64,000 nucleotides of DNA, from assembly GCA_025359915.1 (NCBI GenBank), contig JANYDE010000039.1, forward strand, positions 32,849 to 96,848, written 5' to 3'. The notes beneath the pieces are model-generated. The model searched no databases, was not told the origin of the DNA, and saw nothing but the letters and a program-made list of their open reading frames with translations. The translations under genes and the position numbers were made by a program. Positions 1 through 64,000 of this stretch are shown here, in pieces (position 1 is the stretch's first letter; each line of letters begins with the position of its first letter). The stretch is from Chamaesiphon sp. 336R_metabinner_41. Lineage in GTDB: Bacteria; Cyanobacteriota; Cyanobacteriia; Cyanobacteriales; Chamaesiphonaceae.

Positions 1-84
1 CAGCAAATGAGCAATTTGACTAATTGGTTAGAAAGAAATGGCTAGTTTTAAAGGGCTGGCAATGCTCACCCTGTTTTATGGATG

Positions 85-1125
85 TTAAAGCTGGGATATA
101 AATTGTTTGACGATCGAACAAACACCAAATAAAGCACCATCTTCTGTCTCCGTTCTATCTACAAATCCCCGTCTAACCAAAGAAACGATCGAATTACCCA
201 CATCCGCAGGTGACAGGCTCAAAGATTCGATCGATCGAGCAATAGTTGCAGGTATATTCTCACTAGCTAAGAATTTAATAACTGCTTGTTCTGATCCTGA
301 CAATCTCCTAAATTGATGATCTAACAGCGATTTGATATCTTCAGTCAGGAAGAGTTCTTCATACTTACAGAACTCAGCAACCTTACCACTAAACAACTTA
401 TTAATCGCGATCGATACCGACTCTAGATAAGCTGGATTGCCACCTAAATAATCAATAGTATAATCCCATCGATCCTCATCACTCAAACCCTTCGCTCTAA
501 ATATTTCCATACCACCTTCACCCAGTCCATCTAGTGGCAAAGAGTGAATTGAGCTATTCTTGCCAAGCATTACAGCAAACTCACTCGGTTCTTCACGACT
601 CAGCAGCAATATGCAGCTTTGATGATTTGTATCCCAAATTCTTCTAAACAATTCCCGATACTCTCGATATTCCTCAGTATAATTACCAGCTAATTCACCA
701 CTACAAAAGAGTCGATCAACATCATCTAAGATGATCAAACAGCGATGTTCTCGAAAATGTTCGAGCAGTAGGGATAATCTCGCTTCTAAATCTAATGGTG
801 GTTCGGGTAATGCTTTGATATTGAGTGATGCGATTAGGTTTCGATCGATAAATTCAATCACAGATCGCTGACAGCCTAAACTCTGCCAAACTATCTCTTC
901 AAATTCATCTTTAATATCTTCTAATAATTGTCTAGCTAGAGCAGTTTTACCAATACCAGCAGTACCAGAGATTAGGATCGATCTAGATTTCTCTGTAAGT
1001 ATCCATTCGTTGAGTGAATCTAGTTCTTGAGTTCGATCGTAAATAGGTACCAGGGCTAGAATGGCTTTTAAATACTGTGGAGTCTCTACTCTATCTACTT
1101 TTTGATATTATAAAATATCAGCCAT
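85..1125 (-). pseudogene. NB-ARC/STAND-type NTPase gene with a premature stop at codon 6
   Basis: Track ORF 85..861 begins at a GTG, but the same frame stays open upstream to 1107 and encodes ...YQKVDRVETPQYLKAILALVPIYDRTQELDSLNEWILTEKSRSILISGTAGIGKTALARQ (Walker A GTAGIGKT). An in-frame ATG at 1125 (MADIL) is separated from it only by a TAA at 1108-1110. Walker B-like CLIILDDVD. Confidence 0.7.
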
Positions 1126-1436
1126 CGCAATCCTATTTGATTTCCTCGCAGTAACGTTAACCTGTAGGGGCGGTGCTGTCTTGTCGTTTTTTCATTCTGG
1201 GGTTCTCCCCGTTGGCGGAGCCTCTCCCTTAGGAGATATAAAAACGCCGCTTCATGCCCGCCCTCTAGGGATTTAGCTTCTCATTTAGGATCGCTATGTC
1301 CATTTCATAATGATAGCTTACTTCTCTTTTTCCTTTTTCCTTCAACCCATTTAAAGAACTTTATATCGATATTTTCAAATCTTTCTCTACGTTAAGATTC
1401 CCAAAAGAAATAAATAATCTAAATTGTCTTAAATAT

Positions 1437-2480
1437 ATGTTGACAAAACGCTTTTTTTGCTTATTCTCTATAGTTTTAGGAATTGTGCTAATACCATCAA
1501 CACCTGCTTTATTGCAAAGCGTAAATTCATCATCAGTTATGCAAACTGATGAAAATTCAGTTACTAAGGATAATCCAGCACTGCTTCCTCCAGTCACAAA
1601 TCCAAAACCATCAGCTCCAGCATCATCAACCAGTACAACAGATGTAAAAAATCCAGCTCAAGTAATATCAACACCAGATGTCAAGCTACCAGATTCAGGA
1701 TCATCAACTAAACCAACAGATGTAAAAAACCCCGCACAAGCAATATCAGTACCAGATGTTAAGCTACCAGATTCCGCGTCATCACCTAAAATAACAGATG
1801 TAAAAAATCCAGCTCAAACAATATCAGTACCGGAGGTAAAATCGTCAATTACAACACCAACACCTTCAGTAGATGCAAAAAATTCACTAGAAATAACGTC
1901 AGAAGCAAAGGTTAAACCTTCAGCTCCAACAAAAACTAACAATGACTTAGTAGATTTGGAAAGAATTGCACCGCATATCCGTAAAGATATCCGCTATGCC
2001 ACTGCCAACAATTTTATGAACAGAAAGCTTTATCCTGTCTCTCGATGTCTACTACATGCAAAAGTAGCAGAACAACTTAAACAAGTTCAAATTGAGCTAG
2101 AAAAAGAAAATCTAGGACTTAAAGTATTTGATTGTTATCGTCCACTCTCTATCCAAAAACAAATGTGGAAGATTCTTCCTGATAACAACTATGTTGCTAA
2201 TCCAGCGCAAGGTTCGAGACATAATCGTGCCTCAGCAGTCGATCTTACCCTAATCGATTTTAGTACTGGTAAAGATAAAGAAATGCCATCAAAATATGAT
2301 GAATTTTCAAAACGAGCACATATGAACTATGAAGCTGCAAGTATAGAGTCTAAAAAAAATCGAAAACATTTGCGGACTGCAATGGAAAAACACGGTTTCA
2401 AAAGTATTCCGACTGAATGGTGGCATTATGACAGCAACGAATGGAAACAATATCCATTAATAGATATTTCCTGGAATTAA
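1437..2480 (+). CDS. Secreted D-alanyl-D-alanine dipeptidase (VanX/DdpX, M15D-like) with repetitive linker
   Basis: N-terminal signal-like hydrophobic segment; C-terminal domain with DIRYATANNFM, FDCYRPLSIQKQMW, GSRHNRASAVDLTL, EWWHYD zinc-peptidase motifs. Confidence 0.85.
   Translation: MLTKRFFCLFSIVLGIVLIPSTPALLQSVNSSSVMQTDENSVTKDNPALLPPVTNPKPSAPASSTSTTDVKNPAQVISTPDVKLPDSGSSTKPTDVKNPAQAISVPDVKLPDSASSPKITDVKNPAQTISVPEVKSSITTPTPSVDAKNSLEITSEAKVKPSAPTKTNNDLVDLERIAPHIRKDIRYATANNFMNRKLYPVSRCLLHAKVAEQLKQVQIELEKENLGLKVFDCYRPLSIQKQMWKILPDNNYVANPAQGSRHNRASAVDLTLIDFSTGKDKEMPSKYDEFSKRAHMNYEAASIESKKNRKHLRTAMEKHGFKSIPTEWWHYDSNEWKQYPLIDISWN
1638..1841 (+). repeat. In-frame tandem repeat, about 2.6 copies of a 78-bp unit
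   Basis: Protein repeat TDVKNPAQ(V/A/T)IS(T/V)P(D/E)VKLPDS.SS.K. of 26 aa, read directly from translation and DNA. Confidence 0.85.
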
Positions 2481-2486
2481 AATCTG

Positions 2487-2630
2487 TAGGTTGGGTAGAG
2501 CGATAGCGTTGGCGGAGCCTCTCTGTAAAGAGACAACCCAACATCCGCACAAACAGCCTAGAAATGTTGGGTTGTTTCGTTCCGAAAGGCTACGCCAACA
2601 TTCTTCAACCCAACCTACCCTAGAGGATTT
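2487..2630. repeat. Dispersed repeat / MITE-like element with inverted GGTTGGGT...ACCCAACC ends
   Basis: taggttgggtagag ... aacccaacctaccc flanking a gcgttggcggagcctctctgtaaagag core; internal acaacccaacat / atgttgggttgt inverted repeat. Confidence 0.6.
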
Positions 2631-2770
2631 TTCTGTCGATCAGGTGAAAGTGTTAAAATTGAATTGCATTCAATTGAATCGATAAATTCAACTTCAAACA
2701 CATCCGGTTCATATATCTCGACAATAGTACCAACTTGACCACGAATCAGTACTAGATGCTGCTGATGAAC
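2615..2770 (-). pseudogene. Possible DUF4926-like remnant
   Basis: LVLIRGQVGTIVEIYEPDVFEVEFIDSIECNSILTLSPDRQ resembles the RGQVGTVVE..FEVEF(V/I)D pattern; no convincing start. Confidence 0.3.
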
Positions 2771-2863
2771 TAAAAAAATTGCTAGGGAAATGAATCCCCA
2801 GCAATAGTTCAAACTACCTGCAAGCAAATGCAGTCTGTCATCTCTGATGCCACCCTCCAAAAT

Positions 2864-3403
2864 TTAGAGATTGCCAGATTCCGCTAATTTATTTTTGATG
2901 TCAGCCAGTGTACCTGCCCAGCGAGGGTCGGGTTGGAAGCTATCGGTAGTTGCAGTGCTAGTGTAAGTATTGCTACCGCCCTGGGTCTTGCTGCCCTCTT
3001 TGCGACCACCTTTTTTGGCACCACCACCAGTGCTGCGGCGGGGGGTACTAGTTTCGCCAGCAACTTTCTTATTGAGAGTGGGTTTGGGGACATTGCTAGG
3101 TGCTTTAGGCTCGGTAGGCGCGCTACCTTCGCCATCTTCATCATCTTCTTTGGCTTTGGGTAAAGCTTTCTCAATTTTGATCTCTATATCTTGAAACTTT
3201 GCACCATTATACTTTTCGATGATTTGATCTGCTTGTTCGTCTGTTTCGACGGTGACAAAGCCAAATCCACGGCATTTACCAGTTTTGCGATCTTTGATCA
3301 CTTTGACGGAAACTAATTCGCCAGCGTCAGCAAACACGGTTTCAAGTTCTTCCCGCTCCACATCAGATTTTGGTAAGTTGCCCACATATAAACGAATTGA
3401 CAT
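2864..3403 (-). CDS. RRM-domain RNA-binding protein
   Basis: RNP2 LYVGNLP and RNP1 KCRGFGFVTV; low-complexity basic C-terminal tail. Confidence 0.9.
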   Translation of the reverse strand: MSIRLYVGNLPKSDVEREELETVFADAGELVSVKVIKDRKTGKCRGFGFVTVETDEQADQIIEKYNGAKFQDIEIKIEKALPKAKEDDEDGEGSAPTEPKAPSNVPKPTLNKKVAGETSTPRRSTGGGAKKGGRKEGSKTQGGSNTYTSTATTDSFQPDPRWAGTLADIKNKLAESGNL

Positions 3404-3786
3404 ATCGAAATTCCTCCAGACTGGAATTAAATTAGCTTGCTTGCAGGATTTCTCCTAGGGGAGATCGCCTCGATTTTAGGTGGACAAAAAAATGTCTTTA
3501 TTAGGAGCAGTTTCGTTTGTGGAACCTCAGTCGCGATCGACTCGACACTATATTTTAATGTTTTTTCATAAATTTTGTGACACCCTTACCTAAATTATCA
3601 CGTCTGGGGATATGAGATCGCGAATACCACGATCGATTCCCAAATTCGGACATATTTAGAGTATCTCAATAATTCGGAATGTCTCAAAATGGTCTCGAAG
3701 ATCGATCGCCAAAAATAAAGGTAGTAGAATTAATTTGGACAGTTTTCTCAATCGATTACCTACGGTAGGCTATGCCAACGATATTA

Positions 3787-3942
3787 ATGGACAATACTGC
3801 ACTCTTTCCCATTCTCGGTACTGCTGCTTTCGGGCTGCTCGTCATCGTCACATTAGGCATTGTCATTCTCACTCTCACTGGTTGGCGCGACAGACAACGC
3901 CGTGAAGAGGATCGACGTGTTACTCGTTCAACTCGGCGTTAG
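3787..3942 (+). CDS. 51-aa single-pass membrane protein, hypothetical (not in ORF track)
   Basis: ATG...TAG: MDNTALFPILGTAAFGLLVIVTLGIVILTLTGWRDRQRREEDRRVTRSTRR; one hydrophobic helix and a basic tail, ending 5 nt before cca. Confidence 0.6.
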   Translation: MDNTALFPILGTAAFGLLVIVTLGIVILTLTGWRDRQRREEDRRVTRSTRR

Positions 3943-3947
3943 GGCGA

Positions 3948-5504
3948 GTGGTAGAAATCATCAAAGGGATTCCATATTGGGAGTTATTGGAGCAGGCGGC
4001 TCGGATAGCTGCTGCATCGGGTTGGCATCTTTATCTGGTTGGTGGTGTGGTGCGTGATTTACTCTTGGCTCAGACGAGAGCCAATCAAAACGTATTTTTA
4101 CGGCCACAACCCTTGGGTACCCATAAAGCGGCGCAATACGGGCGGGAAACCCGCCCGTATAATTGCGACAAGACAGGGCACCCCTACGATTTGTTTGTGG
4201 GTACTCAGAGATCTACGCCTGTTAATCATATTTTTGAATTGTGGCAAGATCAGAATTTATCCATCACAGATATTGACTTGGTGGTTGATGGTTGTCAGCA
4301 AACCGCAGATGTTGGGGCGGGTGTGAAGCTGGCTACTGCGCTTCAACAACTTTACCCAGCGGTGCATTTAGACATCCACGGGGCTTTCCAGACGGCGGCG
4401 TTAGTTTGGGATGGAGATCCGAAATTGGGCTGCTTGGGGGTGGATATAGCCACGGCTCGAACGGAATCTTATCCCTATCCCGCAGCGAATCCAGAGGTGT
4501 CGCCAAGTTCGATTCGTCAAGACTTATATCGGCGTGATTTTACGATTAATGCTCTGGCTTGGCGACTGACTCCATCGCCAGATCCACCTTTATTAGATTT
4601 GTTTGGTGGATTGCACGATTTAGCAGCCAAGCAAATTCGAGTTTTACACCCCAATAGTTTTATCGACGATCCCACCCGAATTTTTCGGGGGGTAAGATTT
4701 GCGGTGCGATTGGGGTTTAAATTTGAAGCCGAAACGGAGCTATATATTCGAGATGCGATTAGTAGTGGTGTTTATGTTCAAACTGCTCAAGCACATCGTC
4801 GCACTCCAGCTTTACAAACTCGGCTTAAAACTGAATTAAAATATCTGCTGCAAGCAAGTTATTGGCAAGCAGCTTTTAAGTTGTTGGCTGACTTAGATGC
4901 ATTTCAATGCATCCATTCGACTCTAAAATTAGATCGAGAATTATTGTACCAACTCCGATTATTAGGGCGATGCCTGGATCGATTCGATAGATTGAGATCT
5001 ATCGTCCATTGGCAATTGCGGTTAGAATTAATTATTGCTCATCTCGATCCAATCTATCGATCGACAGTAGCCACCAATCTCCAATTACCGCCTGAATATA
5101 TTCACAGGTTACAAGCATTAGATCGGGCTGAAACCAATGTGCTGTCATCATTACCCAATTTCACTCGTGTCAGTCAAGTCGTGCGAGTGTTGAAGCAATT
5201 CGATCGAGAAACATTGATTTTAATTGCGGTAAGGTGTCAATCTAAACACTTCACTGTCAACTGTCAACTGTCAACTGTCAACTATTTAACGATCCGTCGT
5301 CAGATCTGGAAATGTCTCACAGTTTGGCAGCAGATGCAACCGATTTTAAATGGTAATGATTTACGAAAATTGGGTTATCAACCAGGGCCACAATATCGAG
5401 AAATGTTAGATAATTTATTAATGGCAACTTTAGATGGAGATGTGATCGATCGATCTTCTGCTGAAGAATTTTTGGTTCGATTTTCCAGTGGTGAACCTAT
5501 CTAG
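3948..5504 (+). CDS. cca: CCA tRNA nucleotidyltransferase / poly(A) polymerase family
   Basis: LYLVGGVVRDLLL...DIDLVVDG, RRDFTINALAW, DLFGGLHDLAAKQIRVLHPNSFIDDPTRIFRGVRFAVRLGF. GTG start. Confidence 0.88.
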   Translation: MVEIIKGIPYWELLEQAARIAAASGWHLYLVGGVVRDLLLAQTRANQNVFLRPQPLGTHKAAQYGRETRPYNCDKTGHPYDLFVGTQRSTPVNHIFELWQDQNLSITDIDLVVDGCQQTADVGAGVKLATALQQLYPAVHLDIHGAFQTAALVWDGDPKLGCLGVDIATARTESYPYPAANPEVSPSSIRQDLYRRDFTINALAWRLTPSPDPPLLDLFGGLHDLAAKQIRVLHPNSFIDDPTRIFRGVRFAVRLGFKFEAETELYIRDAISSGVYVQTAQAHRRTPALQTRLKTELKYLLQASYWQAAFKLLADLDAFQCIHSTLKLDRELLYQLRLLGRCLDRFDRLRSIVHWQLRLELIIAHLDPIYRSTVATNLQLPPEYIHRLQALDRAETNVLSSLPNFTRVSQVVRVLKQFDRETLILIAVRCQSKHFTVNCQLSTVNYLTIRRQIWKCLTVWQQMQPILNGNDLRKLGYQPGPQYREMLDNLLMATLDGDVIDRSSAEEFLVRFSSGEPI

Positions 5505-5660
5505 TGCTAGCTACAAACCCGACTTTTCCAAAAAGCCTTTGCTTGTGTCCTAACCGATATGGCGGCTGCTACAAAAGCGTAGATTTTAGGGTGACAAAGA
5601 ATGGCACCCTACATCATTAACCTTTAGGGGTGCCCTGGATCCATGCCTAATAATAGTGAT

Positions 5661-6026
5661 TTAATGGCGATGTTCCTGGCGGCTTTCTTGACGATATTCG
5701 CGACGATCTTCATCGCGATCTCGCCGATGGTGGGAATGTTTATCGCGAAAACGATCGTGTCGTGAAAATTCTTCATGGCGATCGCGTGATATTTCCCAGC
5801 GGGAAGGAACGCGATATACTGGTTCTGGCTGACGACGAATGGTTTCTACTACCACCGTTTGAGGAATGGGTGCGGGGTTGCCAATAATGATCGTAAGTTG
5901 AGCCTGGAGATTTGCCGCTGGTTGCTCGATTGCTGGAGGATGAGCAATGGGTGTGAATGCTTGAGAAGCTGGTGCAATTGAGATAACTGCTAGTAAGCTG
6001 ATCGCTAATGAATTAAAGTGTATCAT
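5661..6026 (-). CDS. Hypothetical secreted protein with His/Arg-rich C-terminus
   Basis: Signal-peptide-like N-terminus; RDKHSHHRRDRDEDRREYRQESRQEHRH tail. Confidence 0.55.
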   Translation of the reverse strand: MIHFNSLAISLLAVISIAPASQAFTPIAHPPAIEQPAANLQAQLTIIIGNPAPIPQTVVVETIRRQPEPVYRVPSRWEISRDRHEEFSRHDRFRDKHSHHRRDRDEDRREYRQESRQEHRH

Positions 6027-6175
6027 ACAAAATTCGGTTGATTTTCAAAGTTAATCATTTCAATGTCGATTTTGTAGATGCTGCGTGATTTAATTATATC
6101 TGACCTCTTCAGTATTAATATTGTTTCATTCTATACTCAGCAAAAATACTGGTTAGCCTAAGTACAATATTCAGA

Positions 6176-7906
6176 TTATTTCAGCCAAGCTTTTAATTGT
6201 TGATGTTGTCCATCGGCAGGATTTTCGATGGTTTGCAATTGATATTGCTGTGGTTGTGGGGTGGATAAAGTGATGGGGAGTGTCATTAATCGATCGATAT
6301 GAAAGATCGTTAGATTGATTTGCTGTCCAACCTGATATGATTTAAGTCGATCGGTTAGTTTATCGGCATTTACTTTAAATCCGTCGATAGCTAGTAATTC
6401 ATCACCAGGATCGACTCCAGCTAATTGAGCGGGAGAATTGCTCGTTACTGATTTAATTACTTCTCTACCATTCTCGCTTTTAACGACTATCCCCAGATAG
6501 GGTGTATTTGCCTCGACAGGTTTTAACTCGATCCCAAACGGATATAGGTAATCATTGAAAGGTAGCTCTTCAATCCCGTGAATATATCGATCATAAAATT
6601 CAGTCAAATCTTGGTTAGCAATTACTTCGATAATATTTTTTAGTTGAGTTTCGGTAAAGCCGATTTCATCTTTGCCAAACTGTTCCCACATCGCTACTAA
6701 GACATCATCAAAAGATTTAGTTGATTTGGTGCGATCGCGAATCAGGAGATCTAATAATAATGTTACCATTTCTCCCTTGAGATAATAGGACATCTGAGAA
6801 TTAGAGCTATTAGCATCAGGGCGATATAATTTGATCCAGGCATCAAAACTAGACTCACTTAATGCTTGTACCAATCTCCCTGGTGTCGTCATAAAGCGGG
6901 TAATTTCTTTGCTAAGTTCTGCGAGAAATTCTTGCTCGTCATAAATCCCCGCACGTCTAGGAATCAGCAGATCGTAATAACTAGTTGTGCCTTCGCTAAA
7001 CCACAGTGACGGTGTATAGTTCTCCCCTTCGTAATCAAATTTCTCTAGAGCTGCGGGACGAATGCGCTTGACATTCCAGAGATGGAAAAATTCATGGGCG
7101 ACTAACTGCATAAACCGATTGTGTTTCTCGCCAGCTTGAAAACTAAAGCGGGGATATAACAGCGAACAACAATCTTTGTGTTCTAATCCACCACCACCAG
7201 CCGGAGAAAGATGCAGTAAGAAAATATATTTTTCATATGGCAATCCACCGAAGATTTTAGCTTCAACTTCAACAATTTTTTTGATATCTTCGATCGCCAT
7301 CAGCGGATCTAAATTCCCGTCCCCCCACACGACTAATTGGTGCGGCTTATCCAATACAGTAAAGTCATAAATCTGCTGAGAGCCGATTTCAAAGGGACTA
7401 TCGACTAAAGTATCAAAATCTCTAGCTAAAAAGGTTTGAGGACTAATTTCGGGTAAAGGGGTAGTAATTTTCCAGCTAGGATCGGGGGGGATAATTTTTA
7501 GATCGATCGAACAATCTTCAAATCCAGGCACATAAAAACATAATGCCGCTGGATTAAAATATCCATGTGTAGCATCTAAATGATTGGTCCGCACGGTTAA
7601 TTCATTAGCAAACATCCGATAGCTAATCTGAATTTCAGTACTACTATTAGTCTGGATTTGCCAATGATTTTTAGCAATTTTCGTCGCAGTTAATTTCTCA
7701 CCCACATCCGTTACTGCTCCAAAATCTTGCAACTGCTTTGCATATTCTCGAACTAAATAGGAACCAGGAGTCCATACTGGCATCTTGAGATCGAGCACCT
7801 CACGATCCCAATTACTCACCGTCAATTTCACCTCAAACAAATGCGTCTGCGGCTGCGACATCGCGATTTCATAAGCTAATTTCGGGGAGTAAGCTGGAGT
7901 TGTCAT
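6176..7906 (-). CDS. M61-family metallopeptidase (glycyl aminopeptidase-like) with C-terminal PDZ
   Basis: LVAHEFFHLWNVKRIRP (HExxH), LWFSEGTTSYYDLL, PDZ-like LGIVVKSENGREVIKSVTSNSPAQLAGVDPGDELLAIDG. Confidence 0.88.
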   Translation of the reverse strand: MTTPAYSPKLAYEIAMSQPQTHLFEVKLTVSNWDREVLDLKMPVWTPGSYLVREYAKQLQDFGAVTDVGEKLTATKIAKNHWQIQTNSSTEIQISYRMFANELTVRTNHLDATHGYFNPAALCFYVPGFEDCSIDLKIIPPDPSWKITTPLPEISPQTFLARDFDTLVDSPFEIGSQQIYDFTVLDKPHQLVVWGDGNLDPLMAIEDIKKIVEVEAKIFGGLPYEKYIFLLHLSPAGGGGLEHKDCCSLLYPRFSFQAGEKHNRFMQLVAHEFFHLWNVKRIRPAALEKFDYEGENYTPSLWFSEGTTSYYDLLIPRRAGIYDEQEFLAELSKEITRFMTTPGRLVQALSESSFDAWIKLYRPDANSSNSQMSYYLKGEMVTLLLDLLIRDRTKSTKSFDDVLVAMWEQFGKDEIGFTETQLKNIIEVIANQDLTEFYDRYIHGIEELPFNDYLYPFGIELKPVEANTPYLGIVVKSENGREVIKSVTSNSPAQLAGVDPGDELLAIDGFKVNADKLTDRLKSYQVGQQINLTIFHIDRLMTLPITLSTPQPQQYQLQTIENPADGQHQQLKAWLK

Positions 7907-8057
7907 GGGGAAGGGGGAGGGGGGAGACTGAGGGACTGGGGGACTGGGATACTGGGCGACTGGGATACTGGGGGATTGAAGAAGAATGCTTACGTGTATT
8001 ATTTATTACCCATTACCCATTACCCATTACTTATTACTTATTACTTATTACTTAAAC

Positions 8058-9188
8058 TCAACCTCCCCTGATTTTCTGTGCAGCCAAATAGATGTGCCCC
8101 CAGGCTCCGGTGACTTGATTTGTTTTGATTTGGAGAGATTTGGCGATCGATTCTACCGAACTACCTGATTTCAATGCCATCAAAATTTCCAGCTTTGACG
8201 GATCTAGACTATCACAAAAACTTTCCCACTGGCTGGGTGTTAGTCCCAGATTATGCTCTGTCAATGAAGTATACAACCATTTGGAGACTAGTTCTGATTC
8301 GGCTTTAATTGCAAAGACTTTGAGGGTATGATAGTCGATCTTTTCGCGGAGTCGATATACTTGTCCGATTTCCATTTTCAAAGCAATTGCGATCGAAGCT
8401 GGTGGTTTACCCTGAAGGTAGAGATCTAGCCATTGCCCAGCTTCAGGGCTAACCTGCTCGATTAAATAATTACGGAGTGTATCTTTGACTCGATCGCGAA
8501 TAACTTGAATTTCTTCCCACTCTTGCTGTTGATGATAATTCTCTTGTGCTTGTTTGTCGAGCAGGCTCAAAGTGGCATCGCTATCATCAATGATTTCATC
8601 AGAGATAAGCTTGATAATATCGCCTTGCGGTATATTAGTTACACCACCTTTTTGCGATCGACAGAGATAGTTGACAAATCGATGCGCGAGTAAAGGTCGA
8701 TTCCGAATTGGGCGCAAACAATATTCTTCAATACTCGCAAAGAGGAGGATATCTCGCAGTCGAGGATTCTTGGTACATTGTCCAATCCAGACAATTTGCT
8801 GTTGGATGTATTTATCACCTTGGAGCATTTCTTGAATCACTTCCTGCAAGACATCCAGGACATTCCGTTGTCTATCGTTACTCAGCGTCAACCAGGCGCG
8901 GATTTTATCCCGCAACACGGCTAATCCACCCAAACGTTGCATCAGATTCTTGTACGCCCGTTCTGGGGGCAATCCCAGGTATCGTTGGCGCAGGATTCGC
9001 CAGCGATAATCCATTGCTTGCTCGGCAATCTTCAGATGTGCTAAATCGAGGGTTTCCCAGCGGTGGCGATCTTCGCCAAGCAACCAATTCACAATACTAG
9101 CTTGAGTCGTAGCATTTTGTTCAGCCCCTTCCGTGGCAATCCGCGCCGCCCATTGGATCGCGATCCTATCGATAATTATCTCGGTCAT
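8058..9188 (-). CDS. HetZ-related / cyanobacterial HetZ-like protein (tentative)
   Basis: 376-aa helical protein beginning MTEIIIDRIAIQWAARI; two C-terminal HTH-like segments (IALKMEIGQVYRLREKI, IAKSLQIKTNQVTGAWGHI). Family assignment from memory. Confidence 0.45.
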   Translation of the reverse strand: MTEIIIDRIAIQWAARIATEGAEQNATTQASIVNWLLGEDRHRWETLDLAHLKIAEQAMDYRWRILRQRYLGLPPERAYKNLMQRLGGLAVLRDKIRAWLTLSNDRQRNVLDVLQEVIQEMLQGDKYIQQQIVWIGQCTKNPRLRDILLFASIEEYCLRPIRNRPLLAHRFVNYLCRSQKGGVTNIPQGDIIKLISDEIIDDSDATLSLLDKQAQENYHQQQEWEEIQVIRDRVKDTLRNYLIEQVSPEAGQWLDLYLQGKPPASIAIALKMEIGQVYRLREKIDYHTLKVFAIKAESELVSKWLYTSLTEHNLGLTPSQWESFCDSLDPSKLEILMALKSGSSVESIAKSLQIKTNQVTGAWGHIYLAAQKIRGG

Positions 9189-9314
9189 GTGGCGATTTAG
9201 CCTCTCGCTGGAAATTAAGATGGCACATGAAACTAGTTTTCGGATCGAAACTAACTACCTGTACAACGCTAGCCGTCATATGGCGTACAGATTTATGTAA
9301 ATAAATTTTGTACA

Positions 9315-9428
9315 ATGAGTGTCACGAGCATCAAAACTAAGCTTGAAAAAATTTCGAGCGATGCTATTGTCGAACACAGTGAGGGCACTCTAAGTATGTT
9401 AACTCAGTTAGATGTGAATAGTCTGTAA
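9315..9428 (+). CDS. Candidate 37-aa short ORF upstream of the decarboxylase/ATP-grasp cassette
   Basis: ATG...TAA: MSVTSIKTKLEKISSDAIVEHSEGTLSMLTQLDVNSL; not in ORF track because of length. Confidence 0.25.
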   Translation: MSVTSIKTKLEKISSDAIVEHSEGTLSMLTQLDVNSL

Positions 9429-9581
9429 AAACGATTTCACTTCCCAGCTATCCTGCCGAAACATTAGATCTCGTCCTAAACCTGCTCTTCTACCCTTAAT
9501 TAGTTTGCCCCGATCTCCAATCAGACTGGATATCGCCAAGGAGATTGAGGAAATCCAAATTCTAAAAAAAAGGGTGTTAAA

Positions 9582-10814
9582 GTGAAATTATCGTGGCAAC
9601 TACTTCAGGATCTAGAACAAAAACATGGAGGATGTTTTTACCTATTAGATCTGAGCAAATTCAAAGACAACTATTGTCAATTCTTGGGCAGCTTTCGATC
9701 GATCTACCAAAATACAAATATTGGCTATTCATACAAGACAAATTATATCCCTAGAATATGCCAGTCGGTATATGAGCTAGGTGGTTATGCTGAAGTTGTT
9801 TCGCAGATGGAATATGACTTAGCGATTAAAATTGGGGTACCACCAGCTAGAATTATTTTCAATGGTCCGCTGAAATATCCACGAGATCTAGAACGAGCAG
9901 TAATAGCTGGTTCTACTGTTAATTTGGATTCGCTGCAAGAGGTGCAAATTATTTGTGAGTTAGCTCAAAAACTGCCTGCGCAACAAATATCTGTAGGCTT
10001 GAGATGCAATTTTGATATTGGCACCGATCTGATCTCTCGATTTGGATTGGATGTCGAAAATGGCGATCTAGATTACATCTTTGAAAAATTTAAAGAATTA
10101 GGCAATTGCCACGTCAAAGGGCTGCACTGTCATTTTACAACTGCGCAGAGAAGTCTAGAATCTTATGCCCTCAGAGCTAAGAAAATTATCGAAACAACCG
10201 ATAAGTATTTTCCAGATCGTCCCCCTGAATTTATTGATGTCGGCGGTGGCTATTTTGGGCATATGGATGAAGATTTAAGACAACAGTTTGATTTCTATAT
10301 CCCGACATACCAAGAATATGCTGAGGTTATTGCAACTCAATTCAAACAGCGGTTCACCGGAGATTTGCAACCAGAACTGATTATCGAACCTGGTGTAGCA
10401 CTTGTTGCCAATGTAATGAAATTTGTGGGCAAGGTCGTTGCTTTAAAGACAATCCGATCGCGACATTTGGCTCTGGTCACTGGGAGCATTCATACAGTAA
10501 AACCGAGTAAGCAACTACCATTAACTGTTTATAAAAATGAATCGAATCATGCCCACATCGAATCAAATACGCCCATCGACCTGGTTGGATATACATGCAT
10601 GGAACATGATTGCTTATATCCAGCATACCCAGTGCCAGTAAGCGTTGGAGACTATACAGTATTTGACAATGTTGGAGCTTATTCAGTTGTATTCAAGCCA
10701 CCATTTATTTGGCCGAGTCCACCGATAGTCAGCTACGACTCGACCACCAATATTTATACACTGGCTCGGCGACAAGAGACGACTCAAGACGTGTTTGCCA
10801 CCTACGAAATTTAA
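9582..10814 (+). CDS. PLP-dependent decarboxylase, fold-type III (LysA/ornithine-arginine decarboxylase-like)
   Basis: NIGYSYKTN (PLP Lys region), GLRCNFDIG..SRFGLDVENG, KGLHCHFTT, FIDVGGGYFG, LIIEPG. GTG start. Confidence 0.85.
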   Translation: MKLSWQLLQDLEQKHGGCFYLLDLSKFKDNYCQFLGSFRSIYQNTNIGYSYKTNYIPRICQSVYELGGYAEVVSQMEYDLAIKIGVPPARIIFNGPLKYPRDLERAVIAGSTVNLDSLQEVQIICELAQKLPAQQISVGLRCNFDIGTDLISRFGLDVENGDLDYIFEKFKELGNCHVKGLHCHFTTAQRSLESYALRAKKIIETTDKYFPDRPPEFIDVGGGYFGHMDEDLRQQFDFYIPTYQEYAEVIATQFKQRFTGDLQPELIIEPGVALVANVMKFVGKVVALKTIRSRHLALVTGSIHTVKPSKQLPLTVYKNESNHAHIESNTPIDLVGYTCMEHDCLYPAYPVPVSVGDYTVFDNVGAYSVVFKPPFIWPSPPIVSYDSTTNIYTLARRQETTQDVFATYEI

Positions 10815-10829
10815 TAATCCCCAAATTAT

Positions 10830-11906
10830 ATGAATATCCTCTTAAGCTGTTCTGGTTGCCGCAACTATCTGATCGATTTTTTCAAAACAGCTCTGGCTGG
10901 CAAGGGACAGGTATTCGTCTGTGACTCCAATCCAGATGCTGTATCGTTGCAAGAAGCAGATCGGGCATTTATTATGCCGCGTTCGAGTCATCCCGAATAC
11001 TTCGATCGATTGTTGGATCTTTGCAAGCAAAATAAGATTGGATTATTGATTTCCCTCAACGATCTAGAATTACCCCTTCTGGCACAACATCGCGATCGAT
11101 TTTTAGAGATTGGGACTGTTCCGATGATCTCAGATCCAGCCGCGATCGATATTTGTTTTGATAAGTGGAAAACATTTCAATTTCTCAAACAAAATAATAT
11201 TCCTGCACCCAAGACATACAGATCCTTGGAGGATGCTCGTGAGGCGATTGCTAGCGGCGAACTGACATTTCCCTTGGTAATCAAACCACGCTGGGGAACT
11301 GCCTCAATTGGAATTGAATACCCCCAAGATGATGAAGAACTAGAATTAGCTTATACGCTGGTCAAAAAGCGGCTCACCAGGACTATTTTAGCTACGGCTA
11401 GCTCGATCGATTCAGATCGTTCTGTCCTAATTCAGGAGCGGATTATCGGCGGTGAATATGGTCTAGATGTGATCAATAATCTCAATGGTGAATACGTTAC
11501 CACCTTCGCTAAACGCAAATTGTCAATGCGTGGTGGCGAAACAGATTGCGCACAGACAACTAGCAATCATCAACTCACCAACATCGGTGAAAAAATTGGT
11601 CGCAATCTCAAACATGTTGGCAATCTCGACTGCGATGTACTATCTGGTCCTCAAGGCTATTGTGTCTTGGAAATGAATCCCCGCTTCGGTGGTGGATATC
11701 CATTCTCTCATGTCGCTGGGGCCAATTTGCCCGCAGCCTTGATCGCCTGGGTGACTGGCAAACCAGTCGATCCCAATTGGTTTGCGATCGAACCCGATCT
11801 CATGATTTCCAAATGTGCTCGGTTGGTCACTCACACCGTACATTACAGTCCAGAAGTGTCGCCATTGCATGTTGTTGTCAAAGCAACTGCGGCAGTGACA
11901 GGATGA
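10830..11906 (+). CDS. ATP-grasp domain carboxylate-amine/thiol ligase (CPSase-L-like)
   Basis: ATP-grasp motifs FPLVIKPRWGTASIGI, VLIQERIIGGEYGLDVI, VLEMNPRFGGGYPFSHVAGANLP. Confidence 0.85.
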   Translation: MNILLSCSGCRNYLIDFFKTALAGKGQVFVCDSNPDAVSLQEADRAFIMPRSSHPEYFDRLLDLCKQNKIGLLISLNDLELPLLAQHRDRFLEIGTVPMISDPAAIDICFDKWKTFQFLKQNNIPAPKTYRSLEDAREAIASGELTFPLVIKPRWGTASIGIEYPQDDEELELAYTLVKKRLTRTILATASSIDSDRSVLIQERIIGGEYGLDVINNLNGEYVTTFAKRKLSMRGGETDCAQTTSNHQLTNIGEKIGRNLKHVGNLDCDVLSGPQGYCVLEMNPRFGGGYPFSHVAGANLPAALIAWVTGKPVDPNWFAIEPDLMISKCARLVTHTVHYSPEVSPLHVVVKATAAVTG

Positions 11907-12068
11907 AGATGGGAGCTAAGGTATCTTTACAGGTTAATTGTGTAGAGATACCCTCAGGACTTGGGGACTTGGAGATTTGGAGATTTGGAGAATCATCCAG
12001 TCAATCAGCAACTATTCTCCTCGGTCGAGGCTCCGCCAACAACTATCAACTAAATTACGCTGTTTGGC

Positions 12069-13166
12069 TTAGAATGAAACAATTAGATACCCGTTTTGAA
12101 ACTTTGCACCCGTAACACTCGATCCTTTGAGAGCTGGAGGCAACAAAATGTTGCGTCGTCGATCTCCGGCCTCGATCGTCACCTCTGGTCCCGATTGAGT
12201 CAGCTTGACTTGGGTTTTATCAAAACCAGGTAAATACAGCCGTACCTCGCGATTTTGGATATCAATGGCGATCGGTTTCGGTGCCGTGACCGCTTGACTA
12301 AAGTCTGGCATCGCATCGAGTAGCGGTTGCCAATCCGTACCAACCCGTGTCGGGACGATCGTCACCGCTAAGGGGTCAAATTCGGCCGTTACGGTATCCT
12401 TAGTTGTACATTGGTTGACAAGTATCCCGCCGATCGTTAAACCCGACTGCTGGGCACTTCCCCAGAGATATTTGGCAGTAGCAACTGCGGCTGGATCTTC
12501 AGTAGTCACCAAATAACCCACCACTCGTTGAGGGTTGCTAATCATCAATTGAGCTTGCGCGAGAACATTCGTCGCTTCCTGCACGGGTTGTGACATCACA
12601 CTTTCTCCCGTCCATGCGATCGTCAAAACCGCTGCCATTGCGGGTTGCATAATTGGCGAGATCGTTTTCCACAGATCTGATTCTTCAACAACAGCAATAA
12701 AGCGACGGAGATACCAACTGAGACTATCTGGCATTCCCGCCATTGCTAGCGTCGCCATGTCACCAGTCCCATCGTAGACAATGACATCATACTTGCCACT
12801 AGCATCATACTGGCGTAGCTCATTTAACGCGATCGCACCATCCATTCCTGGTAGAATCGCTAATTCTTGCCCATAAACACTGCGCAACAGTGGCGTGCGT
12901 AGATACCGCGCTTCGATTTGCTTGACTTGTTCCCAACCACGCTCGATCGAGATAGTCGCCGAAATTGATACTACCTCTAGATTTGCGCCAATTGATTTGG
13001 GTTTATCGGTGAGGGGAACACCCAGCAAGATCCCCGTCGCAGGCGTAGGATCTTGACTGACAAATAATACTCGCCGACCGAGGTTAGCTTGTTGTTTAGC
13101 GGCGGCGATCGCTACTGTAGTACGACCGGAGCCGCCTTTACCAAGGAAGGTGAGAATTTGGGGCAT
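12069..13166 (-). CDS. ArsA/Get3-family ATPase with C-terminal Hsp20/alpha-crystallin-like domain
   Basis: Deviant Walker A GKGGSGRTT; C-terminal REVRLYLPGFDKTQVKLTQSGPEVTIEAGDRRRNILLPPALKGSSVTGAKFQNGYLIVSF. Confidence 0.85.
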   Translation of the reverse strand: MPQILTFLGKGGSGRTTVAIAAAKQQANLGRRVLFVSQDPTPATGILLGVPLTDKPKSIGANLEVVSISATISIERGWEQVKQIEARYLRTPLLRSVYGQELAILPGMDGAIALNELRQYDASGKYDVIVYDGTGDMATLAMAGMPDSLSWYLRRFIAVVEESDLWKTISPIMQPAMAAVLTIAWTGESVMSQPVQEATNVLAQAQLMISNPQRVVGYLVTTEDPAAVATAKYLWGSAQQSGLTIGGILVNQCTTKDTVTAEFDPLAVTIVPTRVGTDWQPLLDAMPDFSQAVTAPKPIAIDIQNREVRLYLPGFDKTQVKLTQSGPEVTIEAGDRRRNILLPPALKGSSVTGAKFQNGYLIVSF

Positions 13167-13167
13167 A

Positions 13168-13362
13168 TTATTCTACAACTTTGAGTTCATCTTCAAAAAA
13201 CCAGGTACTAGTCTTGTCTTCAAATTCGACGACGGCACCAACACCACTACCGTCAGTCATTTTAAAATCTTTAACTGTACCTACTTTACCTAGTTTACTC
13301 ACAACGCCGTTCGATACCTTATCTCTGAGGCGATAAACTTTGACTTGTTGTCCGATTTCCAT
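13168..13362 (-). CDS. DUF2862-type small cyanobacterial protein
   Basis: MEIGQQVKVYRLRDKVSNGVVSKLGKVGTVKDFKMTDGSGVGAVVEFED; SH3-like pattern; immediately upstream of the ArsA-like gene. Confidence 0.7.
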   Translation of the reverse strand: MEIGQQVKVYRLRDKVSNGVVSKLGKVGTVKDFKMTDGSGVGAVVEFEDKTSTWFFEDELKVVE

Positions 13363-13556
13363 TTAACTTAAATTTTTTTGATATTCTCCATCCCACAGTT
13401 TACCCGAATTCTACACTCAGTTTCGCGCTCTAGTCTCGATCGTTTTTGGGTAAAATAGCTATGATGACCTCTCACCTCAATATTCCTATCCCCTATTCTC
13501 TATTCCCTATCCCCTTCCGCCACTATCCAATCTAGCGACACACTAGTCTAGTAGCC

Positions 13557-13958
13557 ATGTTCCAGTCCGAACTACCCAGATACCTGCCTACCGCAGACGA
13601 ATTACCTTGCTCTGACGATACTCCAGTGGATAACGAACTTCAAGAATTGATACCTGGCTTACTCAAATCAATTTTACAGATTTTGTGGGCAGAACGGATG
13701 GATTGGTTTTTTGGAATCGATATGGGTGTCTATTATCATCCAGAACAGCCTGCAATCGTCCCTGATGGCTTCCTCAGTCTGGGTGTGGAGAGATTATTCT
13801 ATGATGAGGAGCTACGCCCTAGTTATGTGCTGTGGGAAGAGCAAGTCGTGCCCAGTTTTGTGCTAGAAGTAGTTTCGATTACTCCAGGGCGGGAATATAC
13901 CAGCAAGCTCGATGAATCTGCCAGAATGGGAGTCCCGATCTTCGCGAGTAATAAGTAA
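13557..13958 (+). pseudogene. Uma2-family endonuclease, 3'-truncated
   Basis: QPAIVPDGFLSLGV..., PSFVLEVVSITPGREYTSKLDESARMG then ends SNK inside a heptanucleotide repeat; the rest of the fold is absent. Confidence 0.65.
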
Positions 13959-14025
13959 CAAGTAACAAGTAATAAGTAATAAGTAACAAGTAATAAGTAA
14001 TAAGTAATAAGTAATAAGTAATAAG
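13946..14025. repeat. Heptanucleotide tandem array (AGTAATA/AGTAACA), about 11 units
   Basis: agtaataagtaacaagtaacaagtaataagtaataagtaacaag... read directly. Confidence 0.95.
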
Positions 14026-14035
14026 CATTGAAAAA

Positions 14036-17000
14036 CTATGTTGATGAGTTACTCGGAATGAATGATGTCGATCGATCGCCGATTAATTGTTGAATGGTTT
14101 GGCGTAATTGTTTTAATTTGGCTGGTTTGGATAAGTATTCGTTGGCTCCACTAGCTAGACAGGTTTCTCGATCTCCTGGCATGGCTAAGGCGGTGAGAGC
14201 GATGATTGGGGTGTGCATGATTTCGGGGATATGGCGGATTTTGTCGATCGCTTCGAGTCCATCCATTCCGGGCATTTGAATATCCATTAAGATCAGATCT
14301 GGTTGATGCAATTGGGCGAGTTTTATTACTTCGATGCCATCATTTGCCACAATCAGATCATAGCCTGAATGGGTTAGGTAGAGGGAAAAGGTTTCGATAT
14401 TAGTTTTGTTGTCTTCTGCTAATAAAATTAGCGGTTTTTCACGTTGACAATTTGGCTGCTCTATGGTTTCGGATTCAGTTAAGGATGGTTGGATCGATGA
14501 AGTTGTGAAGGATAAATTTTCGGAGATCAATCTAGGTACTCGACTTTCACTTTCTGGCTCTTTGTCAATCTGTAGTTTAGGGATTGGCTGTTGCTGTTGC
14601 TGTTGTTGTTGGAGGGGAATTGATGGCAAGGAGCAGACGGCAACATAAGGTAAAGTGATGGTAAAACAGCTACCTTGTCCTGGGGTACTAGTAACTTTAA
14701 TATTGCCATTTTGGGCTTCTACTAATCTTTTTACTAATGCTAAACCTAATCCGGTGCCATTATATTGACGGCTGAGACTACTATCAATTTGGACAAAGGA
14801 TTGAAAGAGTTTGGGCATGTTTTCTTGGGCGATGCCAATACCAGTATCGATCACTTTGAACTGAAGTAAAGATCGATCGAAATCGCGATTTACTGATAGG
14901 CTTACTTTACCGCCAGCGGGGGTGAATTTAACGGCGTTGTTGAGGAGATTGATTAACATCTGACGCACCCGCAATTCATCGATCGAGATTTTATCTTCGT
15001 CTGGGGGGATGTGAGTTTCGATCTGAATATTTTTACCCATCGCTAGTTGACGAACGAATGTTAAACTAGAGTCACAGATGTGCGAGACAGAGGTGGTGAC
15101 AACATTTAGCTCTAAATGACCAGATTCAATTTTAGCTAAGTCCAAAATTTCGGTAATTAAATCTAACAAGTGCTGTCCACTTTGTTCGATCGTGGCAATT
15201 GATGTTTGTTGGAGCTTATTTAGTTCTCCATAAATACTCTCTTGCAATCCTTCTGATAATCCTAGTATTGCATTCAGCGGCGTGCGCAATTCGTGACTCA
15301 TCACTGCTAGAAATTCACTTTTTGCCTGATTTGCCTCATCGGCTAATCGTTGGGCTTCCTTAGCATTTTCGAGCAATTGGGCTTGATAAAGTGCGACCCC
15401 AATATGGGTAGCAATCTGATGCGCAAAATCAATCTCCCAATCTTTCCACTCACGGGGATTAGCACATTGATGGATACATAAAAATCCCCATAAATTATCC
15501 TTCAATCGTAAAGGTATGATTAAATTAGCTCGAACATCAAACTGGGCGAGGATATCAATATGGCATTGTGATAATTCGGCGGTGTAAATATCTGCGACTG
15601 CTTGAATTTTTCCGGCATTATAATCTGCGGCAAATCGATCGCCAAAACAATGATCTTGGATTTTGTAGGTGAGAGCTGATGGATACAGTGGATTGACATC
15701 TTCTGATATAAATTCTCCGATTCCATACTCAGATTCAGGATCGAAACGAAAAATCCCCACCCGATCTGCACTCATAAACTCGCGGACTTCGAGCGTGGTA
15801 GCGGCAAAAATTTGATTCAAATCTAGAGACTCCCGAATCTTGCCAATCACTCCCGCTAGGGCTTGTTGTTGCTCTTCCATTACGGGGACGCGACTGGCTT
15901 TGTGTTGGGTGATTTCTAGTAGTTCTGCTTGTTGAAGTGCAGCTCCTAAATGTTTACCCATTTGAGTCACAAAAGCTACTTCAGAATTTTCCCAGATCCG
16001 AGGATTGGAGTGATGATACATCCCCAATAATCCCCACAGTTTTCGCCCGACAAATACCGGAACGATCGCAAAGGCTCGAATATGATAACTCTCTAATACC
16101 TCAATATGACAACGAGAGAGATTAGCATCATAAATATCGCTCACAACTGACACTTGTCGATCGCGATAACGTCCGCCTTGAGTCAATTGTAAATAACTAT
16201 CATTCCAAGTAGTTGCTGTTGCTAGAATAACCTGTTCCCAGCCAGGTGCGATCGAATCACAATCAGTCATAAAACCACCACCCCAATCTTCATCAAAGCG
16301 GTAAATCGCCACTCGATCGATCTCCAGTAATTGCCGTACTTCCTCAGTAGCTGTCCGAATTGTAGTTTTTACATCCCAAGCATTCTGCAAAGTACCCAAG
16401 ACTCTCGCTAGAGCGCGTTGTTGCTTGCCATTTGCGGTAGCGTGTTCTAATTCGGCGGTCCGAATTTGGATCTGTTGATTGAGATTGGCGTTGAGAAATT
16501 GCACCTGTCTGTACAGCCGATGCTGTTTGACAGCAGCCGCAAACCGCTCACTCAGAGCCTGCGCCAGTCGAATATCCGCTGGAGTCCATGCCTGTGCTTG
16601 TCCGGTGCGGACTTGTCGCCAAGCGGCAAAAGATTGACGGGGAGCCATTTGTCGCTTGTCTGGATCGCAGGTACCAGCCCAAACTAGTTCGTTCTCAATA
16701 TCACCGCGAAAAATCGTCAGACAACCGATCGATTCTGCGCCTAATTGGAGTGGAATAATTAATAATCCGCGAATATTAGTGGCTTCAAAAGCCGGAGTGA
16801 GCGATCGAAATAACGGTTCTTGATAAATATCTGCAACCGCCCAAATATTTGATTCGATGGCGGATCCTGAGGGCAATTCTGCGAGGGCATAAACAGATCG
16901 CATCCACTCCACCGACCAAGCTCTAGGTACTAAACTGCTACTATCTTGACTAGGAGTGGTAGCCACTGAAGTGAGATATTTTTGCCACAGCAGATTTTCT

Positions 17001-17929
17001 TCAATATAAGGATAATCGATCGGATCGGGTTGCGTCCCACAACTATACAATTCCGCCCACTGTTTACTACTTTGAATCGGTCGATCGACAGTAGTATTTT
17101 GGGGCAGATATAATCGCCCGCCCACAGCTTGAAAGATCGCCACAGTCTCATCCAGGGCAGCTTGTAGCTCTACCGTTGAGGTGGCATGGAGACGACTAGT
17201 CACCCGATTGAGTGCGGCTTCTTGGTGGGCTTGTTGGCGGACTCGATCGAGTAGCATTGACTGAGTAATTGCCACAGCCAATCGATCGACCACAAACTGA
17301 AGCGATGATAACTCGGTTTCGGTTACTTCCAGCCGATCGGCATGATGGCACACCAGCAAGCCCCATAGCTGCTCCTCTGGCTGGAGCGATGGCAGTTGAC
17401 TTGTGTTTTTGTCTTCAATGACGATCGGCACCACTACAGAGGATTTTACCCCCATCGCCCGCAAATATTCGACATGGCATGGATCCACCTCTCGATACTG
17501 CAAATCCGCACCCGTACTTTGCCCATTTTCGGCGGATGCTAGCGGACTAAGGCCGATCGATTGAGAGTCCAAATCAACGATTGTCCGCACCCGCGCTCTT
17601 AGATATAATTCTCGTGCATAGGGCGGAATATCATCGGCGGGGAAATGTAAATCCAACAGCGAAGGGAGGCGATCTTTAGTCACTGCTTCCGCAATCACTA
17701 AACCATGTCCATCTGGCTGAAACTGATAGATTTTGACTCGATCTGTATCTAAAAAATCCCGCACTTGAGCAACGGTAGCCGCCAAAATTTCCGGTAGTTC
17801 CAACGATCGATTAATCTGCGTCGTCATCTGACTGATCAACCGCTGCTGACTAATAGGTAAATTTAATTCGCTACCAATCTGGGGGTTGTTTTCAGGTAAG
17901 AACGGCATCAATGTTGCTCCGAAAATCAA
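14036..17929 (-). CDS. Hybrid histidine kinase with multiple bilin-type GAF domains and C-terminal REC
   Basis: GAFs with DPCHVEYLRAMGV, LSRCHIEVLESYHIRA, DHCFG...LSQCHIDILAQFDVRA; HK MSHELRTPLNAILG, N/G boxes; REC LLAEDNKTN...LILMDIQMPGMDG. Confidence 0.9.
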   Translation of the reverse strand: MIFGATLMPFLPENNPQIGSELNLPISQQRLISQMTTQINRSLELPEILAATVAQVRDFLDTDRVKIYQFQPDGHGLVIAEAVTKDRLPSLLDLHFPADDIPPYARELYLRARVRTIVDLDSQSIGLSPLASAENGQSTGADLQYREVDPCHVEYLRAMGVKSSVVVPIVIEDKNTSQLPSLQPEEQLWGLLVCHHADRLEVTETELSSLQFVVDRLAVAITQSMLLDRVRQQAHQEAALNRVTSRLHATSTVELQAALDETVAIFQAVGGRLYLPQNTTVDRPIQSSKQWAELYSCGTQPDPIDYPYIEENLLWQKYLTSVATTPSQDSSSLVPRAWSVEWMRSVYALAELPSGSAIESNIWAVADIYQEPLFRSLTPAFEATNIRGLLIIPLQLGAESIGCLTIFRGDIENELVWAGTCDPDKRQMAPRQSFAAWRQVRTGQAQAWTPADIRLAQALSERFAAAVKQHRLYRQVQFLNANLNQQIQIRTAELEHATANGKQQRALARVLGTLQNAWDVKTTIRTATEEVRQLLEIDRVAIYRFDEDWGGGFMTDCDSIAPGWEQVILATATTWNDSYLQLTQGGRYRDRQVSVVSDIYDANLSRCHIEVLESYHIRAFAIVPVFVGRKLWGLLGMYHHSNPRIWENSEVAFVTQMGKHLGAALQQAELLEITQHKASRVPVMEEQQQALAGVIGKIRESLDLNQIFAATTLEVREFMSADRVGIFRFDPESEYGIGEFISEDVNPLYPSALTYKIQDHCFGDRFAADYNAGKIQAVADIYTAELSQCHIDILAQFDVRANLIIPLRLKDNLWGFLCIHQCANPREWKDWEIDFAHQIATHIGVALYQAQLLENAKEAQRLADEANQAKSEFLAVMSHELRTPLNAILGLSEGLQESIYGELNKLQQTSIATIEQSGQHLLDLITEILDLAKIESGHLELNVVTTSVSHICDSSLTFVRQLAMGKNIQIETHIPPDEDKISIDELRVRQMLINLLNNAVKFTPAGGKVSLSVNRDFDRSLLQFKVIDTGIGIAQENMPKLFQSFVQIDSSLSRQYNGTGLGLALVKRLVEAQNGNIKVTSTPGQGSCFTITLPYVAVCSLPSIPLQQQQQQQQPIPKLQIDKEPESESRVPRLISENLSFTTSSIQPSLTESETIEQPNCQREKPLILLAEDNKTNIETFSLYLTHSGYDLIVANDGIEVIKLAQLHQPDLILMDIQMPGMDGLEAIDKIRHIPEIMHTPIIALTALAMPGDRETCLASGANEYLSKPAKLKQLRQTIQQLIGDRSTSFIPSNSST

Positions 17930-17970
17930 GGTGTCTGCTTACCTTACAATTCCCCGAAGTCGATCGATTA

Positions 17971-18558
17971 TCACCAAATCGAACCTAGATCGATCGTCAA
18001 CCCAGGTAGTACACCTTCCCCATCCAGAATGGTTGGAGATTGCAATACTTCGACATCCTGCCCTAATCGATAAATCTCTACTTGCTGCTTCTGAGGATCG
18101 ATCAACCAGCCCAGGCGCACCCCCGCCGCTTGATACTCCTCCATCTTCTCTCTCAGTTTTGGCATTCTATCTGTATCAGATCGTAGCTCAATCACAAAAT
18201 CGGGGATTACTTGCGGAAACTTAACACCAGCGGGGACATTTGCAAGCTTAGACTTTTCAATCCAGGTGACATCAGGCGATCTGACGGCTCCATTGGGAAG
18301 GGTAAACCCACCGGATGAATCAAAAGCTCGACCTAGCTTGGTTTGGCGATTCCAGATTTCTAGGTCAGTTCCTAAGCTTAAATTTCGTTCCGAACTTTCC
18401 CAACCTGCTGGTGCCATAACAATTAATTCTCCACTGGCTGTCAATTCTAACGATCGATCTGGATTATCTTGGCACAGCTTCTCAAACTCCTCATGGGTGA
18501 TACGAAGAGTAATGCTCTGAACATCTAATAACAATGGTTTGGTTTCTAAAGATTGCAT
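17971..18558 (-). CDS. Uma2-family endonuclease (DUF820)
   Basis: VRSPDVTWIEKSKL...FPQVIPDFVIELRSDTDRMPKLREKMEEYQAAGVRLGWLIDPQKQQVEIYR. Confidence 0.88.
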   Translation of the reverse strand: MQSLETKPLLLDVQSITLRITHEEFEKLCQDNPDRSLELTASGELIVMAPAGWESSERNLSLGTDLEIWNRQTKLGRAFDSSGGFTLPNGAVRSPDVTWIEKSKLANVPAGVKFPQVIPDFVIELRSDTDRMPKLREKMEEYQAAGVRLGWLIDPQKQQVEIYRLGQDVEVLQSPTILDGEGVLPGLTIDLGSIW

Positions 18559-18674
18559 CTGTTACTTTCTCCCCGTCTAGATCGGATTATTTCTATTAGA
18601 ACACGATTCACCATCCCCTAACTTTAGAACTTTTTCTGGGCATTCTAAATATAGTTGGCTCAGGTATATCACAA

Positions 18675-20459
18675 ATGATGCATCCATCTGCGATCGTGGC
18701 ATTTCAATTAGAATCAGCGATCGTTCGCAATCCGCTCATCGTCACTCCAGATACGACGATGCTCGACGCAATCGCCCAAATGAATGCGGCAAATTCACTA
18801 GAAAACATCGATTTTGATCCCCGATTTGCCACGGGAGCGGCGACAACGACAAGTTGTGTATTAGTCGTTGAAAATCAACGATTAGTCGGAATTTTAACCG
18901 ATCGAGATGTGGTGCGTCTGATTGCCGAACCTTTAAATCTAGCTGCTCAATGGAAGGATCTCACCATCGATCAGGTGATGAATTATCCGGTGATTACTTT
19001 GAGTGAAGATGCTTTCACCGACTTGAGTGTAGCGATCGATTTGCTTTGTCAGCATCGGATTCGTCATCTGCCATTAATCGATCGACACGATCGATTAATT
19101 GGCTTGCTAACTCGCGAAAGTTTGCAACAAAGATCCCACCCTAATGAACTGTGGCGCGAGCATGTATTCAAACTTCAAAAAGAACTAACCGATCGGCAGA
19201 TCGATCAAGAACTACTGCTCGAAAGCAACCACCAATTAACCATGAATAACGAAGAACTCGTCCGTGCAACGCTGCTTAAAGATGAATTCCTCGCCAACAT
19301 GAGTCATGAACTCCGAACGCCCCTCAACGCGATTCTCGGTATGACTGAAGGCTTGCAAGAAGGGATCTTTGGCGAAGCAAATCCCTCTCAACTTCAAGCA
19401 GTGCAAACGATCGAACGCAGTAGCAATCATCTGCTCGAATTAATCAACGATATCCTCGATCTAGCTAAAATTGGAGCCGGACAGATCGAACTAGAATGTG
19501 CCCCCACCAACATCTACGATCTGTGCAATTCTAGTCTCGCCTTTGTCAAACAGCAAGCGATCCAAAAACGAATTCGGCTCCAGATTCAACTCCCACCCCG
19601 CATTCCGAATATCTCGATCGACGAACGCCGAATTCGTCAAGTCTTAATCAATTTACTTAACAACGCTGTCAAATTTACCCCCATCGGCGGGAATATTTCT
19701 CTAAATGTCACAATCGAAGCAGACAACACAAGTTCGAGTTTTATTCGATTAGCCGTAATCGACACTGGCATTGGCATCAATAGTGCCGATCTCGATAAAT
19801 TATTCCAGCCATTTATGCAGGTTGATATCGCCTTAAATCGCCAACATAATGGCACAGGTTTAGGATTAGCTTTAGTCAAAGGAATGGTAGAAATGCACGG
19901 CGGTACCGTGCAAGTTTGCAGCGAGGTTGGTGTGGGTAGTCAATTCATCGTCGATCTGCCAATTCCTCAAGGTGAATACGACGAAAATATTCAGGGACTA
20001 ATTGCTCCAGCCTTAGGCTTTTCGCAACCAGATCCGCTCCAACTAGATGCCATAACTGGTGAATCTTCTGGTGAATCATGGACGATTTTGTTAGCCGAAG
20101 ATAATGAAGCAAATATCAGCAGCATTTCCAGTTATCTCAAAGCCAAAGGATATCAAACTATCCTCGCCAGAAATGGTTTAGAAGCAATTAATATCGCCCA
20201 ATCGCAACTACCCAGCCTAATTTTAATGGACATCCAAATGCCCAAAATGGACGGGCTAGAAGCAATTCGTCACATCCGCAACAACCCCCAATTAAATCAG
20301 ATCCCGATCGTTGCACTGACTGCTTTAGCCATGAGTGGCGATCGCGAAAAATGCCTCGAAGCTGGCGCAAACGACTACCTCACCAAACCAGTCAAACTCA
20401 AGCAATTAGCAACTACTATTCAACAGTTTTTAACTGTAGATGCAGCGATCTCCAAGTAA
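18675..20459 (+). CDS. CBS-domain hybrid histidine kinase with REC domain
   Basis: Paired CBS (GILTDRDVVRLIAE..., HLPLIDRHDRLIGLLTRESL), MSHELRTPLNAILGM, NAVKFTP, DTGIGI, REC LILMDIQMPKMDGLEAI. Confidence 0.9.
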   Translation: MMHPSAIVAFQLESAIVRNPLIVTPDTTMLDAIAQMNAANSLENIDFDPRFATGAATTTSCVLVVENQRLVGILTDRDVVRLIAEPLNLAAQWKDLTIDQVMNYPVITLSEDAFTDLSVAIDLLCQHRIRHLPLIDRHDRLIGLLTRESLQQRSHPNELWREHVFKLQKELTDRQIDQELLLESNHQLTMNNEELVRATLLKDEFLANMSHELRTPLNAILGMTEGLQEGIFGEANPSQLQAVQTIERSSNHLLELINDILDLAKIGAGQIELECAPTNIYDLCNSSLAFVKQQAIQKRIRLQIQLPPRIPNISIDERRIRQVLINLLNNAVKFTPIGGNISLNVTIEADNTSSSFIRLAVIDTGIGINSADLDKLFQPFMQVDIALNRQHNGTGLGLALVKGMVEMHGGTVQVCSEVGVGSQFIVDLPIPQGEYDENIQGLIAPALGFSQPDPLQLDAITGESSGESWTILLAEDNEANISSISSYLKAKGYQTILARNGLEAINIAQSQLPSLILMDIQMPKMDGLEAIRHIRNNPQLNQIPIVALTALAMSGDREKCLEAGANDYLTKPVKLKQLATTIQQFLTVDAAISK

Positions 20460-20513
20460 TAAATAATAAGTAATAACCATCTTCCTCTCCCATCTCCCAT
20501 CTCCCATCTCCCC

Positions 20514-21572
20514 ATGAACAACTCAATCCTAGTCATTGATGACGAACCGAATAACTTTGAAGTAATTGAGACATTACTATCGATCGATAACTATGATGTC
20601 TATTATGCTAGTAATGGAGAAGAAGCACTTTCCTCATTAGACGCATTTAATCCAGACGTGATTTTACTGGATCTAATGATGCCTGTGATGGATGGATTAG
20701 AAGTATGTAATCGGATTAAATTGATGCGAAAATGGAAGTCTATTCCAATTATTATGGTGACAGCTTCTGCGGGCAAAACAGTGCTTGCTGATTGTTTAGC
20801 CGCAGGTGCTGATGACTTCATTAGCAAACCAGTTGATGGATTAGAACTTAGAGCTAGAGTCAAATCAATGCTGCGAATCAAAAAGCAATTCGATCGGATC
20901 GAAGCCTTAACCAAACTTCAACAGAAAAATATTCTTGGATTAGAACACGATTTAGGTGAATTAGGTTGTGATTTAGCCGTGGGTTTTGCCAATGAATTAA
21001 ATACGCCTTTAAACAATGTTTTAGCACAGCTTGAAAATCTCGAACAAAATATTGACAAACAGAGCCGAGCGGAAATTTTGACTTCAATCAAAATAGCTAA
21101 TAAATCCGCAATTAATTTAGAACAATTAACCTATAAATTCTGGACTTACTTAGAACTTGCGCTAGAGAAAAAGCAATTTGATAACAAAGAAACTTGCAAT
21201 ATTAAAAATATCGTCGAACAGATATCAATCGTCCAATTTCAATCTTCCCACCGAGAAAAAGACTTGAAGATTGCCATGCAAGCTGCCACAGTTGCTGTCA
21301 CTGAACAGCATTGCGAGTGGATACTCAAGGAACTATTCGATAATGCTTTTAAGTCCTCAGAGCCTGGACTAGCTATCAAGATTCACGGTAGAATTATCGA
21401 TCGATCCTATCATCTCTGGATTAGCGATCTTCAAAATGAAATCATCGAATGTCAAGAATTGATCATCGGCTTGAAAATTGTCAAGAAGATAGTTGATATT
21501 TATGAGGGATCTTTTGCCAGAACTATTGTCGGTGAAGATAAAATGATTTGTGTTACTCTTCCGTTAGCGTAG
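20514..21572 (+). CDS. Response regulator (REC) fused to degenerate histidine-kinase-like module
   Basis: REC: ILVIDDEPNN...DVILLDLMMPVMDGLEV...KPVDG; HK-like FANELNTPLNNVL (no phosphoacceptor His) and KELFDNAFKSS. Confidence 0.85.
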   Translation: MNNSILVIDDEPNNFEVIETLLSIDNYDVYYASNGEEALSSLDAFNPDVILLDLMMPVMDGLEVCNRIKLMRKWKSIPIIMVTASAGKTVLADCLAAGADDFISKPVDGLELRARVKSMLRIKKQFDRIEALTKLQQKNILGLEHDLGELGCDLAVGFANELNTPLNNVLAQLENLEQNIDKQSRAEILTSIKIANKSAINLEQLTYKFWTYLELALEKKQFDNKETCNIKNIVEQISIVQFQSSHREKDLKIAMQAATVAVTEQHCEWILKELFDNAFKSSEPGLAIKIHGRIIDRSYHLWISDLQNEIIECQELIIGLKIVKKIVDIYEGSFARTIVGEDKMICVTLPLA

Positions 21573-21614
21573 GCAGCAGATTGATCAGTAATAAGTTCGA
21601 CATGTGGTGAGGAC

Positions 21615-21647
21615 AAAAACCCGACTTTTCAAAAAAGTCGGGTTTTT
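21615..21647. terminator. Bidirectional intrinsic terminator-like hairpin between RR and groL
   Basis: AAAAACCCGACTTTT-caa-AAAAGTCGGGTTTTT, 15-bp perfect stem. Confidence 0.8.
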
Positions 21648-21730
21648 AGCAGCACTAGTCTGACGATCCTAATTGGCTTGAAGGTTGAGAGAGTTAAACA
21701 CTCTGATCGTAAATTTCGCTATCAACTAAC

Positions 21731-23431
<1,701 letters not shown>

Positions 23432-23447
23432 TCATCTCTTCCAAAAT

Positions 23448-23474
23448 TTAGCACTCTATGACGAGGAGTGCTAA
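23448..23474. promoter_or_regulatory. CIRCE element (HrcA operator) upstream of groL
   Basis: TTAGCACTC-TATGACGAG-GAGTGCTAA: perfect 9-9-9 consensus. Confidence 0.97.
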
Positions 23475-23558
23475 ACGGATTTTGGTCGATCTGTGTGCGG
23501 TTTTCCGAACTTTAGGAGATGGGAGATGGGAGATGGGGGAGTGGGGGCCTAAACCAAT

Positions 23559-24413
23559 CTAGATGTCTAAAGTTGACACTGGTAAAGAAGTCGATTCAAC
23601 CTTAACCACAAAATTAGGTGTAACTACTGGCATATTTTTAGCTGGGTTAGCAGTAGAATTGGCGGTGGGTGCGAGTGCTAGTTCGGGAGATTGGGGGAGT
23701 TGGGTTTGAATCCAGTTGTCAAATAATTCATCCAACAGCACTTGATACATGTGTTCGTCCAATTTTGGCGATATCAGTTGGTTTAACCGAATAAAGCCGT
23801 AAGATCCATTCAGTTGAAATAGAGGGGACAATTTACCAGGAGCGATCTGAGAAAGGATTTGGAGGATTCCTGATGGTATTTCCTCGATCGAAATTGGCCC
23901 AATTAAACCACCTTTTGAGGCTGTCTCATGCTGGGAATATTCGATCGCCAGTTCGGCAAAGGATTGTTCTCCAGACTGGATCCGAAAGAATAATTCTTGC
24001 GCTAATAAACCATCTTCTACCAACAGCATCGAATATGTAAATCGATGTCTTTTGTGCTGTACCGTCTGATAATAATCACTGACTCGATCTCCCCATCCAG
24101 CTTGTTTGAATTTTTGGAGCTTGATGGTGCGGGTGGTAATGGCGGCGATTTGCTCCGCGTTCATCCCCTGAAATGTGACAATTCCAGCCACTTGGGGAGC
24201 TAGTAGCTCTACTTCTGCGGGAGTGGGTGTCAAGTCAATCTGAAATTCGGCGGCGATCTGATCGATCGATTCCTCAATGGCGATCTCTCGCAACAGTTGA
24301 GGCAATAAGGGGGAATCCTGCAACTGCGCTAACACCTGTGCGCAAGAAATTTGAATATCTCCAATCTGAAGTGCTTGGTTCATGAAATAAGCGGATAGCT
24401 GAAACCATCCCAA
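23559..24413 (-). CDS. Parvulin-type peptidylprolyl isomerase
   Basis: ELFFRIQSGEQSFAELAIEYSQHETASKGGLIGPISIEEIPSGILQILSQIAPGKLSPLFQLNGSYGFIRL. Confidence 0.8.
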   Translation of the reverse strand: MGWFQLSAYFMNQALQIGDIQISCAQVLAQLQDSPLLPQLLREIAIEESIDQIAAEFQIDLTPTPAEVELLAPQVAGIVTFQGMNAEQIAAITTRTIKLQKFKQAGWGDRVSDYYQTVQHKRHRFTYSMLLVEDGLLAQELFFRIQSGEQSFAELAIEYSQHETASKGGLIGPISIEEIPSGILQILSQIAPGKLSPLFQLNGSYGFIRLNQLISPKLDEHMYQVLLDELFDNWIQTQLPQSPELALAPTANSTANPAKNMPVVTPNFVVKVESTSLPVSTLDI

Positions 24414-24558
24414 GTAGCGGTAAGCCGATTATAGTCGAGAAGAGGGTAGATGGGAGATTGGAGATTGGAGATGGGATTCAACAACATTACAACAAAATAT
24501 TATTTATTATTCTTTCCCAGCTCCCAACTTATCCCTGCACCTTCCATTCCAATAAAAA

Positions 24559-24609
24559 ACCCCTAAGTATTATTGGTTAATCTGGTAGAAACCAATAATA
24601 TTTAGGGTT
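24559..24609. repeat. 20-bp stem / 11-nt loop hairpin in intergenic region
   Basis: AACCCTAAGTATTATTGGTT-aatctggtaga-AACCAATAATATTTAGGGTT, single G:U-type deviation. Confidence 0.85.
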
Positions 24610-24794
24610 GATTAATTTGGGGGTAACTTCAAATCATGAAGTTGTGCCAAAGAAACCAAAAGTTGAACACACAAACACTCTGTACGCATATATTAACTCA
24701 AAGAACAGCTAGTTAATAGCTATAAAGGTATGGAAAAAGTAGGGGATCCGGTACGATCGTTATAATTTAAGAAGCCTACAATCAGACTATTAGC

Positions 24795-26486
24795 ATGGAT
24801 GCCGATCGAGCTATCGCAATCATTGAGAGCGTTTTAGCTCCGAAAGTATTGAATTACGTACAGCGCGAAATCATTCGAGGGATTATCGCCGGCAGCAGTT
24901 ATCAGGAAATCGTCAAGCCAGGATCTGAGCAGGTTGATGCAAATGAATCGGAAAAATATAAAATCAGTTATGTCAAAGACGTTGCATCTGAACTATGGAA
25001 GACACTCACGCCGCGATTGGGCAAAAAAGTAACGAAAAAAAGTTTGGCGGCGGTATTACTTTGGTATATAAAACAACCAGGATTTAGATTGGCTGAGGGT
25101 GACGATTCCAGCCTCGAAGATCTTCGCCTGATGTCTCCACAGCGGAGTGATGATATCGAGTCTTCAGGAGCAACCCTAGATATTGATGGTGGATTTTATG
25201 GGCGGGTGGAGGAATTTGCAACTTTGACAGAGTGGTGTTTGGTCAAACGTTGTCGGCTGATCCTTCTCGTTGGCATGGGTGGAATGGGTAAAACCAGACT
25301 AGCCTGGGAGATCGCCCATCGACTAGATCGCCAATTCGATCGCACGATCTGGCGATCCCTCGTCCATGCACCTTCGATCACCGAACTTTGTACCGATTTG
25401 CTCCAGTGTTTGCAGCCGCAGCCGCTGTGGGATCTGCCGGATACGGTGGAAGGGCAAATCGAGCGACTCATCGCCTGTCTCAAGCAAGATCGCTATTTAT
25501 TGGTATTGGATAATGTGGAATCGATTTTAGAGGCGCAAGTTCAATGCGGTCAATATTTACCAGGCTATGATGGTTACGATCGATTATTTAGAGCGATTGG
25601 CGAACTCCCGCACCAAAGTTGTGCGATCCTGACTAGTAGGGAAAAACCACATACTATCGCGCGATCGCAAATTGTTAATCCCCAATTGGTTCGATCAATG
25701 AATATCGATCGCATGACATCCCCAGCCGCCTATCAACTGGTTAAATCCTATGGTTGTCCACAGTTGCCAGCAGCGATGTGGCAGGAAATCCACACCCACT
25801 ACGATGGCAATCCACTAGCTCTAAAGATTGCCGTAATTGCGGCGGTAGAAATGACTGGGGGTGGCGAAAAAATGCTCGAACTGTATCCCCTGATGAAACA
25901 GGGTAAACTCAAATTTCAGAATATCGATGATGTTCTTGCTCGACAATTTGATCGATTATCCGAGATCGAACAACAACTAGTCTACTGGCTGGCGATCGAA
26001 CGAGAACCAATTACTGGCTCCAAATTACGAGCTGATTTAGTCCTTAGTCCTCATGTACCAGGCGACATTATCAATGCGCTCCAATCATTGTCTCGCCGAT
26101 GTATCACTGTTTGTCACGAGCGAAAATGGTCGATTCAACCCGTGATGACAGCCTACGTAATCAGAAGATTAATCGATCGATTTGTCACCGAACTTTCACC
26201 AGATCTCTTGACAAATCTCTCTAGATCGGATAGAGAACACAATTTTTTTCATCTCAATACCTACGCTATCATCCAGTCGAAAAATACAGAGCGTGTGCGT
26301 CAAATCCAAATCCAATCGATCTTACATCCCATCCTCGATCGACTATCGACGATCTGGAAGGATCCCATCGATTTAAGTCAGCATCTCCACCAGATTTTGA
26401 CCCAATGGCAATCTCTCAATCCCATCCCTTCCGGCTATCTGGTAGACAATATTCTGGCGTTGAAAGAGGGCGGAGCTAGGAATTAG
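24795..26486 (+). CDS. NB-ARC domain STAND-type ATPase
   Basis: GGFYGRVEEFATLTEW...LILLVGMGGMGKTRLAWEIAHRL (Walker A), RYLLVLDNVESIL (Walker B), CAILTSREKP, GNPLALKI. Confidence 0.85.
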   Translation: MDADRAIAIIESVLAPKVLNYVQREIIRGIIAGSSYQEIVKPGSEQVDANESEKYKISYVKDVASELWKTLTPRLGKKVTKKSLAAVLLWYIKQPGFRLAEGDDSSLEDLRLMSPQRSDDIESSGATLDIDGGFYGRVEEFATLTEWCLVKRCRLILLVGMGGMGKTRLAWEIAHRLDRQFDRTIWRSLVHAPSITELCTDLLQCLQPQPLWDLPDTVEGQIERLIACLKQDRYLLVLDNVESILEAQVQCGQYLPGYDGYDRLFRAIGELPHQSCAILTSREKPHTIARSQIVNPQLVRSMNIDRMTSPAAYQLVKSYGCPQLPAAMWQEIHTHYDGNPLALKIAVIAAVEMTGGGEKMLELYPLMKQGKLKFQNIDDVLARQFDRLSEIEQQLVYWLAIEREPITGSKLRADLVLSPHVPGDIINALQSLSRRCITVCHERKWSIQPVMTAYVIRRLIDRFVTELSPDLLTNLSRSDREHNFFHLNTYAIIQSKNTERVRQIQIQSILHPILDRLSTIWKDPIDLSQHLHQILTQWQSLNPIPSGYLVDNILALKEGGARN

Positions 26487-26580
26487 GGGGGCTGGGAGAC
26501 TGGGGGACTGTTCACTATTAAACCACCCCCTACCCTAGATATCTAATTCTTCACTAGCAAGGGAGTATGTTAGAATAACC

Positions 26581-27099
26581 TTGTTGTTAAGCCATGCACC
26601 GTCTTTGATTAACGTATCTGATATCGATACCCTAGCCCAAGAGCTAGCTACAATTCAACAGACTGGCTCCAAGAAAATCGCGCTGTTGGGTTCCCGCCAT
26701 GTTCCAATTACTCATCAACATCTGATCGAAATGATGAGCTATGCACTAGTACTAGGTGGCAATCGCCTGATTACCTCTGGTGCTGCTGGTACAAATTCTG
26801 CGGCGATTCGTGGTGCGATCAGAGCCAATCGCGATATGTTGACAGTAATTTTGCCCCAAAGTCTCGCTCGTCAGCCGCGTGAGTCCCAAGATCAGTTGCA
26901 AAATGTCATGCATCTAGTCGAAAATCCAGCTCACGATTCACTCTCATTAGGCGAAGCCAGCGCACTCTGCAATCAAGAAATAATTTCTCGCTGTCAGCAG
27001 TTAATCTGTTTTGCTTTTCATGATAGTCGGACACTGTTGCAAACTTGCCATGAGGCGGAAGAACAGCGTAAAGTTGTTACACTATTTTACTTCGACTAA
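26581..27099 (+). CDS. DprA/LOG-like Rossmann-fold protein (cyanobacterial DNA recombination-mediator A-like)
   Basis: KKIALLGSRHVPITHQHLIEMMSYALVLGGNRLITSGAAGTNSAAIRGAI; start codon (TTG) uncertain. Confidence 0.65.
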   Translation: MLLSHAPSLINVSDIDTLAQELATIQQTGSKKIALLGSRHVPITHQHLIEMMSYALVLGGNRLITSGAAGTNSAAIRGAIRANRDMLTVILPQSLARQPRESQDQLQNVMHLVENPAHDSLSLGEASALCNQEIISRCQQLICFAFHDSRTLLQTCHEAEEQRKVVTLFYFD

Positions 27100-27161
27100 A
27101 TTATCTCGCATCTATCCAGTTCGGGTTTAGCCTAAATTTCTGGACGCATAATCTCTGTTCT

Positions 27162-27581
27162 ATGAATTTCGCCAATCTTTCTACTTCGACAATTTTACTC
27201 GGATCGATCGCCGCTGCGGCAGCTTTAGTTTATTTTCCCTACCTGTTAGTTGCCGTTACCCGCTTTCAAGTCGGGTTTGATATCTCCGCTCCTCGCGCCG
27301 CATTTGACAAATTACCCGACTATGGCAAAAGGGCAACTTGGGCACACCAAAACTCATGGGAAGCTTTTATGCTGTACACCGCAGCCGCATTGATGGCTTA
27401 TGCCACCCATCAAGATTCTTCTACAGTAGTAAATTGTGCGATCGGATTTACAGTTGCGCGGTTATTCTATTCAATCTTTTATATCATTGATTTCCCGATC
27501 GGTCGATCGCTCATGTTTGGGATTGGTTCTGTTACCATCTTCACCCTCATGTCCGCCAGTATTACCAGCACCATGAATTAG
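27162..27581 (+). CDS. MAPEG-family membrane protein
   Basis: RAAFDKLPDYGKRATWAHQNSWEAFMLYTAAALMA...ARLFYSIFYIIDFPIGRSLMFGIG. Confidence 0.8.
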   Translation: MNFANLSTSTILLGSIAAAAALVYFPYLLVAVTRFQVGFDISAPRAAFDKLPDYGKRATWAHQNSWEAFMLYTAAALMAYATHQDSSTVVNCAIGFTVARLFYSIFYIIDFPIGRSLMFGIGSVTIFTLMSASITSTMN

Positions 27582-27720
27582 GGTGTAGGGGATAGGGGAT
27601 AGGGATTAGAGAGATTGTTTGACTAGTATTGCAGATCGAAAGAAGTTACAAAATAAGGCTATTCCCTATTCCCTATTCCCTTCCCAAACTAAGCAAAATA
27701 TCACTTAACTAAGCACATTT

Positions 27721-28212
27721 ATGGCTTCTACATTTTCCTTTGATATTGTCAGCGATTTCGATCGACAAGAACTAGTCAATGCGCTCGATCAAACTAATCG
27801 AGAGATTATTAGTCGTTACGATCTCAAAGACACCCAAACCACTGTTGAACTAGCAGAAGATAAAATTACGATCAATACGTCGAGTGAGATGACGCTCACC
27901 GCTGTTCATGATATGCTCCAATCCAAAGCAATCAAGCGTAATCTGTCGCTGAAAATCTTTGACTACGGCACTATTGAATCAGCTAGTGGTAATCGGGTAC
28001 GTCAGGAAATCACCCTCAAAAAAGGCATCAGCCAAGAAATTGCTAAACAAATTTCTAAACTAATTCGCGACGAATTTAAAAAAGTTCAACCTTCTATTCA
28101 AGGCGATGTCGTCCGCGTCACTGCCAAGGATAAAGACGAATTGCAAGGCGTAATGCAACGATTGAAGCAGGAAGAACTACCTGTAGCTTTGCAGTTTACT
28201 AATTATCGGTAA
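27721..28212 (+). CDS. yajQ: YajQ-family nucleotide-binding protein
   Basis: [61 protein letters not shown]. Confidence 0.95.
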
Positions 28213-28218
28213 TTAATG

Positions 28219-28249
28219 TTTTTATTCTGGGGTTCCCCCAGAATAAAAA
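28219..28249. terminator. Terminator-like hairpin downstream of yajQ
   Basis: TTTTTATTCTGGGG-ttc-CCCCAGAATAAAAA. Confidence 0.8.
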
Positions 28250-28317
28250 ACGACAAGACAGCACCGCCCCTACCGGTTGATATTAATACAGTAAAATCAA
28301 AAGGAATTGCTATAGGT

Positions 28318-29151
28318 CTAGATTGAATCAATTTCTTCCTCAATAAAGGTGACACTTTCCCATTTACCAGTGCTGTCATATCGCCGGATCAACCGCTGAC
28401 GTTTGCCTAGTTGGTATACCCAACCAATTTCCACATAAAATGCATGTCCTAGAGCGATTTGGATGGGTGCGATCGAATAACCACCATCGGGGAGTAGGAG
28501 CATTTGATAAGATTGAGAATCTACCTCGTCTGTAAATTTTAGCAATCTTTCTGATCCCGTCACTGTGAGCAATCGACTATTCTCAAGTAACGGATAACCA
28601 CCATCGCTAACTGTAAATGTAGATTCAGTATTGACAGCACCGGAAGCTCGACCATCAGCATATAATACGATCGAGTTACCTTTCCATCTGCCTGATAAAT
28701 CTGCAATACTTAAATGAGGACGTTCTGGTGTATTTGTTCCTTGACACTGTTCTCTAACGAAGGTAATTCGATCGAGTTGTTGGTTGATATCGAACATCTT
28801 AATCATCCGAAAGCGACGATCTCCCGCCACCAACGAGAATTCGACGATCGATTTTACACCGATATTTATCGCTAATATCCCCGAACTAAAAGCACCTGTC
28901 TCAAAATAAATTGCGCCTACTCCAGGCGGGGTGTTGAAATCCCAGACGACTTCTTTTGGGTATCTTTCGGTACTATTTGGCAAAGGATAAAAGCGTTTCA
29001 AGACTAGATGAATTGCTTGGTTATTGCGAATACCTTCGAGCTTAATGACGCTGGGAATATCTTCGATTAATTCCCCTGTCGGAGTAACCGTGGTAAATGA
29101 GCCTACCCATTCACCTAGATTTTCCAGTACACATTCCCATTGAGATTTCAT
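28318..29151 (-). CDS. DUF3598-family (lipocalin-like) cyanobacterial protein
   Basis: MKSQWECVLENLGEWVGSFTTVTPTGELIEDIPSVIKLEG; two beta-rich halves with ERPHLSIADLSGRWKGNSI. Confidence 0.75.
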   Translation of the reverse strand: MKSQWECVLENLGEWVGSFTTVTPTGELIEDIPSVIKLEGIRNNQAIHLVLKRFYPLPNSTERYPKEVVWDFNTPPGVGAIYFETGAFSSGILAINIGVKSIVEFSLVAGDRRFRMIKMFDINQQLDRITFVREQCQGTNTPERPHLSIADLSGRWKGNSIVLYADGRASGAVNTESTFTVSDGGYPLLENSRLLTVTGSERLLKFTDEVDSQSYQMLLLPDGGYSIAPIQIALGHAFYVEIGWVYQLGKRQRLIRRYDSTGKWESVTFIEEEIDSI

Positions 29152-29167
29152 ATTTTATTGTGACAAC

Positions 29168-29237
29168 CTGTAGCGGCGGGTTTATACAATCGACTACGAC
29201 GAAGCTAAAAATCTAATTTGAACCCGCCCCACCCCGC
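29168..29237 (+). repeat. Dispersed 70-bp repeat, copy 1
   Basis: ctgtagcggcgggtttatacaatcgactacgacgaagctaaaaatctaatttgaacccgccccaccccgc; homologous to reverse complement of 52879..52948. Confidence 0.8.
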
Positions 29238-29672
29238 AATTGATTGGAGGCGAGAGTTAAAGATTATTGGGCTTGCTTCAAAGCTAAATCATACCTGAAT
29301 TCAGCAACGCCGATTATTAAACTCATCCCCTTCCCCTAAATTGTGAGCTAGGTAACAATAATTGTAAAGGAGACGGGATATTGTGCGAGATGTAAATGAA
29401 TGTCACAAAATGCAAAGTATTTTAACTAGGAGTCAAACTAATGTTCCGACCAGCGAATTAAGATGCTAATGTATAGTTAGTCACAAAATATTTACAACAA
29501 AGGTGAGGTAGTTATATTATCCACTGATGGATAATCATTTACGAAACCTGACTTCAAAATCAAACGTAGTTGTCAGTATAGTAAGTAAAATTCGCTACAG
29601 AGGAGACGACAGTTTCCACAATTTTTCTGCCTATCTTAACCTGAAATATAATCTAAATAGTGGGAGATGCTT

Positions 29673-30266
29673 ATGAAGCTTGTGCTCCAGAGTAAGAACA
29701 TCGAATTGACCGATGCAATCCGTGACTATGTGAATCAGAAAATCGAAAAGGCAGTCAGCCATTTTGAGAGCATTACAACCGGAGTTGACGTTAGTCTATC
29801 AGTTGCCAAAAATCCCCGGATTGCCGCGTCACAGGTAGCTGAGGTGACAATTTATGCCAATGGCGCAGTCATCCGCGCAGAGGAAGCCAGCGAGCATTTG
29901 TATGCGAGTATCGATTTAGTTGCTGATAAAATCTACCGTCAATTACATAAGTATAAAGAACGGACTTTTGCAAAAAAGGATCGGTTGGATGGGATCAAGG
30001 ATCTTGGAGAAGAATTAGATTTAGAATTATTAGATTATAATCTCACTGACAATCGATCGGCGACATTACCAGCGGAGGTCGTGCGGACTAAGTATTTTGC
30101 AATGTCAGCATTGACGATCGAAGAAGCTTTAGCTCAATTGCAATTAGTAGACCATGATTTTTATATGTATCGGAGTGTAGAAACAGGCGAGATTAATGTC
30201 GTTTATCGCCGAAATCATGGAGGTTTTGGGACGATTCAACCTCGTCCGACTGCGGTCGAAAAGTAA
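29673..30266 (+). CDS. lrtA: Ribosome hibernation-promoting factor, long form (LrtA)
   Basis: MKLVLQSKNIELTDAIRDYVNQKIEKAVSHFE...; GGGAG six nt before ATG at 29673 (track start 29667). C-terminal domain FAMSALTIEEALAQLQLVDHDFYMYRSVETGEINVVYRRNHGGFGTI. Confidence 0.93.
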   Translation: MKLVLQSKNIELTDAIRDYVNQKIEKAVSHFESITTGVDVSLSVAKNPRIAASQVAEVTIYANGAVIRAEEASEHLYASIDLVADKIYRQLHKYKERTFAKKDRLDGIKDLGEELDLELLDYNLTDNRSATLPAEVVRTKYFAMSALTIEEALAQLQLVDHDFYMYRSVETGEINVVYRRNHGGFGTIQPRPTAVEK

Positions 30267-30279
30267 GCGTTAGTGAGAG

Positions 30280-30333
30280 TGCAAAAAATGTGGTAGGGGT
30301 AATTCATGAATTACCCCTACCACATTTTTTGCA
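30280..30333. repeat. 54-bp perfect loopless palindrome
   Basis: TGCAAAAAATGTGGTAGGGGTAATTCA/TGAATTACCCCTACCACATTTTTTGCA. Confidence 0.95.
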
Positions 30334-30398
30334 GTCGCAGGGATAGATCGATCGACGTGGGCTAAAATAGATATACTCTAACCCCTACTCCCCCCTAA

Positions 30399-32651
30399 AT
30401 GTCTTCTCAGCCGCCAAAAAAGACACTTCTGGCACATCTTACTCAAGTCATTCAACGGACTAAAGTTAATTTTACTCGATTGGCACTCAAGCCCAATGCC
30501 AGAGTCCCAAAATTGCTAGTTCAAGATGCTGATGCGCCACAGCCAGACACCTTTCCATTGTTAGGGGAAAAATATGTACTAGGACGCAGCTCTCAATCCT
30601 GTGATATTGTCGTGCGGAATGAGGTTGTCAGTCAGGTACATCTCTCATTAAAGCGAGACAAAAAAAATGGTAAAACCTTCTTGCTCAAGGATGAGGGTTC
30701 GACAAATGGAATTTATCGCGGCAAAAAACGGGTCGATCGAATCGTGCTCCGAAATGGTGATACATTTACACTTGGGCCACCAGAACTCAAAGCAGCAGTA
30801 AAAATTACCTATCTCGATCCGCCGCCTGTATATCTGCGTGTCTTGCGGTATGGATTGTATGGCACGGGGAGTCTATTAGGTTTATTATTACTCGCCATCA
30901 TCGCTGAGTCTACCAAAATTCATGTCAATCCGCTGCCAGATGCCAATGGGCCAGTAATGGTATATGCTGACGATCTGGAAGAACCATTGCGTCCCGCGAA
31001 GACAGGATCCCACAAGGATTTGACACAACTGACAGATTTTTCCAAGCACTTACCCAAAGCTCTAATTGCGTCCGAAGATAGTCGCTTTTATTGGCATTTT
31101 GGAGTCGATCCTTGGGGTGTGGGACGGGCGGTAATTGTTGGTAGGCAAAAGGGTAAAATGACTCAGGGTGCAAGTACTCTCACTCAACAGGTAGCCAGAA
31201 GTTTGTTTCGATCGTATGTTGGTAGTGAAGATAATTTCGCTCGAAAAATGCGAGAGGCGGTAGTAGCTCTCAAATTGGAAGCCACATTTAGTAAGGATAA
31301 AATTTTACTCACCTATCTCAATCGAGTATTCTTGGGCGATGATGCACATGGATTTGAGGATGCAGCTCAACATTACCTAGGGAAATCCGCTCGCGATCTT
31401 ACTCTACCAGAATCGGCGATGTTGGTGGGAATTTTGCCAGGACCGAATATTTTCAATCCCTGTGTGGAAGATAAACAGGGGCGCAGAGGGACAAAAGCGA
31501 TCGAACGGCGAAATTTAGTCCTGGGGAGAATGCTCGAAACAGGAATGATTAGTCAATCGGAAGCACGGGATGCGAGAAGATCGACGCTAAATTATCGAAT
31601 TGAAGCTTGTGCGCCGAATAGCAATACCAAGGCTCCCTATCTCTATGGCTATGTATTTCAGGAACTCCAAGAAATTTTAGGCGTGGAGACAGCCAAAGAG
31701 GGGAACTTTGCGATCGAAACTGGTTTAAATCTGAAGATGCAAGCCAAAGCGGAATCCGCACTGCGAAGTAATATTGCGAATGCGGGGAGTAGTTATCGTT
31801 TCTCTCAAGGTGGCATCGTCAGTCTCGATAGTCGCACCGGAATTGTTAAAGCAATGGTAGGTGGTGTGGACTATCAAAAAAGTCAATTCAATCGCGCCAC
31901 AGACGCCCAGAGACAGCCTGGATCGACATTTAAGCTGTTTGGGTATGCTGCGGCGATCGAAGGCGGTATATCGCCGGGAAAGAGCTATTCCTGCGATCCG
32001 ATGTCCTGGGGGGGTAGAAGCTTTCCTGGATGCGGACATGGTGCCTCAGGAGCCGCTAATATGTACACGGGATTTTCGCTCTCAGAAAATATCACCGCGC
32101 TGCGAGTAGCGCGAGATATTGGTTTGCCCAAAGTAATAGAAACCGCCCATAAAATGGGGATTAAATCTAAACTCGATGAAATTCCAGCGGTGATCTTGGG
32201 GCAAAATGTGGTGAATATGCTGGAGATTACTGGTGCATATGGAGCTGTTGCCGATCGAGGCATGTGGCATCAACCCCGCGTCATCAAACGGGTGTATGAT
32301 ACTAGCAATTGCACCCTCAAGCAAATTCGGACTTGTAGAGTGATGTACGATTACGAGCGCGATGCTCCCTCTCGGCGAGTATTTAGGGCGGGAATTGCCG
32401 ATACTCTCACCACGATGATGCGAGGGGTCATAACTAATGGTACTGGAAAAAATGCCGAGATCGGTTTAGGTGAAGTTGGTAAAACTGGCACGACAAATGA
32501 TAATGTCGATCTCTGGTTTATTGGCTTTATTCCTGATCAGAAAGTAGTAACTGGTGTCTGGCTGGGGAATGACGATAATTCACCCACCAAGGGCAGCAGC
32601 GCACAAGCTGCTCAAGTCTGGGGGAATTATATGGGTTCGGTTTATCGGTAA
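30399..32651 (+). CDS. Class A penicillin-binding protein with N-terminal FHA domain
   Basis: FHA: YVLGRSSQSCDIVVRNEVVSQVHLSLKRD..STNGIY; GT51 EDSRFYWHFGVDPWGVGRA..QGASTLTQQVARSLF; TP SLDSRTGIVKAMVGG, PGSTFKLFGYAAAIE, GKTGTTNDNVDLWFIG. Confidence 0.95.
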   Translation: MSSQPPKKTLLAHLTQVIQRTKVNFTRLALKPNARVPKLLVQDADAPQPDTFPLLGEKYVLGRSSQSCDIVVRNEVVSQVHLSLKRDKKNGKTFLLKDEGSTNGIYRGKKRVDRIVLRNGDTFTLGPPELKAAVKITYLDPPPVYLRVLRYGLYGTGSLLGLLLLAIIAESTKIHVNPLPDANGPVMVYADDLEEPLRPAKTGSHKDLTQLTDFSKHLPKALIASEDSRFYWHFGVDPWGVGRAVIVGRQKGKMTQGASTLTQQVARSLFRSYVGSEDNFARKMREAVVALKLEATFSKDKILLTYLNRVFLGDDAHGFEDAAQHYLGKSARDLTLPESAMLVGILPGPNIFNPCVEDKQGRRGTKAIERRNLVLGRMLETGMISQSEARDARRSTLNYRIEACAPNSNTKAPYLYGYVFQELQEILGVETAKEGNFAIETGLNLKMQAKAESALRSNIANAGSSYRFSQGGIVSLDSRTGIVKAMVGGVDYQKSQFNRATDAQRQPGSTFKLFGYAAAIEGGISPGKSYSCDPMSWGGRSFPGCGHGASGAANMYTGFSLSENITALRVARDIGLPKVIETAHKMGIKSKLDEIPAVILGQNVVNMLEITGAYGAVADRGMWHQPRVIKRVYDTSNCTLKQIRTCRVMYDYERDAPSRRVFRAGIADTLTTMMRGVITNGTGKNAEIGLGEVGKTGTTNDNVDLWFIGFIPDQKVVTGVWLGNDDNSPTKGSSAQAAQVWGNYMGSVYR

Positions 32652-32702
32652 TAAGTAATAGGTAATCTCCCATCTCCCATCCTCTTCAAAATCTATAATC
32701 AT

Positions 32703-33011
32703 ATGAAAAAAACAATTGGATTAGGAATTGAAGATTTACTCATACCTTTACGTACTCAAATTTTAGCTATTGCCGAACAACATGGAGCTTATAACTTACG
32801 GGTGTTTGGCTCTGTAGCGCGGGGTGAAGCGACGTTAGATAGTGATGTAGATTTTTTAGTAGATTTTTTACCACAGCGCAATTTACTCGATCGGATTGCA
32901 TTAATTCAGGAGCTGGAAGAGTTACTGGGTAGAAAGGTTGATGTGGCAAAACTGCCAAATTTACCTGATGAAATGAGAGCAAGTGTCATCAAACAGGCAA
33001 TCTTATTATGA
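32703..33011 (+). CDS. MNT-family minimal nucleotidyltransferase (MntA antitoxin-like)
   Basis: RVFGSVARGEATLDSDVDFLVDF (GSxARGxxxxxSDxD). Confidence 0.92.
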   Translation: MKKTIGLGIEDLLIPLRTQILAIAEQHGAYNLRVFGSVARGEATLDSDVDFLVDFLPQRNLLDRIALIQELEELLGRKVDVAKLPNLPDEMRASVIKQAILL

Positions 33012-33340
33012 ATAGAGATCGACGCTATTTGTCGGATATCCGTGAGTGTATTTTACAGATTGAAGAATACACGAGTGGTGGCAAAGAACTATTCATGAAA
33101 TCTCGACTAATTCAGGATGCCACGATTAGAAATTTTGAGATAGTGGGCGAAGCAACAAAAAGATTATCAGACGATTTGCGCACTAAATACTCGAATATCC
33201 CGTGGAAACAGATGGCTGGATTTCGGGATGTGCTAATTCATGATTATCTCAGGATAGATCCTGCTGAAGTGTGGGATGTTGTTGCGGATAATTTACCCGA
33301 TCTGAAAGTTCAGATCGAACAAATATTGAAAGATATTTAA
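33008..33340 (+). CDS. HEPN-domain protein (HepT toxin-like)
   Basis: FRDVLIHDYLRID (Rx4HxY) ; overlaps the MNT gene by 4 nt (ATGA). Confidence 0.92.
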   Translation: MNRDRRYLSDIRECILQIEEYTSGGKELFMKSRLIQDATIRNFEIVGEATKRLSDDLRTKYSNIPWKQMAGFRDVLIHDYLRIDPAEVWDVVADNLPDLKVQIEQILKDI

Positions 33341-33343
33341 CCG

Positions 33344-34198
33344 CTAAATTTTCTGACATTCAGGACAATAATGGGTACCTCTACCGCCTAGCCGAATTTT
33401 CTCGATCGAAGTTTTGCAGACTCGACAGGGTTGTTTTGTTCGATTGTACACCCATGCCATGCCACCATAATTGCCGTTGGTGCCTTGGACATTGAGATAA
33501 TTGCTAAAAGTGGTGCCGCCTTGATCAATCGATGTTTGGAGAACGTTGATGATGGACTCGTGTAATAGTTGCACCTGGGATATTGTCAAATTTCCAGCGG
33601 GTGTATTCGGGTGGATTTTGCTCATAAATAAGGCTTCATCCGCATAGATATTCCCGACTCCAGCAATCAATGTTTGATCGAGGATGACGGTTTTGATATT
33701 GCGCTGGGATTTCTGAAGTTTCGCTGCGAAATACTCGATGCTAAAAGCTGGCTCGAAAGGTTCTGGGCCTAATTTTCCCATGCCTGTCATTACTTGTCCA
33801 GGTTCTTTGCTGGGGGGAATCCACCACATTTGCCCGAATGTCCGCTGATCCACAAACCGGATTTCCCAATCTTTGCCCAGGAACAACCGCACGCGAGTAT
33901 GCTTATGCAGGTCTGTATGGCTCTCTACCCATAGCAATTGCCCTGTCATGCGTAAATGCACTCCCAACCAACCAGCGGCTTGCTGAGTGTCTGTAGAGAC
34001 TAATTCTGCGAATAAGTATTTGCCCCGTCGATGCCAAGTCTGAATCTGGGTATGTTGCAAGCCAAAATCGAACTCTTCGGGTGTATCGGGATGCGCGATG
34101 GTGCGTGGTAACAATACTTCTGTGCCAGTAATCGCTCGATCGAGTGTATATTTATCCAATCCTCGCCGAACGGTCTCAACTTCTGGTAATTCTGGCAT
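33344..34198 (-). CDS. mutM: Formamidopyrimidine-DNA glycosylase
   Basis: MPELPEVETVRRGL; LGPEPFE; GVGNIYADEALF; CRVCKTSIEKIRLGGRGTHYCPECQ zinc finger. Confidence 0.97.
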   Translation of the reverse strand: MPELPEVETVRRGLDKYTLDRAITGTEVLLPRTIAHPDTPEEFDFGLQHTQIQTWHRRGKYLFAELVSTDTQQAAGWLGVHLRMTGQLLWVESHTDLHKHTRVRLFLGKDWEIRFVDQRTFGQMWWIPPSKEPGQVMTGMGKLGPEPFEPAFSIEYFAAKLQKSQRNIKTVILDQTLIAGVGNIYADEALFMSKIHPNTPAGNLTISQVQLLHESIINVLQTSIDQGGTTFSNYLNVQGTNGNYGGMAWVYNRTKQPCRVCKTSIEKIRLGGRGTHYCPECQKI

Positions 34199-34296
34199 GA
34201 TTTAGTCCACACTGATAACTAGGGCATGGTTGAGAATCTATCTAACCGAGATTAGTATAGATCGAACCTTCCCTAGTCGCCCAGTGAGAGGATATC

Positions 34297-34539
34297 CTAC
34301 TTTTTGGCAGCTTTAGCTGCTGGTGGTGCGGAAACTTCGGTTAACTCGCTAACTGCAAAGTTATTAGTGTTTACACCGCCAGCGGTACCACTGAAACCAC
34401 TGTAGTTAACTTTATCAAAACGTACAATTACGTTATACTTGATGCCGCTTTGGTCGATCGAGACGACGCTACCAACATCTTGGAACCAGTAGGATTCTTT
34501 ACGAAGGACGCGAACTTTGGAACCACGTTGAAGTGCCAT
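34297..34539 (-). CDS. psaE: Photosystem I subunit IV (PsaE)
   Basis: [66 protein letters not shown]; track start at 34599 is too long. Confidence 0.96.
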
Positions 34540-34770
34540 AATTACTTTTCCTATTTGGAGTAATTGGTTGTTAAAAAGGGTGCAGCCGCAATTAGCCATA
34601 CACGCTTATTTTCTGCAAATTTTGCCACTTTTTAGACATGCGGTAACAAAGCTTAAACAAATTAGTTGTTTAGGGAAAAGGGGAAAGGGGAAAGGGAGGA
34701 GCGAATATTGTCCCCCAGTCCCCCAATCCCCCAGTCACCCAGTCCCCCAGTCCCCAACTCCCCCATCCCA

Positions 34771-36411
34771 GTGAACCCCATATTTAACGCCGAACACTTA
34801 CTCTTCACACCTGCATCGCCAAATCGAGATGCGATTCCGACGATCTTTGCTTTTCCGAATACATATACCGTGGGAATTACTAGTCTAGGGTATCAGGTGG
34901 TGTGGGCAACTTTGGCGATGCGATCGGATTTGGATGTTTCTAGGCTATTTACTGATGTCCATGAATCTTTACCTCGATCGCCAGAACTGGTAGGATTCTC
35001 ACTATCTTGGGAATTAGACTATGTGAATATTCTCAATTTATTGGAGTTCTTGGAAGTTCCCATTCGCAGCGATGTCCGTGGTGATAACGATCCGCTGATC
35101 TTCGGCGGTGGACCAGTTTTAAGTGCAAATGCCGAGCCATTCGCTGATTTTTTTGATGTGATTTTAGTCGGTGACGGCGAAGATCTACTCGGCAATTTTA
35201 TTACAGCTTACCAACAAGTTCGGACTGCCGATCGACTCACACAGCTCAAGCATTTAGCTCAGGTACCTGGAATTTACATTCCGCGCTTATACCAGGTTGA
35301 ATATGATGGAGATCTAATTACTAGTATTTTACCGATCGATAGTAATATTCCCTCAACTATTACCAAACAAACCTATCGCGGGAATACCCTCTCTGCGTCT
35401 ACAGTCGTCACTGAGAAAGCCGCATGGGAAAATATTTTCATGGTGGAAGTCGTGCGGAGTTGCCCAGAGATGTGTCGCTTCTGTCTGGCAAGCTACCTGA
35501 CTTTACCATTCCGCGTCGCCAGTATTGAAGAATCGCTAATTCCAGCGATTGACAATGGCTTGAAAGTAACCAACCGTTTAGGCTTACTCGGTGCTTCCGT
35601 CACTCAACATCCAGAATTTCCAGCCTTATTAGAACATCTGGCTCAACCTAAATATGATGATGTCAGATTGAGTGTATCTTCGGTGCGGACGAATACTGTC
35701 ACTGTTCAACTAGCTGAAACTCTATCGAAGCGGGATAGTAAATCCCTGACTATTGCCGTAGAAAGTGGCTCAAAGCGAATCAGAAAAATTGTAAATAAGA
35801 AGCTAGAAACAGATGAGATATTCCAAGCTGCTGCGAATGCTAAGGCAGGCGGATTAAAAGGCTTGAAGCTATATGGAATGGTAGGGATTCCAGGTGAAGA
35901 CAATGATGATGTCGATCAAACAGTCAAAATGCTGCGATCTCTCAAGAAAGCTACTCCAGGGTTGCGTCTAACTTTCGGTTGCAGTAGTTTTGTTCCCAAA
36001 GCGCACACTCCATTCCAATGGTTTGGTGTCAATAAAGCAGCAGATAAAAGACTGAAATTACTCCAAAAACAACTCACTCCTAATGGTATTGAATTTCGTC
36101 CTGAAAGTTATAATTGGTCGGTAATTCAAGCGATTATTTCTAGAGGTGATCGCCGATTATCCCACTTGCTCGAACTCACACGGAATTATGGTGATTCGAT
36201 TGGTAGTTTTAAACGAGCATTTAAAGAGCTACGCGGGCAAGTTCCAGATCTAGATTTCTACGTCCATCAAACATGGGATGTCAGTCAAATTTTACCCTGG
36301 AATCATATTATTGGGCCATTACCTCAACCAACTTTAATTAAGCATTTAGAATCGGCTACCGCACAGTTCGATTTGGTTAATTCGATCGATATGAACCCAA
36401 TTAATAATTAA
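34771..36411 (+). CDS. B12-binding-type radical SAM protein (TIGR03960-like)
   Basis: IFGGGPVLSANAEPFADFFDVILVGDGEDLL; VVRSCPEMCRFCLASY (CxxxCxxC); start revised to GTG 34771 because the upstream 35 codons are a C-rich repeat. Confidence 0.85.
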   Translation: MNPIFNAEHLLFTPASPNRDAIPTIFAFPNTYTVGITSLGYQVVWATLAMRSDLDVSRLFTDVHESLPRSPELVGFSLSWELDYVNILNLLEFLEVPIRSDVRGDNDPLIFGGGPVLSANAEPFADFFDVILVGDGEDLLGNFITAYQQVRTADRLTQLKHLAQVPGIYIPRLYQVEYDGDLITSILPIDSNIPSTITKQTYRGNTLSASTVVTEKAAWENIFMVEVVRSCPEMCRFCLASYLTLPFRVASIEESLIPAIDNGLKVTNRLGLLGASVTQHPEFPALLEHLAQPKYDDVRLSVSSVRTNTVTVQLAETLSKRDSKSLTIAVESGSKRIRKIVNKKLETDEIFQAAANAKAGGLKGLKLYGMVGIPGEDNDDVDQTVKMLRSLKKATPGLRLTFGCSSFVPKAHTPFQWFGVNKAADKRLKLLQKQLTPNGIEFRPESYNWSVIQAIISRGDRRLSHLLELTRNYGDSIGSFKRAFKELRGQVPDLDFYVHQTWDVSQILPWNHIIGPLPQPTLIKHLESATAQFDLVNSIDMNPINN

Positions 36412-36414
36412 TAA

Positions 36415-37344
36415 TTAATTCAACTGTCCACTTGAATGACCACCATAGATATTCGATCGACGATAATGTGGTTCAATGCTAATTAGATCGTCGATATTGC
36501 GTGAAATAGTATTGCAAATAGTATCGAGGGGGAGATCGTTAGGATCGGTACCAAATGGATTTTCAATTTCGACACCAATTGCCTCAATGCCAAATAGGGT
36601 GAAACTAACTAGCGCGACGACTGGTGCTGTCCACCATTTTAATTCATCAATAACTTGAAAAGGCAACAATAAACAATAAATCAGCAATAGTTGTTTGAGG
36701 TGAATTGCATAAGCCAACGGGATTGGAGTCCTGAGAATTCGTTCGCAAGCACCCAGCATATCAACCATGCCATTGAGAATGCTTTGCAACTCATTCATTT
36801 GATATAAACTAATTTGTCCCTGTTCATGTTTTGCCTGAAGATAATCACTAATCCAGAATACAATTTCTAGGGGTGGATTATTCATCGTCTGAAGCTTGGC
36901 AAATTGTAGTGGTGAGACAAATTCTGCCAAGTTATCATCAACAGGCTGCGATCGCAAATGTAATTTAGTTGCAATCGCAAATGCCACCAATAACTTTAAA
37001 ACTTCCTCTTTTTCATACCGATGAAGTGGATCTATTTCCGCAATAGCAACCCAAATTAATCGAGATAAATTACGAATATTATTGACAATAGTACCCCAAG
37101 CCTTTCGCCCTTCCCAAAATCTTTCATAGGCAGTATTTGTCCGAAACACCAGCAATAAACCCAGCACGATGCTGGGAACTACGCCACCCAATGCTTTGGC
37201 ACCTACAGGTATTTGATAAAAAGACAAAACTGATACAAATAGCCCAAAAGCTCCACACCATAAAACTCGACTCATAATCGTCGGAATTACCGAACCTTGG
37301 ACTTTGAAGGCAATTTCAAACCAGTTTTTTTGCTCTAGACTCAT
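36415..37344 (-). CDS. Bestrophin-like (UPF0187) membrane channel
   Basis: SIVLGLLLVFRTNTAYERFWEGRKAWG; PIPLAYAIHLKQLLLIYCLLLPFQVID; GIEAIGVEIENPFGTDPNDLPLD. Confidence 0.92.
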   Translation of the reverse strand: MSLEQKNWFEIAFKVQGSVIPTIMSRVLWCGAFGLFVSVLSFYQIPVGAKALGGVVPSIVLGLLLVFRTNTAYERFWEGRKAWGTIVNNIRNLSRLIWVAIAEIDPLHRYEKEEVLKLLVAFAIATKLHLRSQPVDDNLAEFVSPLQFAKLQTMNNPPLEIVFWISDYLQAKHEQGQISLYQMNELQSILNGMVDMLGACERILRTPIPLAYAIHLKQLLLIYCLLLPFQVIDELKWWTAPVVALVSFTLFGIEAIGVEIENPFGTDPNDLPLDTICNTISRNIDDLISIEPHYRRSNIYGGHSSGQLN

Positions 37345-37520
37345 AAATTAGGGAAGAGATGGGAGATGGGAGATGGGAGCGATTCGCGCTCGTCGGGTTC
37401 CCCGACGGTTTAGCGAATCAAGACAGATGGGAGAGAGGAGGTAGAAAATAAGCAATGGTTATTTTACTTGTTCCACCCAGTACTAGATTAAAACAGCATT
37501 GAGAAGGATTGCATTTTTAC

Positions 37521-38777
37521 TTATTTAGTTTCTTCGGCAAGAATATCTTGGGCTTGTCGATGTTTACCGTCAATTACCGCACTAACTGTCATATCACCCA
37601 TCACATTAATCGCCGTACGACATCGATCGAGAAACCAGTCTACCGTAATTAGGATCGCAATATACTCAGTTGGCAACCCGACAGAGCTAAATACTAGCGT
37701 CATCGTGACTAAACCCGCCTCTGGTATCCCCGCAGCCCCCACTGATGCCACAATCGAAGTCAGCATCACCATCAACTGTTGTACCAGTGTCAGATTTTGC
37801 CCTAATACTTGGGAGATAAATAGTGCTGACATCGCCTCATACAGCGCGGTACCATCATTATTAAAATTGCTTCCAACCAATGCGCCGAGCGAAGCCGAAG
37901 ATTCGCGCAAGCCTACTTTCTTAATCAATGACTCAAAGGTAATTGGCATCGTCGCTGTCGAAGAAGCCGTAGAAAAAGCCGTAATCAACGCATCCGAACC
38001 GCCTTGGAGAAATTTGGTTGGCGATACCCAAGAGCCGAGTTTAACTCTTGTCAGATAGTATGCAGCTTGCAGCAATAGTGCCACAATTACTGCCAATACA
38101 AACGAACCCAGAGCTTTGAATGGTGCAAATCCTTGGAGGGCAATTGTTTTTGAAACAATCCCAAAGACTGCAATCGGTACTAGGGCAATGACCCAATGTA
38201 GAATATTAATTACTGCCTCAAATAATACCCCAATTATCTGCTCGATCGATCGATAGTCATCCTTACCCTTATTTATCTGTTCTGTCTTAATTGCTCTAAG
38301 TACGATTCCAAATGCTAGCGCGACAAATATTAGTGAGATAACGTTATTATCTACCAATGGTTTAATGATTGAATCGGGAATAATATCAGAGATTAAACCC
38401 CAAGGATCGAGCTGTTTAAGCGTAGACTTAGTAGTTGGCGCAGTTGCCAAAGCTTGCCCAGCCGCACCAGGACGTAAAACATTGGCAACGATTAAGCCGA
38501 TCGCGATCGCTACTAGTGTATTAGTTATCAATAAGATCGATAATTTGCGTCCAGAGTTACTCGGAATCTCCGCCGTTAAAAATGTATGCAGGATTGCTAG
38601 GAAAATTAGCGGCGTTGCTAATGTCCGAAGAGCCTTGAGAATCAGCGTACAAGGCAATGCTAAATGATCGATCGTCTCTTTGTCCAAAATTGGACTTCCA
38701 GCCCCTAATAATACGCCAACTATGACGGCAATGATGAGCGCAATAACAATTTGTAAATATAATGGAATTTTAAGCAT
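37521..38777 (-). CDS. Dicarboxylate/amino acid:cation symporter (DAACS)
   Basis: AFSTASSTATMPITFE, GSNFNNDGTALYEAMSALFISQ, GIPEAGLVTMTLVFSSVGLP, DRCRTAINVMGD. Confidence 0.93.
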   Translation of the reverse strand: MLKIPLYLQIVIALIIAVIVGVLLGAGSPILDKETIDHLALPCTLILKALRTLATPLIFLAILHTFLTAEIPSNSGRKLSILLITNTLVAIAIGLIVANVLRPGAAGQALATAPTTKSTLKQLDPWGLISDIIPDSIIKPLVDNNVISLIFVALAFGIVLRAIKTEQINKGKDDYRSIEQIIGVLFEAVINILHWVIALVPIAVFGIVSKTIALQGFAPFKALGSFVLAVIVALLLQAAYYLTRVKLGSWVSPTKFLQGGSDALITAFSTASSTATMPITFESLIKKVGLRESSASLGALVGSNFNNDGTALYEAMSALFISQVLGQNLTLVQQLMVMLTSIVASVGAAGIPEAGLVTMTLVFSSVGLPTEYIAILITVDWFLDRCRTAINVMGDMTVSAVIDGKHRQAQDILAEETK

Positions 38778-38935
38778 TGTTCCGGTACCAATTAAATTAA
38801 GGAATAGTCGATCTAGATCGAGTGATTTAAACCATGCTCTAGCAACAACCCACCTATAGCTATTCGGAGAACTAAGTTTAGTTATGTATTTAAGTTATCA
38901 CGATCGTTACAATTTGACATGATTTCACTAGAGAA

Positions 38936-39364
38936 ATGCTTGTACGATCGTTAATATCCCCGACTCATTCTATGAACATGATAAATCTCCGAATGGCTCT
39001 AGCCACTATTTATATTTCCGGTTTCACTGCACTAGCATCAATCTCGCCAGTTAGTGCCGAACTCAAAATAAATTGTGTCAATCCAGGCTCAACTATTGAG
39101 TATAAAGAGTGTGCTTAACGTGCGTATCAAGCTGCTGACAAAAAACTCAATCAGGTTTATAAACCAATCTTTTCTAGCCTCACCGGAAAAGAAAAACAGC
39201 ACTTAATTAATGCTCAATCTAGCTGGATTAAATTTCGCGATGCTAATTGTGATTTTGAAGTTTATCAAAGTCGTGATGGTACGGGTTATGGTGGATTTTT
39301 AAGCAACTGCTTAGAACGGATGACAACGGCTCGAACTCAGGAGTTGCAACAGTGGCAACGATGA
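38936..39364 (+). pseudogene. DUF1311/LprI-like secreted protein with an internal TAA
   Basis: Signal peptide then INCVNPGSTIEYKECA*RAYQAADKKLNQVYKPIFSSLTGKEKQHLINAQSSWIKFRDANCDFEV...NCLERMTTARTQELQQWQR; single in-frame TAA at 39116-39118. Confidence 0.75.
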
Positions 39365-39432
39365 ATTAGGTAATAGGTAATAGGTAATAAAAAGCCCCCT
39401 TTACAAGGGGGTTGGGGGTAAAATCTACGCTA

Positions 39433-40275
39433 TTAAGTTGTTGGAGGTAGAATCACCCGTTTAGCTAAACCTAATTTCTGTAATAATTTAATTGACCACC
39501 AAGTCATATCAATCTCCCACCATGCCCAGCCACCCTTCGCAACATTAGGATAAGCATGATGATTGTTGTGCCAACCTTCACCATAGGTTAATAATGCCGC
39601 CCACCAAAGATTCCGCGAATTGTCATCAGATTCATGCGCCCGATAACCCCACATGTGACTAGCTGAATTGATCAACCAGGTGCTATGCCATAAAATCACC
39701 GCACGTACAAATACACCGTAAATTACAAACGACCAACCACCGATCGCATATAATAGTAAGCCTACGGGAATTTGCAGGAACAAAAAGTATTTATCCAGCC
39801 AACGATAATAAGCATCTTTAGCTAAATCTGGTGCGTTGCGTTTGTATTCATCAATGTTGAAAAAGTTCGCTTTGGGGTAAAAAATCCATAGCATGTGGCT
39901 CCACCAAAAGCCCCGTTTCGCCGAGTAGGGATCTTTGTCCCAATCTTCTGTATATAGATGGTGCTGTCTGTGCCCTGCAACCCAGAAAATCGGCCCACCT
40001 TGGAGTGCCAACGCGCCGAGGGTAGCAAATACATACTCCAATGGTTTAGGTACCTGGAAGCTGCGATGTGTCAGCAATCGGTGAAATCCTAGGCAAATCC
40101 CGATCGATCCAAACAACCAGTGTAGGGCAATTGCGGCTCCTAGTGCCGACCAGTTAAAATACCACGGTGCCGCTAATGCGATGAGATGAAACGAGCCAAA
40201 AAAGAAGACATTTGTCCAGCTTAATGGTGTCGTATCAACTGGCTGTGAAGTAGTTTCAGTAAAATTAGCAGTCAT
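39433..40275 (-). CDS. Acyl-lipid/acyl-CoA delta-9-type fatty-acid desaturase
   Basis: Three His boxes: HRLLTHRSF, HRQHHLYTEDWDKDPYS, EGWHNNHHAYP. Confidence 0.94.
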   Translation of the reverse strand: MTANFTETTSQPVDTTPLSWTNVFFFGSFHLIALAAPWYFNWSALGAAIALHWLFGSIGICLGFHRLLTHRSFQVPKPLEYVFATLGALALQGGPIFWVAGHRQHHLYTEDWDKDPYSAKRGFWWSHMLWIFYPKANFFNIDEYKRNAPDLAKDAYYRWLDKYFLFLQIPVGLLLYAIGGWSFVIYGVFVRAVILWHSTWLINSASHMWGYRAHESDDNSRNLWWAALLTYGEGWHNNHHAYPNVAKGGWAWWEIDMTWWSIKLLQKLGLAKRVILPPTT

Positions 40276-40446
40276 AAATTAGGTTTTAGATTTTAGGTTT
40301 TAGCTTTAGGCGTTGGTTATTGGGTGTTGGGTTTTAGGTAATGAATTTGGAATTTTGCATCAAATTTCCCTAACCCCTAACCCCTAATCCCTAACCCCTA
40401 ATTCTTGGACACAAGTTCCGCATCTAGGTATAGTAGAAATAAGGTG

Positions 40447-40463
40447 TGCAAGTAACGCTTGCA
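40447..40463. promoter_or_regulatory. Candidate operator palindrome 1
   Basis: TGCAAGTAACGCTTGCA between divergent desaturase and TetR genes. Confidence 0.7.
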
Positions 40464-40492
40464 TTTATATCTTAACAACCTTTCGATCTTTG

Positions 40493-40509
40493 TGCAAGTA
40501 TCACTTGCA
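40493..40509. promoter_or_regulatory. Candidate operator palindrome 2
   Basis: TGCAAGTATCACTTGCA, perfect 7-bp arms, 9 bp before the TetR ATG. Confidence 0.75.
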
Positions 40510-40518
40510 TTTTCTTAG

Positions 40519-41754
40519 ATGGCTACCGTAGCAACTCCACAGAAACTTCTCTCCATGCCATCTTCGCGCAATCTGACTCGACAGAAATTAATCTATGCAG
40601 CCATCGAATTATTTGCCAGTCAGGGGGTAAATGAGACTACTACCAAGCAGATTGCCGAATTAGCACAGGTGAATGAAGTTACCTTGTTTCGGCAATTTGG
40701 GAATAAACATGGTTTATTGTTGGCGGTAATTGAAGACGCGGATGTATTCGCCCAATTGGGGCAGAATTTGATCGCCGATTTGCCACCAGCGAATGGTTTG
40801 GCGCAGATGCTCAGGGAGTATGCCAATACTTGTTTGCAAGCATTAGAACAGACTCCCGCAGTGGTACGATCGTTAGTGGGAGAGTCAGGACAATATTCGA
40901 TCGAAAATCGCCAGGGTTTGGGACGTAGTTTCGACAGGGCTAATCGGCGCGTAGCTAAGTATTTGAAATCGGCGATTGGTGAATCTCAATCTGATTTACA
41001 ATTACCTGTCGAGCAATTAACTAGTTTATTAAATACGCTGTTATTTGGCTACGCAACGATCGAATTAACGAGCGAATTTCATGAGCTGTGGAGGGATCGA
41101 GAGGATTTTCTCGATCGAGTTGTTGCTCTATTTTTAGCAGGTACAATTTCTGCCCCAACTGCTAAATTAACATTAACAATTCCACTCGATTTACCAGAAC
41201 CAATCGTTCATCAGATCCTCCAACAAGCAAAAAAACATAGTCTTCAGACTTACGCTCTCACCTACGTCTTATTTGGAGCGGGATTGAGTGCGAGTGAGAT
41301 TGTCTGCTTGACTCGATCGAATCATCTTAGCACTAGCGATCGACAATTATTTCAAATCACCCAAGCATCGACACGTCAGGTACCGATTAATCAGTGGATT
41401 ATGGGCAAACGCTACGGCTCATATCTAAAAAATCCCCTGACACAATGGCTCCGCAGTCGCAAAGATAATCACGAAGCTTTATTTGTTGGTGCAGATGGAA
41501 ATCCATTAACTGAAACCCAATTGCGCCAACAGTGGCAAGAATTAGTCCGCGAAATGATCACCCCCACAGGCGAATCCCTAACCATCGAGCAAACTCAAGC
41601 CACTTGGTGCGTCGAAATGCTCACCAGAGGATTGACACTCGAAGCCATGCAAACTTTGACAGGATGGGAAGCTAGTCAACTCGAACCCTATGTCAAACGG
41701 GCGAAAGAGCAGACAGTATTAGCACAAGCCTTTAATCTCGATAAGACAGGGTGA
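40519..41754 (+). CDS. TetR-family regulator fused to a degenerate tyrosine-recombinase-like domain
   Basis: N-term TetR HTH KLIYAAIELFASQGVNETTTKQIAELAQVNEVTLFRQFGNKHGLL; C-term ALTYVLFGAGLSASEIVCL ... ALFVGADGNPLTETQLRQQWQELVREM ... TQATWCVEMLTRGLTLEAMQTLTGWEASQLEPYVKRA. Confidence 0.75.
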   Translation: MATVATPQKLLSMPSSRNLTRQKLIYAAIELFASQGVNETTTKQIAELAQVNEVTLFRQFGNKHGLLLAVIEDADVFAQLGQNLIADLPPANGLAQMLREYANTCLQALEQTPAVVRSLVGESGQYSIENRQGLGRSFDRANRRVAKYLKSAIGESQSDLQLPVEQLTSLLNTLLFGYATIELTSEFHELWRDREDFLDRVVALFLAGTISAPTAKLTLTIPLDLPEPIVHQILQQAKKHSLQTYALTYVLFGAGLSASEIVCLTRSNHLSTSDRQLFQITQASTRQVPINQWIMGKRYGSYLKNPLTQWLRSRKDNHEALFVGADGNPLTETQLRQQWQELVREMITPTGESLTIEQTQATWCVEMLTRGLTLEAMQTLTGWEASQLEPYVKRAKEQTVLAQAFNLDKTG

Positions 41755-41765
41755 CTTGTGGGTTA

Positions 41766-41802
41766 CAGATCCAAAGGCTTCTCAGAGAAGCCTTTAGATC
41801 TG
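41766..41802. terminator. Hairpin downstream of the TetR-fusion gene
   Basis: CAGATCCAAAGGCTTCTC-a-GAGAAGCCTTTAGATCTG, one mismatch; no U tract. Confidence 0.6.
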
Positions 41803-41929
41803 AGTGGGGATCTGGGGATTTGTTACGAAACTGAGCAGAAATAGCATTAGCATCTAGTTTCGTTTCCTAGAGCGGTAAAATAGAAAGCTATAAGTAAAAA
41901 TACCTGAACCACCATCTCATCTAACTAAT

Positions 41930-42451
41930 ATGCCAAGAACCCAGAAAAACGATAACTTCATCGATAAAAGCTTCACCGTCATGGCTGATATGCTGTTGAA
42001 GATGATGCCTACCAGCAAACGTGCCAAAGAAGCTTTCGTCTATTATCGAGATGGGATGTCCGCACAAGCTGATGGTGAGTATGCGGAAGCCTTGGATAAC
42101 TACGAAGAAGCCCTGCGCCTCGAAGAAAATGATTACGATCGCAGTTATATCCTATATAATATGGGATTGATCCATGCTAGCAATGGCGAACACGATCGAG
42201 CCTTAGCACTATACTTTCAAGCTGTCGAGCTAAATTCCCGCCTCTGTCAAGCCTTAAACAACATCGCGGTCATTTATCACTATCAAGGCGAAAAAGCCGC
42301 CGACGAAGGCGATATGACCTCCAGTGAAGCTTTTCTAGGTAAAGCCGCTGAATACTGGATTGAAGCAATCAAAATCGCGCCTAATAACTACATCGAAGCT
42401 CAAAACTGGCTCAAAACTACCGGACGCTCTCAAATCGATATCTATTTTTAG
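41930..42451 (+). CDS. ycf3: Photosystem I assembly protein Ycf3 (TPR)
   Basis: [81 protein letters not shown]. Confidence 0.97.
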
Positions 42452-42512
42452 TGAATAGTGAATGGTGTTAAAACATTCCTAGTCTCCTTTGTCCCCCAAT
42501 CCCCACACTCCC

Positions 42513-42797
42513 ATGTTAGATCGCGAACAAGTACATAAAGTAGCCCTTCTCGCTCGATTGGAACTGAGTTCTGAGCAAGAAGAAGAATATGCTGTCAAAA
42601 TGAGTAGTATTCTTGATTACTTCGATCAATTGAGTGAACTCGATACAGAAGGAATCGAGCCAACAACTAGAGCGATCGATATGAGTAATATTACTCGTCA
42701 CGATCACCAATCGTCATATCAAAATCTCACGGGAATTTATGATGCTGCACCGGATCGTGAAACAGATTTTTTCAAAGTACCAAAAATCATGGCTTAG
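42513..42797 (+). CDS. gatC: Asp-tRNA(Asn)/Glu-tRNA(Gln) amidotransferase subunit C
   Basis: MLDREQVHKVALLARLELSSEQEEEYAVKMSSILDYFDQLSELDTEGIEPTT; start revised from 42489. Confidence 0.95.
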   Translation: MLDREQVHKVALLARLELSSEQEEEYAVKMSSILDYFDQLSELDTEGIEPTTRAIDMSNITRHDHQSSYQNLTGIYDAAPDRETDFFKVPKIMA

Positions 42798-42853
42798 ATT
42801 TATTTTACGACTTACGAAGTACGACTTATTTTAATATTAGTAGAGAAGAAATT

Positions 42854-43081
42854 GTGTCCCACTCGATCGTTACCAATGTTTGCGAAGGTGTAGCTGACTG
42901 TGTAAATGCTTGCCCTGTCGCCTGTATTCATGATGGCCCAGGAAAAAATGCGCTAGGTACCGATTGGTATTGGATTGATTTTGATACCTGTATTGACTGT
43001 GGAATTTGTATTCAAGTTTGTCCGATCGAAGGTGCAATCATACCTGAAGAAAGACCAGATTTACAAGCAACACCCAGCTAA
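42854..43081 (+). CDS. 2x[4Fe-4S]-type ferredoxin
   Basis: VCEGVADCVNACPVACIH...DTCIDCGICIQVCPIEGAI; GTG start. Confidence 0.93.
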   Translation: MSHSIVTNVCEGVADCVNACPVACIHDGPGKNALGTDWYWIDFDTCIDCGICIQVCPIEGAIIPEERPDLQATPS

Positions 43082-43136
43082 TGATTCGTATTTTGGAAGG
43101 TGGGCAATACTGCCCACTAAACAACTAAAAAACTAT

Positions 43137-43562
43137 TCACTCTATTTGACAACGATCGCAACAGCCGCGCACCGTGATTTCATAGGCGTGAGCTTGTAAT
43201 CCTACACGCAATCGAGCAAATTCTACTACAGGCAATGCATCCCAGCCAATATCCTCGATCGATCCGCACTCCTGACAATGGAAATGGTGATGGGGTTCGA
43301 CTTTGGCATCATAGCGCGAGACCCCCGCTTCGAGCAGTACTTCGCGAATTAGCCCAGCCGTGCGCAAAGCTTGCAAAGAGCTATAGATTGTCGCTTGCGA
43401 AGAAATGGGGCAATGTTGATTCAAATCCACCAGGAGTTGCTCGACCGTGGGATGATCGGTACGCGAGAGCAAATTGGCATACACTGCAAATCGTTGGGGA
43501 GTCACTCGCAAGCCTTTAGCTTTGAGCGTTTTGACGATCGCGTCTGTTGATGACTGGGGCAT
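43137..43562 (-). CDS. Fur-family regulator (PerR-like)
   Basis: LKAKGLRVTPQRFAVY...TIYSSLQALRTAGLIREV...HHHFHCQECGSIEDI...GCCDRC. Confidence 0.88.
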   Translation of the reverse strand: MPQSSTDAIVKTLKAKGLRVTPQRFAVYANLLSRTDHPTVEQLLVDLNQHCPISSQATIYSSLQALRTAGLIREVLLEAGVSRYDAKVEPHHHFHCQECGSIEDIGWDALPVVEFARLRVGLQAHAYEITVRGCCDRCQIE

Positions 43563-43799
43563 TGCGAAAAGACTAGGGACTAGAAACTAGTGGCTAGTAT
43601 AAAGAGACACTTACTGTGATTTTCAATTATAATCCCGAAATTCCTAGGACGACAACTAAATTTTAGATATTCTTAATCTTGACTTTTTCCTAAATTGGAA
43701 TTATTCTGAGATGTATAGATTTAATGTCACAAGTTACAGTTATCGATGTCGATAATGGTGGACTGTAGACTCAATATAATTATTTACTAGGAGCAAATC

Positions 43800-44327
43800 A
43801 TGGCTGCGATCGACCAAGTGCCCGATGTTGTGTTTAAAACTCGCGTTCGCGATGAGTCCATTGGTGGTGAAAACCCTTTCAAATGGCAAGATGTAACTAC
43901 TAAAGATATCTTCGCTGGTAAAAAAGTAGTCATCTTCTCACTCCCAGGTGCATTTACACCTACTTGCTCTTCTACTCACCTCCCTGGTTATGAAGCAGCA
44001 TACGCCGAAATGAAAGGATTGGGCGTAGATGAAGTTTACTGTCTGTCCGTCAATGATGCGTTCGTCATGTACCAATGGGGCATCAAGCTCGGTGCTAAAA
44101 ACGTTAAGCTACTGCCCGATGGCAACGGCGAATTCAGCCGCAAAATGGGGATGTTGGTCGAGAAGTCCAACTTAGGCTTTGGGATGCGTTCTTGGCGGTA
44201 TTCGATGCTAGTCAATGATGGCAAAGTTGAGAAAGTATTCGCAGAAGCTGGCTACAGCGACAACTGTGAAACCGATCCGTTTGAAGTCTCTGACGCTGGC
44301 ACCATGTTGGCTTATTTGAAAGGCTAA
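43800..44327 (+). CDS. Peroxiredoxin (Prx5/PrxII type), copy 1
   Basis: [52 protein letters not shown]. Confidence 0.95.
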
Positions 44328-44421
44328 TTTAGGGGAAAGTTGGAGCTTGGGTAGAGCACTGCAAAGCCCAACTCTGACAACTTCGATCTCTTTTGGCTAA
44401 AAATAATAGTTACTACAAATC

Positions 44422-44949
44422 ATGGATTCAATCTACCAATTGCCAGATGTTGTATTTAAGACTCGCGTTCGTGACGAATCCATCGGTGGTGACAACCCCT
44501 TCAGATGGCAGGATGTCACGACAAAAGATATCTTCGCTGGTAAAAAAGTAGTGATCTTATCGCTCCCAGGTGCATTTACGCCGACTTGCTCTTCTACTCA
44601 CCTCCCTGGTTATGAAGCCGCATACGCCGAACTGAAGAAATTGGGTGTAGATGAAGTCTACTGTATCTCCGTTAATGATGCATTTGTGATGTATCAATGG
44701 GGACTCACCCTCGGCACTCAAAATGTCAAACTTCTACCCGATGGCAACGGTGAATTTACCCGTAAAATGGGGATGCTAGTTGAGATATCTAGCGAAGGTT
44801 TTGGGATGCGCTCTTGGCGTTATTCGATGGTTGTCCAAGACGGGAAAATTGAGAAGATTTTCTGCGAACCTGGTTTGAGCGATAATAGCGAAGAGGATCC
44901 TTTGGAAGTTTCTGACGCTGACACGATGTTGGCTTATTTGAAGAGTTGA
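44422..44949 (+). CDS. Peroxiredoxin (Prx5/PrxII type), copy 2
   Basis: [52 protein letters not shown]; tandem paralog of 43800..44327. Confidence 0.95.
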
Positions 44950-45038
44950 TAGTTGATAGTTAAATTTTTAGGGTGAGATTAAATTCCCTGCCCTAGAAGC
45001 AGTTTGGGTGAGTATCGAGAACCACAGGAAAGACACAC

Positions 45039-46388
45039 ATGAGCTATGATTTTGACTTATTCGTAATTGGTGCGGGTTCTGGCGGGATTGCGACGGCGCG
45101 ACGGGCAGCCGAATATGGTGCCAAAGTCGGTGTTGCCGAATACGATAGACTCGGTGGTACCTGTGTCAATCGAGGTTGTATTCCCAAGAAACTGATGGTG
45201 TATGCTTCCCACTTCCCCGAACTGTTTACCGATGCGGCAGGTTATGGCTGGAGTGCGGTTAAGAGTCAGTTAGATTGGCCGAAAATGATGACAGCGGTGA
45301 ATGGTGAAGTCACCCGATTGAATGGGATTTATCAGCGAATGCTGGACAATTCCAAGGTAGAGCTGTTAGAGGGGCGTGGCAAGTTTATCGACCATCATAC
45401 AATTCAGGTGGGCGAACGAACTGTAACTGCGGATAAGATTTTGATTGCCGTGGGTGGTGTACCCGTACGTCCAGATATTCCAGGGATCGAACATGCGATC
45501 GTTTCTGATGATATATTTAATCTGCCAACCCAACCGAAAAAAATGGTAATTTTGGGTGCTGGTTATATTGGCTCGGAATTTGCCTGTATTTTGAATGGAT
45601 TGGGGACAGAAGTTACCCAGATTGTCCGCCCAGAAACGATCTTACGTGGTTTTGACAACGACTTGCGATCGGCAATCCAGACGGGGATGATTGAGCATGG
45701 TATCAAGATTATCAATAATGCTGGCGATTTATCGATCGAAAAAACAGCTACTGGTGTCAGTGTCACCGTCACCACCAAAGATGGAACATCGACAATCCTT
45801 GCTGATGCTGTCAGTTTAGCAGCACTCGGACGCAAGCCAAATACAGCTAATCTGGGACTGGAAAACGTCGATGTCAAAACCCATCATGGCGCGATCCTCG
45901 TCGATAAATACAGCCAGACGAATGTCGAAAATATCTACTCCGTCGGCGACTGTACCGATAATATCCAACTTACTCCTGTCGCTATTAACGAAGGTCGTGC
46001 TTTTGCCGATACAATGTTTGGGAATAAACCCCGCACCATGAGCTATGCGGATATTCCGACGGCGATATTTACTACCCCTGAAGCCGCAACTGTTGGCTTA
46101 ACCGAAGAAGAAGCGCGAGAACTACATGGCGATGCCATCAAAATCTATCGCAGTAGCTTCCGTCCGATGTACTATGTATTGCCAGCTAAACAGGAAAAAA
46201 CACTGATGAAGCTAGTGGTAGATACTAAAACAGATCGAGTTCTCGGTGCTCACATGGTGGGAGATCATGCCGCAGAAATCATTCAAGGTGTGGCAATTGC
46301 GGTAAAAATGGGCGCGACGAAGGCAGATTTTGATGCAACTGTGGGGATTCATCCTAGCTCCGCTGAGGAATTTGTAACGATGAGATGA
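45039..46388 (+). CDS. gor: Glutathione-disulfide reductase
   Basis: FVIGAGSGGIATARRAAEYGAKVGVAEYDRLGGTCVNRGCIPKKLMVYAS; C-terminal GIHPSSAEEFVTMR. Confidence 0.95.
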   Translation: MSYDFDLFVIGAGSGGIATARRAAEYGAKVGVAEYDRLGGTCVNRGCIPKKLMVYASHFPELFTDAAGYGWSAVKSQLDWPKMMTAVNGEVTRLNGIYQRMLDNSKVELLEGRGKFIDHHTIQVGERTVTADKILIAVGGVPVRPDIPGIEHAIVSDDIFNLPTQPKKMVILGAGYIGSEFACILNGLGTEVTQIVRPETILRGFDNDLRSAIQTGMIEHGIKIINNAGDLSIEKTATGVSVTVTTKDGTSTILADAVSLAALGRKPNTANLGLENVDVKTHHGAILVDKYSQTNVENIYSVGDCTDNIQLTPVAINEGRAFADTMFGNKPRTMSYADIPTAIFTTPEAATVGLTEEEARELHGDAIKIYRSSFRPMYYVLPAKQEKTLMKLVVDTKTDRVLGAHMVGDHAAEIIQGVAIAVKMGATKADFDATVGIHPSSAEEFVTMR

Positions 46389-46518
46389 CATTAGTTGATA
46401 GTTGATAGTTGATAGTTGGGTTGTTAGGATGGGGCTTTAAACCCTTGTTCTTTCTAAACCACTAAAGCACTAAACCACTAATTTTCCACAGAGAATCACC
46501 TAAGTATTTTGCCCAATA

Positions 46519-47574
46519 ATGAATAAGCCCAGGCTAGTTATTACATTAGGCGATCCTGCCGGAATTGGGACAGAAGTTGTGCTCAAGGCTGTGCGAGATC
46601 GCTCTTTAGCTGCCTACGATTTTACCTTAGTCGGCAATCTAGATCTATTAATTGATCGGTATCAGCAGTTGCGCCAGCAGATCCCGTCAACAGTTGAGTT
46701 AGCCAATCCGACTGACTTAAATATTATCGATGTACCGCTGGATCAAAACATTAAGAATGGTATTAAAATCGGACAAGGTAACTCCGCTAGTGGTAAAGCG
46801 AGTTTCGCCTATCTGGATCTGGCGATCGATCGAACATTAGCAGGTGACTTTGACGCAATTGTCACCGCTCCCATCGCTAAATCGGCTTGGTTGGCTGCCG
46901 GACATCATTTCCCTGGTCAAACCGAGTTACTCGCGCTCAAGGCGAATATAGACTGCTTTGGGATGCTATTTGTCGGTGTCTCCCCCCACACGGGTTGGAC
47001 ATTGAGAACGCTACTAGCGACGACACATATTCCGCTAGATCGGATCTCTCAAGCCCTCACGCCAGCATTGCTAAATCTCAAATTGGGGTTATTAGTTGAG
47101 TGTTTGCAGGCAGATTTTGGGTTACAATCGGGTACAATCGCGATCGCTGGACTCAATCCTCACAGTGGTGAAGGTGGACAATTAGGACGTGAAGAAGTCG
47201 ATTGGATGGATGGTTGGTTGGAGACGGCGCGAGATATTTATCCACAGTACAAATTGCTGGGACTTTTACCGCCAGATACGATGTGGGTTAAACCAGGACA
47301 AGCTTGGTTTGGCACTCATCCCCAGCCTCAAGCCGCAGATGCTTATTTAGCCCTCTATCACGATCAAGGTTTGATTCCAGTAAAATTAATGGCATTCGAT
47401 CGAGCAATTAATACGACAATTGGTTTACCATTTGTGCGAACTTCGCCAGATCATGGTACCGCTTTTGACATTGCCGGATTGGGGATTGCAGACGCACATA
47501 GTATGGTGGAAGCGATTAAGCTCGCGGCTGAATTAGTCGATGCTCGTTCTATATTAAAAACGCTTAGAAACTAG
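46519..47574 (+). CDS. pdxA: 4-hydroxythreonine-4-phosphate dehydrogenase
   Basis: [67 protein letters not shown]. Confidence 0.95.
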
Positions 47575-47589
47575 ACTTTTAGAATGACG

Positions 47590-48558
47590 TTATATCCCCG
47601 ACTTCTCCAAGAAGTCGGGGATATAACCCTCCAAAAAACCTAGAATTTCCGCATCAGTAGGTTGAGCATCAATTGCACCAGGTTGTTGTGTAGTCAAGGC
47701 TCCAGCCGCTGCTGCATAGCGAACTATTTCCATCCCCGATTTTCCCCCAGATCCTAACTGATGTAATATCCCCGCAACAAAAGCATCGCCAGCACCCGTG
47801 GTATCAACTGGATTAACCGCAAAAGCTGGTTGTTGTCCGATTTCGCCATCTAGCCAATACTCACAAATATTGCCGCCATCTGTCACAAAAATTCCTGAAG
47901 CTGCTGGTAAATGTTGATGCAGAGATTGTACTGACGTTTCACCATAAATTAATTCCGCTTCCTCTCGGGCAAATTTTACATAATTCGCTCGTTCTACTAA
48001 TCTTTGAATTTGAGGAATTGCAACTGTGGTGGATGTCCAAAAAGTTGGTCGCCAATTAATATCCACCATGATTTTGACGGCATGAGTCTGGGCTAACTCT
48101 ACTGCTTTCCAGGTACTCGCCGCACTGTTAGGATAGGCTAGAGCCAATGTCCCTACTAGTAAAAAATCTGCACCTATAAATAATTCTTCAGTTACTTCAC
48201 TCAGTTGAGCATCCGCAAATCTCTCAGTTGGAATATCCCCAAATCCACCAAATATTCGATCGCCATCGGCTGTTCTTAATACTTGGACTTGACGAGTTGG
48301 AGCGGTAATATGATGTTGGAGTCCGGCAATATCTACGCCTTCAGCTATTAATTTGTCTGCCAATTTTATGCCAGCTTCATCATTACCAACACAACCGATA
48401 AATCTCGATATGTCTCCCATTTTTACCAGCGCACAAGCAACATTTGCAGGCGCGCCACCAGGTAGAGCTGTCCACGATCTGACATGCTCGCTGCTGACTC
48501 CGCTCTGATTGGCTAATAGATCGAATAACACTTCGCCAAGACAAATGACTGTACACAT
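47590..48558 (-). CDS. PfkB-family carbohydrate kinase (fructokinase-like)
   Basis: MCTVICLGEVLFDLLANQSG; LPGGAPANVACALVKMGD; NPVDTTGAGDAFVAGIL. Start revised from 48675: the extra codons are a CTGTCAA repeat. Confidence 0.92.
   Translation of the reverse strand: MCTVICLGEVLFDLLANQSGVSSEHVRSWTALPGGAPANVACALVKMGDISRFIGCVGNDEAGIKLADKLIAEGVDIAGLQHHITAPTRQVQVLRTADGDRIFGGFGDIPTERFADAQLSEVTEELFIGADFLLVGTLALAYPNSAASTWKAVELAQTHAVKIMVDINWRPTFWTSTTVAIPQIQRLVERANYVKFAREEAELIYGETSVQSLHQHLPAASGIFVTDGGNICEYWLDGEIGQQPAFAVNPVDTTGAGDAFVAGILHQLGSGGKSGMEIVRYAAAAGALTTQQPGAIDAQPTDAEILGFLEGYIPDFLEKSGI
47591..47625. terminator. Hairpin between convergent pdxA and PfkB-family kinase, overlapping the kinase 3' end
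   Basis: TATATCCCCGACTTCT-cca-AGAAGTCGGGGATATA. Confidence 0.8.
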
Positions 48559-48654
48559 GAATTTTAGTTGACAGTTGACAGTTGACAGTTGACAGTTAAT
48601 AAGAGGAATCGTTCGCGGTAGCGTCTCTGGAAGAGAATCGAGCCAAATTTTAAG

Positions 48655-49734
48655 ATGAGTAGTAACGTAGACCAATTATTATCTAGTTATCATTATGACT
48701 TACCAGATGAGCTGATCGCACAGACACCAGTCGTACCGAGAGATCGATCGAGATTACTCGTCGTCGAACCCGAACGAGGTTATCAGCATCGCCACTTTCA
48801 TGAGATTGGCGATTTTTTGAACCCTGGAGATTTGCTCGTATTTAATAATACGCGGGTGATTCCAGCTCGGATTTATGGATTCAAAACAACAGGCGCAGTT
48901 GTCGAAATTTTGCTAATTGCCGAACAGCAACACAACTGCTGGTTAGCACTCGTAAAGCCAGGTAGAAAGCTCAAAATTGGTACCGAAATTATCTTTGCTG
49001 CCCGCGATCCTGATGGCAAGATCCCACAGATTACTGCCAAAATTATTGGTAGAGACGAGCAGACGGGTGGGAGATTATTGCAATTTGATTTACCAGACAA
49101 TATTCCGTTAATTTCCGTGCTCGCCGACTTCGGGGAAATGCCCTTACCACCCTACATCAATACTAGTACATCTACCCCCGAACAGTACCAAACAGTCTAT
49201 GCAAAAGTGCCTGGAGCAGTAGCTGCACCGACAGCCGGATTGCATTTTACACCCGAATTGCTCGATCGATTATTAGCTCAAGGTATCAACCAAACCCATG
49301 TTACCCTCCATGTCGGTATCGGCACTTTTCGCCCCGTCGAAGTCGAAGATATCACCACCCACCAAATGCACCATGAATGGCTAGAAATATCGCAGGAATC
49401 GATCGATCTAATCGCCGCCACAAAAGCCGCTGGTGGGAATGTATACGCGATCGGGACTACGGCAGTCCGAGTATTAGAAACAGCCGCTCAGACAGGCAAA
49501 TTGCAGCCTTACAGCGGCAATACCAATATCTTTATCTACTCTGGTTATCAGTGGCAAGTAGTCGATGGCTTAATTACCAATTTTCACCTCCCAGGATCGA
49601 GCTTGATGATGTTAGTTAGTGCCATGATTGGTAGACAAAGATTATTGGATTTATATCAGATTGCGATCGACGAGCAGTATCGCTTTTATTCATTCGGTGA
49701 TGCGATGTTAATCCGCAGTAATCATGCGAGCTGA
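48655..49734 (+). CDS. queA: S-adenosylmethionine:tRNA ribosyltransferase-isomerase
   Basis: YHYDLPDELIAQTPVVPRDRSRLLVV; FNNTRVIPARIYG; PTAGLHFTPELLDRL; NFHLPGSSLMMLVSA. Confidence 0.97.
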   Translation: MSSNVDQLLSSYHYDLPDELIAQTPVVPRDRSRLLVVEPERGYQHRHFHEIGDFLNPGDLLVFNNTRVIPARIYGFKTTGAVVEILLIAEQQHNCWLALVKPGRKLKIGTEIIFAARDPDGKIPQITAKIIGRDEQTGGRLLQFDLPDNIPLISVLADFGEMPLPPYINTSTSTPEQYQTVYAKVPGAVAAPTAGLHFTPELLDRLLAQGINQTHVTLHVGIGTFRPVEVEDITTHQMHHEWLEISQESIDLIAATKAAGGNVYAIGTTAVRVLETAAQTGKLQPYSGNTNIFIYSGYQWQVVDGLITNFHLPGSSLMMLVSAMIGRQRLLDLYQIAIDEQYRFYSFGDAMLIRSNHAS

Positions 49735-49852
49735 GATAACAGTCAATAGCAATTCTGAATCAAAAATCAGCAGATCTCTTTCTTAACTCTGCGCTCTCTA
49801 ATGATGGTGTGCGGTTTGAAAAAGGATCTCTGATTGTAATTAAAAAGCGGTA

Positions 49853-49895
49853 ACTTTACTAGTAAGGAATATAATATTTCTTACCAGTAAAGTTG
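49853..49895. terminator. Hairpin between queA and lysS
   Basis: AACTTTACTAGTAAG-gaatataatattt-CTTACCAGTAAAGTT, one mismatch. Confidence 0.7.
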
Positions 49896-49897
49896 AT

Positions 49898-51454
49898 TTA
49901 CTCGTCTCCAGATTGTTCAGTTACTTCTGGTTTCAGCAGTGGGAAAGCGATCGCGTCGCGAATACTGGCACAATCACATAAGAGCATCACTAATCGATCG
50001 ATCCCAATTCCCAATCCGCCAGTAGGTGGCATCCCGTATTCTAGAGCCGTGAGGAAGTCTTCATCGACATCGTGAGCTTCGTTATCGCCCTCGGCTTTGC
50101 GGGCGGCCTGAGCTTCTAGGCGTTCCCGTTGATCGACAGGATCGGTTAATTCTGAGAAACTATTAGCTAGTTCGCGCCCGACTGCAAATAGTTCAAAGCG
50201 TTCGACGATGCCTGGTTTCGATCGATGTGGCTTCGCTAATGGCGAGATTTCCGTGGGATAATCGGTAACAAAAGTGGGCTGAATTAGGGTTGATTCACAC
50301 TTTTGCTCGAATACCTCGTTCAAGAGTTTTCCGAGGGTTTTAACGTCATTACAGCCATGAATCCCAGCAGCTTTGACGGCTGTTTGGGCTGTCTCTAGAT
50401 TGTCGAAGGTACTAAAATCTAATCCGGTAGTTTCTTTGACGATATCGTTCATCGTCACTCGTCGCCAGGGTGCTGTCAGACTAATTGGGGTTTCTTGATA
50501 GGTGATTTCCAGGGTTCCCAGTACTGATTGCGCGACGGTGGTTATCATATCCTCGGTGAGCGTCATCATATCCTCGTAGTCAGCATAGGCTTGATATACC
50601 TCGATGCTGGTGAATTCAGGATTGTGGCGAGTGGAGACACCTTCGTTGCGGAAAATTCGCCCTAGTTCAAATACTTTCTCGAAGCCGCCGACGATGAGGC
50701 GTTTGAGGTGTAGCTCGGTGGCTATCCGCAGGTACAGCGGCATCTCTAGGGTATTGTGATAGGTATTAAATGGACGCGCGTCGGCTCCACCTGCTTCTGA
50801 TTGCAAGACAGGGGTTTCGATTTCGATGAAGTCGAGGTTTTCGAGATAGCGACGAATTCCGGCGGTAATGAGGGAGCGTTTTCTAAAGGTGTCGCGTACC
50901 GATGGATTGACGATTAAATCGACGTAGCGTTGACGGTAACGTTTAGCGACATCGGTTAAACCATGCCATTTGTCGGGGAGGGGGAGTAGGGATTTTGTCA
51001 ACATTACATACTCGTTGACGAGAATTGATAGTTCGCCTTTCTCGGTGCGTTTAATCGTTCCCTTCACGCCGAGAATATCACCGACATCGGTTAATTGTTT
51101 GAGATGACTAAAAGCATCGGGAAGATTTGGCATCCCTTCCTCTATCTGTGGCTTACTTAGATAGAGCTGAATCGTACCTGTCTCGTCTTGAATACTAAAA
51201 AAAGCTAATTTACCCATCACCCGCCGTGCTAAAATGCGTCCGGCGATCGAGACGGGGATATCTACTTCCTCACCACTAGCTAAATCCTTATACTCTAGCT
51301 GTAACGCAGCGGCTTGGTGAGTAGATATCCAGTTGTAAGCGTAGGGATTCATCCCTATTTCGCGGAGTTTGTCGGCTTTAACCAGGCGCGTAGCCCGAAT
51401 TTCGGCTAATGTCGAATGTGGTTCTGGCTGTTGGGGCGACTGTTGCTTGGACAT
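49898..51454 (-). CDS. lysS: Lysyl-tRNA synthetase (class II)
   Basis: [76 protein letters not shown]. Confidence 0.97.
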
Positions 51455-51555
51455 ATTAGAATCAATCTAGGCTGGACTTTATATTCTAAGCTCTATCGAA
51501 CCTCACTGTCCTAATTCGCTGTCAACTATCAACTGTCAACTATCAACTAAATTAA

Positions 51556-51948
51556 CTAGCAATACTGACTGATATCTTCACCGCATTCATCGGCGAGATA
51601 ACACATTGCTTTGAACCGGAGCATGACAACTTCGTCATAGAGGGGGTTGAGTTTACACATCGGGGGGATGTGTACGAGGGTGTGTCCAAATAAATTTACA
51701 TCGCGTTCAAATGGACATTGAGAGGGAATTAGTTGACAAAGTTTGTGAGCTAATCGGGGATTGGAAATTTTGAGATTGTCCAACCATGCACGGAGTGGTT
51801 TCAACATATCGAATTTGGATAAGTGTCGAGAATCAACTGTTGATTGTGATGTGAATCCAGTGGAGAACGAACTAGCAAGCTTAGATAAAGTAGAAACCAT
51901 AATAGCTGTATTAGTGTTACCTGTGGAGGTCGTTAGTAATGACGACAA
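51556..51948 (-). CDS. Mo-dependent nitrogenase C-terminal-domain-like protein
   Basis: ISNPRLAHKLCQLIPSQCPFERDVNLFGHTLVHIPPMCKLNPLYDEVVMLRFKAMCYLADECGEDISQYC. Confidence 0.8.
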   Translation of the reverse strand: MSSLLTTSTGNTNTAIMVSTLSKLASSFSTGFTSQSTVDSRHLSKFDMLKPLRAWLDNLKISNPRLAHKLCQLIPSQCPFERDVNLFGHTLVHIPPMCKLNPLYDEVVMLRFKAMCYLADECGEDISQYC

Positions 51949-52302
51949 GCTGGTGTGGAATGTTCAGTTAGAATAAACTACGCAGGTTTGCCATCGATAT
52001 CCGGACAAAAATAGCTGAGTTGACAGGCTGTTGTAGCTATATCGTCTACCAGTTTGGTACGGACTGATTTACTTACTCATTGGATCATGTCTTAGTTCGT
52101 GCTTTTTTGACAACGGTAAATCTACGGGGATATCATAGCTTATTCCTTAATCATTTCAGCGTATTTGGATCGGATAAATTGTATATTTGAATACATTTTT
52201 TTAAATCCAAACTTGCTCTTACTTAATATTTACGATCCCCTCTTAGTTTTTATGCAAACTTGACTGTTTTGAGTGGTTTAGAGCTAATGTTAAAAATTAA
52301 AT

Positions 52303-52740
52303 TTATCCGTCGAAAGCATTAGGCAGATAGTCAATTAATAACAAATTTGTCCCAGTAGTGATATCCGCCAAAAGATGGAGCGGTGCAATGGAGATCGATT
52401 TATTAATTGGCTGATGGCGGACGATTGCCACGTCAAAGCGACAGGGCTGCTCGGCTAGGTGTGGGTGTTTGAGTAGGAATAGTTGGGCGGTACAGACGAT
52501 TCTAGCTTGTTTCTGGGGGGTAATTGCCAGGAGTCCATCGGCATCCCAATTCGATCGATTTCGGGTCTTTACTTCAATAAATAACAGGGTGTTAGATTCG
52601 ATGGCAATGAGATCGATTTCGCCGCGTTTCCATCGCCATCGCTGATGTAAAATCCTGCCGCCACGGGCGATTAACCACTGAGCGACGACTTCTTCTCCTT
52701 TTTTGCCTGTATCCATATGATGGGGTAAACCACCCGCCAT
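52303..52740 (-). CDS. YraN/UPF0102-family nuclease-like protein
   Basis: GKKGEEVVAQWLIARGGRILHQRWRWKRGEIDLIAIESNTLLFIEVKTRN. Confidence 0.92.
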   Translation of the reverse strand: MAGGLPHHMDTGKKGEEVVAQWLIARGGRILHQRWRWKRGEIDLIAIESNTLLFIEVKTRNRSNWDADGLLAITPQKQARIVCTAQLFLLKHPHLAEQPCRFDVAIVRHQPINKSISIAPLHLLADITTGTNLLLIDYLPNAFDG

Positions 52741-52798
52741 CTGTAGATGGCTTTGTTTATGCTAATAATCGTCGCTATTACCAACAACCGGAAAACAA

Positions 52799-52895
52799 AA
52801 CCCGCCCAACCCCACCAGCCAACAAATTGCCGTCGTTGAACACGCTGCAATCAAGGAATTAACCTGCGGAGGTTAATTGTGGGGTTGGGCGGGTT
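52799..52895. repeat. 97-bp MITE-like element with 17-bp perfect terminal inverted repeats
   Basis: AACCCGCCCAACCCCAC ... GTGGGGTTGGGCGGGTT, with inner AATTAACCT-gcgg-AGGTTAATT hairpin. Confidence 0.85.
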
Positions 52896-52948
52896 CAAAT
52901 GAGATCTTTAGTACAGTCGTCATCAAATTTATAAACCCGCCCCTACAG
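52879..52948 (-). repeat. Dispersed 70-bp repeat, copy 2
   Basis: Reverse complement ctgtaggggcgggtttataaatttgatgacgactgtactaaagatctcatttgaacccgcccaaccccac matches 29168..29237. Confidence 0.8.
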
Positions 52949-52972
52949 TTTGTATTGATTATCAATTATTAA

Positions 52973-54898
52973 TTATCCCCCAACGTGAATACCTGGGCGA
53001 CGATTAGGATCTGGCTCGGCGCGGCGAATTACCTCGCGGGTGACTACGGCGGTATCGCCTTCCCCGAATAGTAAGAACCGCATCAGATATTGAATCGGAT
53101 TGCCTTCTACCCAACCGAAATAAGCATGGGGATAGCGACCGGATTCATTATGGTTGCGAATATCGAGTAAAATGGCAGCAATCGTATTCGGTACAGCAGC
53201 TCCTTTGGCGCGAAGAATGCGATAACCACTTACCTTGACTCCTTGCACCTCGATTTTACCGACAAATTCGGAAGCATCCGAGATCTGAATTTCCAGGAAT
53301 AGAACCGAGTCACTTTCAGGGATGTGGTTATCATCCCGCACTTCGCGTTCCTTCTCAAAATATTCTTGTTCGTCTCCAGCTTGCTTGCGGTTGGCAATTA
53401 GTCGCACGGTACCCCTGACATCTTCCTCGATGAAACGCCGCGCCATCTCGTCCATTTCAATCGTTTCGACTCGTAGTTCAGTCGATCGCATTACCCGCGA
53501 TACTAGAGATACAAGCACGATCGATCCGATAAATAAACTAGCAATCTTTAAACCATCGGGGCGTTCGACGACGTTAACGATCGTAGTGTAGATAAATAAT
53601 AGGGTAATTATGCTAAACATCGATGTTTTACCGATCGAAGCGTTACTACCTTTTCTAACTGACAGCGTTACCGCAAAAGCCGCTGAACTCATTAATACCA
53701 ATACTCCTGTTGCATAAGCTCCACCTTGAGCTTCAACATTTGCATTGAAAATAATCGTCACAATAAAAGCAATCGCCGTAAATACCAGCACCAATGGGCG
53801 AGTCGCTCTCGCCCAATCTGGAGCCATCCCATAACGTGGTAAATAACGCGGCACAATATTCAATAATCCCGCCATTGCTGACGATCCGGCAAACCAGAGA
53901 ATTGCGATCGTACTCAGGTCATATACCGTCCCAAAGCCGTCGCCCAAGAATTTATGACTCAAATAAGCTAACGCCCGTCCATTGGCTGGTCCGCCCGCTT
54001 GAAAATCGGCTGAGGGAATCAATACGGTGGTAATCAGACTACTAGTGAGTAAGAAAAAACTCATGATCAGCGCAGCTACTGTCAATAGTTTGTAAGTATT
54101 CTTAATTCTGCCGGCTGGATTGTCTTCTGTCTCACCAGGATTTCCGGCAACGAGTGGCATCACAGCAACTCCAGTTTCAAAGCCCGATAAACCCAGTGCT
54201 AACTTTGGAAACAGTAGTGCAGAAGCTGCAACCATCATCAATGGATTGCCGTGACTGGTGAACAGTTCGCGTTGCCAATTAGTCAGGACTACTGGGTTTT
54301 GAATAATTTGTTGAATACCAATCACAATCACCACTAAGTTCAGCGAAAGATAAACCACCACCAGTACAACAGCCAATCCAACAGCTTCTTGGAATCCTCG
54401 TAAAAACACCCCACCGAGCAAAGCAATCAATAGCAGGGTAATTATTACCTCGTTCCCTTTTGCCCATTCATGTACGAGTGAGTTCTCGATGATATGCGCT
54501 GAAGCATCTGCGGCAGAGAGCGTAATCGTGATGATAAAATCAGTGGCGACGAATCCCAATAGACACAGTACAAATAACTTACCCTGCCACCAAGACAGTA
54601 GTTGCGCCAACATCGAAATCGAACCTTCACCGTGGGGACTAATTGTCGCTACTCTCCGGTAAATCGGCAAGGCTCCAAATAGTGTCAGTAGCACGAGAAT
54701 AAAAGTTGCAATTGGGGATAGCGAACCAGCCGCTAGAGCGGCAATCCCTGGCTGATAACCCAATGTCGAAAAGTAATCGACTCCAGTCAAGCACATTACC
54801 TGCCACCAGGGGTGAGTCTGATGATGTGTGCTATCTTTGGCGCGGTTCTCATTGAGTAACCACTGACCGATGCGGGTACGTTTTTTGATAGTTGTCAT
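52973..54898 (-). CDS. APC-superfamily amino-acid permease-like protein
   Basis: [54 protein letters not shown]...; many TM segments, long cytosolic C-terminus. Confidence 0.85.
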
Positions 54899-54969
54899 AT
54901 TTGGGTGGAGCTTTTGATTAGGCTTGATGAGAAACGCTAGAAATGTTGGGTTTCATTCTTCAACCCAAC

Positions 54970-55620
54970 CTACACCAGATTTTTGAACAACTGGATGCCA
55001 TCGGCTTTGCCGAGCAAGGGATCTGCGGCACGTTCGGGGTGGGGCATCATGCCTAGTACGTTTTTGGCTTCGTTGCAGATGCCAGCAATATTATTTAATG
55101 AACCGTTGGGATTGGTGCCAGCGTACCTAAATAATACCTGACCGTTGGACTCTAATCGATCGAGTGTCTCAGGATCGGCATGATAGCAGCCTTCACCATG
55201 GGCGATCGGCAGATCGATCGCGGTGTTATCATAGCCTTGCGTCCAAATTGAATCGGTACTCTCGACGGAGAGCGGCACTCGATCGCAAATAAAGTGCATA
55301 TCCCGATTGCGAACTAGTGCCCCAGGCAGCAATCCTGCCTCTGTGAGCACCTGAAAACCATTACAGATACCTAAAACATATTTACCTTGCTCGGCATGGG
55401 CGACAACCGCCTTCATGATGGGGGAGAATCTAGCAATTGCCCCACAGCGGAGGTAATCACCATAACTAAAGCCACCAGGCACGACAACCACATCTACATC
55501 CTGTAGATCGGTTTCTTCATGCCAAATAGTGCGCGTAGGTTGTCCGAGCAGATCGCGGGTAACGTATACCACATCTCGATCGCAGTTAGAGCCAGGGAAG
55601 ACGATTATGCCGAATTTCAC
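54970..55620 (-). CDS. purQ: Phosphoribosylformylglycinamidine synthase subunit PurQ
   Basis: [62 protein letters not shown]. Start revised to GTG 55620; upstream codons are a repeat. Confidence 0.96.
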
Positions 55621-55747
55621 AATAAGTTGGGAGTGGGGGAGTGGGGAGTGGGGTGTGGGGTGTGGGGGTGTGAGGGTGTGGGGGTGTGGGGGGAGAGAAA
55701 ATTTACTGTTCACTGTTCACTACTTCCTTTCCCCTTTCCCCTTTCCC

Positions 55748-56008
55748 CTATTCACTATCCACTAACTCAATTCGATAATTCTCAATCACTGGATTGGCAA
55801 AAAGTTGATCGCACATGATATCTAATTGCTTGTGTGCTTCGGCTTCGTCGGTGGCACTGAGACTGACTTCGATGTATTTGCCGATGCGGACACTTTCGAC
55901 ATCAGTGTAACCCATATGTGCTAAACCTGATTGTACTGCGGTACCAGCCGGATCGAGTACCGAGGGGCGAAGAGTAACGTAAATTTGAGCCTGATATTTT
56001 TGCTTCAA
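55748..56008 (-). CDS. purS: Phosphoribosylformylglycinamidine synthase subunit PurS
   Basis: YQAQIYVTLRPSVLDPAGTAVQSGLAHMGYTDVESVRIGKYIEV. Confidence 0.96.
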   Translation of the reverse strand: MKQKYQAQIYVTLRPSVLDPAGTAVQSGLAHMGYTDVESVRIGKYIEVSLSATDEAEAHKQLDIMCDQLFANPVIENYRIELVDSE

Positions 56009-56179
56009 CGGAATCCCTCAACTTTGCGATAATTAGATATATGGCGATTAAACAAACTTAAATCTACCACCCCCAATTGTAAACTAGTACCAAGCTTGCC
56101 TGTCGTTTCTGTGAGCCTCAAATTTTAGATTGGTATTCTCTTCCATCTCCCATCTCCCATCTCCCATCTCCCATCTCCC

Positions 56180-56668
56180 ATGAAAGCCGAACGCACAAGC
56201 GCGCCGCAAGGCGGTCGAACTCGCAGTCAAGAACGTATTTTACAACTCCTGAAGCAATTCGATCGGGGAATTTCAGCTCAAGATATTTATGTCGAACTCC
56301 GAACTCGGAATCAAACAGTTGGGCTAGCCACTGTCTACCGTGCCCTAGAGAGCTTAAAATTGGAAGGGATCGTCCAAGGTCGAACATTATCGACAGGTGA
56401 ATCATTGTATAGTTGTGTGCAAGCCGATCGACATCATCTGACTTGCTTGCATTGTGGAGAGTCAATTCCGATTGATGAATGTCCAGTAGAGCAATTAGAA
56501 CACAGACTAGAATCACTCCATCGGTTTAAAATTTATTACCACACTCTCGAATTTTTTGGAGTATGCTTGACTTGTGCGCCGACAGAAGTAAACAATAACG
56601 ACGAAAATCCAGTCATTCATTCGCATCACCATCACAGCCACGATCGATCTGAACAGAAACCTGTATGA
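56180..56668 (+). CDS. Fur-family regulator (Zur-like) with His-rich tail
   Basis: TVGLATVYRALESLKLEGIV; HHLTCLHCGESIPIDECPVE; HSHHHHSHDRS. Confidence 0.9.
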   Translation: MKAERTSAPQGGRTRSQERILQLLKQFDRGISAQDIYVELRTRNQTVGLATVYRALESLKLEGIVQGRTLSTGESLYSCVQADRHHLTCLHCGESIPIDECPVEQLEHRLESLHRFKIYYHTLEFFGVCLTCAPTEVNNNDENPVIHSHHHHSHDRSEQKPV

Positions 56669-57795
56669 CTTTTGAGAGTTTTATGAATTCGATCGGGGTT
56701 GCCGATCCGCATGGACGCGGGTGGCTCTCTGTAGTGCTAACCTTTATATTCGCATGGATCGTCACCTACTTATTCATTCCGAAGGTACGAACTTTTGCCT
56801 TGAAAGTGGGTTGGGCAGACGAACCAAATGCAAGAAGGCTAAACCAAGAACCACGCGCAAATGCTGGGGGATTGGCGATTTATACAGGGGTGATAGCTGC
56901 AATTATTTTAGCAGGATGTCTCTCGCCGATCGTCCTGGCAAAAGTGCAAGTAGCCATCCTGGCAATCTTACTCGGCGGCTCCGTGCTAGTCATCGTCGGA
57001 TTCATCGACGATCAATTTGGTGGATTACCACCGCTATTTAGAATACTCGTGCAGATTTTGGCAGCGTTGCTGCTGGTAGTCTGTAAGATTCAGATTCACA
57101 TCGTCTACTTTGGTGCGCCCATCGATGGCATTCTATCAATTGTGGCTACAGTCTTCTGGATTGTGGGGATTACTAATGCGGTAAATCTAATGGATGGAAT
57201 CGACGGTTTAGCTGGCGGGGTGAGTTTTATTACTGCCATGAGCCTATTAGCTGCATCCGCTCAATTTGAAGTTAGAGCAGCGGCTACCCTGATTTCCGCA
57301 GGGGTTGCTGGGGCTGCTTTGGGTTTCTTGCGGCACAACTATCATCCCTCACGGATTTTTATGGGGGACGCTGGAGCTTACTTTCTGGGCTATGTATTAG
57401 CCGCTACGAGTATTTTGGGTAGTACCAAGGTGACGACATTTACTTCGCTCATTCCCACCGTTCTATTATTTCTCGTCCCAGTATTGGATACTAGCCAAGT
57501 AATTGTCAAACGACTGCTATCTGGACGCAATCCGATGAGTTCGCCGGGGCGAGATCATCTGCACCATCGACTATTAGCACAGGGATTTTCCCAAAGAAAT
57601 TCGGCAGCGATTTTGTGGGGAATTGCCCTAGCGGGTGGCATTATTGCCATGCGAATGCAAGGTACCAGGCAGATGGCAATTGTGGTGACGGCGATAGGCA
57701 TTGCGCTGCTGCTGGTAATGACTGTTTGGCTGCGGCTGCGGGCTGGTGAGTCTACCGATATTTCTATTCCAAATCCAGACGATAAACCAAATTAG
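56665..57795 (+). CDS. Polyprenyl-phosphate HexNAc-1-phosphate transferase (WecA/TagO/MraY superfamily)
   Basis: GWADEPNARRLNQEPRANAGGLAIY; GFIDDQFGG; NAVNLMDGIDGLAGGV; FMGDAGAYFLGY; GRDHLHHRLLAQGFS. Confidence 0.93.
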   Translation: MTFESFMNSIGVADPHGRGWLSVVLTFIFAWIVTYLFIPKVRTFALKVGWADEPNARRLNQEPRANAGGLAIYTGVIAAIILAGCLSPIVLAKVQVAILAILLGGSVLVIVGFIDDQFGGLPPLFRILVQILAALLLVVCKIQIHIVYFGAPIDGILSIVATVFWIVGITNAVNLMDGIDGLAGGVSFITAMSLLAASAQFEVRAAATLISAGVAGAALGFLRHNYHPSRIFMGDAGAYFLGYVLAATSILGSTKVTTFTSLIPTVLLFLVPVLDTSQVIVKRLLSGRNPMSSPGRDHLHHRLLAQGFSQRNSAAILWGIALAGGIIAMRMQGTRQMAIVVTAIGIALLLVMTVWLRLRAGESTDISIPNPDDKPN

Positions 57796-57940
57796 TTAAA
57801 TTAATTGAGAATTGAGAATTAGGTGTTTAGGATGGTGATTGAGCGGATGCACTTTTCGCTAAACCACTATTCACTCTAGATGTCTCGGAGAAGAGAGTAG
57901 ATATTAAATTGGAGCAAGGAAACTGACTGTACATAGCTGG

Positions 57941-58525
57941 TTGGGAGCGATCGCAGGGATTTTGTCGATCGGCGGATTTATCCCCTATTGGTGGGCGATT
58001 TGGCAGGGCAAAACTCGTCCGAATCGAGCAACATGGTGTATCTGGACGATAGTGGGTATCATCATCGCCTTTAGCTATCGAGCTGCGGGGGCTGAATCGA
58101 CAATGTGGGTACCAATTACTTATGCAATTGGGCCATTTTGTACGGCGTTACTCTCATTTAAGTTTGGTGAAGATAGCTGGGCGAAATTGGATACGATCTG
58201 CCTGCTGGGAGTGGCGATCGGTTTGATACTATGGGTAATGTATCGATCTCCACCTCTCACACTGGGAATTAATATCGGCATCGATTTGTTGGGTGCATTA
58301 CCGACGATTCGGAAATCTTTTCGAGAGCCAGATAGCGAAGATTTATTTTCGTGGTTATTATTTTGGCTCGCTAATACTATCAACATGCTGGCGATCGATC
58401 GTTGGGAGCTACAAATTGTCGTGTATCCTATCTATATGGTGGTGGTGACAACTGCGATTTGCTGGTGTTTATGGCGAGGAAGATGGCGGCGAAAAAAACA
58501 GAGCAGGAAAATTCACCTAAACTAA
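57941..58525 (+). CDS. Hypothetical multi-pass membrane protein
   Basis: Repeated hydrophobic segments; no firm family recognised. Confidence 0.65.
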   Translation: MGAIAGILSIGGFIPYWWAIWQGKTRPNRATWCIWTIVGIIIAFSYRAAGAESTMWVPITYAIGPFCTALLSFKFGEDSWAKLDTICLLGVAIGLILWVMYRSPPLTLGINIGIDLLGALPTIRKSFREPDSEDLFSWLLFWLANTINMLAIDRWELQIVVYPIYMVVVTTAICWCLWRGRWRRKKQSRKIHLN

Positions 58526-58544
58526 TATATATCGATCTTGATTT

Positions 58545-58877
58545 ATGGCAGATAAAAATCGCGGTACATTTATCGGCGGCATTTTGATCGGGGCAGCAAT
58601 GGGTGCTGTCACAGGGATCTTAGTAGCTCCCCGCAAAGGGCGAGATACGCGCAAAATTTTGAATAAAACCGCAGCCGCAGTCCCCCAAATGGCCGAAGAT
58701 ATTGCCAGTAGCGTTCAACTTCAAGCCGACAGGCTTTCGGAGGCTACGAGCGACAGGTGGCATGATACACTCGATCGGCTGGCAACTGCAATTTCTGCTG
58801 GCATTGTAGCTAGCCAATCAGTTCGCGAATTAAATGCGCCCACTAATTCCAAATCATCCACCAATATAAACGAGTAA
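58545..58877 (+). CDS. YtxH-domain small membrane protein
   Basis: GTFIGGILIGAAMGAVTGILVAPRKGRDTRKIL. Confidence 0.85.
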   Translation: MADKNRGTFIGGILIGAAMGAVTGILVAPRKGRDTRKILNKTAAAVPQMAEDIASSVQLQADRLSEATSDRWHDTLDRLATAISAGIVASQSVRELNAPTNSKSSTNINE

Positions 58878-58913
58878 TTCCATTCACTATTCACTATTCA
58901 CTATTCACCAACT

Positions 58914-59288
58914 TTGACTCTCCTCGATCCACTGCTACTTCTTGGCTGCTCAATCCTACTAGTTGCTGTTAGTCTAACAGCACTAGTAGTTGCTGCTTTT
59001 CCGGCGATTCAGGATGTGTCTCGTGCGGCTAGGAGTGCCGAAAAATTATTCGATAGACTCGATCGAGAATTACCACCGACACTGGAAGCAATTAGACTCG
59101 CAGGGCTAGAATTAGGCGATCTCAGCGGTGAAATGTCGCAAGGGGTACAGAGTGCTACTGCGGTAGCCCAGCAAGTCGATTTGAGTCTAGCCGTGGTGAA
59201 AAAACAAGCGGGAAATGTCCAGACGAATACCCGCAGTGTGTGGGTTGGTGTCAAAGCTGCTTGGCAAAGCTGGCAGGATCGAGGCTAG
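58914..59288 (+). CDS. DUF948-like small membrane protein
   Basis: Single N-terminal TM then amphipathic helix; downstream of YtxH gene; TTG start inferred. Confidence 0.55.
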   Translation: MTLLDPLLLLGCSILLVAVSLTALVVAAFPAIQDVSRAARSAEKLFDRLDRELPPTLEAIRLAGLELGDLSGEMSQGVQSATAVAQQVDLSLAVVKKQAGNVQTNTRSVWVGVKAAWQSWQDRG

Positions 59289-59310
59289 CTTAATTATATT
59301 GTTGATGAGG

Positions 59311-60005
59311 TCAAAAACCCGACTGTCTTGTCTCGCCGCAAGGCGATCGAAGATTGCCGGAATTCCATCCTTTCAGAGCAAAAATGACGGAAGGTGTTGT
59401 AATAACACGTCTTAAATCTCTGCGAATGAAATTCTTAATCGTCGCTTTCTCACACTGGAGACGACGAGATTTGACCTTATAGCCAAGATTATTTTTGAGA
59501 ATAATATCAGCCTTTTCAGGATGATTAGCTGCATAGGCTCTGAGTCGATAACGATTGCGATTAGTGCGGGTGATGCGCAACGTTTTAGCCGTCATCAGTT
59601 TACCCAAACCAGCCGCGATTTCAACTCCATCTGAGGTATAGAATGCCTCGGTGTAACCTTTGTCGATGCCTACATGGTGTGTTGGATTTTCTGTAGGGAT
59701 AACTACTGGCACCTTTCGGAGACAGTGAACTTCTAATCCTCCCTCCTCATTACAAATTAATCGAATTTGACCACTAATAATGTGGCGACACTTGAGTTTT
59801 AGTACCACCCGCTTTCCTTTGACCAATCCAATCCCCAACCCTGAAGTGACCCTAACTTGTTGTAAGTTAAGGATCTTGGAATTCCGCATAAGTGCATGAT
59901 TTCGAGAATTTGCTCAACATCAGCACAATCAACCACAGGTATTACCTGTGTGAAAATCTCCACCGGATTCGCTGTTTGGTGATTACGCGCCATTAGACTA
60001 AACAA
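59311..60005 (-). pseudogene. Decayed TnpB-like (IS605-family OrfB) gene, frameshifted and C-terminally truncated
   Basis: Frame 1: SLTYNKLGSLQGWGLDW; frame 2: CRHIISGQIRLICNEEGGLEVHC...HHVGIDKGYTEAFYTSDGVEIAAGLGKL (RuvC-I GIDKG); no downstream RuvC-II/zinc ribbon. Confidence 0.65.
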
Positions 60006-60025
60006 AGCTACTCACTTATTGTACT

Positions 60026-60694
60026 ATGAGTAGTTTTACTAGGGTATGGCGGCGGGGTTTACCTGTTGCGGTGGCGATCGCGTGTTTGCTACCGTTTGGG
60101 GTGCAGTTTAGTACCGGAGTTGGTACGCCTGCGCGGATTTTTACCGCCCAGATCGTGGAGTGGATTTTGCACTCCTGGCAAATTTCGGCGATTTCGGCTG
60201 GCGATGTAATTGTGTTAGAGACTGGGGTTGCCTATGTCGATTTGCCTTGTAGTGGACTCAAGAGTATGTGGACGGGGACGCTGTTTCTGATGGCATCGAC
60301 GTGGCTGGAAGGACGGCAAATCGGGCTGAGGTGGGTAGTTGTCGGGCTGGCGAACTTGGTGTTTTTGGCGATCGCCAATACCGCACGGGTACTGATTTTG
60401 ACGATCCTCACTCATGTATTACACCAATCGGTATGGGCGGAAATTTTGCATGTACCGCTGGGATTAAGCGGGTTTATCATGGCGAGTCTGCTGACTTGGG
60501 GATTGTTGCGATTAGTGCCAAAGGCTGGAATCCAGTCGCGGCAGGAGGATCGGCTTGAGGTTGGATCGATCGAGCTAAATTGGCGTTGGCGAAGCCTCCC
60601 TGAAAGAGGATCGCTATTGGGATTACAAAATCGCCCCCGAAATCCAGCGAATCGTCACAGCAGATGTGACAGCCAGATGGTTGTCACTAAATAA
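60026..60694 (+). CDS. Exosortase/archaeosortase-family protein (possibly XrtO-type), probably 5'- and 3'-altered
   Basis: Catalytic-type motifs VDLPCSGLKSMWTGT, ANTARVLIL, LHVPLGLSGF; C-terminus runs into a dispersed repeat. Confidence 0.75.
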   Translation: MSSFTRVWRRGLPVAVAIACLLPFGVQFSTGVGTPARIFTAQIVEWILHSWQISAISAGDVIVLETGVAYVDLPCSGLKSMWTGTLFLMASTWLEGRQIGLRWVVVGLANLVFLAIANTARVLILTILTHVLHQSVWAEILHVPLGLSGFIMASLLTWGLLRLVPKAGIQSRQEDRLEVGSIELNWRWRSLPERGSLLGLQNRPRNPANRHSRCDSQMVVTK

Positions 60695-60908
60695 TGGTAA
60701 AAAATCGGCTGTCTATTGGTTCCAATCGGCAACCCGCACGACGGATGATTTTAATTCCCGCTTTTGGGATGATGTCTTCCGCCGCGAATCCCGATGGACA
60801 ATGGTTTCGGTGGTATTCGATCGGGTTACTTCGCCAGATTCGCCGACGGTGCAAGCGTTGATCGAGCAGACACATGATGAGATCGAAAAATTGAGAATTG
60901 AGAATTGA
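60666..60908 (+). CDS. Exosortase-associated C-terminal (EpsI-like) fragment
   Basis: Frame is open from 60579 (IGVGEASLKEDRYWDYKIAPEIQRIVTADVTARWLSLNN...YWFQSA...WDDVFRRESRWTMVSV); likely formerly joined to the exosortase. Confidence 0.45.
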   Translation: MTARWLSLNNGKKSAVYWFQSATRTTDDFNSRFWDDVFRRESRWTMVSVVFDRVTSPDSPTVQALIEQTHDEIEKLRIEN

Positions 60909-63646
60909 GAATTACGGATCTCTTCAATGATTCTTTGCTTCGTTTCGGTTGGAGACTAAGCACAACGGTTTTTGCATTTCTCTTTTATAGAAACACCATG
61001 AAATTATTCTTCAAACTCCTATTCTGGATTTTCAATGCCACCCTCCTGCTCACCCTCTGCGTCGGCTTTTTCCCCGCAATGCGGATGGCACTAGCACGAG
61101 ACTCGATCGCCGGGACAGTACCATTCAATCTAATGCTGCCATTCATTGGCTTAGTTGGTGTGCCGATCGCGACGACGATCGCCGGAATCAAGCGACAAAA
61201 AGCGAAATTACCATTATCTTTATTTGAGTTATTTTACGCCGTTGAAGCACCAATTTTGACCGTCTGTGCGATTCGGTTATTCCGATTGCGCGATCTGACT
61301 CCGGCTACTGAATTTTTGCTAATTTCAGGACTATTGGGATTTTTGGGAAGCTGTTATTGGTTTTGGCAACAGCGTCAAGTTGATTCGGCAGCAGAACAAC
61401 GGGGAAATTTATTCTCGCTGGTAGGTTTGAGTTTATTCTTATTTTTGTCGTTATACTCAGCGTCGATCTCGCTATTCTTTGTGCTACCAGTAGGCGTATG
61501 GCTGATTGAGAATATCTATATTCTTTTCATCGCCACCGTTCTGTTTCCCCTGTTTGTCTGTGGTTGTGCGATTAGTAGTTTACCGTTTGGAATGGTATTT
61601 GTCGCGCGAAAACTATGGTGGCAAAATCTTCAAGAATCGATCGAACGTTATGGCAAACGGCAGATTCAAGCTTTACTCGGTGGATTGGCGATCGTCTGGT
61701 TGGGAATGTTTATCGCCTTCCAACATCAGCCCCAAATTGAGGCGTTTTCATTATTAAAACAACAGCCAATCGATCGAGCTGCAAATCTCCAAAAGTCAGC
61801 CCAGATCCGCCAGGGATTATTAAATGCTTACCTCGCCGATTACCGTTACTTGCCAAAGGATCGATTTGTGCTAAATGCCTACCGTTGGCTCAAATTACCG
61901 GAACCGTTGGCAAATGGGCTTCAAGATGCTTATAGTCTGATTACTGCGCCATTTACATATCAAGGTAATCAGATCGATCGGGATGAAGCTGCTAAATTAT
62001 ACGCCGACTTTTTTGACATGCCTATTCTGCGTGGCGAAAGAGATACTATTCGTCATGCAGTCGAATCAAACTTCAATCGCAGTGAAGTTAATGCTGGATT
62101 ATTGAGTGTCAATACCAAGCGAGTATTATTAGCCCAACAGCAGGTAAAAATATCGCCCCACGGTGATTGGGCGGATGTAGAATTACACGAAACTTACGAA
62201 AATCAAACCTTCGATCGGCAGGAAATCTTCTATTATTTCTCCTTGCCTGAAAGTGCGACAGTAACAGGTATCTGGCTGGGTGAAACTGATGATCGATCCC
62301 TGAGTTTCCCCTTCCAGGTATCTACCCGTGGAGCTGCTCAAAAGGTTTATAAGCAACAAGTTCAGCGACGAGTAGATCCGGCATTATTAGAACAAGTTGG
62401 CCCCCAAAATTACCGTCTGCGCGTGTATCCAGTCTTAGCACAAGGACAACCAATGAATATGTGGATGACGTACAAAGTGATGAAGCAGAATAACAGTTGG
62501 CTATTACCACATTTGAACGAACAGCGCAATGTCTATTGGAATCAGCAAACCAACCGCACGATTGATGGTAAGTCAGTAACAGTTGCAGATAATAAATGGC
62601 TACCAGATTCGATTGCCGCCGACAAATCCGCACCAGAAGTACATCAACTAACATTACCAAATGGTAATCATATTATCGCCAAACCCTTCGATCCCAAAGG
62701 CTATAATTTACCGCAAAATCAACGGCTAGCGATCGTTCTAGACAGCTCCTACAGCATGAATACCCATCGCCCAGAACTAGCTAAAACGATCGAGTGGTTG
62801 CGATCGAATATTCGCCCCCACAACCAGATCGATCTATATCTGACAGCGAGTAAAGCAGCACAACCGCAGTCGGTAAAAATTGCCGACTTCCAGCCAGACA
62901 AAGCGATCTTCTATGGATCGATCGATCCGCAGCAAATGCTGTCGCAATTCCAGACACTCAGCCAAGGAGCCGCATACAATGCGATTATCACCATTACAGA
63001 TCGCGGTAGCTACGAATTGACAGCCGACAAAGGTCAGACAAAATCGCTCCCTGCGCCCCTGTGGATGGTGCATTTGGGCGGTTTACCCTCCGCCTACGAT
63101 GATGCCACCCTATCGGCGATTCAACACAGTGGTGGGAGCATTTCCACCGACATCAAAACCGTGATGCAGCGGGTCGCTACCCTGCCAAGTTTGGGACAAA
63201 ACACCTCATTATTGAGCGTCGTGGATAACTACGCTTGGTTCCTCAGTCAAGCAGCAGATCCTACTGCAAAGCAAGCCGATCAAGACTTTGACGCGATCGC
63301 CGCCCGACAATGGGTGACACAGGTAAGTCAATCCCTAAAACCAGAGCAGTTAAAAGAACTGGATGCGCTGCATATATTAGCCAAACGCTACAAATTAGTC
63401 ACTCCCTATTCCTCGATGATCGTACTGGTAAATGACCAGCAAAAACAAGATCTCAAAGCCGCCGAGCAGGACAAAGATCGCTTCCAACGCGAAGGCGAAG
63501 ATAAACCACAGTTATCCCCAGTATCCAGTGCTGCTTTCACACCATTTAGCAATGTTTCGTCAACGCCGGAGCCTGCTGAATGGTTATTACTAGCAATCTT
63601 GATTGTGATGTTGGGGCTGGTTTCTCAGCGCAATGCTACAAGCTAA
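60905..63646 (+). CDS. PEP-CTERM family integral membrane protein with VIT and VWA domains (TIGR02921-like)
   Basis: N-terminal TM block; VIT-like VKISPHGDWADVELHETYENQTFDRQEIFYYFSLP; MIDAS LDSSYSM; C-terminal TPEPAEWLLLAILIVMLGLVSQR sorting signal. Confidence 0.85.
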   Translation: MRITDLFNDSLLRFGWRLSTTVFAFLFYRNTMKLFFKLLFWIFNATLLLTLCVGFFPAMRMALARDSIAGTVPFNLMLPFIGLVGVPIATTIAGIKRQKAKLPLSLFELFYAVEAPILTVCAIRLFRLRDLTPATEFLLISGLLGFLGSCYWFWQQRQVDSAAEQRGNLFSLVGLSLFLFLSLYSASISLFFVLPVGVWLIENIYILFIATVLFPLFVCGCAISSLPFGMVFVARKLWWQNLQESIERYGKRQIQALLGGLAIVWLGMFIAFQHQPQIEAFSLLKQQPIDRAANLQKSAQIRQGLLNAYLADYRYLPKDRFVLNAYRWLKLPEPLANGLQDAYSLITAPFTYQGNQIDRDEAAKLYADFFDMPILRGERDTIRHAVESNFNRSEVNAGLLSVNTKRVLLAQQQVKISPHGDWADVELHETYENQTFDRQEIFYYFSLPESATVTGIWLGETDDRSLSFPFQVSTRGAAQKVYKQQVQRRVDPALLEQVGPQNYRLRVYPVLAQGQPMNMWMTYKVMKQNNSWLLPHLNEQRNVYWNQQTNRTIDGKSVTVADNKWLPDSIAADKSAPEVHQLTLPNGNHIIAKPFDPKGYNLPQNQRLAIVLDSSYSMNTHRPELAKTIEWLRSNIRPHNQIDLYLTASKAAQPQSVKIADFQPDKAIFYGSIDPQQMLSQFQTLSQGAAYNAIITITDRGSYELTADKGQTKSLPAPLWMVHLGGLPSAYDDATLSAIQHSGGSISTDIKTVMQRVATLPSLGQNTSLLSVVDNYAWFLSQAADPTAKQADQDFDAIAARQWVTQVSQSLKPEQLKELDALHILAKRYKLVTPYSSMIVLVNDQQKQDLKAAEQDKDRFQREGEDKPQLSPVSSAAFTPFSNVSSTPEPAEWLLLAILIVMLGLVSQRNATS

Positions 63647-64000
63647 CTTGTTAAGCTTAGTTGATAAAATATTACTCTAATGATGCATCTAAATCTATGC
63701 GCCGCGATACAGCAATTCCAATTTGGAGCATCAGCGGCACATGGATAGTAATCAGGGAAAAAGTAATACTCAAACACTTTTTGGGATGATGAAAGTGCCA
63801 ACAGTGCCACAAATCCGTAATATTATGGTTATGGACGGGATTTCAGCAACCTCAATATACTCACATCTTGCACCAATGCATAGATACTAGAATTGAATCG
63901 AAATTAATTCTAACGCCAGCCCCTGAGAAGCCAGCAGATCTCGTTTACTCTCTATTTCTACTAGCAATAAGTTGACAGCGGTTTTGGGAAGTAGTTGCTG

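Follow-up and report, generated by a model that had tools for sequence, protein, structure and literature searches.

The 64,000-nucleotide stretch of Chamaesiphon sp. DNA analysed here (the window) contains a 411-aa open reading frame in which a TetR regulator is fused with the catalytic domain of a tyrosine recombinase, the core-binding domain being absent. This conserved combination of a TetR protein with a dead recombinase is apparently undescribed: no relevant earlier description was found in the open-access literature, a search outside which most subscription papers fall. The gene is divergent from a fatty acid desaturase gene, desC, and we propose, with somewhat better than even confidence, that its product is a dedicated desC repressor, probably autoregulated, whose C-terminal domain most likely makes operator-bound dimers cooperate. 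The fusion gene and its parts are located as follows.

40519–41754, plus strand: TetR/dead tyrosine-recombinase fusion gene, ATG start, open frame, 411 aa, matched by Pfam and NCBIfam
40591–40728, plus strand: TetR_N helix-turn-helix (HTH), residues 25–70, Pfam E 2.6e-12
40744–41154, plus strand: TetR ligand/dimerisation domain, residues about 76–212, all-helical in AlphaFold2 (AF2), Foldseek TetR matches including DesT 3lsj
41149–41169, plus strand: flexible linker, residues 211–217, pLDDT <50
41182–41751, plus strand: degenerate tyrosine-recombinase catalytic domain, residues 222–411, from PF00589, AF2 and the TM-score with XerA

A sequence-only reading of this locus had claimed that TetR is fused here to a tyrosine-recombinase fold, and the claim was borne out by profile searches, structure prediction and conservation across cyanobacteria. 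TetR_N and PF00589 both exceed the Pfam gathering cut-off, the latter (Phage_integrase) covering residues 230–386 of the 411-aa protein with an E-value of 3.3e-11. The C-terminal half is covered by the NCBIfam XerC model TIGR02224 (E 1.1e-9), and a sequence search of the PDB matched the fusion protein to an archaeal XerC-like structure. The AlphaFold model of the whole protein, built with 59 homologues, has a pLDDT of 87.9, reaching 95–98 nearly throughout the C-terminal domain, with the linker at 211–217 disordered; its pTM is 0.54, and therefore the relative arrangement of the domains is not fixed by the model. Modelled alone, the C-terminal domain shows the integrase fold with a pLDDT of 94.1 and a pTM of 0.89. 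Its nearest PDB structure in Foldseek turned out to be XerA (5hxy; TM 0.75 by query, E 6.6e-10), and XerH, Tn1549 Int, Cre and lambda Int are further solved structures that match. The TetR half matches TetR structures, among them DesT (3lsj). According to both Pfam and AF2, the TetR ligand domain runs straight into the catalytic domain, with the core-binding domain absent. TetR_N was found in all 59 fusion homologues scanned.

The full-length fusion appears as a single open reading frame in 72 distinct sequences, all of them cyanobacterial and complete genomes included, from Chamaesiphon (77–85% identical), Leptolyngbya-like genera, Calothrix, Brasilonema, Gloeothece and others. This survey excludes a sequencing-induced fusion, one of the two outcomes that the sequence-only reading had named as refuting it; no point in favour of sequencing or assembly having joined two neighbouring frames was found, and the probability of such an artefact is negligible. 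Among 244 evenly drawn cyanobacterial genomes, a profile of the C-terminal domain gave 25 strong matches, all within TetR-fused frames of 404–464 aa, and no free-standing copies. The weak matches are Xer-like proteins of about 300 aa, and the four examined in full all retain the HxxR motif. One stop codon each is listed in the matches of two genomes (G164 and G210); since both loci nonetheless have long open frames with the domain, the stops are placed at the edge of the match. A phage origin of the domain was considered and rejected: tblastn gave 0 matches in 50,697 phage records, and only generic integrase profiles matched.

The catalytic degeneration of the domain can be followed in these segments.

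41272–41304, plus strand: box I, LFGAGLSASEI, catalytic Arg replaced by S257, Glu260 retained
41389–41424, plus strand: loop NQWIMGKRYGSY, near-invariant and family-specific, residues 291–302, exceeding its counterpart in intact Xer proteins by about 9 residues
41587–41667, plus strand: box II, EQTQATW...TGW, HxxR replaced by E357/Q360, W383 at the H/W position
41689–41691, plus strand: codon of Y391, aligned with the nucleophilic tyrosine, Tyr in 59 of 72 homologues and Leu in 10

Alignment with intact cyanobacterial Xer-like proteins and XerA shows that the catalytic Arg (now S257), Lys (absent), His (E357) and second Arg (Q360) are lost in the window protein, and that E260, W383 and Y391 are retained. 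The earlier claim of an R to S exchange and a lost HxxRH is thus confirmed, although that account left out the missing Lys and the persistence of Tyr391 and Glu260. It had also counted H to W as a loss; the Trp is indeed there, but Trp is a functional residue at this position, as in Cre W315 (PMC10516654). S257 is shared by 60 of the 72 distinct homologues, with R257 in two and R360 in 12, and none has His at 357 or 383; even the homologue that keeps four of the five catalytic positions checked (L013) is without His. With most catalytic residues lost in the majority of homologues and His missing in all, recombination by the C-terminal domain is very unlikely. Rough dN/dS values among Chamaesiphon relatives, with dS near saturation, are about 0.03 for the HTH, 0.06 for the ligand domain and 0.14 for the C-terminal domain, indicating that purifying selection acts on all parts of the fusion protein in this genus and that the C-terminal domain is not decaying.

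In cyanobacteria, unsaturation of the membrane lipids begins with delta-9 desaturation. The sequence-only reading did not mention a target gene; the divergent neighbour gives the fusion protein a likely one.

39433–40275, minus strand: desC-like acyl-lipid (delta-9 type) fatty acid desaturase, 280 aa, Pfam FA_desaturase E 1e-21, divergent partner and predicted target

In the 244 genomes, 27 orthologues of the TetR half were identified, all scoring at least 222 bits against 132 bits for the next-best TetR, and a desC match adjoins the orthologue in all 27. Nearly every fetched fusion locus has the divergent desaturase; one ends at a contig edge (L061) and another is without desC (L080). No consistently linked partner gene other than desC was seen among the neighbours tested. 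In one genome (G216), the coordinates of desC agree with those of the d9 desaturase CYB_0861 of Synechococcus JA-2-3B'a(2-13) (PMC2593844), which supports the delta-9 enzyme class. In Gloeothece citriformis PCC 7424 the desC/fusion pair lies on a 29-kb plasmid, and its annotation there goes no further than TetR/AcrR regulator and fatty acid desaturase.

The sequence between the two genes contains two putative operators and the predicted promoter elements.

40447–40463, no strand assigned: left operator, 17-bp palindrome TGCAAGTAACGCTTGCA, spanning the predicted start site of desC
40493–40509, no strand assigned: right operator, perfect 17-bp palindrome TGCAAGTATCACTTGCA, conserved across homologous loci
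40469–40478, minus strand: predicted desC extended −10 TTGTTAAGAT, family consensus TTGYTANNNT, conserved spacer motif in 69 loci, putative promoter role
40492–40497, minus strand: predicted desC −35 TTGCAC, 17 bp from the −10 and within the right operator, assigned by position
40429–40434, plus strand: candidate −10 of the tetR gene, TATAGT; most homologous loci have a related TACAGT/TAAAGT, its distance varying

The palindromes pointed out earlier at 40447–40509 proved to be real. Their consensus is TGCAAGTnnnRCTTRCA, and the pair lies between desC and the tetR gene, straddling the predicted desC promoter; as is characteristic of TetR-family regulators, the conserved predicted sites are palindromic and near a divergent gene. 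The pair is present in 69 of 71 homologous intergenic regions, with the core GCAAG / CTT invariant or nearly so and a start-to-start spacing of 46 bp in 31 loci, 47 bp in 29 and 43–55 bp in the remainder. A strict double-operator pattern was found in 37 of 386 genomes, every match being at desC|tetR as judged from inspected loci or from coordinates beside TetR-profile matches; the reversed control gave 0 matches in the same search. A wider regulon was rejected, as no further exact operator copies occur in the 4.23 Mb window genome. Isolated single sites elsewhere (L179–L181, L183, L190–L192, L195) have no desC or TetR gene adjacent and were taken as chance; one single-site match, that of G216, is located at desC|tetR.

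The conserved spacer motif ANNNTARCAA reads TTGYTANNNT on the desC strand, and the TTGCA of the right operator lies exactly 17 bp upstream, so that the right operator would cover the desC −35 and the left operator its start site. Apart from the two palindromes and this promoter-like motif, the aligned homologous loci showed no conserved DNA block. A distance of 46–47 bp corresponds to about 4.4 helical turns and places the sites on roughly opposite faces; hence, simple side-by-side contact is not by itself suggested.

Natural variants without the C-terminal domain help to assign the roles of the two halves. In the group to which G216 belongs (family f43), a TetR relative without this domain adjoins desC in all eight genomes; in L208 it is frame-shifted. 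All eight have an intact right operator but only two an intact left one, and two f43 species carry two near-sites. G067, which comes from a mostly fused family, has a TetR-only protein of 248 aa and keeps both operators at 47 bp. The promoter-like spacer motif is present in the TetR-only genomes too. Since TetR-only relatives keep desC and one or both operators, it is probably the TetR half that reads the palindromes. In the free TetR tree, the long f43 branch falls inside the fused group; a tree constrained to separate the fused proteins and G067 from f43 has a better likelihood than the free search (+18.6, p-AU 0.80), and f43 as the outgroup is accepted only in the sense of not being rejected. 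The simplest reading of these sequence data is that the TetR/desC/operator unit is older, that the recombinase domain was added later and that G067 lost it. The double operator is also not strictly tied to the domain, as G067 and the two f43 species indicate, and its spacing may reflect promoter geometry only, which alone could set it. The spacing was accordingly rejected as proof of bridging by the C-terminal domain, because G067 keeps it without the domain and because it fits the promoter geometry.

On these grounds, the following mechanism may be suggested. The TetR half would bind the two 17-bp palindromes as dimers. Occupation of the right operator would cover the predicted desC −35 and that of the left operator the start site; desC would thereby be shut off, and the regulator's own gene damped. 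As in DesT and MadR, which serve as the analogy, the ligand domain of the TetR half is probably a sensor of lipids, acyl chains for example. The C-terminal domain, presumably gained onto an existing TetR/desC/operator unit, would perform no DNA recombination; it most likely mediates protein-protein contacts through which the two operator-bound dimers cooperate, much as the catalytic domains of recombinases do during assembly on DNA. In a more far-reaching version, which is possible but doubtful, the dead recombinase domains would act as a synapsis-like clamp, tying two TetR dimers into a higher-order complex and making desC control switch-like; a mode of assembly used in recombination would then be reused in transcription.

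DesT is a TetR repressor of a desaturase gene in Pseudomonas. In mycobacteria, the TetR repressor MadR is an acyl-CoA sensor that binds the desA1 and desA2 promoters in dimeric form (PMC8872791). The fusion protein shares with both the TetR fold, a (predicted) desaturase target and, judging from a promoter assigned from sequence, operators that overlap the desaturase promoter. However, DesT and MadR by their descriptions have no recombinase-like domain and a different operator, and the desaturase at the fusion locus is a cyanobacterial acyl-lipid enzyme, unlike their targets. For the other half, a close parallel is MrpR (YopR), the SPbeta master repressor, a regulator with the tyrosine-recombinase fold that has likewise lost Arg and His and kept Tyr; MrpR, however, is phage-borne, has the core-binding domain, keeps Lys and binds DNA by itself (PMC10516654), whereas in the chromosomal fusion gene the TetR half takes the DNA-binding part. 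TnsF of Tn7-like transposons also combines an inactivated tyrosine-recombinase domain with a DNA-binding part, namely zinc fingers, but it retains the core-binding domain and serves transposon targeting rather than transcription (PMC10293859). XerA, XerC and XerD have the catalytic-domain fold in common with the C-terminal domain, as the XerA superposition and the XerC model show; the fusion protein differs from them in the missing core-binding domain, the lost R, K, H and R, the extra loop and the recombination activity that is not expected of it.

The sequence-only reading took the C-terminal domain for an extra DNA-binding or oligomerisation module. As a second DNA-binding module, it would grip the operator spacer or flank in the way MrpR does. 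Its fold is a DNA-binding fold, a dead recombinase that is itself a repressor provides a precedent (PMC10516654), and the homologue alignment shows invariant R298 and R314 and near-invariant R286 and K315. Nevertheless, only the palindromes and the promoter-like motif are conserved in the DNA, that motif occurs in TetR-only genomes too, and the operators are kept where the domain is missing. Most of the positive charge has also been lost: the net charge, a crude proxy for DNA binding, averages +1.7 over the family and is 0 in the window protein. Four intact Xer-like catalytic domains, by comparison, have +17, +8, +8 and +7, and a fifth stretch, which is longer, has +16. Moreover, the core-binding domain is absent, and in recombinases this domain supplies half of the DNA grip. 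A second grip on DNA is thus rather unlikely; the DNA-binding part of the earlier proposal is weakened, and oligomerisation or cooperativity, or else sensing, remain. Cooperativity or oligomerisation is favoured over DNA binding because of the lack of a further conserved DNA block and the low charge of the domain.

On the sensing view, the C-terminal domain would be a sensor, or a platform on which another protein or a small ligand docks; the contact would be made by the NQWIMGKRYGSY loop, and the domain would have no part in operator cooperativity. The loop region 281–320 is family-specific and conserved nearly as well as the HTH (mean 78% vs. 80%), and TnsF offers a precedent, its inactivated recombinase domain being the predicted docking site of TniQ, a prediction that mutants support (PMC10293859); the neighbours tested, however, offer no consistently linked partner but desC, and we assign this role a similarly low probability. 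That the domain is a dispensable relic of little function appears very improbable. It is missing in f43 and G067 and evolves faster than the TetR half, and in two genomes the match contains or adjoins a stop, though with long open frames there; on the other hand, it has 21 invariant columns over 49 diverse sequences, its dN/dS is well below 1 and it is nearly always retained. The preferred reading, a desC repressor with a cooperativity module, would provide a candidate dedicated desC regulator with two defined predicted operators in many genomes. Little is said in the literature found about which regulator acts on desC, and the defined operators together with natural variants without the extra domain make this question directly testable. 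The fusion is also an example, chromosomal and conserved over a long time, of a transcription factor that has taken up a recombinase domain.

Several features of the surroundings may be added. The window's genome has two more desaturase paralogues (C107:29185–29979 and C91:17321–18094; 73% and 54% identical). On pP742403 (NC_011730.1, L224), the small mobilizable Gloeothece plasmid mentioned above, the desC/fusion pair and both operators adjoin an orange-carotenoid-protein-like gene. Tandem heptamer and octamer repeats (TTAGGTT, CCCTAAC and others) occur throughout the window, including 40279–40339 and 40368–40401 between desC and the operators; they look like the short tandem repeats already known in cyanobacterial DNA. 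The downstream neighbour at 41930–42451 is Ycf3, a photosystem I assembly protein (NCBIfam), a neighbour common to the nearest relatives only. Further on, at 43800–44327 and 44422–44949, there are two tandem, closely similar ORFs of 175 aa that are peroxiredoxin-like by sequence.
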